Source of the DNA: a virus
Length of the DNA: 64,000 nucleotides
IMG/VR virus record: IMGVR_UViG_3300036800_000311
Span: 1-64,000 of that record
Strand: one strand, 5' to 3'
The notes below the pieces were generated by a model. That model did no database searches. It was not told where the DNA came from and was given only the letters and a program-made list of their open reading frames with translations. The first letter of the stretch is position 1. Each line of letters opens with the position of its first letter. Of this stretch, positions 1 through 64,000 are shown in pieces. The translations under genes were made by a program, and so were the position numbers.

Positions 1-4
1 GGGG

Positions 5-1747
5 GTGGGTGGGTATCAGCCGGACGCCGATCCTCAGCAGCAGCCGGACGCGCCGCGGGACGTGGCGGAGGCTGGCCTCACGGGAGCGGCCCTCCTCGCG
101 CTCCGTCGGACCTACTCCTACGTCGCTCCGACGTCGCCAGATCCGGTTCGCCGCACGGTGGCGCTCGCTCCCGCGTTCCGCGGGGTGAACGCCATGGTCG
201 GGGAGATCACGTCGATCGTGCCGGACGTCTCGCCGGTCGAGGGCGAGCGAGCGCTCTCCGCGGCGGAGGCGCTCCAGGGCGCGCTCCGGGACTGGGCGGT
301 AAGCAACGCGTACCGACTGAACATGGGCGACAGCGTCTCCTGGGCTGGCGAGCAGGCGGGGTACGCCGAGGCCGCGGACGCGGATGGTCGGCTGATGGAA
401 TGGGTCACGGAGGACGATGATCACGTCTGTGACGACTGCTCGTCACTCGGGTCGATGCCGCCGATGCCGCTCGCGGAGTGGCCGTCGGCCCCGGGCGACG
501 GGACGACGGAGTGCAACGTCGGGTGCTTCTCCCCTGGGACGCTCATTCAGGGGCGGGTAGAAGGTGGCCTACGCGCCTCCTACGACGGGCCGATGGTCGA
601 GGTGTATACGCGCGTCGGTCATCGTCTGGCCCTGACGGCCAATCACCCGGTACTGACCCCGCAGGGATTCGTCCCCGCTGGCGATCTTCGCGAGGGCCAG
701 TACGTGATCAGTCACCGCGTCCAGGTCCAGGTTCCCGTCGAGGGCGCTTCGATGCCAGAGCCTCAAGGCCAACAGGACCCAGCCCTCGTCGAGGATATAT
801 TCGAGTCGCTTGCGGAGCGGTACCGATCCGTTGACGTGAGGTCGCGAGGTGTAGACCTTTACGGCGACGCGCGGTTCCTCCAGGGCGACATCGAGGTTGT
901 AGTGCCCGACCGCGCGCTGCTGGATAACCGTCCATGGAGAGCAACGGAGTCGCTCGGCGACCTCGTCCTCATGTCGCCCTCGACGACAGCGTCTTACCTG
1001 CCGAGTTATCGCCGCGCGGCAAAGTTCATCTTCGGTCTTAGGACGACCTCGGGACGCGTCCCACGCTGCCTGGAGGAAGACGCTCGTCCGCCCAGTCGAC
1101 TTGATGTTGGCCCATGCGACCCGACTGGCCTCGCTCTGGGTACGGAGCGACATGCCCGCAGCCCGCAACTGGAGGACCGCGCTCCCGACGCTCCATCCGT
1201 TCACATGGCACATCGCGCGCCACGTACCGTTCGTGTAGGCGTCGCTAAGCGCTTGGAGCGCCGACGCTGGTGGGGCGGGATGCCTGCGGACCGACTCCGA
1301 CGCGGCGCGCGTCTGGCGCCGAACCATCGCGGGGTCCTCCTTGATTGTCTGCCACTTCAACCGCTCCGCCTCGGAGCGGCCTCGGAGATCGACGCCCGCC
1401 TGACGAAACCGGCGACCGAGGACCCCGCGTCCGATCTGGGTCTCGTCGCTGATGCTCTTGAGCGATTCCCCGCTCTCGTAGCGCCTGACGAGATCGTTCA
1501 GGTTAGGCACTATCACTTCGCGGGACACGTATACGACCTCCAGTCGCCGTTGGGGTGGGTATCGGCAGGGGGTATTTTAGCGGCCAACTGCCGATGCACC
1601 CTGGACGCCTCGGACGTCGAGCCGACCCCCGGTGACATCTACGTTCCGACGCTGGACGACTCGCAGCAAGCGACGGTCTCGTCCCTGATGGACGCCCAGG
1701 CTCAGGCGCTCGGCGCCGCGATGCCGGACGTCGCCTACCTCGAATGA
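5..1747 (+). CDS. MuF-like minor head protein interrupted by an intein
   Basis: The flanking (extein) parts carry the cysteine-rich signature of the phage Mu gpF / MuF head-morphogenesis family: VCDDCSSLGS just before the insertion and CRCTLD just after it, the usual Cys-x-x-Cys ... Cys-x-Cys arrangement. MuF proteins sit inside the head near the portal and help head assembly. Removing the 355-residue intein leaves about 225 residues, short for the family, and the frame is open leftwards past position 1, so GTG at 5 is only the first start available and the real N terminus may be outside the window. The stop overlaps the next ATG (ATGA). Family call is good; the start is uncertain. Confidence 0.75.
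   Translation: MGGYQPDADPQQQPDAPRDVAEAGLTGAALLALRRTYSYVAPTSPDPVRRTVALAPAFRGVNAMVGEITSIVPDVSPVEGERALSAAEALQGALRDWAVSNAYRLNMGDSVSWAGEQAGYAEAADADGRLMEWVTEDDDHVCDDCSSLGSMPPMPLAEWPSAPGDGTTECNVGCFSPGTLIQGRVEGGLRASYDGPMVEVYTRVGHRLALTANHPVLTPQGFVPAGDLREGQYVISHRVQVQVPVEGASMPEPQGQQDPALVEDIFESLAERYRSVDVRSRGVDLYGDARFLQGDIEVVVPDRALLDNRPWRATESLGDLVLMSPSTTASYLPSYRRAAKFIFGLRTTSGRVPRCLEEDARPPSRLDVGPCDPTGLALGTERHARSPQLEDRAPDAPSVHMAHRAPRTVRVGVAKRLERRRWWGGMPADRLRRGARLAPNHRGVLLDCLPLQPLRLGAASEIDARLTKPATEDPASDLGLVADALERFPALVAPDEIVQVRHYHFAGHVYDLQSPLGWVSAGGILAANCRCTLDASDVEPTPGDIYVPTLDDSQQATVSSLMDAQAQALGAAMPDVAYLE
524..1588 (+). other. Intein inserted in the MuF-like gene
   Basis: Protein-splicing element of 355 residues. 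Block A begins at Cys1 (CFSPGTLIQ, codon 524-526). Block B follows at about 630-720 with the TxxH motif (LTANHPVLTPQGFVPAGDL). Blocks F and G are at about 1495-1588 (HVYDLQSPLGWVSAGGILAAN), followed by a Cys +1 nucleophile at 1589-1591. The penultimate residue is Ala rather than the usual His. Splicing would rejoin ECNVG to CRCTL at the conserved cysteine site of the host protein. The roughly 250 residues between blocks B and F have no recognisable sense-strand endonuclease motifs; on the other strand this segment encodes a nuclease-like protein. Confidence 0.85.
569..1528 (-). CDS. HTH-nuclease (putative homing endonuclease) encoded antisense within the intein
   Basis: A 319-residue reading frame opposite the intein. 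It starts at GTG 1528, eight bases after a perfect GGAGG. Residues about 10-57 look like a helix-turn-helix plus linker (ESLKSISDETQIGRGVLGRR, then RGRSEAERLKW). Residues 95-140 repeat the theme (LRAAGMSLRTQSEASRVAW). Residues 165-260 resemble the restriction-endonuclease-like domain of free-standing phage homing enzymes (HEDEV near 186-190, YNLDVAL at 210-216, LRKRLEYILDEGWVLLAL at 238-255). The acidic residue I would expect near position 224 is Lys. The last 45 residues or so are antisense to splicing block B and may be only a tail. Likely role is intein homing by cutting intein-less alleles. The real coding strand is well supported; activity is inferred. Confidence 0.75.
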   Translation of the reverse strand: MSREVIVPNLNDLVRRYESGESLKSISDETQIGRGVLGRRFRQAGVDLRGRSEAERLKWQTIKEDPAMVRRQTRAASESVRRHPAPPASALQALSDAYTNGTWRAMCHVNGWSVGSAVLQLRAAGMSLRTQSEASRVAWANIKSTGRTSVFLQAAWDASRGRPKTEDELCRAAITRQVRRCRRGRHEDEVAERLRCSPWTVIQQRAVGHYNLDVALEEPRVAVKVYTSRPHVNGSVPLRKRLEYILDEGWVLLALRLWHRSALDGNLDLDAVTDHVLALAKIASGDESLRGQYRVIGRQGQTMTDARIHLDHRPVVGGA

Positions 1748-2409
1748 TCGGAGTCCCGATGGGGATCGAACAGGCTCATCGGGAGGTCTGGCTGGCGCCC
1801 CATGTCCGCGACGGGCTGCGCGCGGAGCGAGACGCCGCTCACGCCCGAGCGACGGCGGACCTCCTCACCCATCGTGAGGCCCGCCACGCCTATCGCCCCA
1901 GGCGGGTCGCGCGGCGGGTCGGGACGGAGGCGGAGCGCGGGACGGTCTGCGCTTGGGTCGCGTCCGCCTTGTCCGTTCCCGTCCGTCGGGCGCTCGCGCT
2001 TGAGGGGGAGCGCTTCGGACTCGGCGGAGGGGGCTTCTCCGGGTATCCGATCGTCTGGTCGTGGCTCCAGTACCTCGGCTCCGGGGAGTACGTCGCGGAC
2101 ATCGTGACCGCCCACTACCAGCAGCACGTCGACGCCCTCCCACTCCAGGTCCTCCTGCTGCCGTTCGAGACGTGCGCGTTCCTGCTCTCGCTCGCTCCCG
2201 CGAGTTGGTCGATCCAGACGGTCATCCCGCTCGGGATGCCGTACGCGACGGACGGCCCCACGGGCCTCGACGAGGTCGCGATGGGATCGAACGCGGTCTG
2301 GGGGGTCGACCCGATCCTCGGACCGTACTTCGACGACGTCGGCGCGGACGCCCCGAGCGAGGCTCGGCTATTCCTGGACGGCTCCGGCAACCCGTACCTG
2401 CTGACGTGA
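1744..2409 (+). CDS. Hypothetical structural-region protein
   Basis: A 221-residue protein, start ATG overlapping the stop of the MuF-like gene (ATGA), which implies translational coupling. The N-terminal 65 residues are Arg/Ala/His-rich and helical. The C-terminal half is mixed with hydrophobic and aromatic strands (LQVLLLPFETCAFLLSL). No family recognised. Position between a head protein and a tail-spike-like protein suggests a virion or assembly role, which is inference from context only. Confidence 0.6.
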   Translation: MIGVPMGIEQAHREVWLAPHVRDGLRAERDAAHARATADLLTHREARHAYRPRRVARRVGTEAERGTVCAWVASALSVPVRRALALEGERFGLGGGGFSGYPIVWSWLQYLGSGEYVADIVTAHYQQHVDALPLQVLLLPFETCAFLLSLAPASWSIQTVIPLGMPYATDGPTGLDEVAMGSNAVWGVDPILGPYFDDVGADAPSEARLFLDGSGNPYLLT

Positions 2410-4451
2410 CCCGCACGTTCCTATCCACGGGTGGCCCTGGCCCGCCGGGGCCTCCCGGCATCACCGCGACGCTCCGCGGTGCGTGGTCCGCCGGTACGAC
2501 GTACACGGCCGGTCCGCCGCCCGATGCGGTCCTCGGGTCCGATGGCGCCTGGTACTACTCGCTGGTCAGCGGGAATGTCGGGCATAACCCGGTGGGGGAT
2601 GGGGGCGTGCATTGGGCGTCTGGACTGCCGAGTTCGGTGCTGAGCGCGGGTTCACCCGCACCGTCCCCGGCGACCGCCGGCCAGCAGATCCTCGTCCGCT
2701 CCGATGGCACGATCGCGTTCTTCGATCCGCCGACGATCAGCGCCGCTGCGTGGGGCGTCAAGCCGAGCGCGACCGCGACGGTCAACATGGCCGGTATCGC
2801 CTCGGCGATCGCGGCGCTGCCGCTCGGTCCGGATGGCGTGTCGCGTCTCGGGACCGTGGATCTCCCGACCGGCATCCTCAACGTGTCGAGCTTCGCGCGA
2901 GCCGACACCGGCTGCACGTACACGGCCGGGTCGGCCACGATCCTCGACTCGCACATCACCGCACTTGACCAGGGCGGGTTCGTTCTGGACATGGCCAACC
3001 AGGCTGACAACGGCGCGGTGATCCTCACCGTGAATCCCGGCGTCAGCTTCACGATCAACCGGCCCATTGTCAGCAGCGGGACGACCCTCACGGTCGTGCG
3101 CCCCGCGATTCAGGGGGCAACGGCCATGACTCTGCGAGGCCGGGGACGCAAGGGCGGCATCACGAACGTCTACAGCGCCGGAGGGCACTGCACGCTGATT
3201 CAGGACAACGGCAACGGCGTCACGATCGCCGGGCCGAACGGCGTCGACGGCGCAGCCAACTCGGCGTGGCAGTTCACCATCGAGCATCTCTCCTGCAACG
3301 GGCCGGGGAACACGACCGGCAACGCCTCATCGAACAACATCTACGGGTTCTACTGCACGAACCTCGCGGCGCTGTTCATGACGCAGTGCGATTTCGAGTT
3401 TCACGGCCGATGGGGCGTGTTCCTCGACCAGAACACGCCCGTAGCCGGGGTATTGCGGGACATGCTCATCCAGTACAACGGCACCGCCGCGGCGACGATC
3501 CCAACCGGAGGGCTGTGGGTGTCGGTGAACGAGCCCAACGAGGTCCACGCCGTCAAGGTCCGCTGCCTCTACAACTTCGGCTGGGGAGCGCAGCTCGCGG
3601 GCAACCAGCAGTGCGACAGCTGCGTATTCGGCGCCACGTTCATGAGCGCCTATGTTGACGGCACTCACACGCTCCTGACGAGCGGTTTCGGTGCTGTGAT
3701 CGCAGGCGGCTCAGACGCTCCGGTGATCCTCAACAACGTCGAATGGCAGGACAACGCAGGCCAGGCGGTCTTCTACGTCATGGGCGGCGCGAACCTGCAC
3801 ATCACCGGCGGCGGCGGCTACGGCGACAACGTCCAGCCATACGCGATCATCATGGAGAACGGCCTGCAGTCGTCCCTCACGATCGACGGGGTAGCGATCC
3901 ACGGGCACACCACCGCCGACGTGTACTTCATCGGACTGCACACGTCACCATCGAACCCGCCGCGGTTCTCCTGGCGCAACTGCTACACCCTCGACCCGCT
4001 GTGGGCAACCTTCCAGGGCGGCGTAAATCCCGACCTGCCCGCCAGCGCCGCGCAGGCCGCTGTCGGCACCTACTCGCTGCTCATGGGGGACGGGCCGAAC
4101 TGGACGAACCTCACGCTCGCGACGAGCGTCGTGTCCCGCGGCACGCCCGCCGCACCGACACCGCAGGCGATGGTCGATCCATTCGGGAACGTGCGGTTGC
4201 GGGGATGCCTGACGGGTACGAGTATCGGCGCGGGCGGACTGCTCGCGACGATCCCCGCAACGGACTCGCAAGGGAACAAGCTGCGCCCCGCCTACGAGAT
4301 AGACCTGGGTGCCATCTACTCCCAAGCCGCCCCGTACGCGCAGGGAATCGTCATCGCCGCGAACGGGCAGATCACCGTCGGCCCCGGCGGTGCCCTCGGC
4401 GCATCCAACTGGGTGTCGCTGGACGGCGTCAGCTTCAACACGTCGGCGTAG
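2406..4451 (+). CDS. Beta-helix tail spike/fibre-like protein
   Basis: About 681 residues, starting at GTG 2406 that overlaps the previous stop (GTGA). The frame is open upstream, but that part is antisense-like noise, so this start is preferred. Residues 9-18 are a collagen-like GPPGPPG stretch. Residues about 20-70 resemble a carbohydrate-binding module common on phage fibres (WSAGTTYTAG ... GAWYYSL ... GDGGVHWAS). The middle is Gly/Asn/Thr-rich with short repeating strands, as in right-handed beta-helix spikes (NNVEWQDNAGQAVFYV, LHITGGGGYGDN). The C terminus resembles a trimerisation or receptor tip (QGIVIAANGQITVGPGG). Probably binds or degrades a host surface glycan. It lies far from the other tail genes. 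Confidence 0.7.
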   Translation: MTRTFLSTGGPGPPGPPGITATLRGAWSAGTTYTAGPPPDAVLGSDGAWYYSLVSGNVGHNPVGDGGVHWASGLPSSVLSAGSPAPSPATAGQQILVRSDGTIAFFDPPTISAAAWGVKPSATATVNMAGIASAIAALPLGPDGVSRLGTVDLPTGILNVSSFARADTGCTYTAGSATILDSHITALDQGGFVLDMANQADNGAVILTVNPGVSFTINRPIVSSGTTLTVVRPAIQGATAMTLRGRGRKGGITNVYSAGGHCTLIQDNGNGVTIAGPNGVDGAANSAWQFTIEHLSCNGPGNTTGNASSNNIYGFYCTNLAALFMTQCDFEFHGRWGVFLDQNTPVAGVLRDMLIQYNGTAAATIPTGGLWVSVNEPNEVHAVKVRCLYNFGWGAQLAGNQQCDSCVFGATFMSAYVDGTHTLLTSGFGAVIAGGSDAPVILNNVEWQDNAGQAVFYVMGGANLHITGGGGYGDNVQPYAIIMENGLQSSLTIDGVAIHGHTTADVYFIGLHTSPSNPPRFSWRNCYTLDPLWATFQGGVNPDLPASAAQAAVGTYSLLMGDGPNWTNLTLATSVVSRGTPAAPTPQAMVDPFGNVRLRGCLTGTSIGAGGLLATIPATDSQGNKLRPAYEIDLGAIYSQAAPYAQGIVIAANGQITVGPGGALGASNWVSLDGVSFNTSA

Positions 4452-4465
4452 CCTTGCGAGAGCTA

Positions 4466-4666
4466 TTACGCCAAGCGATGCATCTCTGCGAGAACATCGC
4501 GCGGATGCCCAGCGAACTGCAACTCTCGACCATCGGCCGTCCGCATCGTGATGTTCGAGAAGCGGACACGGCCCCGGCCCGGTCGGAGCTGGCAGGCCAC
4601 CCAACCGACGAGCCATTTCCAATAGAACTTCACGAGGAAGCGTCGGTAGCCGAGGGAGCAGGGCAC
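4466..4666 (-). CDS. Small hypothetical protein
   Basis: A 66-residue frame on the minus strand, convergent with the tail-spike gene. It starts at GTG; an internal ATG giving about 26 residues is possible. N terminus is aromatic and basic (FLVKFYWKWLVGW), and the C terminus (TADGRELQFAGHPRDVLAEMH) has normal-looking composition. No family recognised. Strand is isolated from its neighbours, so confidence is modest. Confidence 0.4.
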   Translation of the reverse strand: MPCSLGYRRFLVKFYWKWLVGWVACQLRPGRGRVRFSNITMRTADGRELQFAGHPRDVLAEMHRLA

Positions 4667-4755
4667 CGGCGTCAGTCTACCGCCCGACTTACGCTCCTGG
4701 CGAGAACCGTGACCCCATGCTGATCCCCAAGCCGTGGAACCTCACCCTCTGATCC

Positions 4756-4923
4756 GTGCGGCTGCGCCTCCCGCGGGGAGCGATCCTCGTCGCAGCGCGC
4801 ACCCAGGCGACGCCGATCCCGAACCGAGCGGCGTCGCTAGCGGGCGGCGAGATCCGGCATCCGACCTCCGCGCGGACCGGACTCGCCGCCCCACATCCAT
4901 CTTCCCAACCACCGAAGGAGTAG
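4756..4923 (+). CDS. Small hypothetical protein, possibly the tail of a broken frame
   Basis: A 55-codon frame from GTG 4756 to TAG 4921-4923. An 11-codon frame starting at ATG 4717 ends at TGA 4750 and is in phase with it, so the two may once have been one gene split by a stop. The junction reads like continuous beta-strand protein (WNLTL, then VRLRLPRGAILVAA). No obvious ribosome-binding site. Could be noncoding leader instead. Confidence 0.25.
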   Translation: MRLRLPRGAILVAARTQATPIPNRAASLAGGEIRHPTSARTGLAAPHPSSQPPKE

Positions 4924-4927
4924 AGCA

Positions 4928-5497
4928 ATGTCACCTGGCATCTCGGCAGTAGACGACCGCGCCGCGGTCGGCCCTGGCGGCGGATCGTTCGGCCACGACA
5001 CCCAGGGAGCGCACGGCCCAGCCGTCGACCTCCGCGAACTCGAGGCCGAGGTCCTCTCGCGGAACCCGAACCGTCGCGGGAAGCATCCCTTCCAGGAGTA
5101 CTGGGAGCGCGTCGTCCGCGAGGCGGGCGTGCCGGACGCCCACGAGACGCGCCGGATGGCGTCGGTCATCTGCGGCGAGGTCGCGGCGCTGCCGTTCACC
5201 CCGGACGACGAGACGCCCGTCCCCGTCCCCGGCTCGCAGAAGAAGACGACGGAGTTCGAGCAGCAGATCGAGCGGACCGCCCTCTCGGCGGAGAAGACCC
5301 TCGACTCGAAGATGGTCTGGACCGCCTCGGCGCTGAAGATCGCCCGGAAGGCCCTGGAGCTGCGGAAGCGGGACCCGGACGGCTCGCGCGGGATCGCCTG
5401 GGTCAACGACCCGCTGCCCGGCGAGGAGCGCATCGCCGCCCCCCTGCCGTCCTCGTTCCAGCCCGCGGGAACGGACCCCGGCGAGGACGAGGTCTGA
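4928..5497 (+). CDS. Hypothetical protein
   Basis: A 189-residue protein with a good ribosome-binding site (GAAGGAG about eight bases before the ATG). The N-terminal 45 residues are Gly/Pro-rich and probably disordered. Residues 50-150 are helical and charged (QQIERTALSAEKTL, SALKIARKALELRKRD), and the tail is acidic (DPGEDEV). No family recognised. It opens a block of small genes around the sigma factor. Confidence 0.65.
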   Translation: MSPGISAVDDRAAVGPGGGSFGHDTQGAHGPAVDLRELEAEVLSRNPNRRGKHPFQEYWERVVREAGVPDAHETRRMASVICGEVAALPFTPDDETPVPVPGSQKKTTEFEQQIERTALSAEKTLDSKMVWTASALKIARKALELRKRDPDGSRGIAWVNDPLPGEERIAAPLPSSFQPAGTDPGEDEV

Positions 5498-5499
5498 TC

Positions 5500-5667
5500 G
5501 TGGACGAGAAGCGTCCGGACTGGACCTCGGGCCGCGTCCGCGAGTCCGCCGACGGCCTGCGCGGGCGACCGTCGGAGGACGAGCGCGAGCAGCGCCTCCG
5601 CGAGGCCGAGGAGCGAGAGGTAGGCTCACGGGACCGACCGGGGGAGGGGCGGCCTCACCGGGCCTAG
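5500..5667 (+). CDS. Small highly charged hypothetical protein
   Basis: A 55-residue frame starting at GTG two bases after the preceding stop. Composition is Arg/Glu-rich and helical (DEREQRLREAEEREV). No family. Support comes from tight spacing and the composition shared with neighbouring small genes. Confidence 0.45.
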   Translation: MDEKRPDWTSGRVRESADGLRGRPSEDEREQRLREAEEREVGSRDRPGEGRPHRA

Positions 5668-5702
5668 ATCGCGAGGCGCTGATCCTGGAGTTTCTGGATC
5701 TT

Positions 5703-6347
5703 GTGCCCGTGGTGGCGCGGTCGCTTCGGAGGGACCGAGGCGAGATGGACGACCTGATCCAAGACGGGTTCGTCGGCCTGATCCGGGCGGCTCGGAGGTG
5801 CGACCCAGGGCGCGTCGACCTGTTCCGCAACTACGCCTGGAGGGCGATCGAGGGCGAGATGCGCGACGGGCTGAGAAGGATGAGTTCCGGGAGCAAGGAG
5901 CAGCGGCGAAGGGAGCGGAGGGTCGACGAGGCCCGCGCTCGCCTCGCGCGACGCGGAGTCACCACGCCCGCGGCGCTCGCCGCGGAGCTCGACATCACGC
6001 CGTCGGCGCTCGCCGCGGAGGAGGCGCTGTTCCATCGCCTCTCGGTCGTCTCGCTCAACGTGCCTCCGTACGACTCTGCCGTTGAGGTCATAGTCGACCC
6101 TGGCGAGTCCGCGGCGGATCGCCACGAGCGGGCGGCGACGGCGACGACGGTGTCGGACGCCCTGGCGCTCCTGGGCGGCCGGGAGCGGTTCGTGGTCGGG
6201 ATGTACTACTGGCAGGAGTGCACCGTCGGAGAGATCGCGGAGATGCTCGACCTGAGCGTCGTCCGCACGCAGCAGATCCTGACAGCCGGACGCGCCCACG
6301 TGAGGGCGCTACTAGAACGAGGAGGAGCAGATGCACAGGACGATTGA
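5703..6347 (+). CDS. Sigma-70 family RNA polymerase sigma factor
   Basis: About 214 residues with the parts of a small sigma factor in order. Region 2 is at about 14-60 (DDLIQDGFVGLIRAA ... FRNYAWRAIEGEMRD). A region 3-like helix-turn-helix is at about 85-108 (TPAALAAELDITPSALAAE). Region 4 is at 155-205 (CTVGEIAEMLDLSVVRTQQIL). It resembles the FliA/WhiG or SigB-type group rather than the primary sigma. It would redirect host polymerase to phage promoters. The frame is open upstream and the sequence before GTG 5703 looks coding (ALILEFLDLVP), so the true start may be an unusual codon up to about 30 bases earlier. Confidence 0.85.
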   Translation: MPVVARSLRRDRGEMDDLIQDGFVGLIRAARRCDPGRVDLFRNYAWRAIEGEMRDGLRRMSSGSKEQRRRERRVDEARARLARRGVTTPAALAAELDITPSALAAEEALFHRLSVVSLNVPPYDSAVEVIVDPGESAADRHERAATATTVSDALALLGGRERFVVGMYYWQECTVGEIAEMLDLSVVRTQQILTAGRAHVRALLERGGADAQDD

Positions 6348-6540
6348 GATCAAGACGGACGCGCAGGGAACCGGATCGGCTGAGATCGACGCCCCGCAGC
6401 ACGTTGAGCGCGTCATCCCCGTCGGCGAGCCGCACGCGGTCGTTGGCGTCGAGGTCAGCGACTTCGGCCGGAAGGTCGTCGTCAACGTCGCCGGGGCGAA
6501 GCCCGACTCGACGGTCGTCGTCGGATACGACGTCCCGTGA
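6331..6540 (+). CDS. Small hypothetical protein
   Basis: A 69-residue acidic/beta-rich protein. GAGGAGGAG lies just before the ATG, and the frame overlaps the end of the sigma-factor gene by 17 bases. The pattern of alternating Val residues (VVGVEVSDFGRKVVVNVAG) suggests a small beta-sandwich. No family recognised. Confidence 0.6.
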   Translation: MHRTIEIKTDAQGTGSAEIDAPQHVERVIPVGEPHAVVGVEVSDFGRKVVVNVAGAKPDSTVVVGYDVP

Positions 6541-6797
6541 GCGCGACCTCCCCGCAGGTCCAGGCCGGGTACGAGGTCGCGAACGCCCTCGGCCGCCTGA
6601 ACGCCGACCGCCCGCGACTCGGAGAGGCCTGCGTGTCCCAGGTTCCCGTCGCCCAGGCGATCCGCTTCATGCTCCACGCCCTCGACCTTCACCAGCAGAA
6701 CTCGGGCCACTCGCTCGAGCGCATCCGGCGGGACATCCGGGCGGGGCGGATCGAGGTCCGGCTCTCCGGCAACCACGCCGTCGTGGTGACCCCTTGA
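6537..6797 (+). CDS. Small hypothetical protein
   Basis: An 86-residue mostly helical protein starting at GTG overlapping the preceding stop (GTGA). It contains AIRFMLHALDLHQQ and SLERIRRDIRAGRIEVR. No family recognised. Coupled to its neighbours in the same operon. Confidence 0.6.
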   Translation: MSATSPQVQAGYEVANALGRLNADRPRLGEACVSQVPVAQAIRFMLHALDLHQQNSGHSLERIRRDIRAGRIEVRLSGNHAVVVTP

Positions 6798-6812
6798 CCG
6801 CGCTCGCGGTCC

Positions 6813-7295
6813 CTGCCCGCGGCCCCGCCGCTGGGCGCCCTCGCCACGACCGCACGCCAGGAGCACGAGCAGGTAGCCCTGGCGTGCGGCGAGGCCCTGA
6901 CCCACGCCGTCCGCTGCGGTGAGCTGCTCATCGAGGCCAAGGCCCAGGTCCCGGCGGGCCTGTGGCTGGTATGGCTCGCGGACAACGTCAGGTGCAGCCA
7001 CGCGACGGCGAGTACCTACATGCGGCTCGCGCGGCATCGCGACGAGGTCCTCGCCGGGGCCGATAGCTTGACCTCCGCCGTGCGGCTCCTCCGGGCCGCG
7101 GACCCCCAGCCGCGCGAACCCTCCCGCCGACCGCAGCGCCCCAGCGGGCCTCGGGTGGAGATCACGGACAGGATGATCGAGGGGATGGCGCGCTGGTTGT
7201 GCCTGAACTTCGAGTCGATGCCGTCCGTCGTCACCGACGCCGTCCGCGGGAAGGCTCTCGCCGCCCTGAACGCCACCCTGAGGACTTCGCTATGA
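6813..7295 (+). CDS. DUF3102-like protein, start unresolved
   Basis: The frame reads like the DUF3102 family of phage and plasmid proteins: a helical N terminus (ATTARQEHEQVALACGEAL, ELLIEAKAQVPAGLWLVWLADNV) leading to a conserved ATASTYMRLARH segment. The family part extends well upstream of the only ATG (7020), but no ATG, GTG or TTG lies in frame between 6798 and 7020. The stated start is a CTG guess. Alternatively TTG 6794 in another frame is the start and a single-base shift occurs near 6815-6835. The stop overlaps the next ATG. Confidence 0.55.
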   Translation: MPAAPPLGALATTARQEHEQVALACGEALTHAVRCGELLIEAKAQVPAGLWLVWLADNVRCSHATASTYMRLARHRDEVLAGADSLTSAVRLLRAADPQPREPSRRPQRPSGPRVEITDRMIEGMARWLCLNFESMPSVVTDAVRGKALAALNATLRTSL

Positions 7296-7660
7296 GCGTC
7301 AACTCCACCACGAAGACGGGCCTCACGGCCCCGAAGGACGGCCTCGACGCCCGCGTCGGCCGCGAGATGGGCCGCGAGATGGGCTGGCTCCTTCGACGGA
7401 CGAAGCGCGTCGAGGAACTCCTCGCCGTCCCGGAGGTCATGGCCATGGCCGACGAGCTCGCGCGACACATGGAGCGCTGGTCCGCAGAGGAGGGCGTCGC
7501 GGTCAAGGACCTCGACGTGACGATCCTCCCGACCCAGACGAAGACGTACGTCACGATCGCCTTCGGCGCCCGGACGTGCGTACCGTGCCACGGGACGGGG
7601 CGCGTCGGCGGTGAGGGGATCAACTACTGCCCGGCGTGCGGCGGATCGGGCTTCCGTTGA
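7292..7660 (+). CDS. Small protein with DnaJ-like zinc-binding tail
   Basis: 122 residues, ATG overlapping the previous stop (ATGA). The N-terminal two thirds is helical and charged (VGREMGREMGWLLRRTKRVEELL). The C terminus carries two CxxCxGxG motifs (CVPCHGTGRV, CPACGGSGF) like the DnaJ central zinc domain. No J domain is present. The prohead protease gene just downstream begins with the same motif, so the two may be related by duplication or act on the same partner. Confidence 0.65.
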   Translation: MSVNSTTKTGLTAPKDGLDARVGREMGREMGWLLRRTKRVEELLAVPEVMAMADELARHMERWSAEEGVAVKDLDVTILPTQTKTYVTIAFGARTCVPCHGTGRVGGEGINYCPACGGSGFR

Positions 7661-7827
7661 GGATCCTCCGCGGGATCCTGGCGGTCGTCTTCTTCGCCAT
7701 GGCCGACGTAGCGGAGTACCTCGCCCAGGCCTGCGAGGAGGGCGCGTGCGAGCCCACGGGCACCTTCGGGGTGTCCTTGTCTTCCAACGGCCACAGCGCG
7801 GCCACCATCACCCTCACAGAGGAGTAG
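7657..7827 (+). CDS. Small hydrophobic protein
   Basis: About 56 residues from TTG 7657, which overlaps the previous stop (TTGA); GTG 7636 in the same frame is an alternative. Residues 3-14 are hydrophobic (ILRGILAVVFFAM), suggesting membrane association. The rest is Ser/Thr/Glu-rich. No family recognised. Confidence 0.4.
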   Translation: MRILRGILAVVFFAMADVAEYLAQACEEGACEPTGTFGVSLSSNGHSAATITLTEE

Positions 7828-7829
7828 CG

Positions 7830-9506
7830 ATGAACTCACCATGGCGACGGATGCGAGAGGCCGGTGCCGCCGCGACCCTGCCGCAGCTGCAGCGCGGCGA
7901 GGCCGACACCAGCCCGAGCGGCGACGGAGACGAAGACGATCAGACCTGCCCGACGTGCGGCGGCGAGGCGATCGTCGACGGCGAGGTCTGCGGGACCTGC
8001 AACGGCTCCGGGTCGATCATGCGGGAGGCGGACCCGAAGACGAAGACCTGCCCGGTGTGCAAGGGTAAGGGGAAGATCGCGGGGGGCCTACCGTGCAAGG
8101 CGTGCGACGGGAAGGGCGTCGTCCCGGTCGACTGGAAGCCCGCGCCTCCGTCCGACGGCCCGCCGTGGGCGAAGGGCAAGGAGGCCGAGGCGTTCGCCGG
8201 GATGATGGCTCGGATCAACGCCCTGGAGGACGGCCTCCGGGAGACGGCGAGCCTTCGCGAGTCGAAGCCGGGCTCGATGGCGGCGGTCTACTCGAACCCG
8301 ACTCGGGTGAGGACCAGCGACGGCCGCGAGGGCTACAAGGTCGTCCTGATTCGCGAGGGGAAGGGCAACGCGGAGGACGACAACTGGTACACGTCCGGCG
8401 CGATCAAGGAGATGTGCGAGTCCGGGGTCGCGGAGGGGATGCAGGCGTACGCCAACCACCCGGACCTCGAGGAGGAGGAGAACCGGCCGGAGCGCGACGT
8501 CAAGCATCTCGTCGGCTCCTACGCGGACGTGACGTTCAAGGAGGCCGGGGGGAAGCCGCGGGCCGAGGCCGTCTTCGTGCCGCTCTCGACCGACGAGAAC
8601 CACCCCACGTACGGCTGGGTCGTCACCCTGGCCGAGGCCGCGAGTAAGAGCACCGCCCCCCAGCCGCTCTGCGGGATCAGCCTGTACGGCTTCTCCGCGG
8701 GCGACTTCGGGCAGCGACCGGATCTTTCCGAGGGACGAGTCGTGACGCTGATCCGCCCGACCTCGGGCGACGTCGTCACCAACGCAGGAGCGGGCGGCGA
8801 GTTCGTCCGACGACTCATGGAGAGCGCTCGACGCCTCCGTCGAGCAACCACAACCGAGAGGACAGAACCGATGGAGATCGGAACGTTCAAGACGCAGATG
8901 GCGGAGGCCCTCAAGACTCTCCGCGAGGCCGACACCGACGAGAAGCGGACGACCGCGATGAAGGAGGTCGAGCGGCTGGAGGGCGAGGCGAGCAAGATCG
9001 ACGCGCCCGCCGCGATGCCGAGCACGGTCGAGGCGATGACCGAGGCCGCTCCGGCGCTGGTCAAGACGCTTCGCGAGGCCGCGACGAAGAAGGTCGAGGA
9101 GGAGAAGGAGGCGCTCGCGACCCAGCTGCGCGAGGCCCAGGCCAAGCTCAGCGAGGCGGACACCTTCATCTCCGGCATCACCGACGTCCAGGGCTTGGTC
9201 AAGGCGATCCGCGAGGCGGGCGTCACCGACGAGGTCGAGGTTCGGCACTTCGTCCACCAGGCGAAGGTCCGCAAGCTCAGCGAGGCCGCGGACGTCAAGG
9301 ACATGGTCGAGGGAGAGCGCGCCTACGTCAAGGCGCAGGAGGACAAGCAGCTCAAGGCTCTCCGCGAGGCCATGAACGCCTACGATCTCCCCGAGGTCGA
9401 GGGAGCCTTCGGGCGCACGCCGGAGGGCGGAGACACCACCGGGACCGGAGGCGTGGACCTGCTCCGCGAGTCCGGCGTTCCCCTCAAGACCCCGACGGCC
9501 GCGTAG
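7830..9506 (+). CDS. Prohead protease-scaffold fusion with N-terminal zinc domain
   Basis: 558 residues, ATG 7830 after AGAGGAG. Residues 40-92 hold four CxxC pairs (C40/C43, C54/C57, C74/C77, C89/C92) arranged as CxxCxGxG repeats of the DnaJ zinc domain. Residues about 150-310 look like a phage capsid-maturation serine protease, with a likely catalytic His210 in ANHP and Ser284 in GISLYGFS. Residues about 330-530 are a long Glu/Lys/Ala coiled coil typical of an internal scaffold. The protease presumably processes the capsid protein encoded two genes downstream. The zinc domain on such a protease is unusual. Confidence 0.75.
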   Translation: MNSPWRRMREAGAAATLPQLQRGEADTSPSGDGDEDDQTCPTCGGEAIVDGEVCGTCNGSGSIMREADPKTKTCPVCKGKGKIAGGLPCKACDGKGVVPVDWKPAPPSDGPPWAKGKEAEAFAGMMARINALEDGLRETASLRESKPGSMAAVYSNPTRVRTSDGREGYKVVLIREGKGNAEDDNWYTSGAIKEMCESGVAEGMQAYANHPDLEEEENRPERDVKHLVGSYADVTFKEAGGKPRAEAVFVPLSTDENHPTYGWVVTLAEAASKSTAPQPLCGISLYGFSAGDFGQRPDLSEGRVVTLIRPTSGDVVTNAGAGGEFVRRLMESARRLRRATTTERTEPMEIGTFKTQMAEALKTLREADTDEKRTTAMKEVERLEGEASKIDAPAAMPSTVEAMTEAAPALVKTLREAATKKVEEEKEALATQLREAQAKLSEADTFISGITDVQGLVKAIREAGVTDEVEVRHFVHQAKVRKLSEAADVKDMVEGERAYVKAQEDKQLKALREAMNAYDLPEVEGAFGRTPEGGDTTGTGGVDLLRESGVPLKTPTAA

Positions 9507-9543
9507 AGCGCCCGCTACCTCGATCAAGAAGGAGACGACCAAC

Positions 9544-10224
9544 ATGCGTTCACAGCGCTACATGGCGCGCGAGCGGAACATCCTCGGGCGCAAGATCACG
9601 CGGACCGCGCTCAACATCGCGCGGATCGCGGGACTGCCGAGGGAGGAGCTGCTCGACCTGCTCGACCTCGGCTTCCAGCTGCCGTACCGCGGCGGCACGA
9701 CCCCGCAGAACCAGACGGGGGTCAACCCCGTCTACTTCCCGCGGGCGCTCGCCGTCACGACGGACCAGACGATCAACCAGGGCGACATGGTCTGGTGGGA
9801 CAGCGTGAACTTCACGCTCAAGCCGCTGACCAACCTCAACCAGGTCGCGGTCGGCCTCGGGACCGGCGGCTACTGCGGGATCGCGGCGGGGACGAACAAC
9901 CCGGGCGTCTACCCGAACCCTCCCGGCGGGATCCCCTCGGAGGCCCTCCCGGGCATCGAGGTCCAGATGGGCGGCGCCGTCCACATCAACACGACCGTCG
10001 GGGAGACGTACAACCCATTCCAGCCCGTGACGGTCGGGGCGGACGCCCAGACGGTCTCGGAGGGCGCGGAGACGACCGCGGACACCGTCGGCCGGATCAT
10101 CGTCCCGCCGCCGGTCACCGCTCGCTCGGGGCCGGGCGCGACGCCCGTCCCGGAGACGGTCGTCGGCGGCACCCGTCCGCTGATGTGGATCGTCCGTCAG
10201 TACCCGTCCACCCTCATCGCCTAA
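9544..10224 (+). CDS. Capsid decoration-like protein
   Basis: 226 residues with AAGGAGA before the ATG, between protease/scaffold and major capsid genes, the usual place for a decoration or head-stabilising protein. A basic N-terminal helix (ARERNILGRKITRTALNIARI) precedes a beta-rich body with ALAVTTDQTINQGDMVWWD, a phrase seen in such proteins. The function is inferred from context and composition. Confidence 0.6.
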   Translation: MRSQRYMARERNILGRKITRTALNIARIAGLPREELLDLLDLGFQLPYRGGTTPQNQTGVNPVYFPRALAVTTDQTINQGDMVWWDSVNFTLKPLTNLNQVAVGLGTGGYCGIAAGTNNPGVYPNPPGGIPSEALPGIEVQMGGAVHINTTVGETYNPFQPVTVGADAQTVSEGAETTADTVGRIIVPPPVTARSGPGATPVPETVVGGTRPLMWIVRQYPSTLIA

Positions 10225-10255
10225 TCGTAGGTTCAGAAAGGAGTATGAGCACCTA

Positions 10256-11413
10256 ATGGATCTACGAGAGATTCAGAACAGGCGGATCGAGAAGATCCGC
10301 GAGTCGTCGCGGTCTCAGGTGATGACCGCGTGCGGCATCGACCCCGACCTGATCGAGTGGTTCGATCCGTCGCTGTCGGTCAAGGGCCTCCGCGAGGCGA
10401 CCTACAAGGGCAAGCGAGCGACCTTCGGGTCGAACACCATGCGGGAGGCCAGCGCCGAGTCGTCCTTCGGGGCGCTTCTGCGCGCGGGCGTGAACAACTT
10501 CATGTTCGACGCCTACCAGACCGTTCCGACGATCTACCAGGACCTCGTCCGGGTGGCCTCGTCGAACAAGTACGAGGAGCTGTACGCCCCTCTGTACAAC
10601 TCAGAGCTGCCGCAGGAGGTCTTCCCGAGCGAGCCGTTCGACGACTCGCGCATCATCGGGCTCGACGTCCATGTCCGCAACCGCAAGTTCGGCCGGATGC
10701 TCGCGTTCGAGCGCGAGCTCGTCGACGACGACATGACCGGTCAGATCACGCAGCGGGCGGCGAACCTCGGCGAGATGATGCGCTACGTCGAGGAGCTCCA
10801 GGTGATGATCGCGCTGGAGGGCGCCGTCAACCCGCAGACCGGAGGCGCGGGGTACTCGTTCTCGGCCCTCGGGAACGCGCTCCAGACCCCCGGGCAGCTG
10901 AGCCAGCCGAACCTGGAGACGGCGGACATCCAGCTCCAGAACATGGTCGACCCGCTGGGCGACTTCATGCTCGTCACGCCGGACACCGTCCTCGTGTCTC
11001 CGGCGGACAAGTTCAACATCCTGAAGCTGCTCAACTCGACGCTGCAGCCCTCGGTGCCTGGTGCCGCCGGTACCACGCTCTCGAACGCCGCGGCCGGGAC
11101 GACCGGCTTCACGATGACGATCAACCCGCTCCAGGGCGAGTACGCCGCGAAGGTCTCGCGGTTCCTCCCCGGGGCGACGTCGGCCCAGGGCGGGCCGGGA
11201 CTCAAGGGTCCGGGCCTCGACGGTGCCCACGGCTCGTGGTTCCTGATGCAGACGAAGAAGTCGATCGTCTTCCAGGACCGCGATCCCCTGGAGGTCCTCC
11301 AGGAGGCCCCGAACGCGGGCACGGCGTTCGCGTTCGACCAGTACCGCTACCGCGTCCGCCGACGCTTCGCGGTGAGGGTCATTGATCCCAGGTTTATCCT
11401 GTTAGGAAATTGA
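10256..11413 (+). CDS. Major capsid protein
   Basis: 385 residues, ATG preceded by AAAGGAGT. HK97-fold-type features: a helical N-terminal arm, a long E-loop-like region (RNRKFGRMLAFERELVDDD), and a C-terminal domain ending in YRYRVRRRFAVRVIDPRF. It follows protease/scaffold and decoration genes as in many siphophages. The last dozen codons (ATT GAT ... TTA GGA AAT) are richer in A/T than the rest of the gene, and an HNH gene begins 45 bases later. This suggests the 3' end was altered when the mobile gene arrived. Confidence 0.85.
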   Translation: MDLREIQNRRIEKIRESSRSQVMTACGIDPDLIEWFDPSLSVKGLREATYKGKRATFGSNTMREASAESSFGALLRAGVNNFMFDAYQTVPTIYQDLVRVASSNKYEELYAPLYNSELPQEVFPSEPFDDSRIIGLDVHVRNRKFGRMLAFERELVDDDMTGQITQRAANLGEMMRYVEELQVMIALEGAVNPQTGGAGYSFSALGNALQTPGQLSQPNLETADIQLQNMVDPLGDFMLVTPDTVLVSPADKFNILKLLNSTLQPSVPGAAGTTLSNAAAGTTGFTMTINPLQGEYAAKVSRFLPGATSAQGGPGLKGPGLDGAHGSWFLMQTKKSIVFQDRDPLEVLQEAPNAGTAFAFDQYRYRVRRRFAVRVIDPRFILLGN

Positions 11414-11458
11414 ACGGGTGAACTAGGGTGACCGCAGGTTGAGCGCTACGATGACAGA

Positions 11459-12583
11459 GTGGCGTTCGCGGTCGAGTGGGCTGAAGAAGAGGAAGCATAC
11501 GAAGTAATCCTGCGTGGCGATCCGTGCTCCTACTGTGGCTCGGTCGCCACGCAGGTGGATCACATAGTCGCGCGATTTAGGGGTGGCGCGGACGACTGGG
11601 GCAATAAGACGACCAGCTGCGAGCGCTGCAATCAGAGTAAGAGCGATCACTCGCTGCTCTGGTTCCTCTATAAACGGGCGTATCCCGACCGCTTCCCTCC
11701 GCAGCCCAGGGTTGGCGTACGTATGCGCTATCCAGGCGGTTGGGACGCGCGGGTTCGAGGGCCTCGCGGCAGGGTGTTGCTGGGTGCCTTCGCAACCGCA
11801 GAGGAGGCTACGAGGGCAACGGAGGACTGGGAGCGCGCACATCCCGTACAACTCAGCGAGCGCGAGCGCGAACTTCGTGGGCGCGAGGCACGGGTCAAGC
11901 AGTTATGGAATTCCGGCGAGTCGGTCAAGGGGATCGCCGTGCTTCTGGGTATAACGCCTAGTCTGGTTAGCGGCTCGATTGACCGTCTGCGCCGATGCGG
12001 AGAAGATCTTGTCTACGCGCGCGGAGGCCCTGGTAAGCCGCGTGCGGCACGGGCTGGTATAAGTGGAGACCGACGCGGGTATTCGTATAACCAGCAAAGC
12101 GCAAGGTGGCCGTGGTTGGTCCAGGTGAGTTTCGGGTCTCGTAGGCTTCGGGTTAGGTTTGCGACCGAGGCCGAGGCGCAGGTCGCGGTAGGTGAGTTTC
12201 GCGCGCGGTGCGCCCAGGAAAGACCTAGTCCGAGGTGTCGCCTCGAGGCGCTCCGCCTACAGAAGGGGCTCACGCAAGACGAGCTAGCGAAGGCCGCTGG
12301 CATTACTGACGCTACCGTACGCGGGCTCGAAAACGGATCCGTCAAGAAGCCGCGTAGGGCGACTAGAGAAGGCCTGGCGAGGGTATTGGGCGTGGCCGAC
12401 GAGGAACTCTTCGCGGATCACGAGCCCCTCGTCGGTTCACAACCTGTGGCGCGCGTTGTGCGACCCGAGGTATGCGTAGCGCGAGACACCGAGGATGCCG
12501 ACCGTCCCTGGGTGGTTACGGGTCGCTACGCGACGGTAGGAGAAGCTCAAGCGGCCCTTGAAGTACTCCGCTCATCGCATTAG
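11459..12583 (+). CDS. HNH homing endonuclease with AP2-like and XRE-type DNA-binding domains
   Basis: 374 residues. Residues 20-62 are an HNH module (C23/C26, D34-H35, N49, C54/C57). Residues about 80-115 and 210-245 resemble AP2-like modules (WDARVRGPRGRVLLGAFATAEEA; WLVQVSFGSRRLRVRFATEAEA). Residues 130-165 hold an HTH (ESVKGIAVLLGITPSLVSGS). Residues 255-300 are a Cro/XRE HTH (GLTQDELAKAAGITDATVRGLENG). Base and codon use are less GC-rich than the flanking structural genes, a sign of transfer. No ribosome-binding site is seen at GTG 11459; a TACGAT -10-like hexamer ends eight bases earlier, suggesting a leaderless message. Confidence 0.85.
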   Translation: MAFAVEWAEEEEAYEVILRGDPCSYCGSVATQVDHIVARFRGGADDWGNKTTSCERCNQSKSDHSLLWFLYKRAYPDRFPPQPRVGVRMRYPGGWDARVRGPRGRVLLGAFATAEEATRATEDWERAHPVQLSERERELRGREARVKQLWNSGESVKGIAVLLGITPSLVSGSIDRLRRCGEDLVYARGGPGKPRAARAGISGDRRGYSYNQQSARWPWLVQVSFGSRRLRVRFATEAEAQVAVGEFRARCAQERPSPRCRLEALRLQKGLTQDELAKAAGITDATVRGLENGSVKKPRRATREGLARVLGVADEELFADHEPLVGSQPVARVVRPEVCVARDTEDADRPWVVTGRYATVGEAQAALEVLRSSH

Positions 12584-12604
12584 ACCTACCGGGAGGGGAG
12601 GACC

Positions 12605-13723
12605 ATGGGTTCCTACACCAACGCCGACGGCTCGCGGGTGGAGTTCACCGACTCGGACACGATCCGCGACGTCGCGGATCTCTGGGCCGTCGTCCGGGGC
12701 GAGTACAACGGGACGCCGTCGATGGAGAACGCCCAGCTCGAGGCGATGCTCTCCGACCTGGAGGCCGGGCGACCGCTCTCCGACGCGGAGTTCGGCGTCC
12801 TGCATCAGCTTCGCGGGCGGTACGCCGCAGCGCTGGAGGCGTTCCGCGCCTCGCCGGAGAACGAGGCGGAGGGCTACGTCCCCGCCCCGGACGTCGGCAG
12901 CGCGCGGGTCATGGAGTCCCTGCGGGTGATGCCGCCGAGCGCCCTGCGCAGGCTGCGGGAGGCCGAGGCGCCCTCGTCCGCGGGGGGGAACTCCGGCGCG
13001 ATGATCGCGCTCTTCCCCGAGGCGGACGTCGCGGAGAGGCTGGCCGTCCCGGGTGGCCTGCCCGCGGGTGAGCTTCACCTCACGCTCGCGTTCCTCGGGA
13101 GCGCGTCGATGATCGCCGACGCGGAGCGGCTCCGGAACGTCGTCGGGCGCTGGGCGTCCGCGACGGCGCCGCTGACGGGCGAGGTCTCCGGCGTCGGGCA
13201 GTTCACCGCGCTCGCTCAGCCGGTCACGTACGCCTCCGTCGACCTGCCGCGGCTCCCCGCCGCCCGCGAGGACCTCGTCGAGCGCCTCTCGTCCGCCGGG
13301 ATCGCCCCGAGCTCAACGCACGGCTTCTCTCCGCACATGACGCTCTCGAACGACCTCCGGAAGGTCGACGCCGAGAACGTCCCGCTGACCTTCGACCACG
13401 CGACGCTCTGCCTCGGTGACGAGCGCTGGAACTTCCCGCTCTCCGGCCTCGGCGATCGCTCGATGCGCCTGTCCGAGGTGCTGCGACTGGCCGACGCCTG
13501 CGAGCGGATGCGCGAGGACGCGCCCGTCCCGCTCGCCGTCGGCGATCACGTTCGGGACTCACTCCCGGATCTCTCCCTCGGCCGCGACGGTGTGGTGGTC
13601 GGCGGGCACGTCGAGGCTGACGGCGCGATCACGCACGACGTCGCCTACGACGACGGCGCGGTCCAACGGCGCGTCCGCGAGTATGAGTTGAGGTACATCG
13701 CGGACGGGGGACGGGACCTGTGA
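12605..13723 (+). CDS. Protein with 2H phosphoesterase (2'-5' RNA ligase-like) domain
   Basis: 372 residues, ATG after GGGGAGGA. Residues about 130-285 form a 2H phosphoesterase domain with both catalytic HxT motifs, H158-x-T160 (ELHLTLAFLG) and H244-x-T246 (FSPHMTLSN). The family cleaves or joins 2',3'/2',5' phosphodiester bonds. The phage members include Acb1, which destroys cyclic-nucleotide signals of CBASS immunity; others act in RNA repair. N-terminal 110 residues are helical and unknown, and the C-terminal 80 look like a separate small beta domain. It sits among head genes, so it may be packaged in the virion. Confidence 0.7.
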   Translation: MGSYTNADGSRVEFTDSDTIRDVADLWAVVRGEYNGTPSMENAQLEAMLSDLEAGRPLSDAEFGVLHQLRGRYAAALEAFRASPENEAEGYVPAPDVGSARVMESLRVMPPSALRRLREAEAPSSAGGNSGAMIALFPEADVAERLAVPGGLPAGELHLTLAFLGSASMIADAERLRNVVGRWASATAPLTGEVSGVGQFTALAQPVTYASVDLPRLPAAREDLVERLSSAGIAPSSTHGFSPHMTLSNDLRKVDAENVPLTFDHATLCLGDERWNFPLSGLGDRSMRLSEVLRLADACERMREDAPVPLAVGDHVRDSLPDLSLGRDGVVVGGHVEADGAITHDVAYDDGAVQRRVREYELRYIADGGRDL

Positions 13724-14124
13724 CCTACGACGTCCGCGGTGACCTCGACGAGGCGTACGAGGTCCACGCGCCGGTCCGCGTCCCGGACCTCCTGAGCCTC
13801 GCCCTGGGGGAGTCCGCCTTCGTCGCCGGGCACCGCTTCGACCTCCAGATCTACGTCTCCCCCGGCTTCGTCTCCCCCCGGCTGACCGTGACCCGCTTCT
13901 ACTGGGGCGCGACGCCGCCGACGGTGATCGACTTCCGCCGGGACGTTCGCTCCCCGGCGGAGCTGGAGGCCAAGCGCGCCTTCTTCGCGGATCGAGGGAT
14001 TCGCTACGTCCTCGCGGAGGACGAGTTCGACGAGGACGCCGTTCGCGCCGCCGTGGCGCCGCCGGAGAGCGACGCCCCCGCGCAGCGTCCGATGACCGCC
14101 CCGCGCCGCAGGCGCGATACCTAG
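13720..14124 (+). CDS. Hypothetical head-region protein
   Basis: 134 residues starting at GTG that overlaps the previous stop (GTGA). Beta-rich centre (RFDLQIYVSPGFVSPRLTVTRFYWG), then an acidic helix and a basic tail (APRRRRDT). No family recognised. Position suggests a head or head-completion component. Confidence 0.55.
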   Translation: MTYDVRGDLDEAYEVHAPVRVPDLLSLALGESAFVAGHRFDLQIYVSPGFVSPRLTVTRFYWGATPPTVIDFRRDVRSPAELEAKRAFFADRGIRYVLAEDEFDEDAVRAAVAPPESDAPAQRPMTAPRRRRDT

Positions 14125-14133
14125 GAGAACCCA

Positions 14134-15396
14134 ATGCTGATCGAGATCGGTAACCACTCGGCCAAGGGCGACGTCATCGACGACGCTCCGAAGGTCACGA
14201 CCATCCACATCCCCGAGGCCGACGACGGCTCGACGCACCCCGACGCCGTCTACGACGGTCCGCATCCTCACTCTCCCGCCGACGACGGCACCGTCGGCTC
14301 TCTCGTGACGCCCGGACCGGCGCTCGGCGGCTACACGCACGAGATCGGCGGGATCAAGGTCGCGGACCTCAAGGAGCACCTGATGGACGCGATCCTGATG
14401 CGCGACGGGACCACGAACCTACCGGGCCACGAGATCCTCCTCTCGATCCTTCATCCGTCCGAGGGCGCCTGGATGCGCCACGGCGCGGGCCTCCCGGCCT
14501 GGGTCAGGTGCCTCGATCACCACGGCCTGACCCCGGACGGTCGCTCGAAGGACATCGAGAAGTTCCTGACCTCCTACTGGGGCGCCCCGACGGCGGAGCA
14601 GTACTTCGACACGAAGGACCCGACGGAACTGGCGCTCCAGAAGGAGCTGACGCACTGGACTCGCCACGGCGCCCCGGGCCAGCTCCCCACCGGACTCTCC
14701 CTCCCGGACGCGACGGCGCTCTTCACGAACAACGGCCGGGTCATCTCCAACGTCAACGACGGCGGCGGCCAGGTCGGCGCGATCGGAGCGGGGACGGCCG
14801 CGACCTCGACGACGTTCACGACGGCGTCGACGTTCACGCTGAACCAGTGGGCCGGGTACCGGGTCGTCGTCTACTCGACGACGTCGAACAACATGGTGTG
14901 GGGGAACGTCGTCTCGAACACGTCCGGGGCGAACTCCGTCCTGACCGTCGATCGCTGGTACGTCGCGGCGACCCCGGGCGGCTCGGCGGGCACGACCCCG
15001 ACGACGCCGTGGGGCTTCATGATCCTCGACGGAGGGTTCACGTCGACGTGGTTTGTCGGCCTCGCGACGGGCGCGAACGCCCCCGTCGCGACGGACACGA
15101 CCCTCTCGACGAACGGCAACGCGGAGATCACGACGGGCGGCGGCGGCCTGATCCGGAAGATCGCCCCGTACGCGCAGACGTCCGGGGTGGCGTCCCGGGC
15201 GATCACGCTGACGCCCGTCTTCACGGCGAACGGGACGGACTCCCTCCCGGCGACGGTCACCACGATCGGAGCCCTCTGCTCGATGGTCGTCGGTACCGTC
15301 GGGACGATGAAGTTCGAGACGGCCCTGAACGCGTCCGCGACCCTCTCCGCGTCGGGCGATCAGCTGACCGTTACAGAGACGATCACGGGATCGTGA
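14134..15396 (+). CDS. Structural protein, probably virion surface
   Basis: 420 residues, AGGAGAA before the ATG. The first 190 residues are mixed, with Asp/His-rich segments. The remainder is Gly/Thr/Ser/Ala-rich beta structure (GAGTAATSTTFTTASTFTLN) as in phage surface or fibre proteins. No specific family recognised. Role inferred from composition and neighbours. Confidence 0.6.
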   Translation: MLIEIGNHSAKGDVIDDAPKVTTIHIPEADDGSTHPDAVYDGPHPHSPADDGTVGSLVTPGPALGGYTHEIGGIKVADLKEHLMDAILMRDGTTNLPGHEILLSILHPSEGAWMRHGAGLPAWVRCLDHHGLTPDGRSKDIEKFLTSYWGAPTAEQYFDTKDPTELALQKELTHWTRHGAPGQLPTGLSLPDATALFTNNGRVISNVNDGGGQVGAIGAGTAATSTTFTTASTFTLNQWAGYRVVVYSTTSNNMVWGNVVSNTSGANSVLTVDRWYVAATPGGSAGTTPTTPWGFMILDGGFTSTWFVGLATGANAPVATDTTLSTNGNAEITTGGGGLIRKIAPYAQTSGVASRAITLTPVFTANGTDSLPATVTTIGALCSMVVGTVGTMKFETALNASATLSASGDQLTVTETITGS

Positions 15397-15399
15397 GCC

Positions 15400-16104
15400 G
15401 TGATCACCCCGGACGCGACTCTCGGGGAGGCGGACGCCAACCTGTCCACGGCTGGGGCGGCACCAACCGAGACGCTGACGACGATCAACGCGGCGGCGGC
15501 TGGGACGCGCATCATCGTCGCGGTCTCCTATTGGGCGAGCGCGACGGTGGACAACCTGTCGGGCATCACCATCGGTGGGGTAGCTGCGGTCAATGACGTG
15601 AAGAAGGCGAACGGGTCTGATCATTTCGAGGTCTGGTCGTTGATCGTTGCGGCCGGGTTGGCGTCCTCCTCGTTGATCGTCGCGTCGTTCGCTACGGCAG
15701 TATCGGCTGGTGTCGGCGGGGTCCTCCTTGGCGCGTCCTCGTGGAACGGCATCACTGGCGTCGACACGACCTCGTCGGCGACGACCACGGGGACGAACTT
15801 CGCGTCGGGCTCGGCGAGCAACGCGCTCGCGGATTCTTTGTTCTACGGCGGTGCAGGGAACGAGTGCGCGTCGACGTCTGAGCCGGGGTCGATGACGTCC
15901 GGCACGCAGCTCCACGGCGCGTGGAACGCGAGCGCGGGGCAGGGGTTCAAGACGGGCTACATCATCGCCACGTCGACCGGGTCGCGGAACGTCGCGGGGA
16001 CGTGGACGAACACGTCGACGGCCACTACCGGGGCGCTGGTCATCTACCGAGGTACCGCCGCGCCCGCTCAGTTCTCCCCGATGCGAATGCCGCTCGGGGT
16101 ATAG
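15400..16104 (+). CDS. Structural protein, beta-sandwich type
   Basis: 234 residues from GTG three bases after the preceding stop. Ala/Ser/Thr/Gly-rich with alternating hydrophobic strands (GTRIIVAVSYWASATVDNL; GALVIYRGTAAPAQF), like the jelly-roll domains of phage fibres and head decorations. Codon use differs somewhat from the neighbours (more TCG, TTG and GGG), so it may be an exchanged module. Confidence 0.55.
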   Translation: MITPDATLGEADANLSTAGAAPTETLTTINAAAAGTRIIVAVSYWASATVDNLSGITIGGVAAVNDVKKANGSDHFEVWSLIVAAGLASSSLIVASFATAVSAGVGGVLLGASSWNGITGVDTTSSATTTGTNFASGSASNALADSLFYGGAGNECASTSEPGSMTSGTQLHGAWNASAGQGFKTGYIIATSTGSRNVAGTWTNTSTATTGALVIYRGTAAPAQFSPMRMPLGV

Positions 16105-16115
16105 AGGGAGGTTCC

Positions 16116-16877
16116 ATGGGCTGGAGACGAGACAGCAGCGCCGGAGGGGCGATCTGGGACACCGAGCCGCTCGGCCGCCAGGATCTTCTCTGCCGCGACG
16201 AGGAGCTCCGCTGGCTGATGCAGAAGGGCCGCCAGCAGTGGAAGTTGATCAACGGTCGGATCGCGAGGTCCGGCGACCCGGTGGCGGGCGTTGGCGCGTA
16301 CACGACGCTAGGTGCCTACCCGCCTAACGCCAACGCACCCACGGTCGCCAACACGCAGACAGCGACTCCTGGCCTAGCGTGGTGGACGGCCAGCCTGTAC
16401 ACGCCACTGCTCGCCAACGCAGTCCTCGCGCCCTCAGCTTGGCGGATCCACGCCAGCGGCACCTATCAGCTGTCCACCACTGCGATGACGATGACGCTGC
16501 TGCCGTTCATCGGCACGGCCGCCACGGGAGCAGCGCCCACGACCCACCAGGACCTGGGGGTTTCCGGCGCCGTCACGGTCGCAACGACCGCGATCACATC
16601 CGACTGGAAGCTGGACGGAGACCTGACGATTCGCTCAACGGGAACCGGAGGCACGGCCATCTTCAAGGGCGAGATGCGGTTCGGTCTCGCCGCCGTCCCG
16701 TACGCCGTGAGCGTGGGCACCCCCAACAACGTCGCGTGCCCGTTTGGTGGGACGGTCGCGACGGTGGACTTCACCGGCGCGACGGCGAACTATCCCGGTG
16801 GCTGGGGGCTCGCGTCCTGGGGAACCTCGGGGACCGAGACGATCATTCCTCAGCAGATCCACTGGATCTCACTCTAG
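16116..16877 (+). CDS. Structural protein
   Basis: 253 residues, ATG 16116 after GAGGGAGG; upstream in-frame sequence is noise. N-terminal charged helix (RQDLLCRDEELRWLMQKGRQQWK), then a beta-rich Thr/Ala/Gly body ending in QQIHWISL. Virion surface or fibre-associated by context; family not recognised. Confidence 0.55.
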   Translation: MGWRRDSSAGGAIWDTEPLGRQDLLCRDEELRWLMQKGRQQWKLINGRIARSGDPVAGVGAYTTLGAYPPNANAPTVANTQTATPGLAWWTASLYTPLLANAVLAPSAWRIHASGTYQLSTTAMTMTLLPFIGTAATGAAPTTHQDLGVSGAVTVATTAITSDWKLDGDLTIRSTGTGGTAIFKGEMRFGLAAVPYAVSVGTPNNVACPFGGTVATVDFTGATANYPGGWGLASWGTSGTETIIPQQIHWISL

Positions 16878-16884
16878 GCTCACG

Positions 16885-19005
16885 TTGGCCCTTCCGGGAC
16901 CTCCGAGCGCGGGGCGCCTAAACCCGAACCCAAGGTGGCCGTTCTGGGTCGCGCCCATACCCGCGTCCGCCACCTCGGCGTCGCAGGCGCTCGCGCTGAC
17001 CGGCGCGGAGACGTCGCTCTCCGACGACAGCGCGGGAGCAAACGTCCTCCTTCCACGCACCTCGCCGGAGACGACCGCCTCGTCGGACTCCGCGATTCGC
17101 GTTGCCTCCCAGGCTCGGGCGGCGGCGGACGCGACCTCGACCTCCGACGCGGCCGTGAGGAGCCAGGCGCTTCCCCGGACCACCAGCGATGCCTCGGCGT
17201 CCAGCGATGTCGCCTCCCGTCAGCTACTTCTCGCGCGCTCCCCCGCCGACGCGAGCGTCTCTACGGACGCAGCGGTCGGTCAGGTGGGGAAGGCTCGTAC
17301 CTCCGCGGACGCCTCGGCCAGTACCGACTCCGCGACCAGGCTCGCGCTCACGCTCACCCGGACGACCTCGGACGCGACCGCCTCCTCGGACGCCGCGGTC
17401 AGACTCGCGGCCGACGCCCGCTCCGCGCCGGACACGAGCACGTCCTCTGACGCCGCCTCCCGCCTCCTGGCGGCCCCCAGGACCGGGTCCGAGGTATCCG
17501 CCTCCTCCGACGCGGCGGTCCGCTCCGCGCTCCTCCTGGCGCGCTCCGCGACCGACGCCTCGGCGACCTCCGACTCCGCTGCGCGCCTCCTCGCCACGGC
17601 GCGGACCGCCAGCGACGCCTCCGCGACCTCGGACGCGGCCGTCGGCCACCTGGGGAAGGCCCGCACCGCAGCGGACGCCTCCGTGGCGACCGACGTCGCG
17701 ACGCGGGCGCTCGTCGTCGCTCGCTCGTCGTCGGACACGTCCGCGGCCTCGGACGCGGCGACGCGGCTCGCGGTCGCCGCTCGAGCAGCGAGCGAGACGT
17801 CCGCCGAGAGCGACTCCGCCGCCCGCCTGCTCGTGCTCGCCCGATCCGCCGCGGACGCGAGCGCCTCCGTCGACACGGTCGCGCGCTCCGATCCGAAGGC
17901 CAGGACCTCGTCGGACGCGAGCGCCGTCGCCGACTCCGCGACACGTACGCTCGTCGAGGCACGATCCTCCTCGGACACCTCCGCCTCGGCCGACTCCGCA
18001 GCCCGAGGCCTCGTCGAGGCACGATCCTCGGCCGACGCCTCCGCGTCCGCTGACGCCGCGACGAGGCTGACGGCCCAGGCTCGAGCGGCGTCCGACGCCA
18101 GCGTCACGACGGACAGCGCGACGCCGCAGCTCGGGAAGGCTCGGACCGCCAGCGACACGACCGCGTCGACGGACTCCGCCTCGCGGGCGGCGCTGCTTCT
18201 ATCCCGGACCGCCGCCGACGTCTCGGCCTCCTCGGACGCCGCCACGAAGACCCAGCGGGCCGCGCGGACCGCCAGCGACTCGTCGCTGAGCTCCGACCTC
18301 GCCGTCGGCGCGCTCGGGAAGGCCCGCTCGGCCACGGACACCTCCGCCAGCTCGGACGCTGCCACGAGGGCGCTGCCCATAGCCCGGGCCGCGGCGGACG
18401 CCTCCGCGACGTCGGACGCCGCGACTCGTCTCTCGATCGCCGCGCGGACCGCGACGGACCTGACGGCCACCTCCGAGTCTTCGATCAGGGCCGCGCGCCT
18501 CTCGCGAGTCGCCGCCGACACGTCCGCCGCTTCCGACGCGGCGGTACGCGCGGGCGGGCAGGTCGCCCGGCTCGCCGCCGACGCGTCGCTCTCCTCCGAC
18601 GCGACAGCACGGACGTTCTCCATCACCAGGACCGCCGCCGACGCGAGCGCGTCCTCGGATCTCGCCGCCCGCGCCTACGTCCTCTCGCGTGTCGCGTCGG
18701 ACTCCTCCCTCGGGGCCGACTCCGCAGTCCGCCACGTGTCCGTCGCGAGGGCGACCGTCGACGTCTCCGCGGCCGTCGACTCCGCAGCCCTCGGCGGCGG
18801 GACGCGCCTCGCCGCCGACGTGTCCCTCTCGATCGACAGCGCGACGTCCTTCACCCCCGTCGTCTACCCGACCGGCCCAGCGGGATCCGTCGGCGGCGGA
18901 ACGATCGGCCGCGGCTACGGGGGTCGGGTCGGGGTCGGGTCCGGCGGACTCGACGGACGCGGGTATACCGGCCGAGACGGACATCAGATCGGAGGGAGTA
19001 GATGA
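16885..19005 (+). CDS. Repeat protein of about 31 twenty-residue Ser/Thr/Ala/Asp units
   Basis: About 706 residues; TTG 16885 is the best start seen, but no clear ribosome-binding site supports it. From about residue 32 the protein is a tandem array of roughly 31 units of 20-21 residues with consensus like ARTASDASASSDAATRLLVL. A Gly-rich tail (GGGTIGRGYGGRVGVG) follows. Each unit is about a third Ser/Thr plus Ala and Asp, suggesting an elongated fibre. It precedes the glycosyltransferase island by about 1.4 kb, so its many hydroxyl residues may be glycosylation sites, which is a hypothesis. The stop overlaps the next ATG. Confidence 0.65.
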   Translation: MALPGPPSAGRLNPNPRWPFWVAPIPASATSASQALALTGAETSLSDDSAGANVLLPRTSPETTASSDSAIRVASQARAAADATSTSDAAVRSQALPRTTSDASASSDVASRQLLLARSPADASVSTDAAVGQVGKARTSADASASTDSATRLALTLTRTTSDATASSDAAVRLAADARSAPDTSTSSDAASRLLAAPRTGSEVSASSDAAVRSALLLARSATDASATSDSAARLLATARTASDASATSDAAVGHLGKARTAADASVATDVATRALVVARSSSDTSAASDAATRLAVAARAASETSAESDSAARLLVLARSAADASASVDTVARSDPKARTSSDASAVADSATRTLVEARSSSDTSASADSAARGLVEARSSADASASADAATRLTAQARAASDASVTTDSATPQLGKARTASDTTASTDSASRAALLLSRTAADVSASSDAATKTQRAARTASDSSLSSDLAVGALGKARSATDTSASSDAATRALPIARAAADASATSDAATRLSIAARTATDLTATSESSIRAARLSRVAADTSAASDAAVRAGGQVARLAADASLSSDATARTFSITRTAADASASSDLAARAYVLSRVASDSSLGADSAVRHVSVARATVDVSAAVDSAALGGGTRLAADVSLSIDSATSFTPVVYPTGPAGSVGGGTIGRGYGGRVGVGSGGLDGRGYTGRDGHQIGGSR
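16980..18850 (+). repeat. Tandem 60-bp coding repeats (about 31 copies)
   Basis: Degenerate 60-63 bp direct repeats inside the repeat-protein gene, each encoding a motif like RTASDASASSDAAVR. Units differ at many codons, so they are old rather than recently amplified. Copy number was counted by eye from the translation. Confidence 0.8.
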
Positions 19006-20000
19006 GCTTCGTCGTCACGCTGGTCGACTACACGCCGCCGCCGCGCTACTCGCCGGTCGTCACGCCCTGGACTCAGGCGCGGATCGGGTACGCGACGACC
19101 CAGGCCGGGCCGTTCGCGAACATCGACCTGATCGCGCTCTCCCCGCTCGACGGGAACGCCGCGACGCCCCAGGTCCGGAACCTCACGACGCTGAGCTCCC
19201 CCGCGCCTACGGGCTGGTTCCAGGTGACGTGGCTCGACGCGCTCGGGAACCAGGCGCCGACGGACCCGGTCTCCTTCCCGCCCGGCGCGACGCTCGGGGC
19301 GGCGTCGCCGTCGCAGCTCTCCGCGCGGTACGCCGTCCGGCATCGCATCCGCGACGGGGTGCCGCTCACGGACGCGAACCCCGTGCCGTACAACATGGTC
19401 CGCCTGGAGGACCTCAGCGATCAGGTCCCGGCCGTCCCGACCCCCGTCCAGGCGACCTTCCAGTGCCGCTACGCGGACATCCCGACGGGCCGCTACATGA
19501 ACGCCGCGGTCGTCCCCGGGACGCTCGTCGCGTTCGTCGACGGATCCTGGACGCCGATCTCGCCGATCGCGGACGTAGACCAGAACGGCAACTTCACCCT
19601 CCCGGTCCCGCCCGTCGCGTCGCTGAGGATCACGTACGCCTGGCAGTACCTCTCCGACGGAGAGATCGACCAGTTCGTCGACGAGTCCCGGCAGTGGCTG
19701 CGGGAGTTCACGGCGGTCACGGGCGTCCCCGACGGTCTCGTCCCCGCGCTCGTATCCTACGCGGCGTCCCGCGCCCTCTCCGCCCTGGCGCGCTCCGCGA
19801 CGCTAGCGCCCGTCAAGGCCGGGGATAGCGACGTCGACTGGAGCAAGCTCGCCGCCGCGTACCAGGCGGAGGCGGCGGTCCAGTACAAGACCGCGAACGA
19901 CGAGCGGACCGCGTACTACTCGATGGGACCAGAGGGACTCGACCCGACCGTCGTCGACTTCTCATCCCTGGGCTTCGGCACGTACACCCCAGAGCGCTGA
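19002..20000 (+). CDS. Hypothetical structural protein
   Basis: 332 residues, ATG overlapping the preceding stop (ATGA). First 220 residues are beta-rich, with an Ig-like flavour (GWFQVTWLDALGNQAPTDPV). The last 110 are helical (EIDQFVDESRQWLREF, SYAASRALSALARSATL). The C-terminal helical part resembles head-tail connector proteins in style only; no firm family. Confidence 0.55.
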   Translation: MSFVVTLVDYTPPPRYSPVVTPWTQARIGYATTQAGPFANIDLIALSPLDGNAATPQVRNLTTLSSPAPTGWFQVTWLDALGNQAPTDPVSFPPGATLGAASPSQLSARYAVRHRIRDGVPLTDANPVPYNMVRLEDLSDQVPAVPTPVQATFQCRYADIPTGRYMNAAVVPGTLVAFVDGSWTPISPIADVDQNGNFTLPVPPVASLRITYAWQYLSDGEIDQFVDESRQWLREFTAVTGVPDGLVPALVSYAASRALSALARSATLAPVKAGDSDVDWSKLAAAYQAEAAVQYKTANDERTAYYSMGPEGLDPTVVDFSSLGFGTYTPER

Positions 20001-20051
20001 TCGGTCGCCGCTCCCGCCGCTAGCCTTCGGGCTACGAGAGGAAGGAACGAG

Positions 20052-20399
20052 TTGTCCGAAGAAGAGCAGGACCCGCAGCAGGACCCGCAGGTAGGCGCCC
20101 TCGCCAGTCGCGTCCACGTCGCGCTCCGCGCCTTCTCGGCGCTGAACATGGGCGTCGCCGACGGAGAGCTGGGCTACGCCCCGCCGGAGAACTGGCTCGC
20201 GGAGGGTCACATCGGAGCCCTGACGCGCCTCCTCGTCGAGGCCGGGATCCTCGAGGAGCGCGCCGTCCTCCTGGAGACGCTCAGGCAGCAGGCGGTCATC
20301 CTGGAGCGCGGGCTCTCGGAGGCCGCGGAGCATCTCCGCGGACGCTCCGGCCTGGTCGTCGCACACAGCCATCCTCGCAACGGGCGGCCCCAGGGATGA
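20052..20399 (+). CDS. Small helical hypothetical protein
   Basis: 115 residues from TTG 20052, preceded by GAGAGGAAGGA. Acidic Gln/Asp-rich N terminus and two helices (GALTRLLVEAGILEERAVLLETLRQQ is one contiguous helical region by composition). The end overlaps the start of the first glycosyltransferase gene by four bases, so it is co-translated with the island. Confidence 0.55.
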   Translation: MSEEEQDPQQDPQVGALASRVHVALRAFSALNMGVADGELGYAPPENWLAEGHIGALTRLLVEAGILEERAVLLETLRQQAVILERGLSEAAEHLRGRSGLVVAHSHPRNGRPQG

Positions 20400-21151
20400 G
20401 GGTCGCCGTCGGGGCTCCCGTCGGGGACGATCGCGCCGAGATCCTGCCGCGCTGGCTCGCGGGCCTGCACGCGCAGAGCGTCCGGCCGGAGGTCCTCTGC
20501 GGCGTCTACTCCCAGGGGGCGAGCGCCGTCCGCTCCGCGCTCCTCGACCAGTCCCTCTTCACCGTCCGGGCGAGGGCGACGCACCTCCCGTTCCATCCCC
20601 GCGCCCAGCGCAACGACGACCCGAGGGATCCCTGGCGGGCGCGGCACATGGCGAACCTCCGGAACGAGCTCCGCGGGCTCTTCCTAGCGACCGACTGCGA
20701 CGTCTTCCTCTCCCTTGACACGGATATCCTCCTGGAGGAGCCGACGGTCGTCGAGCGGCTCTGCGCGACGCTCTCCGAGGGATGGGACGTCGCCTGCGCG
20801 CTGACCTACCTCAGCCCCAAGGGCGCCGAGTCCGGCTGCTACAACGCCGGGTACCTGCCGACCGACGAGCCGCGGGCGATGTCGCGCGTCTGGGAGCGCG
20901 CGACTCAGTACCAGGCCACGCGGGAGCCGCCGGTCAAGATCGACGTCCCGATGGCGGCCTACGCGATCCGTCGCCACGCCATGGCGATGTGCCGCTACTA
21001 CCCCCACGACTGCGGCGAGGACATCGGCTTCGCGGACTGCCTCAAGCGGCACAACCTGCGGGTCGGCTGGCGAACCGACGTCGAGGTACGACACGTCTGG
21101 AACGTCGCGAAGCACGCGGTCCCTGTCGGAGCGACGGGAGGAGACGGATGA
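20396..21151 (+). CDS. Glycosyltransferase, GT-A fold (family 2-like)
   Basis: 251 residues. N terminus VAVGAPVGDDRAEILPRWL matches the nucleotide-binding strand of GT2 enzymes. The metal-binding DxD is D108-T-D110 (CDVFLSLDTDILLEE). A C-terminal acceptor-side segment contains the CGEDIGFADCLKRHNLRVGW pattern typical of the catalytic base region (ED). It transfers a sugar from a nucleotide-sugar to an unknown acceptor, presumably a virion protein, DNA or host glycan. First enzyme of the island; starts at an ATGA overlap. Confidence 0.75.
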   Translation: MRVAVGAPVGDDRAEILPRWLAGLHAQSVRPEVLCGVYSQGASAVRSALLDQSLFTVRARATHLPFHPRAQRNDDPRDPWRARHMANLRNELRGLFLATDCDVFLSLDTDILLEEPTVVERLCATLSEGWDVACALTYLSPKGAESGCYNAGYLPTDEPRAMSRVWERATQYQATREPPVKIDVPMAAYAIRRHAMAMCRYYPHDCGEDIGFADCLKRHNLRVGWRTDVEVRHVWNVAKHAVPVGATGGDG

Positions 21152-21294
21152 TTCTTAGGCAGGCGTTCTGGGCGCTCGCGGGCCTCCTGGAGAACCCGAC
21201 GAGCACGTTCGGCCGGGTGATGTGGGTGCTCATCGCGGGGCTGCTCGCGGTGATCCTGTTCGTCCTCGCGGTCCACGCGGGAGGAGGGTTCTGA
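21148..21294 (+). CDS. Small single-pass membrane protein
   Basis: 48 residues, ATG overlapping the previous stop (ATGA), with GGAGGAGA upstream. One strong transmembrane helix at about 25-43 (MWVLIAGLLAVILFVLAVHAG). No family. Could anchor or assist the glycosylation enzymes, by position only. Confidence 0.5.
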   Translation: MILRQAFWALAGLLENPTSTFGRVMWVLIAGLLAVILFVLAVHAGGGF

Positions 21295-21572
21295 TGGCTC
21301 ACCTGGACTTCGCGGAGGTCCGCACGCACGACTCGCGCTTCACCCGCGGGTACGAGGCCGGATACTTCCAGGCGAAGATCGAGGATCGCCGGGGCTTCTC
21401 GCGGCGCGTCCTGGCGGAGCACTGGGAGTCCCTCGGGATGATCCTCGCCGGGACGCGGGCGACCGTCGAGGTCTCCGCCCCGACCGTCGGCCAGTACGGC
21501 GTCCCGTGGGTCGAGGTGACCGTCGCCTTCCCGCCGAGCCTCGACGAGGTCGCCCCGAGGGTGATCCGCTGA
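21294..21572 (+). CDS. Small hypothetical protein
   Basis: 92 residues from ATG 21294, overlapping the previous stop (TGATG) after GAGGAGG. Aromatic/charged N-terminal half (GYEAGYFQAKIEDRRGFSRRVLAEHW) and a beta C-terminal half (WVEVTVAFPPSLDEVAP). No family recognised; coupled to neighbours. Confidence 0.5.
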   Translation: MAHLDFAEVRTHDSRFTRGYEAGYFQAKIEDRRGFSRRVLAEHWESLGMILAGTRATVEVSAPTVGQYGVPWVEVTVAFPPSLDEVAPRVIR

Positions 21573-21745
21573 TGCCGCCGACGGACGCCCTCCGCTTTGA
21601 GATCTCGATGACCGAGACGGAGCCGTTTGTCCGGCTCGTCGAGTTCGTCGGCGAGGTCGTGGAGCACGCGATCCGGGGCGACGACCCGGCGCTCTGGGAC
21701 ATCTGTCGGCGCCTCAACGACGACCTGCTGGAGATCCACCCGTGA
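21572..21745 (+). CDS. Small acidic hypothetical protein
   Basis: 57 residues, ATG overlapping the previous stop (TGATG). Acidic and helical (PFVRLVEFVGEVVEHAI, DDPALWDICRRLNDDLLEI). No family recognised; the end overlaps the next gene by four bases. Confidence 0.45.
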   Translation: MPPTDALRFEISMTETEPFVRLVEFVGEVVEHAIRGDDPALWDICRRLNDDLLEIHP

Positions 21746-22836
21746 CCCGCCTCGGCGGGGACCCGTTCTCCATCGTCACCCCCACGGCCTCGGCCGACGG
21801 GTACGGCGTCTCCGGGGAGGCCCTCGTCCTCTCCGCCGTCCGCGAGCACGGCGCGGACATCGCGGTTATCGGTCACGACTGGGCCGATGAGCGCTACTGC
21901 GACCCGGACTTCCTGGCGCTGAAGGTCGACCGGTACCTCGCCGACGCCCACGACCTCCTCGTCCTCTACTTCCTGCCGTACGCGCTCGCCCAGTACTCCT
22001 CGCGGATCAACGTCCTCCAGACGATGTGGGAGACGGACCGCCTGCCGGACCGCTGGGCTCACCTGTGCAGGCTCGCGGACGGGATCGTCGTTCCGTCCGA
22101 GCACTGCCGAGAGGTCTTCGCCGAGCGCGTCGAGTGCCCCGTCGAGGTCGTCCCGTTCGGCACCGACACGGACCTGTACTCGGTCGTCTCGCGGATCGGG
22201 CGAGAGGGACCGTTCACGTTCCTGATGGCGGGCCTCCTCCACTACCGGAAGGGCGTCGAGTTCGCGCTCCGCGCCTTCCGCGAGGAGTTCGCGGCGAGCG
22301 AGCCCGTCGAGCTGGTCCTGAAGACCCGCCGCGGCTTCCTCGACGTCGGGTCGTCGGCGTCCGTCCTCAGCGACGAGCGCGTCCGGGTCATCGACGCGGA
22401 CTACACCCGCGAGGAGATGCGCGACCTCTACCATCGCGCGGATTGCTTCCTGGCCCCCTCGCGCGGCGAGGGCTCGGGCCTGACCCCGCGCGACGCGATG
22501 TCGACGGGCCTCCCGGCGATCGTCACGGACTGGGGCGGACTCCGGGAGCTGGCCGAAGTCGGCGTCGCCCTCGAGGTCGAGGACCTGGAGGTCGCCCCGA
22601 GGGAGAACTCCTCCTACGGCGCGGGCGTGACCGGCGGCGGAGATATCGGCCGCTTCGCTCGGCCGTCGGTCTCCCACCTCCGCGAGACGATGCGCGAGAT
22701 GTACGAGGGGACGCACTGGCGGACCCTCGTGGGCGCCGGGTGCGCCGTACAGATGCGCAGGCAGTACACCTGGGGGCGCTGCGCGGGCGAGTGGCTCGCG
22801 GCGCTGGAGCGACTATCCGCAAGGACGGCGGCATGA
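21742..22836 (+). CDS. Glycosyltransferase family 4-like (GT-B fold)
   Basis: 364 residues from GTG overlapping the previous stop. N domain has the acceptor-side start (DGYGVSGEALVLSAV) and a Rossmann strand (LLVLYFLPYALAQYS). C domain has GLLHYRKGVEFALRAF at about 164-179. At 230-248 it has SRGEGSGLTPRDAMSTGLP, a variant of the E-x7-E retaining GT4 motif in which the second Glu is Asp. It probably adds hexose to a virion or cell-surface acceptor. Order within a chain of glycosyltransferases suggests stepwise glycan building. Confidence 0.8.
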   Translation: MTRLGGDPFSIVTPTASADGYGVSGEALVLSAVREHGADIAVIGHDWADERYCDPDFLALKVDRYLADAHDLLVLYFLPYALAQYSSRINVLQTMWETDRLPDRWAHLCRLADGIVVPSEHCREVFAERVECPVEVVPFGTDTDLYSVVSRIGREGPFTFLMAGLLHYRKGVEFALRAFREEFAASEPVELVLKTRRGFLDVGSSASVLSDERVRVIDADYTREEMRDLYHRADCFLAPSRGEGSGLTPRDAMSTGLPAIVTDWGGLRELAEVGVALEVEDLEVAPRENSSYGAGVTGGGDIGRFARPSVSHLRETMREMYEGTHWRTLVGAGCAVQMRRQYTWGRCAGEWLAALERLSARTAA

Positions 22837-23189
22837 GCTATCGAGTCAACCCTGACCACATCTGCGAGACCGAGGGGTGCCGCGCGCCGCGGGTGATCGG
22901 CTCCGACCTCTGCTCTGCCTGCGCGAGATGCAAGGGTCAGGTCGCCGCTCGGATCGCGGAGCGCGCCGACGAGATCGCCGCTCGGGACGCGATGGCCGAG
23001 GGCGTCCTCCATCCCGCCGCCGCCGACCTCCTCGGGGGACAGGGTGAGGCGAGGCCGCCGCGCTGCGTCGCCTACCTCTCGCGAGCGGGGGACGTCATCA
23101 CGCTGGAGCTGACCGGGGAGCCGCGCTTCACGGAGGCGGACGTGGACCTCTGCGCGAAGGCCCTGGCGCGCAAGGCGTGCGGGTGCTGA
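22833..23189 (+). CDS. Small Cys-rich (zinc-binding) protein
   Basis: 118 residues, ATG overlapping the previous stop (ATGA). N-terminal CETEGC and CSACARC motifs suggest a zinc ribbon. C terminus has a beta segment (VITLELTGEPRFTEADVDLC) and ends KACGC. No family recognised; role in the island unknown. Confidence 0.55.
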   Translation: MSYRVNPDHICETEGCRAPRVIGSDLCSACARCKGQVAARIAERADEIAARDAMAEGVLHPAAADLLGGQGEARPPRCVAYLSRAGDVITLELTGEPRFTEADVDLCAKALARKACGC

Positions 23190-23193
23190 TCTC

Positions 23194-24633
23194 GTGACCC
23201 CGATCTGGGCCATGACGCTCGTCGGGCAGAACCCGGAGCCGTTCCTGGAGGCCGCGCTCCGATCCGTCGACTGGGTGGATGGGTACGCCGTCGTCAACAC
23301 GGACCCCGAGGGCCGAGGGGCCACGAACGAGGCGATCATCCGCAGGGTCGTCGACCGGGAGAGGCTTCGCGTCGATCGCCTCTGGATGAGCTCCCGCGGC
23401 TTCGACTTCGCGAAGGCCCGGAACGCCGCGCTGGCGATGATCCCCGAGGACGCGTACGTCCTGATCGTCGACGCGGACGAGGTCTACTACTCGGAGTTCG
23501 AGGCGGAGGCACGACGACTGATCGCCCACGGGCACGACTCGATCACGAGTCACTACTTCCACCTCGCGGTCCGGAAGGACCTGCTTCACTCCGAGCGCGA
23601 CCGGGAGATCCTATTCCGCAACGGCCCCGGCGTCCGGTTCGAGAGCGGCGTCCACGAGCGGCTCGTCCATCCTCGCGCCAAGCCCGTCGTCGCCCGCGGC
23701 TACCACGGGGCGCACTACGGATACATCAAGACGCCCCGCGAGGTCGCGGCTCGCTGGGAGTTCTACCGCTCCCTCGGCTCCGAGGTCCACGACTACGACG
23801 CCTCGCAGCCGGATCGGGCGCTGGACGACTGGCCGCGGGTCTGTCGTCCGTTCTGGCGAGAGCATCCGCCCGCGGTCCGCGAGGTGCTGGAGTCCTACCC
23901 GAGCACGCCTCCTCGCCACCGCGAGGGACCCACGGCGACTCTCCTCGTCCTGCTCACCTGGGACGACGCGGAGAACCTCCGCAAGTGCCTGGCCTCGCTC
24001 TGGACCACCGACACCCCGTTCTGGCTGGTCGCGGTAGACAACGGCTCGACAGACGAGACGCTCAACGTCCTCCGGGAGTACCAGGATCGCGTACAGGGGG
24101 GAGACGTCACCGGAGATGGGCCTTGCCGCCAGTTCTGGATCAAGCAGCGCCCGGGACTCTCGCTCGCGCAGGCACTGAACGTCGGCTTCTCCGATATGGA
24201 CCACCTGACTGGCGACTACACGCCGCCCTACATCGGCTGGATCCACCCGGACATGACCTTCGACTGGCCGGACTGGCTCGGACGCCTCCGCGACGCGATG
24301 GACGAGCACCCTGAGTGGGTCAAGCTCGGAGCGCAGGAGGCCCACGACGGGAACCGCGAGCTCCGCCCGGGGAACTCACAGTGCTACATCGTCCGCCGGA
24401 CCGCGCTGGAGAAGGTCGGCCTCTTCGACGAGCGCTTCCTCGCGTGCGGCGGATATGAAGACTGGGAGATGAACTCCAGGCTCCTGACCGTCGGCGAGGT
24501 GATGATCCTCCCGGAGGCGATGATCCGGCACGAGGCGATGAGCACCCGTGCGCGCCACGACAACACCGACGCGGCCCGGCGGAACGCGGACCTCTATCAC
24601 GAGATCGTCGGGCAGTGGGAGGCGGTCGTATGA
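23194..24633 (+). CDS. Two-domain glycosyltransferase (tandem family 2)
   Basis: 479 residues. The first GT-A domain spans about 1-225 with DADE as DxD (YVLIVDADEVYYSEF, near 90) and GT2-style RGFDFAKARNAAL. The second spans about 245-479, with a standard GT2 start (ATLLVLLTWDDAENLRKCL ... AVDNGSTDETLNVL) and IHPDM in the DxD position. LACGGYEDWEMNSRL near its end corresponds to the catalytic ED region. A bifunctional enzyme could add two different sugars or polymerise. Its stop overlaps the JAMM gene start (ATGA). Confidence 0.8.
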   Translation: MTPIWAMTLVGQNPEPFLEAALRSVDWVDGYAVVNTDPEGRGATNEAIIRRVVDRERLRVDRLWMSSRGFDFAKARNAALAMIPEDAYVLIVDADEVYYSEFEAEARRLIAHGHDSITSHYFHLAVRKDLLHSERDREILFRNGPGVRFESGVHERLVHPRAKPVVARGYHGAHYGYIKTPREVAARWEFYRSLGSEVHDYDASQPDRALDDWPRVCRPFWREHPPAVREVLESYPSTPPRHREGPTATLLVLLTWDDAENLRKCLASLWTTDTPFWLVAVDNGSTDETLNVLREYQDRVQGGDVTGDGPCRQFWIKQRPGLSLAQALNVGFSDMDHLTGDYTPPYIGWIHPDMTFDWPDWLGRLRDAMDEHPEWVKLGAQEAHDGNRELRPGNSQCYIVRRTALEKVGLFDERFLACGGYEDWEMNSRLLTVGEVMILPEAMIRHEAMSTRARHDNTDAARRNADLYHEIVGQWEAVV

Positions 24634-25058
24634 GCGGTTCCGCCGGAACGACCTCGCCGCCCGCGACGATCAAGGTCCACCGGACGATCCACGACGACCT
24701 CATCGCGCACGCTCGAGAGGAGTCCCCCCGCGAGTGCTGCGGTCTGCTGGTCGGACTCGACGGCCTCGCGTGTCGGGCCTACCGCACGACGAACGTCGCC
24801 GCCGACCCCGTCGGCGGGTTCGAGATCGCCGCGGACGAGGCCCGGGCGATCGAGGCGGAGGCGAGCGCTGCGGGCCTGGGGATCGTCGCCTCCTACCACT
24901 CGCACCCGGCGGCCCGCGCCATCCCGTCGGCCAGCGACCGCGAGATGGGCCGCGCGGACGTCGTCCAGATCATCGTCGGGATGCACCCGAACCTCGTCGT
25001 CCGCGCCTTCCGCGCGGACGAGTACCGAGTCGAGGACGTACCCCTGGAGGTGTTCTAG
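24630..25058 (+). CDS. Stand-alone JAMM/MPN+ metalloprotease-domain protein
   Basis: 142 residues from ATG 24630 (ATGA overlap). Carries the complete JAMM zinc motif: Glu in PRECCGLLVG (about 35), then H90-S-H92-P with S100 and D103 (SYHSHPAARAIPSASD). The family includes deubiquitinases, bacterial JAB enzymes and the JAMM half of phage lambda tail protein K, a tail-tip assembly protease. Here there is no NlpC/P60 partner domain, and the gene is inside the glycosyltransferase island rather than among tail genes. It may process a virion protein or remove an isopeptide-linked tag; function is open. Confidence 0.8.
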   Translation: MSGSAGTTSPPATIKVHRTIHDDLIAHAREESPRECCGLLVGLDGLACRAYRTTNVAADPVGGFEIAADEARAIEAEASAAGLGIVASYHSHPAARAIPSASDREMGRADVVQIIVGMHPNLVVRAFRADEYRVEDVPLEVF

Positions 25059-25059
25059 A

Positions 25060-25407
25060 TTGGGCTGGAGAAGTCGTTACGTAACGCGGGACCAACTCGA
25101 AGACGCGGTCTCGAAACTAAACAGGAGGATGGAAGCCATGGGCACATCTGAGCAGAGCCAGATCGACGCGATCACCACGGAGCTGGGCACCGTCGCGACC
25201 AACGTGGAGGGGCTCAGCGGCGACCTCGCGACGGCGCAGACGACCCTCCAGGCGGAGATCGACTCGCTGGCCGCGGGGAACCCCGTCAACGTCACCCAGC
25301 TCCAGGCCGCGGCGGACGCGCTCGCCCCGGCGGTCGCGGCCGCGGACGCCTCCGCGAAGGCGCTCGCCGGACTCGTCCCGACCCCGCCGCCCGCGCCGAC
25401 GGCGTAG
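25060..25407 (+). CDS. Coiled-coil protein with Pro/Ala tail
   Basis: Up to 115 residues from TTG 25060. A second start, ATG 25138, has a much better ribosome-binding site (AGGAGG nine bases upstream) and gives 89 residues. Heptad-like helix throughout (IDAITTELGTVATNVEGLSG), ending PTPPPAPTA. Resembles small phage whisker or fibre coiled-coils by style. The sequence between the two starts also looks helical (RDQLEDAVSKLNRRM), so both may be used. Confidence 0.55.
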   Translation: MGWRSRYVTRDQLEDAVSKLNRRMEAMGTSEQSQIDAITTELGTVATNVEGLSGDLATAQTTLQAEIDSLAAGNPVNVTQLQAAADALAPAVAAADASAKALAGLVPTPPPAPTA

Positions 25408-25413
25408 TCGATC

Positions 25414-26373
25414 GTGCGCGTCGGCCTGCTCACCTCCTGGCGCGTCCCCTGCGGCGTCGGCCAGTACTCCGCGAGGCTCGCCGACGCCCTCGCCCGCCTG
25501 CCCGACGTGGATCCCGTAATCCTCGCCGGGCGGGCGGACGAGCATCGCTCCGTCCCGGAGGAGTCCGAGCACGAGGTCCACGACGCCGCGAAGATCGGCC
25601 TCTGGCGCGACGACGGCGCGTACTCGATGCGGATCAACGACATCGCCGCGCTGGAACTCGACGTCATCCACGTCCAGTACCAGTCGATGCTCTTCCAGCA
25701 GCCGTGCCTCGCGCGGCTCGCGTCCCGGTTCCGCGGGGAGGGGCCGATGGCGATCACCTTCCACGACAACTGCCAGCGGCCCGACTTCCCCTACCCGATC
25801 TTCGACCTCCAGTTCTCTCACCGCTGGAACATCGGCCCGCCGAACGTCGAGGTCATCCCGTTCCCCGTCGAGGAGCGTCCGCTCGTCGTCCGCTCCTTCG
25901 GACTCGGCCGGACCCGCGACGACTACGTCGGCCCGATCTGCGCGCGCCGCGGCTGGGTCTTCGAGTCTGCCGCGTCCCACGAGCCGATCCACGGCGGCGG
26001 GCAGGCGTGGCGGACCCACGAGGACCTGATCGCGTGGCTCCGGGGGGCGGACGCGATCGTCCTCTGGTACGACGACAACGGCATGGCCGGATCCTCGCAG
26101 GCGGTGAGGACCGCGATGGCCGCTCGCCGCCCGGTGATCACGAACGATACGACCTGGTTCTCGGACATGCCGAACCGGGCGACGGGCTACCAGAAGGTCC
26201 ACGACCTCGACCAGCTGGAGGGAGCCGTCGAGGACGCCTGCGGCAACTCGTTCGTCCGCGCCAACTCCTGGGACCTGGTCGCCGCCCGGCTCGTCGAGAG
26301 GTACTGCTCCGCGATGGTCCCCAGGGCCGCCTCCTCGTCCGCCTCGCGCCCTCCGGCGTCGTCCGCGGCCTAA
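25414..26373 (+). CDS. Glycosyltransferase-like protein (GT-B fold)
   Basis: 319 residues from GTG. N terminus has the GT4 acceptor pattern (VGLLTSWRVPCGVGQYSARLADALARL) and a typical DVIHVQYQ strand. C-terminal domain has ADAIVLWYDDNGMAGSSQAVRTAMAARRPVI, equivalent to the donor-binding loop of GT4 enzymes but without a clear E-x7-E. The Ser/Ala/Pro-rich C terminus may be disordered. Could be a divergent transferase or a non-catalytic partner. Confidence 0.65.
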   Translation: MRVGLLTSWRVPCGVGQYSARLADALARLPDVDPVILAGRADEHRSVPEESEHEVHDAAKIGLWRDDGAYSMRINDIAALELDVIHVQYQSMLFQQPCLARLASRFRGEGPMAITFHDNCQRPDFPYPIFDLQFSHRWNIGPPNVEVIPFPVEERPLVVRSFGLGRTRDDYVGPICARRGWVFESAASHEPIHGGGQAWRTHEDLIAWLRGADAIVLWYDDNGMAGSSQAVRTAMAARRPVITNDTTWFSDMPNRATGYQKVHDLDQLEGAVEDACGNSFVRANSWDLVAARLVERYCSAMVPRAASSSASRPPASSAA

Positions 26374-26394
26374 CCCCTCGCCCGCGCGACCCGG

Positions 26395-27045
26395 ATGCGT
26401 AGCGGTCCTTACGTGGCGTCGAGGGTGGCGGTCTGCGTCCCGACGTTCGACCTTCGGAACGGCCGCGCCCGGGCGCTCCTCGCCTCGGTCCAGGCGTACA
26501 CCGACGCGGACTGGGAGCCGTACGTCGTCGACGGACACGGACGACTCTGCGGACCTGATCATCAGGTCGCCTACGTCCGACGGCAGAACGAGGCGATGGC
26601 GCTCGGGGTCGAGGGCGGGGCGGACTACCTCCTGGCGGTCAACGACGACGTCCTCGTCTCGCCCGGGTGGCTTCCTCCGCTCCTCGATGCGCTCCGCGAC
26701 GGGGCGTGGTGCGCGACTCCGGACATGACGCACGCCGACGGTCTTCAGGTCTTCGCTCCGTACGCGATGCTCTGGCGATCCGGGGCGTGGGAGGAGATCG
26801 GCGGGCTGGACGAGCGGTTCGTTCACTGGGCGTCGGACGTCGACATCGCCCGGAGGCTCTTCGAGGCGGGTCATCCGCCGGTCAAGGTCTTCCTCTCGCC
26901 CCCGATCCGCCACGAACTCGGAGCGACGGGCAACGAGCAGCCGAGTCTCGGCCCCGTCTGCATGGCCGACCTGCTCCGCTACGAGCAGAAGTGGGGCTGC
27001 TCCGCCGAGGAGGACAAGTTCCGGATGGCGAGGGCCGCGACGTGA
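26395..27045 (+). CDS. Glycosyltransferase family 2-like
   Basis: 216 residues. N-terminal nucleotide-binding strand (VAVCVPTFDLRNGRARALLASVQAYT), DxD-like NDDVL (YLLAVNDDVLVSPGW), and a C-terminal acceptor region (GGLDERFVHWASDVDIARRLFEAGH) typical of GT2. A short enzyme for the family. GTG of the next gene overlaps its stop. Confidence 0.75.
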   Translation: MRSGPYVASRVAVCVPTFDLRNGRARALLASVQAYTDADWEPYVVDGHGRLCGPDHQVAYVRRQNEAMALGVEGGADYLLAVNDDVLVSPGWLPPLLDALRDGAWCATPDMTHADGLQVFAPYAMLWRSGAWEEIGGLDERFVHWASDVDIARRLFEAGHPPVKVFLSPPIRHELGATGNEQPSLGPVCMADLLRYEQKWGCSAEEDKFRMARAAT

Positions 27046-27530
27046 GGCTGGAGATCGGCGGAGGACCTCATCCGCTGCGCCCCGGCTACGAGCAGTTCGA
27101 CGCGATCGACTGGTCGGCGCGGACCGGCCTCTCCTACACCCTCGGGGACGCCCGGGCGCTCCCGTACCGCGACGGCTCCGTCGAGGAGGTGTTCGCGTCG
27201 AACGTCCTGGAGCACTTCCCGCCGGGGGAGACGACCGCGGTCCTGACGGAGTGGGCGCGCGTCCTGATCCGCGGCGGACTGCTGCGCGTCGTGGTCCCGG
27301 ACTCGATGGGGATCCTCCGGGATCACTTCGCCAGGATCAACTCCTGGGCGGACTGCGAGGAGCGGCTCCGCGGCTCGCGGGACTATCCCGGAAACGAGCA
27401 CCTGACCTGCTTCACGCTCGCGGAGTTCCGGCCCGTCCTCGACGCCGTCCCGACCCTCGCGGTCCTCTCCGTCGAGTCGACCCACGCGGGCGGCGGGATC
27501 ACCGCCACGGCCCAGAAGATCGGAGGCTGA
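27042..27530 (+). CDS. SAM-dependent methyltransferase (class I)
   Basis: 162 residues from GTG (GTGA overlap). A reduced SAM-binding motif I (LEIGGGPHPLRPGY), an acidic motif II region (DAIDWS), and GDARALPYRDGSVEEVFASNVLEHF, typical of Methyltransf_11. The ARVLIRGGLLRVVVPDS strand follows. It probably methylates a sugar of the glycan built by the neighbouring transferases; substrate not shown by sequence. Confidence 0.75.
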   Translation: MRLEIGGGPHPLRPGYEQFDAIDWSARTGLSYTLGDARALPYRDGSVEEVFASNVLEHFPPGETTAVLTEWARVLIRGGLLRVVVPDSMGILRDHFARINSWADCEERLRGSRDYPGNEHLTCFTLAEFRPVLDAVPTLAVLSVESTHAGGGITATAQKIGG

Positions 27531-27531
27531 G

Positions 27532-27873
27532 ATGCCGCAGGCACGCAAGACCAGGGCCAAGCAGGAGGCTGCGACCCCGGTCATCATCGCCGACGAGGTT
27601 GCGCAGGCCGTCGTAGCGCTCGCCCACAGCCCCCAGGAGGCCGTCTACGCCCCGTCGGCGGTCCTCCTCGACCTCGGGGTAGACCCGACCGCCGGGACGC
27701 TCCTGACGGACGCCTCCGCGCTCCTGCGACGCCTCCAGCAGAACCCCTGGGCGACGCACGGCGCGCTCGCGACCTGGTCGGCCACGACCTGGGGGGACGG
27801 GGGGGTCGATCGGCTGAACGCGGCCCTCTCCCTGCTGACCTCCGCGGGCCTCGTCTCCCGGCTCGGTGGCTGA
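27532..27873 (+). CDS. Hypothetical head-tail region protein
   Basis: 113 residues starting one base after the previous stop. Helical, Ala-rich (IIADEVAQAVVALAHSPQEAVYAP; SALLRRLQQNPWATHGAL). Similar in size and place to small phage head-tail connector proteins; no firm family. Confidence 0.5.
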   Translation: MPQARKTRAKQEAATPVIIADEVAQAVVALAHSPQEAVYAPSAVLLDLGVDPTAGTLLTDASALLRRLQQNPWATHGALATWSATTWGDGGVDRLNAALSLLTSAGLVSRLGG

Positions 27874-28030
27874 GCACCCCGACCCCGAGGGGGGCACCCC
27901 GGGGAAGGCGGCGCCATCTCCGAGGGTCGTCCCGCCGATCATCTACGGCCACCCGCGGGAGGATCTCTCCGACGAGCAGTGGATGCGCCGGATGCAGTCC
28001 GACGGCGAGACGACGGACGGAGGCTGGTGA
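27866..28030 (+). CDS. Small Pro-rich hypothetical protein
   Basis: 54 residues from GTG 27866, overlapping the preceding gene's end by eight bases. Pro/Gly-rich first half, then IIYGHPREDLSDEQWMRRMQ. No family recognised. Tight overlap and normal composition support it. Confidence 0.45.
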   Translation: MAEHPDPEGGTPGKAAPSPRVVPPIIYGHPREDLSDEQWMRRMQSDGETTDGGW

Positions 28031-28031
28031 G

Positions 28032-28364
28032 ATGGCCGGACTGATCCTCGACAAGACTGCCACGCTCTGGCGGCTCACGCCCTCCTCCCCGGCGGCCTTC
28101 GGGACGACGCAGGTCCAGGCGGTCACCTGCGCGATCGTCCCCGTCTCGAAGCTCGACCACATCTCGCCGTACTCCTACGAGGCGACCCACCTCGTCTACG
28201 TCCCGCACTGGCTGGAGCTCCGGAAGGGTGACGAGATCCGCTACGGACGCCGCCCGCTCGACGACTACAACGACGTCCAGCCGTACGTCTACGTCATCTC
28301 GGGGCGCACGGCGTACTCGCAGGGTGGCGCGCAGACCATCTACTACGCCACCGAGAGGGAGTGA
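28032..28364 (+). CDS. Head-tail adaptor-like protein
   Basis: 110 residues, ATG one base after the preceding stop with GGAGG nearby. Beta-rich (YEATHLVYVPHWLELRKGDEIRYG ... YVYVISGRTAYSQGGAQ), the pattern of small beta-barrel head-closure/joining proteins (head-tail adaptor family). Next two genes are tail completion and terminator-like, supporting the role. Confidence 0.6.
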   Translation: MAGLILDKTATLWRLTPSSPAAFGTTQVQAVTCAIVPVSKLDHISPYSYEATHLVYVPHWLELRKGDEIRYGRRPLDDYNDVQPYVYVISGRTAYSQGGAQTIYYATERE

Positions 28365-28879
28365 GCCGCGTGGAGATCGACATCAAGAGCATCGGCGCGA
28401 CCGCAATCCGCATCGGGATGGACGCGCGGATAGCGCGCCTGCACGACCTCGGCCACGCGCTGGAGCACGCCTCAGACATGTTCTACGCCGAGGTTCGGAC
28501 CTGGTACGACTCCAACGGGGACGGGACCTGGGCTCCGCTCGCGGACTCAACCGTCGCGAGCAAGACGAGCCAGGGCGCCGGGGATCCCGCCCGGCCGCTG
28601 TATCTCGAGGGGAACCTCTACGAGTCCGCGACGTCCCCGTCGGGTCCCTGGAGCTACCGGATCGTCGAGCACGACAAGGTCGTGATGGGGATCGACTGGG
28701 ACGAGGGCGGCTACCAGATCCCGATGATCCTCTCCCACGGCGCCGGAGAGGGCGGCATGTTCCCCTCCGGCGCCCACGGCCCGAACTGGAGCATCCCCGC
28801 CCGACCGATCTGGCCGAACGTCGCTCACCTCGCCCGCGTCCGGGACGAGATCGGCCACCTGATCCTCCACGGAGGCTAG
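28361..28879 (+). CDS. Tail completion / neck protein (gpG/gpS-like)
   Basis: 172 residues from GTG overlapping the previous stop (GTGA). The segment WAPLADSTVASKTSQGAGDPARPLYLEGNLYESAT matches, in pieces, the signature of phage virion-morphogenesis proteins of the Mu gpG / P2 gpS type (Trp-x-Pro-Leu ... Lys ... Leu-x-x-Thr/Gly-x-Leu). C terminus has ARPIWPN, equivalent to the family's conserved ARPF segment. It completes the tail end that joins the head. Confidence 0.7.
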   Translation: MSRVEIDIKSIGATAIRIGMDARIARLHDLGHALEHASDMFYAEVRTWYDSNGDGTWAPLADSTVASKTSQGAGDPARPLYLEGNLYESATSPSGPWSYRIVEHDKVVMGIDWDEGGYQIPMILSHGAGEGGMFPSGAHGPNWSIPARPIWPNVAHLARVRDEIGHLILHGG

Positions 28880-29452
28880 GTGACCACCCTCCCTCAGCCC
28901 TCGGGGGTCTACTCCCAGGAGGAGTTCCTGGACATGCTCGCGTACGCCCTCGCGACCGACGAACGGACGAGCGGCATCCAGTGGATCCTCGGCGAGGCGG
29001 GGATGGGCGCCCCGATCGCGGTTCCCTTCGCGTACATCTCCGCCCTGAACGAGACGACCCAGTGGTACACCGCGAACGGGCGACCCGGCGCGGGCGGAGG
29101 CGGGATAGCGGCGGGCGTCGACGACTGGCTGATCCCCGTCGGGATTACGGTCGCGATCACGCCCCATCAGTACGTGCCGCCGACCCAGGCCGTGCCGCCC
29201 GTCGGATCTCCGCTGAGCGCCGCCGCCCTCGGCTCCCCGCCGCCCTACCTCGAGCAGCCCGGGTTCCGCGCGGCGACCGTCGCGATAGAGAACGTCAAGG
29301 CCGTACTACGGACGAACATCACCGTCGGCGGCGAGGTGGCGACGACCCGCGTCACCGACAGTCGCTACCTGCTCGTGTCGATCCAGGGTAAGCCGTTCCG
29401 ATGCGCCAGGATCACGCTCACGGCCCAGCAGAGGCGGAAGAGGGGGGTTTGA
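28880..29452 (+). CDS. Tail terminator-like protein
   Basis: 190 residues from GTG directly after the previous stop. N-terminal helix ([20 protein letters not shown]), then beta segments ending in [27 protein letters not shown]. Size and position between tail completion and tail tube genes fit a tail terminator. Its last 35 bases overlap the end of a convergent HNH gene. Confidence 0.5.
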
Positions 29453-30197
29453 GTCCTACCCTCCGTAGGTACTTCTCCCGATAGCGTCGTCGGGCCGCAG
29501 CTCGACAGGCACGGCAAGTCCGCTTCCCGCTGGGCGATATGTGGAGATTCTCACCGCTCATCGGGTGCCCGTATTTACAGTAAGCGTTACGTTTGATCCC
29601 GCGATTATTCGCCTGTTCCGTGCCCGTTGCCCATCGACAGTTCCCCGGTTCGTAACTCCCGTTGTTATCGATGCGATCAAGGGTTAGGCCCTCGGGGCGC
29701 TCGCCCATATCGGCTAAGAAGTTCAGGAAACCCCGCGACCCCTGCCAGCGGTCGCAGACCACGATACCCCGCAGCTGGTAGTCGCAGAATCGGAGATCCG
29801 CGCAACGTCGGATCATTGACCGCCACGAGCTGTATGTAGGTGAGAATCCCTGGCCCCTAACCGCCTGCCCGTGGATCCGCTTCTTCCCATTCTCGACGCG
29901 TACCTCCCTAGCCAAGCACCCGCACGACTGGGTATGTCCAGACTTCAACGCGGTTCCGCTGATCGTCACTAGCCCCCCGCAGTCGCACCGACAATCGAAC
30001 CGCGTCCTTCCACTACGGCTTGGGGTTCCCTTGCCAAGGACCGTAAGACGCCCGTATTGACTCCCGGGAGAAGGCGGAGGCGTAGACGGCGGGCGTCCCC
30101 CTGTTGGGTCTCCGTGTTGCCTCCAGCGCTTGTAGTGGGGAAAGCACCACCCGCGAGCCCTGACGGGACGATCGCAGCCCTCAACGGCACAGGTCAT
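29418..30197 (-). CDS. HNH-type homing endonuclease (inverted insertion)
   Basis: 259 residues on the minus strand in an otherwise forward structural operon, with GTGAGGGG before the ATG. Residues 3-20 are a zinc knuckle ([20 protein letters not shown]). Residues about 65-95 hold further Cys (CDCGG, SCGCL). The core near residues 173-200 is [19 protein letters not shown] followed by EQANNR, the signature of phage HNH/AP2-type homing enzymes. A C-terminal Cys motif (CKYGHP ... CRAC) follows. Less GC-rich codon use than its neighbours. It would cut empty alleles of this tail locus. Confidence 0.85.
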
Positions 30198-30269
30198 CCC
30201 CTCACCTTACGCCGCAGCAGCGGCGTCGCCGCGGCAACTAGTTCACCCATCGAGAAAGAGAGGCCGTCC

Positions 30270-30584
30270 ATGGCCACAGGGAAGCAGGAGCCAGCGACGC
30301 CGCTGGCCGTCGACGAAGAGGTCGCCACGGCGGGCCTCCCGGACCCGCTGTACCACGGCGAGGAGCCGAGCCCCTCCTACTTCACGTACTCCCCGGCGGA
30401 CATCCCGCCCGGCAAGTACACCGATCCTCACCTCGGCGAGATCGTCCCCGGGCGGACCTACGAGGTCCGCGCGCACCTCGCGCCGATCTACGCCAGCCAC
30501 TCCGACTGGACCGGCTCGACGTCCAGGAAGTACGCCGCCCAGGAGAAGGCGGACGCCGCCGACCACGACACAGAGGAGCAGTAG
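30270..30584 (+). CDS. Small acidic tail-region protein
   Basis: 104 residues from ATG 30270, preceded by AGAGAGG; in-frame upstream sequence belongs to the antisense HNH gene. Acidic and Pro/Tyr-rich (PSPSYFTYSPADIPPGKYTD). Precedes the tail tube gene by three bases. No family recognised. Confidence 0.55.
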   Translation: MATGKQEPATPLAVDEEVATAGLPDPLYHGEEPSPSYFTYSPADIPPGKYTDPHLGEIVPGRTYEVRAHLAPIYASHSDWTGSTSRKYAAQEKADAADHDTEEQ

Positions 30585-30587
30585 CGC

Positions 30588-31574
30588 ATGTCGCCAATCC
30601 AGTCAGAGAAGGTGGTCGGGATCGCCAAGGAGAACGTCTTTGGCACCTTCGTCGCCCCGACCTCCAAGTACATCCCCTGCGTGCCGCAGGTCCGCGGGAA
30701 CATGAAGAACACCCGTCCCGACCAGGCGCGCGGATACCGCGGCCAGGTCGTCGACGTCAACACGGGCTACGAGTTGGACATCACCCTGACGGGAGAGCTG
30801 ATCCCCGACGTCTGGTCGACGCTCCTCGCGGGGTGCTTCGGCTCTGGCTCGGACGCCTTCTCGTCGGCGGGCGGCGCGGCGACGCACTCGCTCACGCCCC
30901 AGCCGCAGTGCCCGTCGTACTCGATCGAGGAGGACACGGACGTTATCCCCGGCGAGCAGGTCCTCGCCCGCCAGCTCGTCGGGTGCATCTCCGATCAGTT
31001 CCAGCTCAAGGCGACGAACCAGAGCCTGGCTCAGGTGACCTCCTCGCTGATCGGCCAGCGGGAGATCACGCCGACGACGCCTGGCGTCCCGTCGAACCTC
31101 GCGCCGTCGTTCTTCACGACGATCGAGCCGTTCGACTACTCGCTCCTGGCGTTCAGCTACAAGGGGTCTTCGAGCACCCAGCTCCTCGACCTGACGCTGG
31201 CGCTGATGAACCACACCGTCCGGGTCTTCTCCTCGAACGGGAAGCTGTACGCCGCCCGGCTGGTGCCGACGAAGCGCGAGGTCACGCTCACTACGCTCCT
31301 CGACTTCCTCGACACCAACTTCTACTCGGACTGGTTCAACGGCGTGAAGACGTCCGGGATCATCGTCTCGATGACGTCGGCCTCGAACATCCCGACGACC
31401 GCCATCCCGTACTCCTGGACGTTCACGATCCCCGGCCTGCGCCCGATGGGCGAGTACAGCCCGGCGGCCGCGAGCGACGTCATCCAGCAGAACCTCACCT
31501 GGAGCGCCACCGTCTCCGGTGCGAACGAGATCAGCGCGGTCATCGTGAACGACGAGGCCGGAAGTTTGGCGTGA
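30588..31574 (+). CDS. Major tail tube protein
   Basis: 328 residues. N terminus EKVVGIAKENVFGTFVAPTSKYIPC and RPDQARGYRGQVVDVNTGYELDITLTGEL are typical of phage tail tube proteins, which have a strand-rich barrel and a long internal loop. Ends SATVSGANEISAVIVNDEA. It comes before the tail chaperone genes and tape measure, as expected for a siphophage. Confidence 0.7.
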   Translation: MSPIQSEKVVGIAKENVFGTFVAPTSKYIPCVPQVRGNMKNTRPDQARGYRGQVVDVNTGYELDITLTGELIPDVWSTLLAGCFGSGSDAFSSAGGAATHSLTPQPQCPSYSIEEDTDVIPGEQVLARQLVGCISDQFQLKATNQSLAQVTSSLIGQREITPTTPGVPSNLAPSFFTTIEPFDYSLLAFSYKGSSSTQLLDLTLALMNHTVRVFSSNGKLYAARLVPTKREVTLTTLLDFLDTNFYSDWFNGVKTSGIIVSMTSASNIPTTAIPYSWTFTIPGLRPMGEYSPAAASDVIQQNLTWSATVSGANEISAVIVNDEAGSLA

Positions 31575-31596
31575 TCCGCGAGGTATAATTTACGGC

Positions 31597-32247
31597 GTGG
31601 AGGGTCCTTGGCTAAGGGCCACGAGGATGGTCGCAGGTATGCCCGCAGTCCTCTTGGCCCGCGAGGTTGGCGCGAACCCATCAGCCATATGCCTCTGGGA
31701 GCAGGGCCGTAGGCCGATCCCGCTTGCGTATGAAATCCCACTTAGGGACGCCATCGAGAGGTACGACTCGCCCGGTCCTGAGGTTTGGTTCTGGCCTAAG
31801 GTCGACGTCCGCGGCCCCGACGAGTGCTGGCCGTGGACTCGTGGGTGCGTCAAGGGGTATGGGAGCATACGGCGGGATCGCATTGCTCGCGGCACACACC
31901 GCGTCGCCTGGGAACTCACCTACGGCCCCATCCTCGACGGTCTCTTCGTCCTCCATCACTGCGATAATCGGCCGTGCTGCAATCCCGCGCATCTGTTTCT
32001 CGGGACCCAGATGGATAACGTCAACGATATGGTCGCCAAGGGAAGGGGTCGCTTCCGGCAGTGCGATAACCGTCGTCGCGGGGCAGCAAACCACAATGCG
32101 AAACTAACGACAGATCAGGTCGTAGAGATTCGTCGCCTATACGCTGGGCGTGGGATCACGCAGGCTCAACTCGCGGTCCAGTTCAATGTCTCCCGGGCGC
32201 TGATCTGTTTTATCGTCACGCGACGCGCGTGGCGACACGTTCCATAG
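31597..32247 (+). CDS. HNH homing endonuclease with two HTH segments
   Basis: 216 residues between tail tube and chaperone genes. N-terminal XRE-like HTH (PAVLLAREVGANPSAICLWEQG), HNH_3 core at about 85-135 (GTHRVAWELTYG, VLHHCDNRPCCNPAHLFLGTQ), and C-terminal HTH (GITQAQLAVQFNVSRALICF). A perfect TATAAT at 31584-31589 lies eight bases before GTG 31597, suggesting its own promoter and a leaderless message. ATG 31627 is another possible start. Less GC-rich than the flanks. Confidence 0.85.
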   Translation: MEGPWLRATRMVAGMPAVLLAREVGANPSAICLWEQGRRPIPLAYEIPLRDAIERYDSPGPEVWFWPKVDVRGPDECWPWTRGCVKGYGSIRRDRIARGTHRVAWELTYGPILDGLFVLHHCDNRPCCNPAHLFLGTQMDNVNDMVAKGRGRFRQCDNRRRGAANHNAKLTTDQVVEIRRLYAGRGITQAQLAVQFNVSRALICFIVTRRAWRHVP

Positions 32248-32307
32248 TTCGTCGACCCTTCTCGAATCGGTCGGCCCTAGTAGTCCCCCTGAGAGGAAGT
32301 GGAGTAG

Positions 32308-32808
32308 ATGCCCAACCCATTCGCGGAGGAGCGGATCGAGCGGTACGTGTATCCGGCACCGCTCGACCCCGAGAACCCGCTCGACGACATGAGGATCGAC
32401 GACGACGTGATGGACGAGTCCGAGGACGAGAGGCCCTGGTGCCGGATCAGGGTCCCGAACTCGAAGGGCCTGAACGACGACATCGCCCAGCTGACCCAGG
32501 CGATCGTCACGACGGCCCTCGGCGGCAACGGCAACGGAGGCGCGGCCTTCCATCAGTCGACGGAGCAGCGCATCGCCCAGGGGAACCGGGGCGTCTTCGG
32601 GCTCCTGATCGTGGAGTGGTCGTTCAGTAAGGACCCGACGGAGTCGGACTTCGGCCGGTTGAACATCGCGATGGGGGCGTGGGTCTCGGCCTGCCTCTCT
32701 GACGCGATGGAGAAGGGCACGAGGGTCGAAAAAAAACCGAGGCGTACCTCCGGAAAGCCCGCCTCTGGGCGGAAAGGATCAGCACGCCGGGACAGCGAAT
32801 CCGACTGA
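32308..32808 (+). CDS. Tail assembly chaperone, short form
   Basis: 166 residues, ATG after GAGAGGAAG. Acidic N-terminal half (DDMRIDDDVMDESEDERPW) and a helical globular part (LNDDIAQLTQAIVTTAL), as in lambda gpG-type chaperones that coat the tape measure before tail assembly. The frame crosses an eight-A run at 32729-32736 and then continues for only about 25 residues of Lys/Arg/Ser-rich sequence. It lies directly before the tape measure gene, the standard location. Confidence 0.75.
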   Translation: MPNPFAEERIERYVYPAPLDPENPLDDMRIDDDVMDESEDERPWCRIRVPNSKGLNDDIAQLTQAIVTTALGGNGNGGAAFHQSTEQRIAQGNRGVFGLLIVEWSFSKDPTESDFGRLNIAMGAWVSACLSDAMEKGTRVEKKPRRTSGKPASGRKGSARRDSESD

Positions 32809-33011
32809 GCGAGGACGCGACGCCGGACGAGCGGGAGATCGCTCGGTACTGGCGTGACTGGATCCTGATGCAGAAGCTCAGGTGCACCTATCAGGAGCTC
32901 CGGGCGATCCCTGCGGTCCCCTTCTCCGTCTTCGAGGCGTTCATGCTCGGGGAGGAGGAGGCGATCCGCAAGCGGGCCGACTCGTCACCGCGCAGTCCGA
33001 TCCCGCAGTAG
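32308..33011 (+). CDS. Tail assembly chaperone, -1 frameshift long form
   Basis: Reading from the same ATG, a -1 slip on A AAA AAA at 32730-32736 joins a second frame that stays open to TAG 33009-33011. It encodes about 90 more residues (TEAYLRKARLWAERI ... ARYWRDWILMQKLRCTYQELRAI ... FSVFEAFMLGEEE). This matches the gpG-gpT arrangement conserved in tailed phages. The downstream frame has no good start of its own. Frameshifting is inferred from the slippery run and the family pattern. Confidence 0.8.
32729..32736 (+). promoter_or_regulatory. Slippery site for programmed -1 frameshift
   Basis: Run of eight A in the context GTC GAA AAA AAA CCG, giving the heptamer A AAA AAA in the correct phase for a -1 slip into the long-form chaperone frame. 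Such A-runs are rare in this GC-rich genome. Confidence 0.8.
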
Positions 33012-33032
33012 TTCGAGGGGAGGTGAGGTCGA

Positions 33033-36000
33033 GTGCCCAACGAGGACATGCTGACGTACATGATCACGGCGCACGACCTCGCGACGCCGATCTTCCGGGC
33101 GTTCACGGGCGAGGTCAACGCGATGACCCGCCAGGTCCAGACGTCGCTCGCGGAGCTCAATCGGGCGCTCAAGGCCCAGCAGCTGGAGATGGACAAGATG
33201 GCCGCCTCATCGCGGACGATGGCGGCCGAGACGTCGAAGTCGACGGTGGCGATGGACTCCGCGGCGGCGAGCGCGGGAGGCCTCGGCTCGAAGGAGCGGG
33301 ACCTACAGGCCGCCCAGGTCGCCGCCACGGCCTCGTCCGCGAAGCACAAGGAGGCGCTCGTCCAGGACACCGCCGCGATGGCTGGGGCGGGGTCCGGATC
33401 GCAGAAGCTCGGCCGGGACGTCAAGGGCGCGACGACGGAGATCGAGAAGCACAAGAAGGGCATCCAGGAGGCGGGGTACGCGCTCTCCGGGTACTCGGGT
33501 CAGCTCGGGCCGTTCGGCCGGAGCCTCGACACAGCCGCGAAGCACGCGCAGCTCTTCCGGTCGCAGGGGATCGACTACGTCGCGGCGGGGATGGTCGGCC
33601 TCGGGGCGACGTTCGCCGTGGAGTCGGTAAAGGCCGCGTCGATGTTCGACAAGCTCGGCGCGTCGATCCAGCAGCAGGCGGGCGTCTCCGCGAAGGAGGC
33701 CGGTCGCCTCGTCGACGTCGTGAAGCAGGTCGCGACGCAGTCTCCCGCGGCGTACAAGGAGATCGCCGCGGCGGTCAGCACCCAGTACAAGCTCCTGCAC
33801 GAGAACTCCGCGCAGATCCAGCAGAACTCCGACCTCTTCCTCGCGTTCGCGGACAAGGCCGGGAGGCAGGTCACCCCTTCGATCGTCGCGCTGAACCAGG
33901 CGATGAGGCTCTTCCACCCGACGGGCATGTCGATCGTCGACATGATGGATCAGCTGACGAACCTCGCGCAGCATACACAGCAGCCGCTGGGCGACTACCT
34001 CGGGATCCTGCAGAAGTACGGCCCGTCGCTCCAGGCGATGGGGCTCTCGTTCCAGCAGACGATCGGCCTCTTCGACGCCTTCGGCAAGGCGGGCATCTCA
34101 ATGACCGCGGTGGGCCGGGGCCTGACGACCGCGATGTCGAAGGCTGCGACGGAGATCAAGACCGCGAACGCGGCTGCCGCGGGTGGTCCCGCGAAACTCC
34201 AGGCGTACGGCCTCGCGGTCGACTCCGCGCAAATCCGCGTGAATACCCTCAGCGGCCAGCTCGCGTCGGGGAAGGGCAACCAGCAGAAACTCAACGACGA
34301 GATGCAGGTCGCCCAGGGACGACTCGACGCCGCGAAGCAGAAGTACGACGCCCTCAACACGGTCCTGCACCACAACGCCAACGCGCACCTCACCGTGACG
34401 CAGGTCGTCGGCAAGGAGATGGCGGCGATCGAGAGCGCGAAGACGAAGCAGGACGCGCTGAACCTCTCCATCGCGGCCTTCGGCGGGAACATGGGCGCGA
34501 AGATGGCGGACGCCCTCTGGCACAACAAGGCGGCGCTCGACGGGATGAACAAGTCCCTCGGGGACGCGAAGGGCAAGACCGACGACCTCGCGAAGGCCCA
34601 GCGCGACACGCTCTCGGGGCAGCTGGCGATCGTCGGGCACGACTTCACGAACATCGCCGGGACGGTCGGCAAGGACCTCCTCCCGGTCCTGAAAGACGCC
34701 GCGCACGTCCTCGGCAGCATCGCGACGGGGATCTCGCAGTTCTCCTCCGGCTCGACGAAGGGACTATCCGAGGTCCTCATGGCCCTCGGGGTCGGCGGCG
34801 GCGCGCTGACCCTCGCCGCCCGCCACACGCCCCTCGGCGCGCTGACCTCGAGGCTGCCAGGTCCGCTCGGTGACATCCTCTCCCGCCAGAAGGACCAGAA
34901 GTCCGGCAGCCCGCTCGGCGGAGGGCCACTCGCGGAGGCGACCGGCGGCATCTGGGGGTTCACGGGCACTCAGCTCCGTGTCGGCTCGGAGGCGAACCCG
35001 ATCGCGGTCATGATGGCGGGCGGTCTCGCGCCCGGAGCGGCCGGGGCGGGCGAGACCCTCGCCACGAGGGAGAGCCCAGCGGCGCTCGGGGCCGCGACCG
35101 CCGAGGCGGGCGCAGCTGGCGCAGCGGTCACCGGGGACGCGGCGCTGACCGCACGCGGCGGGTCGATCCTCGCGGCGGCGAACGCCGAGCGGGCCGCGGT
35201 TGCCGCCGCCGCCGCCGCCACCGCCGCCGCGTCCACCTCTACCACCACCGCCAGTCTCCTCGCGAAGGTCGGCGGTGCCAGCGCGGGCAGGCTCGCGGGC
35301 GCCTTGGGTGCCGAGGGCCTGTTCCTCGGTAACGCCGTGTTCGGGTCCGGCGGCGGCGGCGGGCCGAGGGGAATGGCCGCTCAGGGCCTGTCGGGCCTGA
35401 CGACGGGACTGGTCTCTCCGGGAGCCATCCGCGGCGTGACCGACTCGATCAACAGCCTGGGCGGGGACATCCTCAAGCAGATCCCCCTGATCGGCGGTCC
35501 CCTAAACAACCTGCTGAACGTGTTCGGTGGGTCGTCCGGGCCGGATCCCGTCGCCAAGATGAAGCAGCTCGACGCGCAGATCCAGGCGGCGGCGTCCAGC
35601 GGGAACGTCTCGAAACTCCAGGAGCTCGGGCGGAAGGCGACGGAGATGGGCGCGGCGTTCACGAGCTCGGGCAGCAGCGCGGGCGCGTCTTTCACGGCCC
35701 TCGGGCAGAGGGTCCAGGTCGTGGCCGCGAACGCGAGCAACGCCCTCTCGGGTCCGCTGCAGACCGCGCTCACCCGCGTCGCTCAGTACGGGTTCCCGGC
35801 CGTCACGAAGGCGATGAACGACACGTCCCTGACGGTAGACCAGCGGTCGGCCTCGATCGTTGCCTCCCTGACGAACATCGCCGATCACGGCACCGGTCCG
35901 ATGGCGAAGAACGCGAAGACGGCGCTGGATCAGCTTCGGGCGTCCGTAGGGTCGGACCTCCAGGCCATGGCGTCCCAGACGACGACGAGCATGGGACAGA

Positions 36001-39000
36001 TGAAGGTCCAGATCCAGGACGGCTCCGCGACGGCCAGGAGCGCTGGTACCCAGAACTTCAACGCGTTCGCGAAGGCCGTCCAGAGCGCCATGGCCGCGGG
36101 CACGTACTCGACGGCAGCGGGCGCCCAGATGATCTCGAACACCCTGGTGTCGACCCTCAAGGCGTTCGGCGCGAGCGGCTCGACCATCTCGACCGCGAAG
36201 GTCCTCGCGTCGATCAATCCCTCGCAGGCTCAGAACCTGCTCGCCGAGGCGAGCGCCGGGGTGACCGCCGGGGGCCTGGCGTCTCCCCACGCGACCGGCG
36301 GGCGCGTCCCTGGTCCCGTCGGCGGGGACTCCTGGAAGCTCATCGATCCGTCCGGTCGTCACGCGGCCATGGTCGGCGGCGGAGAGCTCCTCATCGGCAA
36401 CCGCCACACCGAGGCGAAGGTGAACACCCTCCTCTCGCCCTACGGGACGACGCTGGGGGCGATGGTCGCCGGAGAGACGACCCCTCACTCCGCCCCGGGC
36501 CGCTACGCCACGGGAGGGCGCGTGGCGGGTCAGTCGCTGAGGTCCCTCGACCACGTCTTCGCGGCCAACGGCGGACAGACGCTTCCGCCGACGGTCATCG
36601 CCGCCATCGCCGAGGCCGCGGGGCTGCCGGGCATCACGTTCTCGCAGATCGCCCAGGGGGAGTCCTCCGACCAGCCAGGGGCGGTCCAGAAGGGCCAGCC
36701 GTACGGCACGACGGGCTGGGGGCTGTGGCAGATCACCCCCGGCAACTCGGTCGCGTCGGTCGGCGTCGACAACGCCCTGTTGGATCCGATCACGAACGCT
36801 CGCGCCGCGAAGGTGAAGTATGACTCGCAGGGTATGGGCGCATGGTTCGGAACGAAGTACTGGGATCACACGATCCGCCACTGGACCGGTCAGAGCCTCG
36901 GGGGCATCGCCGGAGTTGGGGCTGGCGCGGGCGGAGGGATGTCCGTCCCGTCCGTCCCGACCCCGAGGGTCGTCGGCGGCGGCATGGTCGGCGCCATCGC
37001 CCAGGCCGCGCTGTCGAAGATCGCCGGGGCCGCGAACGCTAGGCTGAGCTCGCTCGCGTCCGTCGCGGGCGGAGCGGGGGGCCTCGGCGGCGGCGTCAAC
37101 TTCCTCCCGGGCGGCGGTCGATCCGAGACGATCCCCCACGGGGCCTCGCCGGGCCTCAGCGCGATGATCTCCGAGGCGAACGCCATCGCCAGTCACCACT
37201 ATAACTACGAGTGGGGAGGCGGGCACTCCTCGATCGGCGTCCCGACGCACGGCGTCCCAGGCGGACCCTCGGGGCCGGGGATCGGGTTTGACTGCTCGGG
37301 CGCGGTCTCGGCCGTCCTCCACTCCGCCGGACTACTGAACTCTCCGATGGTCGCCTCGAACTTCATGACCTGGGGCCTTCCCGGTCCCGGGAAGTCGGTC
37401 AACATCTTCGCCGATCCGTCCCACACGTTCATGGAGCTCGCGGGGCACTACTTCGGCACGAGCGGGCAGAACCCCGGCGGCGGCGCGAACTGGATCCCCT
37501 CCTTCCCGGGGAACATCGGCGGTCCTCGGCACCCGCCCGGGTACGCGACCGGCGGCTACGTCGTCGACCAGACCCAGTTCGCGCCCGGCAAGCATCCCAT
37601 CAGGGGACTCCTGCCGGGCCTCTCCAGCGGCGGTCGCGTCGGCTACGCCGGGGCCTTCGGGACCGGCGGGACCTTCACGGCCACGAGGCCGACGCTCGCG
37701 CTCTTCGGCGACAACGGCGCGGAGACCGTCCACGCCATCCCCCACGCGACGGCTGGCGCGGCCTTCGCGTCGGACCTGGTCGCTCCGTCGTCGTACGCGC
37801 CGCCCGCGAGCACGAGGAAGCCCAAGACGACCCACGAGAGCACCCGCATCAGTCCCCTCACCGGGAAGGTCGAGACCCACACCGCCGCGGAGTGGCTCCA
37901 GATCGAACTTGAGGCCAGGAGGCAGCACAAGAACCTCGCGACGGCGAAGGCGAGGCACACCGCCTACGAGGAGCACGTCGTCCAGGATCCACTCAGGGTC
38001 GGGAGTCTGACCGCCGGATCTCTGGACCTCACGCGCAGGGCCGCCGGGAAGGAGCACCTCCCGTCGGGCGGTCCGATCTCGCTCCTGGAGGACTTCTCGA
38101 AGTTGCTGGGGTCGACGTTCAAGAAGATCGAGTCCGCGCTGAAGTCCGGCCTCGCGTCGGACTCGACGATGCAGTCGCTGAAGCTGGCGAACTCCCTCGC
38201 CCAGGGCATCGCTAGGCACCACCTCAAGGCGACGTCGCGGAACGCCCAGCTGGAGAACATCATCATCGGCGCGGCGGAGAAGAGCGTGACGGGGGACTTC
38301 ACGGCGCAGCAGTCCGCGCAGACCCACAGCCAGTCGATTCTCTCGCTGATCGCCGCCGCGCCGCCCGGGTCGACGGCGAAGAGCCTCGGGCTCTCGTCCG
38401 CTCAGCTGAGGGCTTCGGGACTCTCGGCCGCGCAGATCCGGGCGCTCTCGAACCCCGCGACCGGACCGGCGGCGATGGCCGCCGCGACGGTGAAGCTGAG
38501 CCAGAACGCGATCAAGGACTACCAGGGCGACGCTCAGCACCTGGAGTCGCTCTACAAGGACGCGCTGAAGACCCACAACAAGAAGCTCCAGGCGTCGCTC
38601 CTGTCGCAGCTCGACGCGGTCACCCAGGCCCAGCTGAAGGCGCAGGGTGATCTCCAGACGGCGATGGTCGCGATGGTCGACGCGACGGTGAAGCAGTTCA
38701 CGGACGCGGCGGCGACGCAGGCGGGGGCCGCGTCGATCCTCGCGACGATCCAGGGCCTCGCGCCCGGGACGAGCCTCGCGGGACTTGGCCTCTCCCCGAC
38801 CGTCCTCGCCCAGCTCGGCGTCAGCTCGACGCAGGCCTCCGGGCTGGAGGGATCGGACCTCGGGTACCTCCAGACGCTGATGACGGCGCAGGGCGGGACG
38901 CTCACGGCCGCCCAGCTCGCGTCCGCTCAGGCTGGGGTCGGCGCGCAGAACACCGCGCTCGGCGCCCAGCGCGCGACGGACATCGCGGGGGTCAACGCGC

Positions 39001-39281
39001 TGGAGGCGCAGATACCGACGCTCACGGGCGCCGCGCTCACGGACGCGCAGACCCAGCTCGGGACGCTGGTCAACGCGATCCTCGCCCTGACCGGCCAGAT
39101 CAACACGAACAACACCAGCCTCGCGACGCTGACGACCTCCGTGAACGCCAACACGACGGCGACGACGAGCAGCACGGGCGCGATGACGGGGTCCGTCGGA
39201 TTCTCCTATCAGTCTCAGAACTACGTCGCGGGAGGCTCAATGACCTCGGACACACCGTCGAGCATCGCCGTGGGGATGTAG
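33033..39281 (+). CDS. Tape measure protein with lysozyme-like and NlpC/P60-like domains
   Basis: 2082 residues from GTG after GAGGGGAGGTGAG. Sets tail length and is ejected with the DNA. Residues 1-130 are coiled coil. About 150-330 is the conserved tape-measure core (AAKHAQLFRSQGIDYVAAG ... AGVSAKEAGRLVDVV). Ala/Gly-rich hydrophobic stretches lie at 650-800. Residues about 1170-1285 form a soluble-transglycosylase-like domain (ITFSQIAQGESSD, GWGLWQITPG). About 1370-1480 is NlpC/P60-like, with catalytic Cys in IGFDCSGAVSAVL (near 1419) and His in SHTFMEL. The long helical C terminus has repeats. Two wall-cutting domains would open host peptidoglycan during DNA entry. Confidence 0.85.
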   Translation: MPNEDMLTYMITAHDLATPIFRAFTGEVNAMTRQVQTSLAELNRALKAQQLEMDKMAASSRTMAAETSKSTVAMDSAAASAGGLGSKERDLQAAQVAATASSAKHKEALVQDTAAMAGAGSGSQKLGRDVKGATTEIEKHKKGIQEAGYALSGYSGQLGPFGRSLDTAAKHAQLFRSQGIDYVAAGMVGLGATFAVESVKAASMFDKLGASIQQQAGVSAKEAGRLVDVVKQVATQSPAAYKEIAAAVSTQYKLLHENSAQIQQNSDLFLAFADKAGRQVTPSIVALNQAMRLFHPTGMSIVDMMDQLTNLAQHTQQPLGDYLGILQKYGPSLQAMGLSFQQTIGLFDAFGKAGISMTAVGRGLTTAMSKAATEIKTANAAAAGGPAKLQAYGLAVDSAQIRVNTLSGQLASGKGNQQKLNDEMQVAQGRLDAAKQKYDALNTVLHHNANAHLTVTQVVGKEMAAIESAKTKQDALNLSIAAFGGNMGAKMADALWHNKAALDGMNKSLGDAKGKTDDLAKAQRDTLSGQLAIVGHDFTNIAGTVGKDLLPVLKDAAHVLGSIATGISQFSSGSTKGLSEVLMALGVGGGALTLAARHTPLGALTSRLPGPLGDILSRQKDQKSGSPLGGGPLAEATGGIWGFTGTQLRVGSEANPIAVMMAGGLAPGAAGAGETLATRESPAALGAATAEAGAAGAAVTGDAALTARGGSILAAANAERAAVAAAAAATAAASTSTTTASLLAKVGGASAGRLAGALGAEGLFLGNAVFGSGGGGGPRGMAAQGLSGLTTGLVSPGAIRGVTDSINSLGGDILKQIPLIGGPLNNLLNVFGGSSGPDPVAKMKQLDAQIQAAASSGNVSKLQELGRKATEMGAAFTSSGSSAGASFTALGQRVQVVAANASNALSGPLQTALTRVAQYGFPAVTKAMNDTSLTVDQRSASIVASLTNIADHGTGPMAKNAKTALDQLRASVGSDLQAMASQTTTSMGQMKVQIQDGSATARSAGTQNFNAFAKAVQSAMAAGTYSTAAGAQMISNTLVSTLKAFGASGSTISTAKVLASINPSQAQNLLAEASAGVTAGGLASPHATGGRVPGPVGGDSWKLIDPSGRHAAMVGGGELLIGNRHTEAKVNTLLSPYGTTLGAMVAGETTPHSAPGRYATGGRVAGQSLRSLDHVFAANGGQTLPPTVIAAIAEAAGLPGITFSQIAQGESSDQPGAVQKGQPYGTTGWGLWQITPGNSVASVGVDNALLDPITNARAAKVKYDSQGMGAWFGTKYWDHTIRHWTGQSLGGIAGVGAGAGGGMSVPSVPTPRVVGGGMVGAIAQAALSKIAGAANARLSSLASVAGGAGGLGGGVNFLPGGGRSETIPHGASPGLSAMISEANAIASHHYNYEWGGGHSSIGVPTHGVPGGPSGPGIGFDCSGAVSAVLHSAGLLNSPMVASNFMTWGLPGPGKSVNIFADPSHTFMELAGHYFGTSGQNPGGGANWIPSFPGNIGGPRHPPGYATGGYVVDQTQFAPGKHPIRGLLPGLSSGGRVGYAGAFGTGGTFTATRPTLALFGDNGAETVHAIPHATAGAAFASDLVAPSSYAPPASTRKPKTTHESTRISPLTGKVETHTAAEWLQIELEARRQHKNLATAKARHTAYEEHVVQDPLRVGSLTAGSLDLTRRAAGKEHLPSGGPISLLEDFSKLLGSTFKKIESALKSGLASDSTMQSLKLANSLAQGIARHHLKATSRNAQLENIIIGAAEKSVTGDFTAQQSAQTHSQSILSLIAAAPPGSTAKSLGLSSAQLRASGLSAAQIRALSNPATGPAAMAAATVKLSQNAIKDYQGDAQHLESLYKDALKTHNKKLQASLLSQLDAVTQAQLKAQGDLQTAMVAMVDATVKQFTDAAATQAGAASILATIQGLAPGTSLAGLGLSPTVLAQLGVSSTQASGLEGSDLGYLQTLMTAQGGTLTAAQLASAQAGVGAQNTALGAQRATDIAGVNALEAQIPTLTGAALTDAQTQLGTLVNAILALTGQINTNNTSLATLTTSVNANTTATTSSTGAMTGSVGFSYQSQNYVAGGSMTSDTPSSIAVGM

Positions 39282-39284
39282 CCC

Positions 39285-41771
39285 GTGTCGCAGATGCTCA
39301 TCGGTCGCCTCGCGATCGCCCCTCCGCTCCAGTGGAACGAGCAGATGGGCGATCCGATGACGAACCTCGGCGGCTCCCCGATCCCCGCGCCGCGGGCCGC
39401 GGTCCGCCACGCCGTCTCGATCGCGACGCTCGCGCCCGACGGGGCGACGGACACCGTCGCGGCGCGTCTCGTCATCCGGCGGCAGATACGGTCGATGCTG
39501 AACAACACGCCGCTCAAGCTCCAGGCCTACATCTACCTCCAGTACGCCGACGACCCGGAGCAGAACGGCTGGTACCTGCCGGACATGGGCCAGCTCGCGG
39601 ACGGGGACGCCTCCGCCGGGCTCTCGACGGGATTCTGGAAGGTCGAGAACTTCGTCTGGTACCTGGCGGGCACGCGCTGGACGAACCGCGAGGCCAGGAA
39701 CGTCTGGCTCAAGGACCTCCGTACGGGCCTCTACGCCCGCGACACGATGCGCTGGGTCTACTCGACGGACTTCTCCGCGCTCCCGGCCCTCGCGCTAACC
39801 ATCTTTCCCTCCGGGGCGACGTCGATCTCGAACACCGTCAACGGCCAGGAGGTGCTGGTGACGGCGCTCCCCGTCGGCCGCGACGGCGGGCAGGCGCAGG
39901 TGGCGTCGGGACTCGTCGACCTCGCGTGCTGCGCGTACGAGCGGGTCGAGGCGAGCCTGAACCTCTCCGACGTGATCGTCTACGACCGCCAGGGCGCGAA
40001 CATGCTCGCGAACGCCCTCGCGACGAGCGGCTCGGTCGCGGACTGGACGAACAACCCCAACAACGCGGCGGCGACGCTCTCCTGGGTCACGACGGCCCCG
40101 CTGAACATCGGGACCGGGGAGATGCAGGTGGTCACGAGCGGCTCGCTCGCGAGTCAGGGCGCGGGCGCCAGCGTAGGGATGGTCTCGGCCGGGACGTACA
40201 CGTTCAGCGCCTACCTCCGGGGGAACGCGGGGGGCGAGTCCGTGGTCGTCAACTTCTCGATCCCGGGCACCGTGGGTGGCTCGACCACCGCTACGTTGAC
40301 CACCGCCTGGCAGAGGTTCTCGTTCACCGTGACCATCACGGCCGCGCAGGCCGCCATAGGCCCCCTGATAGCCGCCGTCTTCACGAACGGATCGCACGCC
40401 TACACGTTCTTCGTCAACGCCGCGCAGGTGACCGCCACTAGCAGCGTCACCGCGTTCGCGGACGCCGCCCCGGCCGTCGGACCGGATCCGGCCTGGGCGG
40501 AGGTCTACGGCCCGTCGTGGCCGTGGAGCTGGATGGAGTTCGGAGCCGCGAACGACTGCCCCGTCCTTGAGAACGGCCTCTGCCGCGTCCGCTACGACGG
40601 CACGAACACCCCCGGCTTCCGGATCGACGTGTGGAACAGCACGGCGTACGTCGAGCAGGGCAAGGTGCTCGTCTACCGTAACGGCGACGTCTCGGGCTAC
40701 TGCAACACCTTCGTGTCCGCGACGCTCCACACCGACTCGGGATGGACGCCGGATCGCGTCGTCGTCGCCGTGACGCTCGCGAACTCCGCGGACTCCTCTA
40801 GCCGCGAGCGCGTCTTCATCACGATGCAGCGTGGCCAGGCGGGCGCGACGTTCGAGATATACCCGGCGCTGAGGGCCGCCGCGACCAACGCCGACTGCAT
40901 CCTCATATGGGAGCCAGCCCCGACCGACGTCAACGTCTCGGTGTGCAAGATCGACTCCCAGGCTCAGCCTCCCGCCGTGGGCTCTGGGGTCATAGTCGCG
41001 ACGGCCGGTTCTGGCTCGTCGCTCTGGGCCGGGGGTGCTGTCGGAGTAGGTAACTTCACCGCCTCGGAGAACGACATCGCCATGCTGAGATGCTCGGCGA
41101 CGGCAACGCTACGTCCGTACCAGGTAAACCTGGCGGTCGTCCAGGCGGCGAACGCTTGGTCCTACGCGACCAACGAGGCGTCGGCGTACGGGCCTACGAA
41201 TAACTGTCTCCAGGTGCTGTCCCAGAACTCCGCTGGATACGTCAGCGTCGACATCTCCTTCGCGCCGACGGCCTCCGATCAGGTCAACGAGGCGGAGAGC
41301 ATCCGCAACGTCTCGGGGACGACCTCGCAGGTGGCGGACGCGACCGCCTCCGGCGGACAGTGCGTCAAGGACACGCAGACGGCCGCGACCAACCTTACGC
41401 TCACGAAGAGCGTCACGACCCTCCTCCAGGGGAAGTATCGGGTCTTCGCTCGGGTCAAGGTCGACTCGGGGGCGACGGGTACCTTCCTGGCTATCATCCC
41501 CGGAGTCGCTTCGGGAACGAACGTCACCTCTACCTCCACCACCTGGGCCTGGATCGACCTCGGGGAGCTGCTCACCACCTCTCTCCTCGAGGGGTTCGCG
41601 CTCTGGGCCTGGCGATCATCCCCAGGGACCGGCGCGGTGTACGTTGATCGCGTGGAGCTGTTCCTGCTCGAGGATCGGACCTCCACCACCAAGCGGTACG
41701 GCGGCATGCGGGACCTCGGGCAGTCCGTCCTCTACGACAGCAGGCAGACCGGGGCGGTCGTCGCGCGATGA
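39285..41771 (+). CDS. Minor tail protein
   Basis: 828 residues from GTG three bases after the tape measure stop. First 230 residues match the style of distal-tail proteins of actinophages (WYLAGTRWTNREARNVWLKD). The following region holds Thr/Ala/Gly-rich carbohydrate-binding-like sandwiches (GTYTFSAYLRGNAGGESVVVN; LLQGKYRVFARVKVDSGATG). Ends in RYGGMRDLGQSVLYDSR. Probably the tail tip and part of the receptor-binding apparatus. ATGA overlap with the next gene. Confidence 0.7.
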   Translation: MSQMLIGRLAIAPPLQWNEQMGDPMTNLGGSPIPAPRAAVRHAVSIATLAPDGATDTVAARLVIRRQIRSMLNNTPLKLQAYIYLQYADDPEQNGWYLPDMGQLADGDASAGLSTGFWKVENFVWYLAGTRWTNREARNVWLKDLRTGLYARDTMRWVYSTDFSALPALALTIFPSGATSISNTVNGQEVLVTALPVGRDGGQAQVASGLVDLACCAYERVEASLNLSDVIVYDRQGANMLANALATSGSVADWTNNPNNAAATLSWVTTAPLNIGTGEMQVVTSGSLASQGAGASVGMVSAGTYTFSAYLRGNAGGESVVVNFSIPGTVGGSTTATLTTAWQRFSFTVTITAAQAAIGPLIAAVFTNGSHAYTFFVNAAQVTATSSVTAFADAAPAVGPDPAWAEVYGPSWPWSWMEFGAANDCPVLENGLCRVRYDGTNTPGFRIDVWNSTAYVEQGKVLVYRNGDVSGYCNTFVSATLHTDSGWTPDRVVVAVTLANSADSSSRERVFITMQRGQAGATFEIYPALRAAATNADCILIWEPAPTDVNVSVCKIDSQAQPPAVGSGVIVATAGSGSSLWAGGAVGVGNFTASENDIAMLRCSATATLRPYQVNLAVVQAANAWSYATNEASAYGPTNNCLQVLSQNSAGYVSVDISFAPTASDQVNEAESIRNVSGTTSQVADATASGGQCVKDTQTAATNLTLTKSVTTLLQGKYRVFARVKVDSGATGTFLAIIPGVASGTNVTSTSTTWAWIDLGELLTTSLLEGFALWAWRSSPGTGAVYVDRVELFLLEDRTSTTKRYGGMRDLGQSVLYDSRQTGAVVAR

Positions 41772-44527
41772 GCCCGATCTTCGAGCCGACCGTCCAGGAG
41801 TTCCGGCGGACCACGTTCCGTCTCGTCGGCCCTCGCGCCCTCGTCTTCCCGACCGCGCTGGAGGCCAACGTCGCCGTCCTCGCCCGCACGGACATGGTTG
41901 CCCGGCCGCTCCCCGTCGCGGACCTGCCTCACTCCCCCGACTTCGCGTCGGGATCCTGGACGGGACGCCTCGGCGACGCCGCCGACGGGACGCTTACCTG
42001 GCCGAACAAGGAGGCGACGGACGGCACGCCCTGGCGCTACCGCTTCTCCCCGACGGGGAAGCTGATGTGGCTGGAGGTCTACCTCGACGGGTACCTCGAC
42101 GCGACGCTCTGCATCACGAAGGTCACGACCGCCCGCGACCGCGTCGACGTCTACGCGACGGACGGCTTCTTCCAGTGCAAGTCCGCGTACGAGCGCGACT
42201 GGATCGTCGTCAAGGCCCCGAGGGACGTCATCGAGTGCGGGACCCAGGTGTGGGTCCCGGCGACCGCGGACGGCTTCCCCCCGGGGGCGCTCAACGCGCA
42301 GTGGACTACGACGGTGTTCGGAGGCGCGACGGTCACCATCGGCGCCTCCGGGGGCGCCGTCTTCACAGTTCCCGGAAGCCAGAGCGCCGCGATCTCCTCG
42401 AGCGCCTCCGTGGCTAGCACGGCGGCATGGAGTGCGACGTGCACCGTCCAGAACTTCGGCGGAGCGGGCCTCGGAAGCAACGCGGTGTCGCTGAGGATCA
42501 CGGAGTCGTCGGGGGACGTGTACTTCATTCAGGCTGGGAGTGGCGTCGTACTCTTCCAGGGCGGTGGTTCTGGATTCGGCCAGACGCAACTCGCGACCGC
42601 GCCGTCGTACGCACTCAGCATCGAGTCAGACGGCGAATGGATCTGGGGGTTCGTCAACGGCCAGCTTGTCGGCTGCGGGCGACGAAACCACGCGACCACC
42701 ACGTCGCTGGCGACGCAGATCAAGATGAACGCGACGAGCGGCTCCGCGGCGGCGATGACGGTCACTGGGGTCCTCGTTGAGTACCAGGCGCCGTTCCTGA
42801 TGCGCGGCTCCGACAAGGGCGACTACGTGCTCCCCGGGGGCGCGACGACGTATCCCGTCGGCGGCGTCCACGCCCGGTACTACAACGACCTCGACCTCCA
42901 GGCGACATCCAACCGACTCTCACTGATCATGGCGCCGACGCGCGGCCAGGCGTACGGCGGATCCTCCGGGACGCCGGAGTATCAGAACCAGCAAGACGCC
43001 CAGATCAACGGGCAGAGCAACCCGCTCCCAGGCGCCGCGACATCGAACTGGTCGTGCCGATGGTTCGGGGCGATCTGGCTGCCGCTCGGATCTGGGGACT
43101 TCGGGATGCAGATCGACCTGCCCGCCGCGTCGGGATGCGCCGTTCGGGTCTGGATCGGGAAGACCCTGTTCGGTACCCAGTTAGCAGACGGCTGGACGTT
43201 CGGCGCGAACCCCGGCGCGTACGGCTGGACGGTCTCCGCGTCCGCGCTCGCCGGAACGCTCCCCTACGGAGTCGGGACGGCGTCCCGGACCGGCTGGTAC
43301 CCGATCGTCGTCGAGTACGCCGTCGACGCGACCGCCCACGGCGCCCCGATCCTGAGGATCAACAACAGCCCGGCGACCTACACGGACCCCGGCGGGTCGG
43401 TGATCGCGTCCGGCGCGCAGACGACGCCCGTCCCGACGACGAGCCTCTCCCCGCTCGGATGCGTCGACAACCGCTACCAGGGGACGTCGCACTACGACCT
43501 CGTCCAGAAGACCGCCGCCGCCTTCGGCTACCAGGTCGCCGTCGAGCCGCAGTCGCTGGAGTCCGGCCTCTTCCCCGGCGTCCTCGCACCACGGCTCCGG
43601 GAGGGCCACGACACCGACGTCACGCTCGAGCCGGACGACACGAAGCGGGCGGAGAGCATGATCAACTACACGTCCGCCCTCGACGCGACGGACTTCGCCT
43701 CCTCGATCCAGGGGAACGGCGCCGGGTTCCAGTCCGGGAACACTGGGCAGCTCCAGGCGAAGGTCTACGACGCGCCGACGCTCTCCGCCTCCCTGTTCGA
43801 CTCCCAGGGCTGGCAGGACTCCGCGGACGCGTCGTACGTGTCGCTGCTCCAGGCGACGCTGAACTCCGAGCTCGGGCTGAGGCTCGGCCCGTGGCAGATG
43901 GTCGCCGGGGACCCCGCGGGCCGCCATCGCCTCGCGTACTCCTGGCCGCTCCCGAGCGCGCTGTCCCAGATGCGCTGGCGTCCCGGCGACGGCGTCCTGA
44001 TCCGAGCGAGGGACATCAACGTCTACGACGTCACCCCCCGTCAGATGCTCCTTATCACCCGGCAGATCCAGGAGGACGGGACCGTCGGCACCCAGGCCGG
44101 GTTCGCCGCACGCCCGAAGACCCCCGTCCAGGCGATGCGCAAGGTCGTCGCGTCCTCGCTCCGCCCGCAGCGGAACTACCAGCCGCAGATGGTCACGCTG
44201 ACCGGGACCTACGTCACCAGCACCGTCGCCGCCAACTCGACCGACACCGCGTTCTCCGCCATCGCACTGCTCCCCGGCGATCAGGTCATGAGCGCCACCG
44301 TCCGAATCGTCCTGAACTCTACGCCCGCGGTCGTCAATCTCTTCGTCAACGGAGCCGACCAGACGACCGTGCTAGGCGGACCATGGGGAGGGGCGGTACC
44401 GCTCGTGATCCCCATCAAGGCGGTCGCCGCGGTCTCGGGCGGAGGCGTCCTCTACGCGCAGGTTCACAACGGCAGCGGCGCGGCCTCGACCTTCCAGTAC
44501 CAGCTCCTCGTCGACGTCAAGCGCTAG
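41768..44527 (+). CDS. Minor tail / tail-tip protein
   Basis: 919 residues, ATG overlapping the preceding stop. It has a beta-rich N terminus and a central pair of carbohydrate-binding-like domains. The stretch VTLEPDDTKRAESMINYTSALDATDFASSI and the domain around RLAYSWPLPSALSQMRWRPGDGVLIR resemble baseplate/Tal-type proteins of siphophages. C terminus is a small beta domain (ATVRIVLNSTPAVVNLFVNGADQTT). Last forward gene of the tail operon; its stop is shared with a convergent minus-strand gene. Confidence 0.7.
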   Translation: MSPIFEPTVQEFRRTTFRLVGPRALVFPTALEANVAVLARTDMVARPLPVADLPHSPDFASGSWTGRLGDAADGTLTWPNKEATDGTPWRYRFSPTGKLMWLEVYLDGYLDATLCITKVTTARDRVDVYATDGFFQCKSAYERDWIVVKAPRDVIECGTQVWVPATADGFPPGALNAQWTTTVFGGATVTIGASGGAVFTVPGSQSAAISSSASVASTAAWSATCTVQNFGGAGLGSNAVSLRITESSGDVYFIQAGSGVVLFQGGGSGFGQTQLATAPSYALSIESDGEWIWGFVNGQLVGCGRRNHATTTSLATQIKMNATSGSAAAMTVTGVLVEYQAPFLMRGSDKGDYVLPGGATTYPVGGVHARYYNDLDLQATSNRLSLIMAPTRGQAYGGSSGTPEYQNQQDAQINGQSNPLPGAATSNWSCRWFGAIWLPLGSGDFGMQIDLPAASGCAVRVWIGKTLFGTQLADGWTFGANPGAYGWTVSASALAGTLPYGVGTASRTGWYPIVVEYAVDATAHGAPILRINNSPATYTDPGGSVIASGAQTTPVPTTSLSPLGCVDNRYQGTSHYDLVQKTAAAFGYQVAVEPQSLESGLFPGVLAPRLREGHDTDVTLEPDDTKRAESMINYTSALDATDFASSIQGNGAGFQSGNTGQLQAKVYDAPTLSASLFDSQGWQDSADASYVSLLQATLNSELGLRLGPWQMVAGDPAGRHRLAYSWPLPSALSQMRWRPGDGVLIRARDINVYDVTPRQMLLITRQIQEDGTVGTQAGFAARPKTPVQAMRKVVASSLRPQRNYQPQMVTLTGTYVTSTVAANSTDTAFSAIALLPGDQVMSATVRIVLNSTPAVVNLFVNGADQTTVLGGPWGGAVPLVIPIKAVAAVSGGGVLYAQVHNGSGAASTFQYQLLVDVKR

Positions 44528-44811
44528 CTCGTCGCGCTGCGCACCACGTAGATCGCCGCCGCCGCCGCGAGCACGAGCAGGACGATCAGTACGATCCCAG
44601 AGTGCGTGGCGGCCCCCAGTAGCGCCGCGAAGAGGGAGAGAAGACCCCAGGTCAGCCAGCCGTACCAGACGCGCTTCGGCAGGGATGCCTTCGGGGCGTC
44701 CGGAGTGGGCCACGAGCCGGTCTTGAGCGCGTGCTCCTCGGCCGGACTCAGGGAGTATCCGAGGGCCGCGGAGCGACGCAAGACGTTGATCTCGGCTTCG
44801 GTAAGCAGCAT
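44524..44811 (-). CDS. Small two-helix membrane protein
   Basis: 95 residues, AAAGGAA upstream of the ATG. Soluble N-terminal 40 residues (LTEAEINVLRRSAALGYSLSP), then two transmembrane helices (YGWLTWGLLSLFAALLGAAT; IVLIVLLVLAAAAAIYVV). Holin-like in topology, but a membrane accessory role is equally possible. Transcribed with the exported protein gene beside it. Confidence 0.6.
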   Translation of the reverse strand: MLLTEAEINVLRRSAALGYSLSPAEEHALKTGSWPTPDAPKASLPKRVWYGWLTWGLLSLFAALLGAATHSGIVLIVLLVLAAAAAIYVVRSATS

Positions 44812-44833
44812 TTCAGGTTCCTTTCTCGTGTCT

Positions 44834-45790
44834 CTAGGGCGTCACGACTACGGTGCCCGTCGAGGACGCCCAGCCGGGAACGCCGCCCCAGGCGGCCGTG
44901 ACGGACCAGGCCGTCACCTGGCCGGGCGAGGAGGCCTGGAGGTAGGCCATGTCCGTCATGCAGTCAGGCGAGAAGACCTCAGACGTCGGCCCGGCGGAGT
45001 AGTTCTGCGGGTCGTAGGCGACCTCCAGCGTGCAGGTCTTACCCAGCGGGACGGTCCCCGCCGACTGCCCCGAGAAGGAGATCGCGACCGACCCCGTCAG
45101 CGCGACCCCGTTCTGATCGACGCCCCCGGTCGTCATCACGTAGCAGGTCTCCGTCTCGTCGAGGTTCGGCTGGAGGTTCGGGGGCGCGTGCTCGCAGGCG
45201 ACCGGCGTCGCGGAGACGGACGTCGTCGTCCCGAACGGTACGATCGTCTCCGTGTCCGTCTCGGTCACGGCCGAGGCGGCGTTCGGGATGTACTCCGTCG
45301 TGACCTGGTAGGTCCCCGTCTCCGTGTAGGTGATCGGACAGGACGCCGCGCTGATCGCCCCGCCGACGTTCGTCGAGCAGTAGAGGCTCCGAGGTCCGCC
45401 GGGCGTCACGGACGAGTAGAAGTTCAGGATCCCCGACGGCAGCTGGTCCGTCGCGGCCAGGTTCGTCGCGGCACCCCCGACCGTCGCGGTCGCCGTCGCC
45501 GAGTAGGCGTAGGTCACGGCCAGCGGGTTCGTCGGCGACTGCGTGAAGGTCGGGTCGACGCCCGCCCGGTAGGAGACGGTCGGCTTGGGCCTCACGGCCT
45601 TCTTCCGCACGCAGCGAGCGACGCGGACCCGGACGACGTGGCCGTGGCGGCGCTCGCGGACGCGGACGAGCTTCCGTACGTATCCCCTCGGGCAGTGGCG
45701 GACCTTCGCGCGCGCGGACGATGCCCCCAGCGCGGACCCAGCGTAGGAGCCGACGGAGCAGAGTAGGACGATGAAGATCTTGCGAATCAT
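44834..45790 (-). CDS. Exported protein with Ig-like beta domains
   Basis: 318 residues; start chosen at the second Met (45790) because AGGGGG lies six bases upstream and a signal peptide follows at once (IRKIFIVLLCSVGSYAGSALGASSARA). Next comes an Arg/Val/His-rich basic segment with paired Cys (HCPRGYVRKLVRVRERR ... RCVRKK). Two or three beta-sandwich repeats follow (VTYAYSATATATVGG; TETGTYQVTTEYIP), as in bacterial Ig-like domains. It looks more like a host-type surface protein than a virion protein and may be an accessory (moron) gene. Confidence 0.65.
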   Translation of the reverse strand: MIRKIFIVLLCSVGSYAGSALGASSARAKVRHCPRGYVRKLVRVRERRHGHVVRVRVARCVRKKAVRPKPTVSYRAGVDPTFTQSPTNPLAVTYAYSATATATVGGAATNLAATDQLPSGILNFYSSVTPGGPRSLYCSTNVGGAISAASCPITYTETGTYQVTTEYIPNAASAVTETDTETIVPFGTTTSVSATPVACEHAPPNLQPNLDETETCYVMTTGGVDQNGVALTGSVAISFSGQSAGTVPLGKTCTLEVAYDPQNYSAGPTSEVFSPDCMTDMAYLQASSPGQVTAWSVTAAWGGVPGWASSTGTVVVTP

Positions 45791-45798
45791 GTGGTGCC

Positions 45799-45849
45799 CC
45801 CTTGGGTTTCGAATCATGTGGGCGCTCAGTATACTACGAGGAGGAAGGC
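45799..45849. promoter_or_regulatory. Divergent promoter region with CAGTATACTAC
   Basis: Between the minus-strand exported-protein gene and the plus-strand lipoprotein gene. CAGTATACTAC at 45827-45837 contains AGTATACT, which equals its own reverse complement and so presents a TATACT -10-like hexamer on both strands. The forward start site would be about 45842, just before GAGGAGGAAGG.ATG. No clear -35 on either side. An identical 11-mer lies at the other divergent region (55325-55335). Confidence 0.55.
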
Positions 45850-46926
45850 ATGTCGAAAAGATTTCTGCGCTCCGCTACGGCCGAGAGGCCGAGGGCGAGC
45901 GTATCCCCCGACCGGCGCGTCGGAGGACCGTACGCGAGCGCTCACGCTCCCCTGGGCCTATTCCTGGCCGTCGCCCTGACGGCGCTCGCGCTCGTCGGCT
46001 GCGGCGGGTCGAGTCACCCCGCGCACGGCTTCCGAACGGCGGTCGGAGTCCAGGCCCACAGCCCGACGTTCGGTCTACCCCCGAAGGGCGTAGCGCCGCC
46101 GCAGCGATCCGTCACCGCGACCGCGGAGATGTACGACTCCGTGACCATCTCGACGATCCCCGCCGCCGCTCGCGCCGTCGCGGGATACCTGCTCCCGTCG
46201 TCCTGGCCGACGTACGGGAACGGGTCGCTCGCTCGCGCGTTCCCCCACGCCGTCCGAGTTCCGATCGCCGTCCAGTCCTACGTGATCATCCGCGGGGTGA
46301 CGCTCGGCTGCCTCGACGTCGAGCCGGGGGACGCGGTCCCGTCGCAGGCTCCTGGCTGGGTCCGCGCGGAGCTCGCCGCCCACGTCAAGCCGTGCGTCTA
46401 CTCGAACCTCTCGGAGTGGGCTCAGGTCCGCTCCTACCTCGCCTCCGCGGGGATCACCCGGAGCTCCTACTACGCCTGGCTGGCGTACTGGACGTACCAC
46501 CCCGGGCTCGTCGGCGGATACGACCTCGTCCAGTGGACGAACCACGCCCTCGGGCGCAACCTCGACGAGAACACAGTCTCCCTCGCGGTCCTCGGAGCCA
46601 CCCCGAGGCCGCGGACGGTCTGCTTCGGCAAGAACGCCCAGGGCAGCGCGGCCTGTCGGAGGATCCACGCCGAGGTCGCCGGGTGGGCTCGGGGTCGCGA
46701 CGCGAGCGCTCGGGCGTTCGCCGCTCGCGGCTGCCCGAAGCTCGACCAGCGGGACACCTGGTTCGCGCAGATGCTCAAGAGGCACCCGCGGACGAAGACC
46801 GCGTACCGACGCGGCGCCCTCGCCGCCAGCCGCCGGGCGTACCGCCAGCGTGACTGCGCCACGTTCCTCGGGCGGCAGGAGAGCCTCGGGCGGCTCGTCG
46901 AAGAGACGACGAGACGATACTCGTGA
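45850..46926 (+). CDS. Lipoprotein with glycoside-hydrolase (GH25-like) domain
   Basis: 358 residues; ATG 45850 follows GAGGAGGAAGG. Long basic N terminus, then a hydrophobic segment ending in a lipobox-like LVGCGG (Cys near 50). Residues about 150-260 resemble the muramidase-type barrel of GH25/DUF1906 proteins: LGCLDVEPGDA, CVYSNLSEWAQVRSYL, YYAWLAYWTYHP and YDLVQWT. C terminus is basic. It could be a membrane-anchored wall hydrolase used in lysis or in excluding other phages. The domain call rests on motif style only. Confidence 0.55.
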   Translation: MSKRFLRSATAERPRASVSPDRRVGGPYASAHAPLGLFLAVALTALALVGCGGSSHPAHGFRTAVGVQAHSPTFGLPPKGVAPPQRSVTATAEMYDSVTISTIPAAARAVAGYLLPSSWPTYGNGSLARAFPHAVRVPIAVQSYVIIRGVTLGCLDVEPGDAVPSQAPGWVRAELAAHVKPCVYSNLSEWAQVRSYLASAGITRSSYYAWLAYWTYHPGLVGGYDLVQWTNHALGRNLDENTVSLAVLGATPRPRTVCFGKNAQGSAACRRIHAEVAGWARGRDASARAFAARGCPKLDQRDTWFAQMLKRHPRTKTAYRRGALAASRRAYRQRDCATFLGRQESLGRLVEETTRRYS

Positions 46927-47504
46927 GCGCGAAAGACGCGGGGGCGAGCGGCGGCTCGCTCCCGCTCTGGCAGAAGATCGTCGCGGCCGCCTACGTCGTC
47001 CTCGTCGTCGTCCTCGTCGTCGCGTTCTCCGGCCGGATCGGCCCGGACTTCTGGCCGCTGGACAGCTCGCGGGTCGGACCGAACATCGTCGCGGCGGTCG
47101 TCACCGTCCTGGTGATGACTCCCCTCGGCGTCCTCGTCTACCCGCCGACGCGGCGCTGGCTGGAGCTCCGCGTCGACCGCGTCGTCGCCCCGATCCACGA
47201 GCACCTCAGGCGAGCGCACGCGCACGCCGAGTGGCAGGCGCGAGCGACGGCGACGATGGTCCAGAGCCTGACCGGTGCCGCCGTCGCGCCGCACCCGCAC
47301 TTCGACGTCTCGCCCGCCGCGCGACGCGAGATCCCGATGGACGTCGTCGGCGCCGCACTCGCGGACCCGCTGACGGCCCGCCTCGGAGCCGGACCGGCCG
47401 CGCAGTTCCTCGCGACCGTCGGGGTCTTCGTCGGAGATCTATCCGCCGCGGCGCTCGTCCTGACGCTGACCAGCACCCCACCCCCGAAGGAGGAGAAGCA
47501 ATGA
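46923..47504 (+). CDS. Membrane protein, lysis-region
   Basis: 193 residues from GTG overlapping the previous stop (GTGA). Transmembrane helices at about 18-36 (VAAAYVVLVVVLVVAF) and 54-72 (IVAAVVTVLVMTPLGVLVY), then a charged amphipathic middle (RRAHAHAEWQARATATM) and a hydrophobic C-terminal segment. No family recognised; holin or spanin-like helper possible by location. Confidence 0.55.
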   Translation: MSAKDAGASGGSLPLWQKIVAAAYVVLVVVLVVAFSGRIGPDFWPLDSSRVGPNIVAAVVTVLVMTPLGVLVYPPTRRWLELRVDRVVAPIHEHLRRAHAHAEWQARATATMVQSLTGAAVAPHPHFDVSPAARREIPMDVVGAALADPLTARLGAGPAAQFLATVGVFVGDLSAAALVLTLTSTPPPKEEKQ

Positions 47505-48241
47505 GCCTGATCCACATCCCCGAGGAGGTCGTCGACGGCAAGCGCCTCGGACGGCACATGGACGCCCGCACGGCGACCAAGCGCGACGCTGGAGGGCCGC
47601 CGCCGATGGCGAGGACGATCGTCTCCGTCGCGCACAAGGCGTTCGGGCTTCCGCTGAACCAGGGGAACGTCGGGAAGTGCACCGCGGAGATGATCGCCGG
47701 GGCCTGCAACACCCGGCCGCACTACATGAGCAACCTCTCGCCGCTCCCGAGGACGCTCGGCGATCACGACACCGACAAGGTCTACACCCGGGAGACGGCG
47801 AACGAGGGGCAGCCCTGGCCCGCGAACGACCCCGGCGGAACCGGGATCTACGCCGCGGAGGCCGCGATCGAGCTCGGGATCTGCTCGGACTACCAGGTCG
47901 CGACGGACCTCGACGAGATGCTCCGCGCGCTCGTCTTGCGTCCCGTCGGGACCGGCATCAACTGGTACGACAGCTTCGACTCGCCAGACTCGAGCGGCGT
48001 CGTGACCATCACCCCCGGCGCTCAGGTCCGCGGCGGACACGAGATCGTCGCCGTCGCGATCGACGCCGTCGCCAAGCGGATCGGCCTCCCGAACTCCTGG
48101 GGCACGGAGTTCGGCGTCGCGATCCCCTCCTGCGGCGTCCCCGGCGGCTGCTTCTGGGTCCCGTTCGACGTCATGGACAGGCTCCTCGGGGAGGGCGGCG
48201 ACGTCGTCGTTCCCCGCACCGCCCGCGGCTGGCACGCCTAA
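47501..48241 (+). CDS. Papain-like (C1A) cysteine protease
   Basis: 246 residues, ATG overlapping the preceding stop, with AAGGAGGAG upstream. All papain-family landmarks are present: oxyanion Q54 and nucleophile C60 (NQGNVGKCTAEMI), His180 (GGHEIVAVAID) and Asn198 in NSWG (LPNSWGTEFG). No signal peptide or propeptide is evident. A peptidase of this family beside a holin-like gene might cleave wall peptides, host proteins or surface layers. Position suggests release, but an anti-host role is also possible. Confidence 0.8.
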   Translation: MSLIHIPEEVVDGKRLGRHMDARTATKRDAGGPPPMARTIVSVAHKAFGLPLNQGNVGKCTAEMIAGACNTRPHYMSNLSPLPRTLGDHDTDKVYTRETANEGQPWPANDPGGTGIYAAEAAIELGICSDYQVATDLDEMLRALVLRPVGTGINWYDSFDSPDSSGVVTITPGAQVRGGHEIVAVAIDAVAKRIGLPNSWGTEFGVAIPSCGVPGGCFWVPFDVMDRLLGEGGDVVVPRTARGWHA

Positions 48242-48273
48242 CCCTCAACCCCTCGAAGGAGAACCAACTCCCC

Positions 48274-48654
48274 ATGCTCAAGTTCACCATCCCGACGTGG
48301 CTCACCGTCATCCTCGGGCTCGTCGGAGGGATCCTGGAATACCTCAACCAGGCGAGCTTCCACCTAGCCTCGCCGTGGGGCCAGGTGATCACGTTCGGCC
48401 TCTACGCCGTCGGCGTCTTCGGGGTCTCCCCGCTGATCCACAACGCCTTCCGGAACGCGCTGCACATCTCCCCGCAGCTCGCTACGGTCATCACCATCCT
48501 CCTGACGCTCCTCGCGGCGGCGATCACGACGTTCTCGATCAGCGCCGACGTCAAGGGCGTCCTGGAGGGCATCGTCGCCTTCGCGGCGTTCGTCGGGTTC
48601 GGCCCGGCGCTCGGCGTCCTTCCTGGTCCAGCCGCCGCTCCTCCGGCGGTCTGA
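48274..48654 (+). CDS. Holin-like membrane protein
   Basis: 126 residues, GAAGGAG upstream of the ATG. Three to four hydrophobic helices (TVILGLVGGILEYL; VITFGLYAVGVFGVSPLI; ATVITILLTLLAAAITTF; GIVAFAAFVGFGPALGV). Size and topology fit a class I-type holin that would permeabilise the membrane at lysis, next to the protease and lipoprotein genes. Confidence 0.6.
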   Translation: MLKFTIPTWLTVILGLVGGILEYLNQASFHLASPWGQVITFGLYAVGVFGVSPLIHNAFRNALHISPQLATVITILLTLLAAAITTFSISADVKGVLEGIVAFAAFVGFGPALGVLPGPAAAPPAV

Positions 48655-48655
48655 G

Positions 48656-49288
48656 GTGGGGAACGCACTGAACACGTTCTCCCTCGGGGACCTCGCGGAG
48701 TACACGACTGAGGGCTCGTTTGGCCCGGACGACAGTCCGGACGGTCGCCTGTTCCTCGTCGGCCGCGACGATATCCACGGGGTCCTGACCCATCTGTACT
48801 CTCGCGTCTCGCTCTCGATCGAGGCGACGATGTTTGGGTTCGACGACGACGAGCTGAACCAGATCATCTGGTCGAAGGTTGAGGATCCGACGATCGTCGT
48901 CGAGCAGGTCCTTGACAGCTCGCAGGCGGGCGGGGTCCACGAGAAGAAGATCCTCGCGTCCGACGCCGCCGCCGACCCGGAGAGGTACGCGGCGGACTTC
49001 GTGATCATGCGGTCCGACTCGGGGCAGATCGTCCACACCAAGGGCGGCGTCCTCGACGGGGTGGTCGGGTACGAGGGGTCGACGAACTGGTCGGCCTCCG
49101 GCGAGGGCACTGGCATCGGCCTCCACGGGGCGGCAAACGCGCTGGGGTTCAAGGCGCAGGAGAACACGCTCTTCGTCTTTACGAACCGCGTCCTGATCGC
49201 CAAGCTCAGCGCCCGAATCCGCTACACGGCGATCCAGGGACGAGCGCGAGCCGCCGCTAAGGCCGCCGCTACCCCTTCGGCTCCGTAG
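48656..49288 (+). CDS. Phospholipase D-like (single HKD) protein
   Basis: 210 residues from GTG two bases after the previous stop. One HKD motif, H127-x-K129-x4-D134, followed by GSTNWS at 141-146 (VHTKGGVLDGVVGYEGSTNW), as in PLDc_2/Nuc-type enzymes. Upstream residues 40-100 form the usual alpha/beta core (LYSRVSLSIEATMFGFDDDEL). With a single HKD it should act as a dimer. It may be a nuclease or a phospholipase; at the end of the lysis region both are plausible. Confidence 0.7.
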   Translation: MGNALNTFSLGDLAEYTTEGSFGPDDSPDGRLFLVGRDDIHGVLTHLYSRVSLSIEATMFGFDDDELNQIIWSKVEDPTIVVEQVLDSSQAGGVHEKKILASDAAADPERYAADFVIMRSDSGQIVHTKGGVLDGVVGYEGSTNWSASGEGTGIGLHGAANALGFKAQENTLFVFTNRVLIAKLSARIRYTAIQGRARAAAKAAATPSAP

Positions 49289-49298
49289 TCCCGGAGCC
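49279..49298 (+). terminator. Hairpin at end of forward operon
   Basis: GGCTCCG / CGGAGCC, seven-base stem around the stop codon of the last forward gene. No T-run follows, so it is only a weak terminator candidate. Confidence 0.3.
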
Positions 49299-49455
49299 CT
49301 CAGAGCCTGGGGGGCGTGACACCCCTCCGGGATGGGCAATGGTCGACCTCGTTGTCGGCCAGCCTCTCCTCCCTCGGCCATCGGGCCGTCGGGTTCCTCG
49401 GAACTCGGCGGCCCTTTGGTCGTTCTAGGGGCGATACGCGCGACGGCTAGCTAGT

Positions 49456-49475
49456 AGCCCCGGCGGAGCCGGGCT
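49456..49475. terminator. Hairpin between convergent operons
   Basis: AGCCC-c-GGC GGA GCC-GGGCT, an eight-pair stem with one bulged base, just left of the last minus-strand gene. It lies in a 189-base gap between convergent operons, where a two-way terminator is expected. No T-run. Confidence 0.35.
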
Positions 49476-49477
49476 TC

Positions 49478-49849
49478 CTACTCGCTCCCCTGGTGATCGC
49501 TATGGTCGCGTGCACCCTCGCGGACGCCAGCGGCTGGCGTCTGCTCGCGTAGGTCTGTGAGGATCGGCCTGGTCACCCGGCGGACGGGCGGGTGGCGCCA
49601 GAGCGTCCGTAGTCCCCAGGCCGAGCCGTACGCGATCGCCGCGACGCCCACGAGCGCGAACGGGCCGAGCCAGATCGGTAGCACCCAGTGCAGGGGCGAG
49701 TGAACCCAGGCGGCGCCCGTGTCGGTTCCGTGTCGATTATGCGTTCGCCAGACCAACCCGACGATGAAGGTGGCCAGGAGGCCGCCCACGAACCAGACCG
49801 CCGCGAGGTTCGCGAAGAAGGCCCTGTTGACCTCCCAGCCGCGCCTCAT
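49478..49849 (-). CDS. Two-helix membrane protein
   Basis: 123 residues, ATG 49849 overlapping the stop of the upstream gene; longer upstream frame is noise. Two transmembrane helices (ANLAAVWFVGGLLATFIVGLVW; WVLPIWLGPFALVGVAAIAYG) with a His/Arg-rich C terminus. Last gene of the leftward operon. No family recognised. Confidence 0.6.
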   Translation of the reverse strand: MRRGWEVNRAFFANLAAVWFVGGLLATFIVGLVWRTHNRHGTDTGAAWVHSPLHWVLPIWLGPFALVGVAAIAYGSAWGLRTLWRHPPVRRVTRPILTDLREQTPAAGVREGARDHSDHQGSE

Positions 49850-50250
49850 GCGGTGTACGGCTGGCTGTAGACGTAGATCGCCCGCCAGCCTCCGTAGTAG
49901 ACCTCGCCGGGGGACGCGGCGATCCGGTACGTGTGCCCGGAGTACATCGCGAACAGCGGGACGGCCGTCGTCGGGTTCGCGGTGCTCACGCCGGAGGACT
50001 GGCACGAGCCGGAGATCGTGTACCAGTTCCCGTTCGCGTTGTAGACCTGACCGCAGGCCGTGACGGCCTTGTAGAGGTTGTACTGGGAGCCTCCGCAGCT
50101 CACCCCGGCGTAGTTGCTGGCGCCGATCTCGGCGGTCGCGGAGCAGTTGAGGCCGCTGAACTGGGTCGTGGTCGCGGACGCGGTGGACGCCAGGGCGAGC
50201 GCGGCGACGAGCGCCAGGGCGAGGATGGTGATGCGGCGTGCGTGGGGCAT
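49846..50250 (-). CDS. Small exported Cys-containing protein
   Basis: 134 residues; start ATG 50250 chosen because GAAGGGAAA precedes it and a signal peptide follows (RRITILALALVAALALASTASA). Mature part of about 105 residues is Ser/Tyr/Gly-rich with four Cys (LNCS, VSCGG, TACG, GSCQ), probably disulfide-bonded and beta-rich (HTYRIAASPGEVYYGGW). A phage-encoded secreted protein in an early-type operon could affect the cell surface; function unknown. Confidence 0.6.
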   Translation of the reverse strand: MPHARRITILALALVAALALASTASATTTQFSGLNCSATAEIGASNYAGVSCGGSQYNLYKAVTACGQVYNANGNWYTISGSCQSSGVSTANPTTAVPLFAMYSGHTYRIAASPGEVYYGGWRAIYVYSQPYTA

Positions 50251-50324
50251 GGGTCGTTTCCCTTCTAGTTGGGTTGGCGGGGAGGAAGGTCCGACAGGGA
50301 ACCGCAACATACGAGCCTGAGAAG

Positions 50325-50750
50325 TCACGACAGCCACTCTCCGACGAGCCTTGATTCAATCGTCGGGCCCTCCATGAGCGCGGGCACCTTCGCAGTCTCT
50401 TCCCCCCACACATCGGCGTTCGTGATACCGCCGCAGCCGCACTCATAGCCTGGACAGCAGGCGTAGTCGTCAGGATCATCGCCGGTGGGTTCCTGGATCC
50501 GGCCTTGGAGGATGAGCGCCCAGCGCTCGGCGCCCTGGCGCGTCTGGTAGATCTTCGCCTTGCGGCGCTGGCCTTCGCGCCGCCAGACCACCCGGAACTC
50601 CCGACCGCTGACGGGCATGACCTTGACTCGCTCCACGCTACCTCCGAGCACCGGCTCCTGGGGCTCGTCGTGCGCGTTCCACTGGCCGACCGCCGCGCTG
50701 CCGATGTGCACTCGCCAAAGCGTCCATCCCTCTTGCGCGCGGTTCGTCAC
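50325..50750 (-). CDS. Hypothetical protein with Cys cluster
   Basis: 141 residues from GTG 50750, five bases after GGAGG. Beta-rich centre (RVKVMPVSGREFRVVWRREG ... AKIYQTRQGAERWALIL) and a Cys-rich YACCPGYECGCGG. No family recognised. Confidence 0.55.
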   Translation of the reverse strand: MTNRAQEGWTLWRVHIGSAAVGQWNAHDEPQEPVLGGSVERVKVMPVSGREFRVVWRREGQRRKAKIYQTRQGAERWALILQGRIQEPTGDDPDDYACCPGYECGCGGITNADVWGEETAKVPALMEGPTIESRLVGEWLS

Positions 50751-50784
50751 GGGGTCCTCCGGTCCGGCGGAGAAAGAAGCGCGC

Positions 50785-51081
50785 TCACCATTCCAACCCC
50801 ATCGCCGTCGCCTCCGGCCGCCACTTCTCAACGAGACGATCCAGCGCTTCGGGATCCGTGTCGCGTAACGCTTCGATCGTCACTTGTAACAGGCCTCTGA
50901 TACCTTCGCGGCCCGCCCTCTGGACCCGCTCCCGATCGTCGATCAGCATCAGTCTCATCGCCTCCCAGGTAGCCAAGAGCGCCAGCTCGTCGGAGGACGG
51001 TGAGAGCCGAGCACTGGCTAGAACGGCCCAGGCGTGGGCGACGCTGCTCGGATCACGGTCTGCTCCCGGCCGCGGCGTCAT
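50785..51081 (-). CDS. Small helical hypothetical protein
   Basis: 98 residues from ATG 51081, which overlaps the stop of a micro-frame upstream (ATGA); GTG 51102 is an alternative. Helical throughout (SDELALLATWEAMRLMLIDD; IRGLLQVTIEALRDTDPEALDRLVEKW). No family recognised. Confidence 0.55.
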   Translation of the reverse strand: MTPRPGADRDPSSVAHAWAVLASARLSPSSDELALLATWEAMRLMLIDDRERVQRAGREGIRGLLQVTIEALRDTDPEALDRLVEKWRPEATAMGLEW

Positions 51082-51155
51082 CGCGGCACCGCCGCAGTCC
51101 ACCCGGCCGCCTCGGCCCGCTCACGCCGCAGCCTCACCGCAGCCGCAGCCTTCAC
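51078..51155 (-). CDS. Possible 25-residue micro-gene
   Basis: GTG 51155 overlaps the upstream stop (GTGA) and the TGA overlaps the downstream ATG (ATGA), so it exactly bridges two genes. Ala/Arg-rich, no family. It may serve only to couple translation. Confidence 0.25.
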   Translation of the reverse strand: MKAAAAVRLRRERAEAAGWTAAVPR

Positions 51156-51331
51156 AACGTACCCCTCACTCCACGTACGCGCCACTCCCGCTCCTGCGGG
51201 GTCGGAGACCCTGGGGTCTCCTTGCTCGCCGCGCGGACGCCCTGCCCGAACGGCCGGAGGTTCTCGACGGCGTCGCGCTCGGACAACTCTGGGAGGAGCC
51301 GGGGGCGGAGGATGCCCGCGAGCAGCCTCAC
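51152..51331 (-). CDS. Small hypothetical protein
   Basis: 59 residues from GTG 51331 overlapping the upstream stop (GTGA). Leu/Arg-rich start (LLAGILRPRLLPELSERDAV) and a Pro/Glu tail. The coding sequence contains a GGAGACCCcaGGGTCTCC inverted repeat near 51205-51225. No family recognised. Confidence 0.45.
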   Translation of the reverse strand: MRLLAGILRPRLLPELSERDAVENLRPFGQGVRAASKETPGSPTPQEREWRVRGVRGTL

Positions 51332-51516
51332 GGCCGGGTTACCGTCATCGAGTTGCTGTGGAGGTAGGCGTCTATCCGCGCCGCGGCTCGCTGGCCGTCG
51401 ACGGTCAGGGAGAGGCGACGGTCCTCCCAGGGCCGCTCGCGGTCCTCCGCGACGACGCGGACGTACCCGGCACGCTCCAGTCGCGTGATCACCCGGCGGA
51501 CGCGCCGCTCCGTCAT
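51328..51516 (-). CDS. Small winged-helix-like protein
   Basis: 62 residues from ATG 51516, overlapping the upstream stop (ATGA). RVRRVITRLERAGYVRVVAEDRERPWEDRRLSLTV reads, in order, as recognition helix plus beta wing of a MarR/PadR-like winged helix, with the first helices missing. Could be a mini-regulator or a DNA-binding fragment. Confidence 0.5.
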   Translation of the reverse strand: MTERRVRRVITRLERAGYVRVVAEDRERPWEDRRLSLTVDGQRAAARIDAYLHSNSMTVTRP

Positions 51517-51761
51517 CGCGCCCCCCGGCCCGCGCGGAGGAGGTCGACGGGGCAGTGGTGGCACCTCGCGCCGCGGAGCTCCGGGTGGCGGACGTTGTCG
51601 CCGTCGCGGCAGCCGGAGCATCCCACCCGCCGGGTGGCGGGCGTCAGGGCGAGACGAACGCCGTGAGCATCGACGTAGGCGCGGGTGGCCGCGTCGCGCT
51701 CTGGTCCGATGGGGAACCGCGAGATGTACTCGTCGTAGCGCTCCGAGGTTTGGGTGCTCAT
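51513..51761 (-). CDS. Small Cys-containing hypothetical protein
   Basis: 82 residues from ATG 51761 (ATGA overlap). Helical N terminus (ERYDEYISRFPIGPERDAATR) and a C-terminal CSGC ... CHHC zinc-ribbon-like motif. No family recognised. Confidence 0.55.
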   Translation of the reverse strand: MSTQTSERYDEYISRFPIGPERDAATRAYVDAHGVRLALTPATRRVGCSGCRDGDNVRHPELRGARCHHCPVDLLRAGRGAR

Positions 51762-52015
51762 CGCCGGTCTCCGTAGCGGTAGTAGACGAACCCCCAGCAG
51801 ATCGCCGCGAAGCCCTCGGCGGCGGCGAGCCACTCCCACCACGGGGTGGTTCCGACGAGCCGCCAGGTCTCGAGGCCGCGCGTGGACCCGATCACCCACC
51901 AGACGAGGATCAGGGTCATCCAGGCCCCCGCGAGGACGGGCAGCGGCATTCCGTCGAGGAGCCAGGTCGTCGCGCACCAGCTCACGAAGAATCCCAGGAG
52001 GAGGAGCGCGGTCAT
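51758..52015 (-). CDS. Small membrane protein
   Basis: 85 residues from ATG 52015 (ATGA overlap). Two or three hydrophobic helices (TALLLLGFFVSWCATTWLL; VLAGAWMTLILVWWVIG; AEGFAAICWGFVYY). No family recognised; one of several membrane proteins in this operon. Confidence 0.55.
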   Translation of the reverse strand: MTALLLLGFFVSWCATTWLLDGMPLPVLAGAWMTLILVWWVIGSTRGLETWRLVGTTPWWEWLAAAEGFAAICWGFVYYRYGDRR

Positions 52016-52143
52016 CGCTCCGCCTCCTGGTCGTACGGGCCGGGACGGTCCTCCGTCCGCCAGCCGCGAGCGGCCTCCCAGGCCATCCAGGCGAGCCCGA
52101 GGAGCGGGACGGAGAGGAGCGCCGAGGTGACCAGAGCGGTCAC
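52012..52143 (-). CDS. Small single-pass membrane protein
   Basis: 43 residues from GTG 52143 overlapping the upstream stop (GTGA). One N-terminal helix (ALVTSALLSVPLLGLAWMAW) and an acidic/basic tail. No family recognised. Confidence 0.45.
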   Translation of the reverse strand: MTALVTSALLSVPLLGLAWMAWEAARGWRTEDRPGPYDQEAER

Positions 52144-52388
52144 GACTCGTCCCGCCTGCGGGACCGCTGGAAGTGCCGCCACGAGAAGTACCCGTAGGCT
52201 CCGCTCGAGAACGATACAAATGCCAAGGTGACGACGATGACTACCGAGGGAATAGACATCGCGCAGACCAGGTCGCTCACCGCCGCCGTCCAACCGGCAA
52301 CCGAAGCCGCTAGGTATGCCCGCGTCTCCGGACCCCACGGCTTGCGGCGCCAGGTGCGAATGCGCGGGAGGGTGACGAAGCGGGTCAT
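52140..52388 (-). CDS. Small membrane protein
   Basis: 82 residues. Basic N terminus (RFVTLPRIRTWRRK), two hydrophobic stretches (AYLAASVAGWTAAVSDLVCAM; SVVIVVTLAFVSFSSGAYGYF), basic C terminus. No family recognised; overlaps its neighbours at both ends. Confidence 0.55.
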   Translation of the reverse strand: MTRFVTLPRIRTWRRKPWGPETRAYLAASVAGWTAAVSDLVCAMSIPSVVIVVTLAFVSFSSGAYGYFSWRHFQRSRRRDES

Positions 52389-52654
52389 CAGTTCGTCGGC
52401 CAGAGCACGACGGCCCTGGCCCCATCGGGTTCGTCGTAGACTTCCTCGCCGGAGAAGCCCCGGGCGCGAAGCTCGTCCGTCAGGTGGTGCAGGTGAACCT
52501 CACCGCTCCACGTTGTCTCGGGGACGTAGACGTTGTTCTCGCCCGCGGCCTCGCTGAGGGGCGAGAAGTCATTGCCCTCGCCGTCCTTGGACATCACGAC
52601 GGGATAGTCCGGGTCGCACTCGCCGAGTGCGGTGATGAGCTCGCGGACGGTCAT
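52388..52654 (-). CDS. Small acidic protein of a common phage type
   Basis: 88 residues, ATG overlapping the upstream stop. N terminus TVRELITALGECDPDYPVVMSKDGEG is a widely seen phage/plasmid motif of unknown function. Ends VVLWPTN. Function unknown. Confidence 0.6.
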   Translation of the reverse strand: MTVRELITALGECDPDYPVVMSKDGEGNDFSPLSEAAGENNVYVPETTWSGEVHLHHLTDELRARGFSGEEVYDEPDGARAVVLWPTN

Positions 52655-53046
52655 CGCTTCGCGCCGATCCGCGTCGGGGAGGACGGCTCAGGCCAGAACG
52701 CGCAGGCGCAGGAGATCGCGTCAGGCTCGTCCGAGTAGAGCGCCTTGAACAGGGCCAGCGCGCGAGTCTTCGCCGTGTCGCCGTTGACGCCGCGGACGTA
52801 GGACCCGTCGCCGTTCTCCGCCCAGAGGACGACGCGATCATCGACGCGCCGCTCGTGAAGGACCCAGCCCCCGTCTCCGAGGACGACGAGTAGGCCCAGC
52901 CAGCCCTCGTCCCCCGTCTCCTCGAGGTCGGCCGGGGTGCAGGGAAACGGCGAGTGAGGCGGGTTCCGCTCCTCCCGCTGGCGCTGAACGGCCCAGCGGT
53001 AGCGGCGATCCACGGGTGGGCCGAGGATGTCGTCGTAGTCGCTCAT
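52651..53046 (-). CDS. Hypothetical protein
   Basis: 131 residues from ATG 53046. Centre is beta-rich and aromatic (GWLGLLVVLGDGGWVLHERRV), followed by GDTAKTRALALFKALY and a Cys pair. No family recognised. Coupled by ATGA overlaps. Confidence 0.55.
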   Translation of the reverse strand: MSDYDDILGPPVDRRYRWAVQRQREERNPPHSPFPCTPADLEETGDEGWLGLLVVLGDGGWVLHERRVDDRVVLWAENGDGSYVRGVNGDTAKTRALALFKALYSDEPDAISCACAFWPEPSSPTRIGAKR

Positions 53047-53507
53047 CGCGCCTCCCCCGGGCCGATCGGGAGGTCGCAGATCGCCCGGAGGAGCGCCGTC
53101 AGGGCCGCTCCGTCCGCGATGTTCGTCCTCGTGTGCTCCATGACGTAGTCGCAGGAGTGGATGCTCCCAGGGCGGAGGTCGAAGGGGTAGGAGAAGTCGC
53201 TCGTGGCTCCGTTGACCTTGGAGACGAGGACCTGGCCCCGATGCGGGTTTCCGTGCCGGTCGTACGACCCCGAGGGCACGTACCAGTGTCCGTGGGGTGG
53301 GTTGACGCTCGAGCTGAGCTGGACCATCCAGAGCGACGGCACGAACACGAGGGCGTAGGCCGTCCCGTTGTCGGGCTGGTAGGAGAGGCCGCACGGAGGC
53401 CCTGCGCAGCCCTCCCCCAGGTGGTCCGCGATCATCCTTCCGGCCTGGCGGACGTAGTCAAGGTCCAGCCTCTCGACCTGGCCCTCGTAGGTGTCCAGGG
53501 CGCTCAT
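53043..53507 (-). CDS. Hypothetical protein
   Basis: 154 residues from ATG 53507 (ATGA overlap). Helical start (VERLDLDYVRQAGRMIADHL), beta core (TAYALVFVPSLWMVQLSSSV), C-terminal helix (ALTALLRAICDLPIG). No family recognised. Confidence 0.55.
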   Translation of the reverse strand: MSALDTYEGQVERLDLDYVRQAGRMIADHLGEGCAGPPCGLSYQPDNGTAYALVFVPSLWMVQLSSSVNPPHGHWYVPSGSYDRHGNPHRGQVLVSKVNGATSDFSYPFDLRPGSIHSCDYVMEHTRTNIADGAALTALLRAICDLPIGPGEAR

Positions 53508-53980
53508 CCCTCGGCCCTCCGGATCTCCGTCTCGCCGGAGCGGAGCTCCCAGACGCCGAGGTCGGCGACCAGGCGGCGGAGGTCGGCCGTGCGGACCGCC
53601 CGCGTCTCGCCGGAGACGTGCCACTCCGGGAGCATCGGACCGTCGTACGGGGGAATCATCGTCCACACGCCCAGGGACTGGTCCAGGAAGAGGACGTCCG
53701 TCGTCGGGTCGTAGCCGCGGTCCGCGCGCCTCCCCTCGATGATCGTCAGCGACGGAGCCTTCCCGGCGCGCTCGACCGTCGCCTTCGTCCCGGCGGGACG
53801 AAGGCGAGCGGAGTCCGCAACGACCTCCCCGTCGTGGCCGAGGACGACCATCCGGCCGTCGGGGCAGGAGACCGTCATCCGGTCCTCCTGCGGTCCGACG
53901 TTCGGCGTGATCCGGACCTGCTCGTCGTACGCGCTGGCGATTCGGTCCGCCTCCGCGCGCTGCTCGTCAGTGGCTGGCAT
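53504..53980 (-). CDS. Hypothetical protein
   Basis: 158 residues, GGAGAGAGATG context at the start. Helix (EQRAEADRIASAYDEQ), beta region (DRMTVSCPDGRMVVLGHDGEVV), and a C-terminal segment typical of small alpha/beta proteins. No family recognised; overlaps the next upstream gene by 14 bases. Confidence 0.55.
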   Translation of the reverse strand: MPATDEQRAEADRIASAYDEQVRITPNVGPQEDRMTVSCPDGRMVVLGHDGEVVADSARLRPAGTKATVERAGKAPSLTIIEGRRADRGYDPTTDVLFLDQSLGVWTMIPPYDGPMLPEWHVSGETRAVRTADLRRLVADLGVWELRSGETEIRRAEG

Positions 53981-54332
53981 CTCTCTCCTCGGTAGTGATC
54001 TTCTCGATGTCCTCGAACTCGTACGGGGCGTCCTCGTCCCACGGACCCGTCGCGAGCCAGCGGCCGGTGTAGCGGCCCTCGACGCCGTCGTCGAAGCGGA
54101 CCGTGACCCGCGGCGGGATATCGACGGGTTGGCCCTTGTCTCCGTCGTCTACGTTCGGGTCGCTGATCGAGAGGATCGTCCCGCACGCCTCCGCCTCGGA
54201 GAGCGGCTTGCCCGCGAGCGTGAAGACGGGATGTTCGTCGAGGTTCGCGTCGCTCCACGGCCAGCCCGCCATCGCGACGCGATCCCCCTCCGAGATCTCG
54301 GTGCCCTTGGCGTCCACGTAGGTCTCGGTCAT
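53967..54332 (-). CDS. Hypothetical SH3-like small protein
   Basis: 121 residues. GTEISEGDRVAMAGWPW at the start and PRVTVRFDDGVEGRYTGRWLA later resemble a small SH3-like barrel. Ends with an acidic helix. No firm family. Confidence 0.55.
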   Translation of the reverse strand: MTETYVDAKGTEISEGDRVAMAGWPWSDANLDEHPVFTLAGKPLSEAEACGTILSISDPNVDDGDKGQPVDIPPRVTVRFDDGVEGRYTGRWLATGPWDEDAPYEFEDIEKITTEERDASH

Positions 54333-54643
54333 GGGGTCACCGTCGCCCGCTGGGCCTGATTCAGCGCGTAGGCCGCGCCGAGGCCCTCGTGATGGAGCGG
54401 ATCGTCAACCCAGACGAGTTCGTAGCCGTCGGGGTAGTGCTCCGCGAAGCGTCGTCGCTTCTCCTGACCCGGCCCGCTCACCGGACCGAGAGGTTCGACG
54501 TAGCCGATGTCCATTCGGGCGAAGCCGTCGGAGCTGGAGCAGTGCTGACCGAGGCAAGCGCCGTCCTCCGCGAGGGCGACAGACATCACCCACTCGGTCC
54601 CCGCGCCGGAGTTGATCCAGCAGTAGATCCTCGGGGCGGTCAT
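54329..54643 (-). CDS. Hypothetical protein
   Basis: 104 residues, ATG overlapping upstream stop. YCWINSGAGTEWVMSVALAEDG and HYPDGYELVWVDDPLHHEGLG occur in small phage proteins of unknown function. Three Cys/His near 30-38. Confidence 0.55.
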   Translation of the reverse strand: MTAPRIYCWINSGAGTEWVMSVALAEDGACLGQHCSSSDGFARMDIGYVEPLGPVSGPGQEKRRRFAEHYPDGYELVWVDDPLHHEGLGAAYALNQAQRATVTP

Positions 54644-54990
54644 CGCAACACCTCCACGGTCCCGTCGGCGAAGACCTCCCAGGTCATCACCGAGTGGTCG
54701 CTGCCGCTGCGGACGGAAGAGTCCTCGCGGTCCTGGATCGGCTCGGTGACGCGCAGGTCCACGAACGCGCGGGTGTCAACGACGAGGGTACTGCCGTCCT
54801 GGTGGTAGCGCCTGGGGTGGGCGCCCAGTCCGGCGCGCTGACCCGGATAGCGGCTCTGGGCGATGGTCGAGCGGGCGTGGTCGACGGCCTCCTGCCAGGT
54901 TCCGAAGCGCTCCCCGATCGTGTAGTGGGTCGGGACCGTGAAGTAGACCGCCTCGACGAGGGTAGCCGGGTGGGTGATCGCGGTGGACAT
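54640..54990 (-). CDS. Hypothetical protein
   Basis: 116 residues from ATG 54990. Beta-alpha pattern (TLVEAVYFTVPTHYTIGERFGTWQEAVDHA) and C-terminal DHSVMTWEVFADGTVEVL. No family recognised. Confidence 0.55.
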   Translation of the reverse strand: MSTAITHPATLVEAVYFTVPTHYTIGERFGTWQEAVDHARSTIAQSRYPGQRAGLGAHPRRYHQDGSTLVVDTRAFVDLRVTEPIQDREDSSVRSGSDHSVMTWEVFADGTVEVLR

Positions 54991-55287
54991 CACGCGATCC
55001 TCCGGCACCCGTCGCGGTACAGGACGTCGACCCGGGCGTACTCACCCGGCGGGCAGTCCGCGCGCCAGCGCCTGGCCATCTCCAGCGCCTGGCCGTACGC
55101 GGCGTAGTAGGGCCGCGAGGCGGACCCGACGCTCGGCACCTTCTCGCGTCTGGAAGTCGATACCGATCTCGACCCAGTGGTATCCGTTCGTCGTGACGGA
55201 TACGCGGTAGACGAGATCGTGATCGTCGCTGTCCAGATCAAGGTAGTGACGTTGCTCGTTGATCCTGGTTTCAATGGTGGCGGTCAT
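54990..55287 (-). pseudogene. First gene of the leftward operon, apparently frame-disrupted
   Basis: From ATG 55287 (GAGGAG upstream) the protein reads naturally for about 47 residues (TATIETRINEQRHYLDL ... HWVEIGIDFQTRE). The rest of that frame (to 55042) looks like noise. The natural continuation lies in the next frame (PYYAAYGQALEMARRWRADC ... ARVDVLYRDGCRRIA) and ends at 54990. One base must be skipped near 55140-55150. Sequencing error, a recent frameshift mutation, programmed shifting or two overlapping genes are all possible. Confidence 0.45.
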
Positions 55288-55319
55288 GCTGGGCTCCTCG
55301 TGGTAGGTGGAGGGGAACT

Positions 55320-55345
55320 AGCGGCAGTATACTACCTATCCGGGC
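55320..55345. promoter_or_regulatory. Divergent promoter region with CAGTATACTAC
   Basis: CAGTATACTAC at 55325-55335, identical to the copy at 45827-45837. The symmetric AGTATACT supplies TATACT on both strands. Leftward transcription would start near 55319 and reach ATG 55287 after GAGGAG; rightward would start near 55340, before the small gene at 55392. It is the likely promoter of the long leftward operon. Confidence 0.55.
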
Positions 55346-55391
55346 GGCGAGGGTTTTTCTTTTCGACCGCCGCGCGGTACGCTTCTCCCCG

Positions 55392-55499
55392 ATGCTCCGC
55401 TACGCCTCAGCCCCGAAGGTCGGCCACGCGAGGGAGAACCTCGCGGGACTCGGGCTGGGCTACTCGCGGACAAGCGACCAGATCACGCCCGAGACCTAG
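55392..55499 (+). CDS. Small hypothetical protein
   Basis: 35 residues, ATG to TAG, immediately before the coiled-coil gene. Includes NLAGLGLGYSRTSDQITPET. No family recognised and no strong ribosome-binding site. Confidence 0.35.
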   Translation: MLRYASAPKVGHARENLAGLGLGYSRTSDQITPET

Positions 55500-55513
55500 T
55501 CCGGAGAGTCCCG

Positions 55514-56599
55514 ATGACCGCTCTCCGCGCCAAGGCGGACGAGCGGAAGGCAGGCGCTCGAACCCGCGAAGACATCACCGACGCCCTCCGGGAGTACGGT
55601 CGCCGGTACGGGCCGCACTTCACGCAGGCGAGTTTCAACCCGTCGACGGCCCGCTGGCAGGACCGCGAGGACCTCGTCCCGATCTACTACGCGGGGCGCC
55701 TCGACGGATCTCCGTGGCCGTCGCTGAACGGCATCAAGGGCGTCTTCGGGTCGTTCAGCGCCGCGCGGGTCGCCGCGGGATTCGAGCCGAACCGGCCGGG
55801 ACCGTCCGCGCGTCGCCCCGCGGGGGAGCATCGCCCCGTCCGCAACGTCCGGGTCGAGCGCGTCTACGTCCAGACCGACGCCCGGAGGGACGCCGACTCC
55901 GCGGTCCGCCGGGCGCAGGAGCGCGCCCTCGCGGCCGAGCGCCGAGCGGAGGTCGCCGTCGAGCGGATGCGCCGCGCCGAGGTCGCCCCCGTCGTCCGAG
56001 AGAAGATCGTCAAGGTCGCGGACGGCCGCCCGGAGGCTCGCCTCCAGGCGCGACTCGACGCGGAGAAGACCAAGCGTCGGGAGACGGAGAAGGCCCTGCG
56101 CGCGCTGACCCGCGAGCGGGACCGGCCCGTACCGGCGCCAGAGGTCCCCAGGGACGCCCTCGCGGCCCAGGACGCCCTGCGCGCCGAGCGGGAGACCCGT
56201 AGGCTCGCCGGGCGACTGGAGACGGCAGAGGAGCGCGTGGCGTCCCTGACCCGAGAGGTCGAGGGGCTCCGCTCCCGGCTGGCGATCCTCGCGGAGGGCG
56301 CGATGGAGGCCGACCTCGTTCGTCGGGCCGAGGCGCGAGCCGAGGCCGCGGATGCGCGAGCGGACGCCGCGGAGCGTGAGATGACGACGATGGGCGCCGT
56401 GGTGACCGGCCAAGCTCGGAGGCTGACCGCCGCGGAGATGGAGTCCCTCCGGCGCTCAGGCCCAGCCGGTGAGGTCGTACTCGCCCGCGCTCTCCGGCGA
56501 CTCGCCCGCGCTCGAGCGGAGGGCAACGGCGGGCTGGACCTCGCGCTGATGGAGATCGCCTCCGCGGCGGTGAGCTGGCGTGATCGCCTCCGGCCGTGA
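55514..56599 (+). CDS. Coiled-coil protein with N-terminal DNA-binding-like repeat
   Basis: 361 residues, GGAG before the ATG. Residues 18-95 follow a pattern common in actinobacteria and phages: [20 protein letters not shown] ... [23 protein letters not shown], resembling HNH-associated winged repeats. Residues about 125-330 are a long Arg/Ala/Glu coiled coil. Possibly a DNA-binding or nucleoid-type protein. It overlaps the following HNH gene by 20 bases. Confidence 0.6.
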
Positions 56600-56972
56600 C
56601 GACTTCGAGAAGCACGGCCTGAGGCGCTGGCTCTCGGATCACCCGGGGCACCCCCTCGGCCCTGGGTATCCGATGGGGAGGACCCTCCGCGAGGAGGTCT
56701 TCCACGAGCCGACGCAGGCCTGGCGCGGAGAGTCGCACCTGATGGCCTGGGAGCGGATCATCCGGGCGGATCCGTGCTCGTACTGCGGCGCGGAGGCGGG
56801 CACGATCGACCACGTCGAGCCGCGATCTCGTCCCGTCCGCGGACTCGGGGGAGCTCACTCCTGGGCGAACGTCGTCGCCGCGTGCGAGTCGTGCAACGGC
56901 AGGAAGGCCACGCGGTCGCTGCTGACGTTCCTCCGGATCCGCGTCGTCTCCGCGCCCCGGACGACTACGTGA
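56580..56972 (+). CDS. HNH endonuclease
   Basis: 130 residues. Residues about 64-112 are an HNH module: [35 protein letters not shown]. The Cys spacing and the DPCSYCG phrase are shared with the HNH gene at 11459, so the modules are related. Small HNH proteins next to terminase or DNA genes can help packaging, but none are visible here; a homing role is equally likely. Confidence 0.75.
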
Positions 56973-57681
56973 GGACGAGGTTGCAGTCCCAGTCGTGCTT
57001 GATCGCGTACCGCTCGTCATGGTCCCCGACCACGGCGACCTCGTACCCGAGCGAGCGGACATCGTCCAGCACCCTCTCGGGATCGTCGCCTAGTTGCCTG
57101 ATGTGGTACGGCGAGAACTCAAGCACGATCCTGGGCCGGTGCTCCTTGATGATGCGACCCATACCCATCAGGGCGCGGTGGTCGGATCCCTGAGCGTCGA
57201 TCTTCACCACGTCCGCCCTGTCTACCAACTCGTCCAGGGGAAGACCCATCGTCGAGAGTCCCCTGACCGGTGCGTCGTCCTCGTGATCCCACACTCGGTG
57301 GTCGCCGGAGTTGTGAACGGAGAGGGTGAGATCGAGTCGCTGAATCGAGTCGAACGCCGCGCAGTTGAATAGGGTCGCCGGGTGCGCTCGGAGGTTCCAG
57401 GCGAGGAGCCTGAAGTTCGTCGGCGAGGGCTCGATCGCCGCTACTCGCATCCCGCTCTGGGCGGCGAGCAGTGAGAACCAGCCGACGTGCGCCCCGACAT
57501 CAACAAAGACGCCTCCCGGCTTGAACCATTCGCGGAGTAGGGCGTTCTCGGCCGAGCGATACTCGCCCGCCTCACGAACCCCTGGCGTGACCCCGACCTC
57601 TTCGCGATGGCCGGGCCATCTCATCTCGCCGAGCGACGTCGATAGGGTCTCGTAGGCGAAGAGATCGGGGTCGATTATCAC
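56965..57681 (-). CDS. FkbM-family methyltransferase
   Basis: 238 residues on the minus strand, convergent with and slightly overlapping the HNH gene. SAM motif I is [16 protein letters not shown]; motif II-like is [14 protein letters not shown]; and the [26 protein letters not shown] segment is characteristic of FkbM enzymes. These methylate hydroxyls of sugars or lipids. It probably decorates the glycans made by the phage island or modifies host glycans. ATG is adjacent to the stop of the upstream gene. Confidence 0.8.
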
Positions 57682-58058
57682 TACGGCGCGTCGCCCGTGC
57701 CGACGATCGTAAAGTCCTGGTGGCCGGTCGTGCTGGTGACTCTCATAATCGCCGTATACGTCCCTACACTGGGCGGCCGGAACGAGGCAAGGATGTTCAG
57801 GGTGGCGTCGGCGGGAAGGTCGTAAGGGAGGTAGTCGATACAGATCGCGACCGTAAACGGGGCCAGTTTAGTCCCGTCCTGAACGATCTCGACCCCAGTG
57901 ATAGTTACCGCCCCGCTGGCGGTGAGGACACCCGTCTGCTGCCCAGCCTGGGATCCTACGCTGTTACCTCCCTGACTGGCGAAGTCGAAGTGGTCTTCAC
58001 TGAGTTCCGTCTCTAGCGATAGATACGCCTCGGAGGCGTTGTACTGAATATCGGTCAT
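57681..58058 (-). CDS. Hypothetical beta-rich protein
   Basis: 125 residues with AAAGGAGGAAG before the ATG. Beta-sandwich-like sequence (VTITGVEIVQDGTKLAPFTVAICIDYLPYDL; TYTAIMRVTSTTGHQDFTIVG). No family recognised. Co-transcribed with the FkbM methyltransferase; could be a structural or decoration protein. Confidence 0.55.
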   Translation of the reverse strand: MTDIQYNASEAYLSLETELSEDHFDFASQGGNSVGSQAGQQTGVLTASGAVTITGVEIVQDGTKLAPFTVAICIDYLPYDLPADATLNILASFRPPSVGTYTAIMRVTSTTGHQDFTIVGTGDAP

Positions 58059-58205
58059 ACGTCTTCCTCCTTTGTTGAGTTAGAACTGAGCGCCCCGCGG
58101 GCGCGGCCGGTGATCGCGATCAGCCCTTAGTCGCTCCGCTCTCAAGTGCGGACCTGCCCGGGGCTCCGACGCGACTCCCGCGGGGCGTCGGGGGGGAAGG
58201 CTACC
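58059..58205 (-). promoter_or_regulatory. Intergenic region with hairpins and a 12-bp palindrome
   Basis: 147 bases without a gene. Contains the perfect palindrome TGATCGCGATCA (58111-58122), possibly an operator. On the minus strand it also has a CGACGC...GCGTCG stem downstream of the upstream methyltransferase gene and a GCGCCCCGCGGGCGC-type stem. No T-run, so not a clear terminator. Confidence 0.35.
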
Positions 58206-58781
58206 TCACGGCAGGAGGACCCCGATCCCGCCCCAGTGCCCCTCCACGGACGGATCGTAGATCTGGAAGTGGCAATAGCGCTGACGGACCTCCTCCCAGA
58301 GCGGGATCACGTTGTGGGCCTCCGTGTTCTCGTGGGGCATGGCGGTGTCGTGGATCGCGATGACGCCGCCCTTCCGCACGAGCGGCTCGTAGAGCTCGAA
58401 GTCCCGCCGGACGCCCTCGTAGGAGTGATCCCCGTCGATGAACAGGAGCCCGAGGGACTCTCCGCCGAGGACCCCCACGACGCGGTCGCGGGTCTCCGCG
58501 AGGTGCGAGTTGGCGTTGATGAGGGTGTAGTCGACGTCCGAGACGCGCTCCATCCTTCCCTCCAGGACGAAGAAGTCGACGCAGACCAGGTGGCCGGTGG
58601 CCAACTGAGACCAGACCCACATCGTCCCTCCCCGGAAGCCGCCGATCTCCAGGACGTTGCGGATCTCCCGGCCGCGGAGGAAGTCGATCAGCGTCGCCAG
58701 CTCGCGCGACTTCTGCATCGCCTTCCGCCTGCGGATGGCCCGATGGGCCATCCGCTGCGAGGCGGAGTTACGGACCGGCAT
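58206..58781 (-). CDS. Class I SAM methyltransferase (Methyltransf_24/CmcI-like)
   Basis: 191 residues. SAM motif I is NVLEIGGFRGGTMWVWSQL; motif II-like is LVCVDFFVLEG; and LGLLFIDGDHSYEGVRRDFELYEPLVRKGGVIAIHD, in order, is the hallmark of the CmcI/TylF-like group acting on sugars and antibiotics. Second small-molecule or glycan methyltransferase of this region. Minus-strand operon with the transglycosylase-like gene directly upstream. Confidence 0.75.
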   Translation of the reverse strand: MPVRNSASQRMAHRAIRRRKAMQKSRELATLIDFLRGREIRNVLEIGGFRGGTMWVWSQLATGHLVCVDFFVLEGRMERVSDVDYTLINANSHLAETRDRVVGVLGGESLGLLFIDGDHSYEGVRRDFELYEPLVRKGGVIAIHDTAMPHENTEAHNVIPLWEEVRQRYCHFQIYDPSVEGHWGGIGVLLP

Positions 58782-59336
58782 CTACGCCTTGCAGACCCAC
58801 TGGCCCGCGCCGGACCCACCGGCCCAGATCCGAGCGGCGACCGCGTCCTGCTCGGACTTCGGGGCGAGGTACGCGCCCGAGCCAGAGCCGCCGTAGGACG
58901 CCCAGGTCGAAGGGATGATCTGGTAGTAGCCGGACGCGCCCGCCCCGTTCGGAGGGAGGTTCTCCCCGTGCGACTCGCACATCACGATCGCCAGGGGTAT
59001 CGCCCAGTCGCCATAGGGGAGCGGCGGTCGCCTACGTGCCCTCCAGGCCGCGTGCAGCGTCCGCCAGAGCCTTCCGGCGGACCTCGGGGTACTAGGGGGT
59101 CGCTGGCAGCGCGCCATCCGGTGGAGCGCCGCGTAGCTGCCCCGCCGTGGGAGACGAGCGCCGCGGTAGACGATCCGCGCGGCTCGTCGGAACTGCCCGA
59201 GGGTGAAGGTGCGCTCGCAGGAGTGGCGCGAGACCACCCCGACCTGCCGTGCCGACGCGAGCCCCGCGTCGAGGGTCGTCGGAGCGAGTCCGACTGAGAT
59301 GAGGGCGACGGCCGACGCCCGCCTGAGAGACTGCAT
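58782..59336 (-). CDS. Exported transglycosylase-like protein
   Basis: 184 residues. Likely signal peptide at 1-29 (SAVALISVGLAPTTLDAGLASA). Basic linker (LWRTLHAAWRARRRP). C-terminal domain at 105-184, AIPLAIVMCESHGENLPPNGAGASGYYQIIPSTW, has the catalytic Glu in CESHG and the GYYQI turn of Rpf/SLT-type muralytic enzymes. It ends CKA, giving a possible disulfide. Probable endolysin or wall-remodelling enzyme exported by the host system. Confidence 0.75.
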   Translation of the reverse strand: MQSLRRASAVALISVGLAPTTLDAGLASARQVGVVSRHSCERTFTLGQFRRAARIVYRGARLPRRGSYAALHRMARCQRPPSTPRSAGRLWRTLHAAWRARRRPPLPYGDWAIPLAIVMCESHGENLPPNGAGASGYYQIIPSTWASYGGSGSGAYLAPKSEQDAVAARIWAGGSGAGQWVCKA

Positions 59337-59462
59337 GAGTTCGCTCTCGTCCTGCGACCGTTACCGTCGCGGCGTGACTACCGCTAGCTCCCCCTCTCAC
59401 CGGGAGCCGGACGCAGACCGGGGGCTCGCCTCCTTTGCGTGGGGGACCAGAAGGCGCGAAGG

Positions 59463-59993
59463 CTAGCGCGGTGGGCGGCTGGCGGAACGCGCGGCGGCCT
59501 CCGCGAGGCAGAACCCGCAGCGCCCCGACTCGGACGGCTCGATCATCGGGGCGGCGCACTCAACGCAGAGGACGCGCTCCCTCCGAGCGGTCCGGGGGCG
59601 CGTCCGCTGGGCGGCCTGCGGCGATGCTCCGCTTCGGCGCAGCAGGGCGCGGACGGCGTTCGACGTGACCCCGCACGCCTCGCCGATCTCCAGTGGGGAC
59701 TCTCCGTCCGCAAAGCGTCGGAGCACCTCGTCTCGCGACAGCGCGGATCGCTGCTCCCTGGTCGCGCGAGAGCAGGGCTTGCACAACGTCGGAGCCTGGG
59801 AGGCGCCATTGGAGCCGTCGGTCGGCCTCCCGCAGACGCGACACGTACCGCGGTATCGGAGCCTCAAGGCCTGATGCTTCGCTCCGTCTGGATCGGTCAG
59901 CCACATCCCGGCGGTCGAGCGCGCGACGCCCATCTCGGCGGCGATCTCGCGGGCGGTCATCCCCTCCGCCCGGAGTCCCTGGGCGATCCTCAC
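59463..59993 (-). CDS. HTH and zinc-finger regulatory-type protein
   Basis: About 176 residues if started at GTG 59993, just after an 11-bp hairpin; ATG 60137 in the same frame would add 48 residues. HTH 1 is at 12-36 (MTAREIAAEMGVARSTAGMWL). A CxxC pair follows (CRVCGRPTDGSN ... LCKPC). HTH 2 is DGESPLEIGEACGVTSNAVRALL, and a second zinc ribbon is CVECAAPMIEPSESGRCGFC. Two HTHs and two zinc ribbons suggest a DNA-binding regulator or a degenerate homing-enzyme relative. Confidence 0.55.
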   Translation of the reverse strand: MRIAQGLRAEGMTAREIAAEMGVARSTAGMWLTDPDGAKHQALRLRYRGTCRVCGRPTDGSNGASQAPTLCKPCSRATREQRSALSRDEVLRRFADGESPLEIGEACGVTSNAVRALLRRSGASPQAAQRTRPRTARRERVLCVECAAPMIEPSESGRCGFCLAEAAARSASRPPR

Positions 59994-60006
59994 GCTCTCG
60001 CGACGA

Positions 60007-60035
60007 CAGAGTCCGCCAGACGACGGCGGACTCTG
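60007..60035 (-). promoter_or_regulatory. 11-bp perfect hairpin upstream of HTH gene
   Basis: CAGAGTCCGCC (60007-60017) and GGCGGACTCTG (60025-60035) with a seven-base loop, located between an 18-codon leader frame and GTG 59993. No T-run follows. May control translation or be an operator. Confidence 0.5.
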
Positions 60036-60049
60036 AGCGTAGCCTGGCT

Positions 60050-60106
60050 CTAACTGCTGCGGATGGCTCGCATCGGAGCGCTGCCGCGGATCACGCGCTT
60101 GATCAT
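60050..60106 (-). CDS. Possible 18-residue leader peptide
   Basis: ATG 60106 lies six bases after AAGGAGG, one of the best ribosome-binding sites in the window, and the frame ends at TAG after 18 basic residues (MIKRVIRGS...). It is in a different frame from the HTH gene and ends just before the hairpin. Confidence 0.4.
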   Translation of the reverse strand: MIKRVIRGSAPMRAIRSS

Positions 60107-60327
60107 CACCCACCTCCTTCCCCTGCGTCGAGTGCATAGGGCCAAGGCTAGCGCCTGGTGCGCCACGGCCTCGCCACTCGCGAGACTCGCTGGGGATGCG
60201 CCGAGCGGCGAGGCCGAGCGCGGGTCGGAGGGTACCCACTAGGCATTCCTCCTACGCGCCCGTATAGTTCTCCGCAAGCCATCCGGTCGCCGAGCCCTCT
60301 CTCCCGGCGATCAGGGGCCAGAGGGAG

Positions 60328-60367
60328 GGACGCTTCGGCGTCCGTTGTCCGCGGAATGCCGAAGCGT
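60328..60367 (+). promoter_or_regulatory. Mutually exclusive RNA hairpins
   Basis: GGACGC-TTCG-GCGTCC (60328-60343) is a tight stem with a stable TTCG loop. The same bases ACGCTTCGGC (60330-60339) can instead pair with GCCGAAGCGT (60358-60367). It lies about 50 bases before a small plus-strand gene, so a switch-like leader is possible. The rest of 60138-60415 shows nothing recognisable. Confidence 0.4.
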
Positions 60368-60415
60368 TCCCCCGCGCCCTAAAGGCATCCTCGCGGGCGG
60401 CCGATACCCGGGGTC

Positions 60416-60565
60416 ATGAGAACCTCAGACCATCAGCCACCACGGATCACCACCCCGATGCACGTCCTCGCCTGGCAGGTCCTTCACGGACCCGCGGATC
60501 AGGTCGGCGCGTTCGCCGACGCGCTCGCGCAGCTCGTCCTAGAGGCCGGAGAGGCGGCGGGATAG
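60416..60565 (+). CDS. Small hypothetical protein
   Basis: 49 residues, ATG to TAG. Pro/His-rich start, then an amphipathic helix (VLAWQVLHGPADQVGAFADALAQLVLEAGE). No family and no strong ribosome-binding site (CGGGG seven bases upstream). Confidence 0.4.
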   Translation: MRTSDHQPPRITTPMHVLAWQVLHGPADQVGAFADALAQLVLEAGEAAG

Positions 60566-60698
60566 CCTCACGAGGTAACCCCTTGGCGTACGTACTTCTA
60601 TCCCGAAAGGGCGGTAGCGGCCTCCCGAGTCATCGTCCCTCGGGCTTCTGTAACCGAATCCCTACTACGGACGCGAAGTTCCTACCTCGTTACGCTTG

Positions 60699-60863
60699 CT
60701 ACCCCAGGTCGAGTGATCGGTCCGCGCGCCAGTGTTGCCGCTCGTCCGGCCCGAGCTCGATCCAGTCGCGTGCTGATATCCGCCGTAAGTGACTGCCTGT
60801 AGCCGCGCTGACGGTCCGCTGGGTCTGTTCGGAAAGTGGTCCCCCGGCCGTTCCTAGCGCCAC
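60699..60863 (-). CDS. Small hypothetical protein downstream of HNH gene
   Basis: 54 residues from GTG 60863, overlapping the HNH gene end by 10 bases. The second half reads naturally (RRISARDWIELGPDERQHW). The GAGGAGG site touches the start codon, which is too close, so the start is doubtful. Bases 60566-60698 to its left show no gene. Confidence 0.3.
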   Translation of the reverse strand: MALGTAGGPLSEQTQRTVSAATGSHLRRISARDWIELGPDERQHWRADRSLDLG

Positions 60864-61303
60864 CTCCTCTTCTGGACGCGCTGGTTATTCTGACGTGAAC
60901 TTCTCGTCTTCTGGAGGCGACTAGTCATTGCTACCGCCTGCGACTTCGTCATGCGGTCGTGCGGCACTCCGCCGAGTTTGATGATGTACGTGATCTGCTT
61001 CGGAGTGGCTAGTCCCTTGGGCGAGGCGACCTTCGGGGCGTTCTCGCGCCTGCTAGGACCGCGTTCACGATGGAAGAGTTCGTGGCAGTGGCGACAAAGG
61101 ACCGTCAGGTCGGCTGGTCGCTCGTTTCCTAACCGTTCGTAGGTCCGATGATGGACGTCGAGCTTGCGGTTCGAGTTGCAGACCTGGCAACGATTCTCGG
61201 CGCGTAGCAGCGCCTGGGCACGGACCCCTCGCCAGTGGTCCGAGGTGAGGTATTCACTCCGGTACCTTCGCTGCGCTTCCGTAGGGTCGACGGAAGCGCT
61301 CAT
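60854..61303 (-). CDS. HNH endonuclease
   Basis: 149 residues. HNH core at about 38-80: CQVCNSNRKLDVHHRTYERLGNE ... LCRHCHELFH, with the paired Cys and HH. C-terminal 60 residues hold a helical segment (TPKQITYIIKLGGVPHDRMTKSQA) seen on some phage HNH proteins. No ribosome-binding site at ATG 61303. A consensus TATAAT on the minus strand (61337-61342) lies upstream. Less GC-rich than the surroundings, consistent with a mobile gene. Confidence 0.8.
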   Translation of the reverse strand: MSASVDPTEAQRRYRSEYLTSDHWRGVRAQALLRAENRCQVCNSNRKLDVHHRTYERLGNERPADLTVLCRHCHELFHRERGPSRRENAPKVASPKGLATPKQITYIIKLGGVPHDRMTKSQAVAMTSRLQKTRSSRQNNQRVQKRRWR

Positions 61304-61336
61304 ACGGTATGCTTGGGGGGCGTCCTCACAACGCGA

Positions 61337-61374
61337 ATTATACGCCCCGGGTGGCCCAGAGTCCCCGGGGCGTA
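61337..61374 (-). promoter_or_regulatory. TATAAT -10 box with adjacent 10-bp inverted repeat
   Basis: Minus-strand TATAAT (plus-strand ATTATA 61337-61342) overlaps the left arm of a perfect inverted repeat, TACGCCCCGG (61341-61350) and CCGGGGCGTA (61365-61374). The repeat could be an operator over the promoter of the HNH gene. No TTGACA-like box at the usual distance. Confidence 0.45.
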
Positions 61375-61444
61375 CTTATTCCCCGGCTCCCGAGCCTGGC
61401 GGGGCGCTTTGCTTTGGGTGACCGGGTGCTCGCCGCTCCGGACG

Positions 61445-61453
61445 GTATACTAC
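61445..61453 (+). promoter_or_regulatory. GTATACTAC promoter-like element
   Basis: GTATACTAC, nine bases identical to the divergent-promoter element, 30 bases before the small gene at 61484. TATACT at 61446-61451 could be a -10 box. Confidence 0.45.
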
Positions 61454-61483
61454 GCCGCGATATGAGCGACCCCAGGAGGCAGC

Positions 61484-61630
61484 ATGGGACTAGATGGACC
61501 CAGCCGCAGAATCGTGTACGAGCCGGTAGAGGAGCCGAGCACCGAGCCGCGAGGGCCATCGACGCCGGAGTCCGAGCCCGAGCGCACTCCTACGTCCCCG
61601 TCCCGAGAGCGCGACCCCGTCTCGGCGTAG
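61484..61630 (+). CDS. Small Pro/Glu-rich protein
   Basis: 48 residues, ATG four bases after AGGAGG. Composition is Pro/Glu/Ser-rich (VYEPVEEPSTEPRGPSTPES), probably disordered. A longer frame from ATG 61462 that runs into the next gene looks like noise here, so this frame is preferred. Confidence 0.5.
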   Translation: MGLDGPSRRIVYEPVEEPSTEPRGPSTPESEPERTPTSPSRERDPVSA

Positions 61631-61644
61631 GCCTGTTCCGGGAG

Positions 61645-62483
61645 ATGGCGAAGGTCTCCGAGGCGGTGTTGCAGATGACGTTGACGTTCTCCGTCAGCAC
61701 CCGCGAGATGTCCGAGGTGATGGCCGCCCTGTCGGCGACCATCTACGGCTCGGGCGGTGCGATCCCCGTCCGGCGGGAGGTCGAGGTCGTCGGCACCGTG
61801 GAGTTCGAGGACCCGCCGCCAGTTCGTCGCGCGGGGAAGGCGATCGGCTACCGCTGGTGGACGCTGGACGGGTACCGGCTGATGTCGGCGAACGCCGTGA
61901 TGAGGAAGTACTGGGAGATCGGCCCGAACGAGGCGGTCTGTCACTTCTCGGAGTACGCGGCCCTCGGGACGCTCCGGGTCACGGCTCGCGGCGGCGCTCC
62001 CCCCGGCCACGAGGCCCCGCACCCGGACTGCGAGTGCGGTCTCTACGCCTGGTACGACGTCCCGAGCCACCCGGAGCGGGCGGTCACGGCGCTGAGCTCG
62101 GTCATCTACGGAGCACCGCCAGCCGACGCCTCGCTCCGCGTCTACGGGGCGGTCACACGGCGTGGGGTCCGATCGACGCCCACCCGACGGGCTTCCGCTC
62201 GCGGTTCGCGGAGGCGGTCGTCCTCGCGTACGACCCGGATCAGCCCTATCGGCACGTCGTCCGCGTCCAGGCCATCGCGTCGGAGATGGGCGTCCCCTGC
62301 GTCGAGCTCGAGGATCTCCGGGCGGCCGCGGCGGACCACGGCGAGGAGATCCCGGTCGACCTGCGCCCCTTGGAAAGTCATATCGTTGCGGATCTTCGAG
62401 CGTACGCTCAGACGTACGCCCAGGCGACCAACCCACACATGGCCCGTTCGGCCCATGGCAACCCGCTCTGGCAGATGCCTTGA
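61645..62483 (+). pseudogene. Conserved hypothetical protein, split by a frameshift near 62150
   Basis: From ATG 61645 the protein reads well to about 62154 (YRWWTLDGYRLMSANAVMRK ... CECGLYAWYDVP ... ASLRVYGAV). The natural continuation then lies in the -1 frame (TAWGPIDAHPTGFRSRFAEA ... VRVQAIASEMGVPCVELEDL ... NPLWQMP) and ends at 62483. An extra AC in GGTCACACGG would explain it. The joined protein resembles a common actinobacterial/phage family with a CxCGLYA motif and a later AWGxxxxHxxGFR motif, function unknown. Mutation, sequencing error or programmed shift are all possible. Confidence 0.5.
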
Positions 62484-62562
62484 GCGGAGCGCGCCGCTCT
62501 CCCCGCTACGCTTCGCCTCTCGGGGCCGACGCCTGCCAAGACACCTCGGCCCCGACCGCCCT

Positions 62563-62595
62563 CGACCCGCCGCCCCCGGGTCGGGGGCTTTTTTT
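62563..62595 (+). terminator. Rho-independent terminator
   Basis: Stem GCCCCC (62572-62577) / GGGGGC (62583-62588) followed by seven T (62589-62595). An alternative CGACCCG/CGGGTCG stem overlaps it. It ends the preceding gene and precedes the methyltransferase promoter. Confidence 0.7.
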
Positions 62596-62621
62596 GTTCC
62601 GGCCGCGACGGCTAGTATACT
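62594..62621 (+). promoter_or_regulatory. Promoter of DNA methyltransferase gene
   Basis: TTGTTC (62594-62599), 16 bases, then TATACT (62616-62621) inside TAGTATACTGC, the reverse-orientation version of the element at the divergent promoters. Expected start about 62628, so the leader before ATG 62639 is very short and no Shine-Dalgarno is seen. Confidence 0.5.
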
Positions 62622-62638
62622 GCTGGGTATGGACGCTG

Positions 62639-64000
62639 ATGGTCGATGAGCTCGTCTTCGGATCCTGCTTCTCGGGCGTCGGGGGCATCGACCTCGGACT
62701 CGAGCGAGCGGGGATGCGAGTCGCCTGGCAGTGCGAGTCCGATCCCTGGAGACGAGGGATCCTCGCCCGGCACTGGTCCGGAGTCCCCTGCTACGAAGAT
62801 ATCCGCGTGCTCGCTCGCGATTCGGGGGCGCGAGGGCGGAGCGCAGGCCGAGGTAGCGGACCTGCCGAGCCTGCGAGCGTCGGCTGGGGGTTCCAGTCGG
62901 GCGATGGTCTTCAATCCGCGAGTAGAAGGGAGCAAACCACGAATGGGGATCTCCGGGGAAGTAGTGAGCACGCTTCATGTCGGTCAGATCCCGGGTTCGT
63001 TGACCTCCTCGCAGGCGGCGTCCCATGCCAGGACTGGAGCGTCGCGGGTCGACGGAGGGGCCTCGCTGGGGGACGATCCGGCCTCTTCTTCGAGTTCGCC
63101 CGAGTCGCAGATGAGCTTGTTCGGCCCGCTGGATTCGTTCTCTTCGAGAACGTCCCGGGTCTCCTCTCCGCCTGCTCCTGTCAGGGATGCCGAGACCTGG
63201 GCGAGCTTCTACGAGTCCATCAGCGCGGACGGGGGGGGGCTGTCGTCGATGCCGGACGAGATCCTGGTCCTGGCCTCTTTGAGGATTCCCTGGGCGATGG
63301 TCCCGTCGATCCGCGCGGCTGTCCGTGTCGCCGCTGCGACGAGGCCCGGCGCCTCCGCTCCGAGCACGCGGGGACGGACTTCTGGGTGGTCCTGTCCACG
63401 CTTGGGAACCTCGGGTTTCACGACCTCGCCTGGCGAGTGCTGGACAGTCGGCACTTCGGAGTTCCCCAGCGGAGGAGGCGAGTCTTCGTCCTTGCCCGAC
63501 GTGCTCGTGGGCGATCCTGCTGCGAGATTCTCCTTGAGTCCGAGGGCGGCGCGGGGGATCCTGCGCCGCGCGGAGAAGAGGGGCCGCGAGTTGCCGCGAG
63601 CCTTGCGAGCGGCTCTCACGGACCTGGCGTGAGCGCGCCGGGGCGACGGCAGGAGGATGACGTGAACATCGTCGCGAGTTCGATTCAGCGCTCTGGCCCC
63701 CCAGGTTCGCGCCGAGAGGACGAGTCGTCGCTCGTCTTCGGCGTGGATGTGTCGGCCACCCTCAAGGGCCATCGCGGGAAGGGCGGCGGGGGACTTGGCC
63801 CGGAGGAGACGCTGGTCTCCCATACGCTGACCTCGGGCGGATTCGACGCGAGTGAGGACGGTAGCGGCCGCGGCACTCCGCTAGTCGCCTCGGTCTCGGA
63901 GAACCAGCGGGGCGAGGTCCTGGAGACCGACTACGCCCACCAACTCACGACCGGCGGCGGGAAGCCTGGTCAGGGATTCTCGGCGGCTCGGATCGGATCG
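62639..64000 (+). CDS. dcm: DNA (cytosine-5-)-methyltransferase, C-terminal part beyond window
   Basis: At least 453 codons, still open at the window end. Motif I: FGSCFSGVGGIDLGLERAG. Motif IV with catalytic Cys: GGVPCQDWSVAGRRRGL. Motif VI: FENVPG. Motif VIII: QRRRR. A Cys-rich segment lies after motif VI (CSCQGC ... CPCRRC). Between ARD (motif III region) and motif IV there is an unusual Gly/Ser/Arg-rich insert of about 60 residues. After motif VIII a Gly/Ser-rich target-recognition region (SHTLTSGGFDASEDG, LTTGGGKPGQG) is typical of phage enzymes. It methylates phage DNA, probably to evade host restriction. Confidence 0.9.
   Translation, partial: MVDELVFGSCFSGVGGIDLGLERAGMRVAWQCESDPWRRGILARHWSGVPCYEDIRVLARDSGARGRSAGRGSGPAEPASVGWGFQSGDGLQSASRREQTTNGDLRGSSEHASCRSDPGFVDLLAGGVPCQDWSVAGRRRGLAGGRSGLFFEFARVADELVRPAGFVLFENVPGLLSACSCQGCRDLGELLRVHQRGRGGAVVDAGRDPGPGLFEDSLGDGPVDPRGCPCRRCDEARRLRSEHAGTDFWVVLSTLGNLGFHDLAWRVLDSRHFGVPQRRRRVFVLARRARGRSCCEILLESEGGAGDPAPRGEEGPRVAASLASGSHGPGVSAPGRRQEDDVNIVASSIQRSGPPGSRREDESSLVFGVDVSATLKGHRGKGGGGLGPEETLVSHTLTSGGFDASEDGSGRGTPLVASVSENQRGEVLETDYAHQLTTGGGKPGQGFSAARIGS

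Follow-up and report, generated by a model that had tools for sequence, protein, structure and literature searches.

The nuclease of an intein is described in a review as a fusion within the same polypeptide (PMC3943268). The locus studied here raises the question of how an intein could carry a nuclease when its own sense frame has no nuclease domain, and whether a long open frame on the opposite strand is the gene that does this work. The window, by which we mean the whole stretch of DNA analysed (64,000 nucleotides of virus record IMGVR_UViG_3300036800_000311), opens inside a MuF-like head gene whose 5′ part is cut off by the window start and whose frame is open from 2 to 1747. The original prediction, made from the letters alone, was that an intein in this gene holds an antisense homing endonuclease gene. 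Comparison with relatives supports this interpretation overall, and we put at about 0.9 the probability that the element is a mobile intein with its homing endonuclease encoded separately on the opposite strand, codon-on-codon with the sense frame.

The intein and its opposite strand

Blocks A, B, F and G were all found where they had been predicted in the MuF-like gene (Table 1). The TxxH motif of block B reads TANH, its T38 and H41 being invariant in 61 sequences, and the nucleophiles and terminal Asn of a cis-splicing intein (C1, C+1 and N355) are present. The Intein_splicing profile also matched 57 of 61 relatives. Block G departs in one detail from a standard intein end, as it closes with Ala-Asn and not His-Asn; among 86 aligned sequences the penultimate residue is Ser in 50 and His in 19. 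Inteins without a penultimate His exist, so that the Ala weakens the intein call and does not exclude it. In the AF2 model of the sense protein, residues 1-65 and 318-355, the HINT parts, mostly have a pLDDT >94, residues ~86-134 are ordered (roughly 80-95) and residues 135-303 are unstructured; the best solved-structure matches of this model in Foldseek are inteins. No endonuclease domain had been seen on the sense strand between blocks B and F, and none was found there in any of 61 members.

The opposite strand carries the 319-codon gene that had been proposed, with a GGAGG 8 bases before its GTG. The two frames lie codon-on-codon, the first base of each sense codon being the third base of an antisense codon. 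The gene was thought to fill the intein from block F to block B: its start does lie within block F, but its end is not at block B, as a C-terminal tail continues into the A-B region. The two HTH-like repeats and the nuclease-like domain of the original prediction were recovered through HTH_58, the AF2 model and nuclease profile matches.

Table 1. Positions in the window of the head gene, the intein and the features of its opposite strand.
Feature	Position	Strand	Basis or remark
N-extein, MuF-like head protein	2-523	+	Open frame; spliced extein matches Phage_Mu_F weakly (E 0.0098, below gathering)
Intein, 355 codons, sense frame open throughout	524-1588	+	Intein_splicing match across both ends, E 4.5e-4
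Block A, Cys1, CFSPGTLI	524-547	+	Cys1 in 78/86 aligned relatives
Antisense homing-endonuclease-like gene, 319 aa, GTG start at 1528	569-1528	-	Homologues, profiles, AF2 mean pLDDT 85
Block B, ALTANHPVLT	629-658	+	Opposite strand is the antisense tail GQYRVIGRQG (mirror motif)
PD-(D/E)XK-type nuclease domain, predicted order H-E-E-E-H-E-H; E187, D213, Lys224	674-976	-	AF2, profiles
Sense DLYGD (family consensus DFHGD)	854-868	+	Mirror of antisense VAVE catalytic strand; family constraint on both strands
Sense residues ~135-303, predicted disordered	926-1432	+	AF2 pLDDT mostly <50; frame open, protein constraint antisense
Second helical repeat, HTH-like	1160-1267	-	AF2 secondary structure, lower confidence there
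First helix-turn-helix (HTH_58)	1361-1498	-	Pfam E 4.9e-6, above cut-off; AF2
Block F, GHVYDLQ	1523-1543	+	Antisense start and Shine-Dalgarno lie in its reverse complement
Shine-Dalgarno GGAGG, 8 bases before start	1537-1541	-	Sequence; formed by Leu-Gln codons of block F
Block G, GGILAAN, then Cys+1 of CRC	1568-1588	+	Block motif
Candidate -10 TAAAAT, 51 bases upstream of start	1574-1579	-	Weak in window copy, p = 0.14
C-extein, CRCTLD...	1589-1747	+	

A profile search with the antisense protein found 3HRL (5e-5) and, weakly, the homing endonuclease I-Bth0305I (3R3P, 0.003), and REase_MTES_1575 matched weakly in Pfam, this domain being matched by 52 of 64 members. Profiles were more informative for this protein than Foldseek with the full model, whose best nuclease match was weak (3HRL, E 0.11). 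At the family level, conserved E187, D213 and E224 together with the predicted fold correspond to an EDxHD/DUF559-like core, and when the catalytic His of EDxHD was sought, the consensus of one subset showed a Trp-His after the Glu strand. We model the product as HTH domains joined to a PD-(D/E)XK nuclease resembling the EDxHD/DUF559-like homing endonuclease type, presumably capable of cleavage. The window copy itself has Lys at position 224 (opposite sense Leu112, window 857-859), whereas the 76 aligned relatives all carry Glu there. Its set of conserved acidic residues is thus incomplete; since this Lys replaces an otherwise invariant residue, the window's own nuclease may be dead.

Two open frames and the strand under constraint

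Long antisense ORFs are common in the window, which has roughly 70% GC, and the openness of the antisense frame alone thus means little. A 606-aa minus-strand ORF at 35502-37322, opposite a plus-strand ORF of 2082 aa, is probably such a GC artefact. The sense frame is free of selection bias, because the loci were picked by their antisense protein. It had been argued that this frame must stay open through the antisense coding, and indeed it is free of stops along the antisense match in 95 of 95 loci, as against the several to 39 that are usually present in the remaining two frames of that strand (in a few loci the matched region is too short for this contrast). From the Leu and Ser content of each antisense gene and local codon use, 305 sense stops would be expected in 82 loci and none was seen (log10 P about -152); the corresponding numbers for 17 loci with <50% GC are 140 and 0. 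A further 47 loci, which include some repeats of the same contigs, give the same result. One locus that looked like an exception (L124) proved to be a range artefact, and in another (L116) a frameshift near the antisense 5′ end, near 2900-3000, shifts both frames, reflecting either an assembly error or decay. The homologues also lacked the random antisense-frame stops that the original prediction had named as evidence against itself. Conventional inteins of helicase, terminase and NrdA genes gave no match to the antisense profile; those of helicase and NrdA have stops in the codon-on-codon antisense frame, while in the GC-rich terminase intein this frame is open and the profile is not matched.

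A comparison of synonymous constraint on the two strands, which had been proposed as a check, revealed that constraint switches strand along the intein. When 24 pairs of relatives were compared, changes in intein residues 1-60 and from 331 on fell mainly at sense position 3, whereas in residues 61-315 sense position 1, that is, antisense position 3, is more variable. Over the latter stretch, single changes that alter the sense protein and are silent in the antisense one outnumber those of the opposite kind in all bins that hold more than a few codons; the ratio is mostly between two and five, and the excess is slight at residues 106-120. When the window was compared with ten relatives, sense-silent against antisense-silent changes numbered 146 vs 64 up to residue 60, 46 vs 189 in residues 135-315 and 78 vs 17 from 331 on. 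Opposite sense H113 G114 D115, which faces the VAV of the catalytic strand, antisense third bases hardly vary; opposite the sense loop they are free (mean 1.76 bits). The sense strand is thus the one under constraint in splicing blocks A, B, F and G, and the antisense strand in the middle; some bases, such as those of HGD/VAV, serve both.

The signals that would start the antisense gene lie inside the splicing motifs. In 68 of 82 aligned loci the antisense start is the reverse complement of the block-F His codon (ATG in 60, GTG in 8), and the GGAG of the family is supplied by the Leu-Gln codons of the same block. Codon choice is skewed to match: His is CAT in 49 of 56 cases (24 expected), and CTC encodes Leu in 49 of 55 (14.2 expected). 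A sigma-70-type promoter predicted in blocks G/F has a mean score of 8.7 vs 6.1 in synonymous shuffles, with p <0.05 in 23 of 68 loci, and some loci (L041, L045, L065 and L081) have perfect TTGACA-17-TATAAT promoters. Judged by these counts, selection on the putative promoter, Shine-Dalgarno and start codon acts at synonymous sense sites across the family.

These patterns bear on three other accounts of the opposite strand. If the antisense frame were a chance ORF, high GC would give its length and its similarity among relatives would mirror a conserved sense protein; the many long antisense ORFs elsewhere in the window fit this idea, as does the fact that a codon-on-codon overlap mirrors any conserved sense motif. 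However, members with <50% GC keep both frames open, the middle is better conserved as an antisense protein with sense position 1 the most variable, and both the HTH and the nuclease match profiles. The strand of constraint, the absence of expected stops and the selected initiation signals refute a chance ORF, which we give practically no weight. Alternatively, a functional sense-strand domain could occupy the middle, with the antisense frame as its shadow. The conserved DFHGD and the ordered sense residues ~86-134 speak for such a domain, but residues 135-303 are predicted to be disordered and change freely while the antisense codons stay synonymous, and no member has a sense endonuclease domain; this account, very unlikely as a whole, is rejected for residues 135-315 and partly true for 61-134; both strands constrain the first ~135 sense residues. 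Finally, the nuclease gene could part the two trans-splicing halves of a split intein in a fractured gene. A new homing endonuclease family is reportedly known from fractured genes, to go by the title of a 2009 paper by Dassa et al. that PMC10448857 cites, yet the sense frame runs unbroken between the intein halves in every locus, with all the expected stops missing, and a split intein can be set aside with next to no doubt.

Relatives, a second nuclease and mobility

By tblastn, antisense relatives were found inside MuF genes in 52 phage records from 10 genus-level groups (phages of Gordonia, Pseudomonas, Klebsiella, Vibrio, Idiomarinaceae, Haemophilus, Aggregatibacter, Rhodococcus, Mycobacterium and Cronobacter), and they also occur in cultured Salmonella and Escherichia phages. 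A profile query built from the alignment yielded 269 relatives in viral contigs, 80 of which were fetched; block B lay before the antisense gene in all of these loci, and blocks F and G lay after it wherever the contig was long enough. A single-protein pattern search of the viral contigs with the window's own proteins had given no matches, because the relatives are too distant for it. Two scans of bacterial genomes found no relatives, which is weak evidence since the patterns were narrow. An antisense protein without relatives would have counted against the original prediction; there are hundreds, and at every locus examined the gene lies antisense inside an intein.

Most copies are inserted at the MuF Cys of N|CRC. 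Some occupy other positions in MuF or precede a C[IVR]H motif, and the host genes also include a RecA-like one (L019) and a C39-peptidase-like one (L093). Clusters in the nuclease tree follow insertion site with a few switches. In Escherichia phage fEg-Eco06 (L147 2001-2894), the MuF gene known from phage Snoke has an intein with an antisense nuclease at another Cys codon upstream. Inteins of this kind were also seen in other host genes, whose C-exteins do not look MuF-like (L141, L136 and L137).

A different intein, with no match to the first profile, occupies the same MuF site in Gordonia phage Lennon (L148 1866-2690). The protein in its antisense frame is 196 aa long and includes a LAGLIDADG-like stretch. 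Its relatives are phage endonucleases from cyanophage PP and from Caulobacter phages (E 2e-6 and 8e-6). The direct Pfam match to LAGLIDADG_3 is weak (E 0.26), and the protein is classed as LAGLIDADG-like because of its cyanophage PP relative, itself a weak LAGLIDADG match (E 0.003). Between Lennon and SchottB, the antisense core has 36 antisense-silent vs 2 sense-silent changes, and the exteins show the reverse. No further copy of this second nuclease was found in a scan of viral contigs. On this pattern of substitutions and relatives, Lennon is an independent case of a putative antisense nuclease in an intein.

Empty sites were found in the Guernseyvirinae. About 403 records have an uninterrupted site matching the joined exteins of Salmonella phage demigod, for example 5sent1 (97.4% identity), and demigod and others match these joined exteins in two places. 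The inteins of demigod and of the E. coli phage Snoke, both with the antisense gene, are 95.7% identical, whereas their exteins share 67% and 80%. According to the Snoke paper, a near-identical intein is present in LSPA1 and absent from K1ind2 (PMC6776784). With some 400 related records lacking the intein at this site and near-identical inteins embedded in divergent exteins, the phage genomes compared show an element that is mobile between divergent phages. The head gene of Salmonella phage dunkel (L153 460-2319) looks chimeric, with a Snoke-like N-extein and a demigod-like intein and C-extein, as if recombination broke at the intein.

A proposed mechanism and its relation to known systems

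In the mechanism that we propose, the head gene would be translated straight through the intein, and the HINT domain (~residues 1-134 plus 318-355) would excise itself with the middle as a predicted disordered loop. The promoter, Shine-Dalgarno and start in the reverse complement of blocks G/F would permit independent expression of the endonuclease, which would cut intein-less alleles at the conserved Cys codon, repair then copying the intein in. We infer splicing, antisense expression and empty-site cleavage from the comparisons given above.

The antisense protein could be real and do another job, for instance in excluding competing phages, in defence or in antisense-RNA regulation of the head gene. 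Homing is read here from comparison, the related nuclease domain serves restriction and repair enzymes, and there were weak PADLOC matches; still, the gene was found only inside inteins at every locus examined, filled and empty alleles, mobile inteins and the agreement of insertion site with the nuclease tree point to homing, and the best named relative with known biology is the homing endonuclease I-Bth0305I. We regard another job as unlikely. For the window copy only, it is nearly an even bet, if slightly short of one, that the element is decaying and its endonuclease no longer cuts. Lys224 and the non-significant promoter suggest decay, whereas both frames are open and the antisense codons show antisense constraint against relatives; the GTG start and the Ala before the terminal Asn also count against the window copy.

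The mobile, separately encoded endonuclease that we favour has parallels in several known systems. Like bifunctional inteins such as PI-SceI, the element has a HINT domain, is apparently mobile and holds its nuclease between blocks B and F, but in inteins of the PI-SceI type the nuclease forms one domain of the intein polypeptide itself (PMC3943268) and here it would have a gene of its own, encoded on the opposite strand. Antisense homing endonuclease genes do occur in group I introns, as I-DsqI in Didymium (PMC9548176), where the gene is likewise antisense in a self-splicing element. These introns are removed from RNA and so need no second open frame, one coding frame sufficing, whereas in the present intein both strands code over almost the whole length. 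The nuclease itself shares its predicted fold, and profile matches, with I-Bth0305I (3R3P) and DUF559 (3HRL); it is distant from both, has additional N-terminal HTH repeats and is encoded antisense in an intein. Our search of open-access papers found no description of an antisense endonuclease in an intein.

We consider it probable that antisense homing endonucleases are a general, convergent way for inteins to carry a nuclease. At least two unrelated families, one EDxHD/DUF559-like and widespread and the other LAGLIDADG-like in Gordonia phages, appear to lie codon-on-codon in inteins; in the widespread family, splicing motifs would also act as promoter, ribosome-binding site and start codon, and along about 118 codons each strand would specify folded domains. 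Such an arrangement would change the standard picture of a nuclease within the spliced polypeptide, and it would explain how an intein that sits in a late structural gene could produce its nuclease uncoupled from head-gene expression. It would also provide a lengthy and well-documented example of conserved proteins encoded on both strands of the same DNA, in which the constraint on each strand can be measured.

These genes could have been missed since annotation suppresses antisense ORFs. In the phage records that we opened, the annotation gives the head gene on the other strand and omits the antisense gene, which leaves a gene family unannotated in cultured phages that are well known, among them E. 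coli phages with intein-less relatives. Snoke carries the same kind of element as the window; its capsid morphogenesis intein was noted in one paper (PMC6776784) and intein-containing Jerseyvirus genes in another (PMC8425127), and neither these nor the Snoke record mentions the antisense nuclease. In Salmonella phages ZCSE7 and NBSal007, the intein-containing MuF genes are annotated as NAD+--asparagine ADP-ribosyltransferase, which is likely a misannotation.
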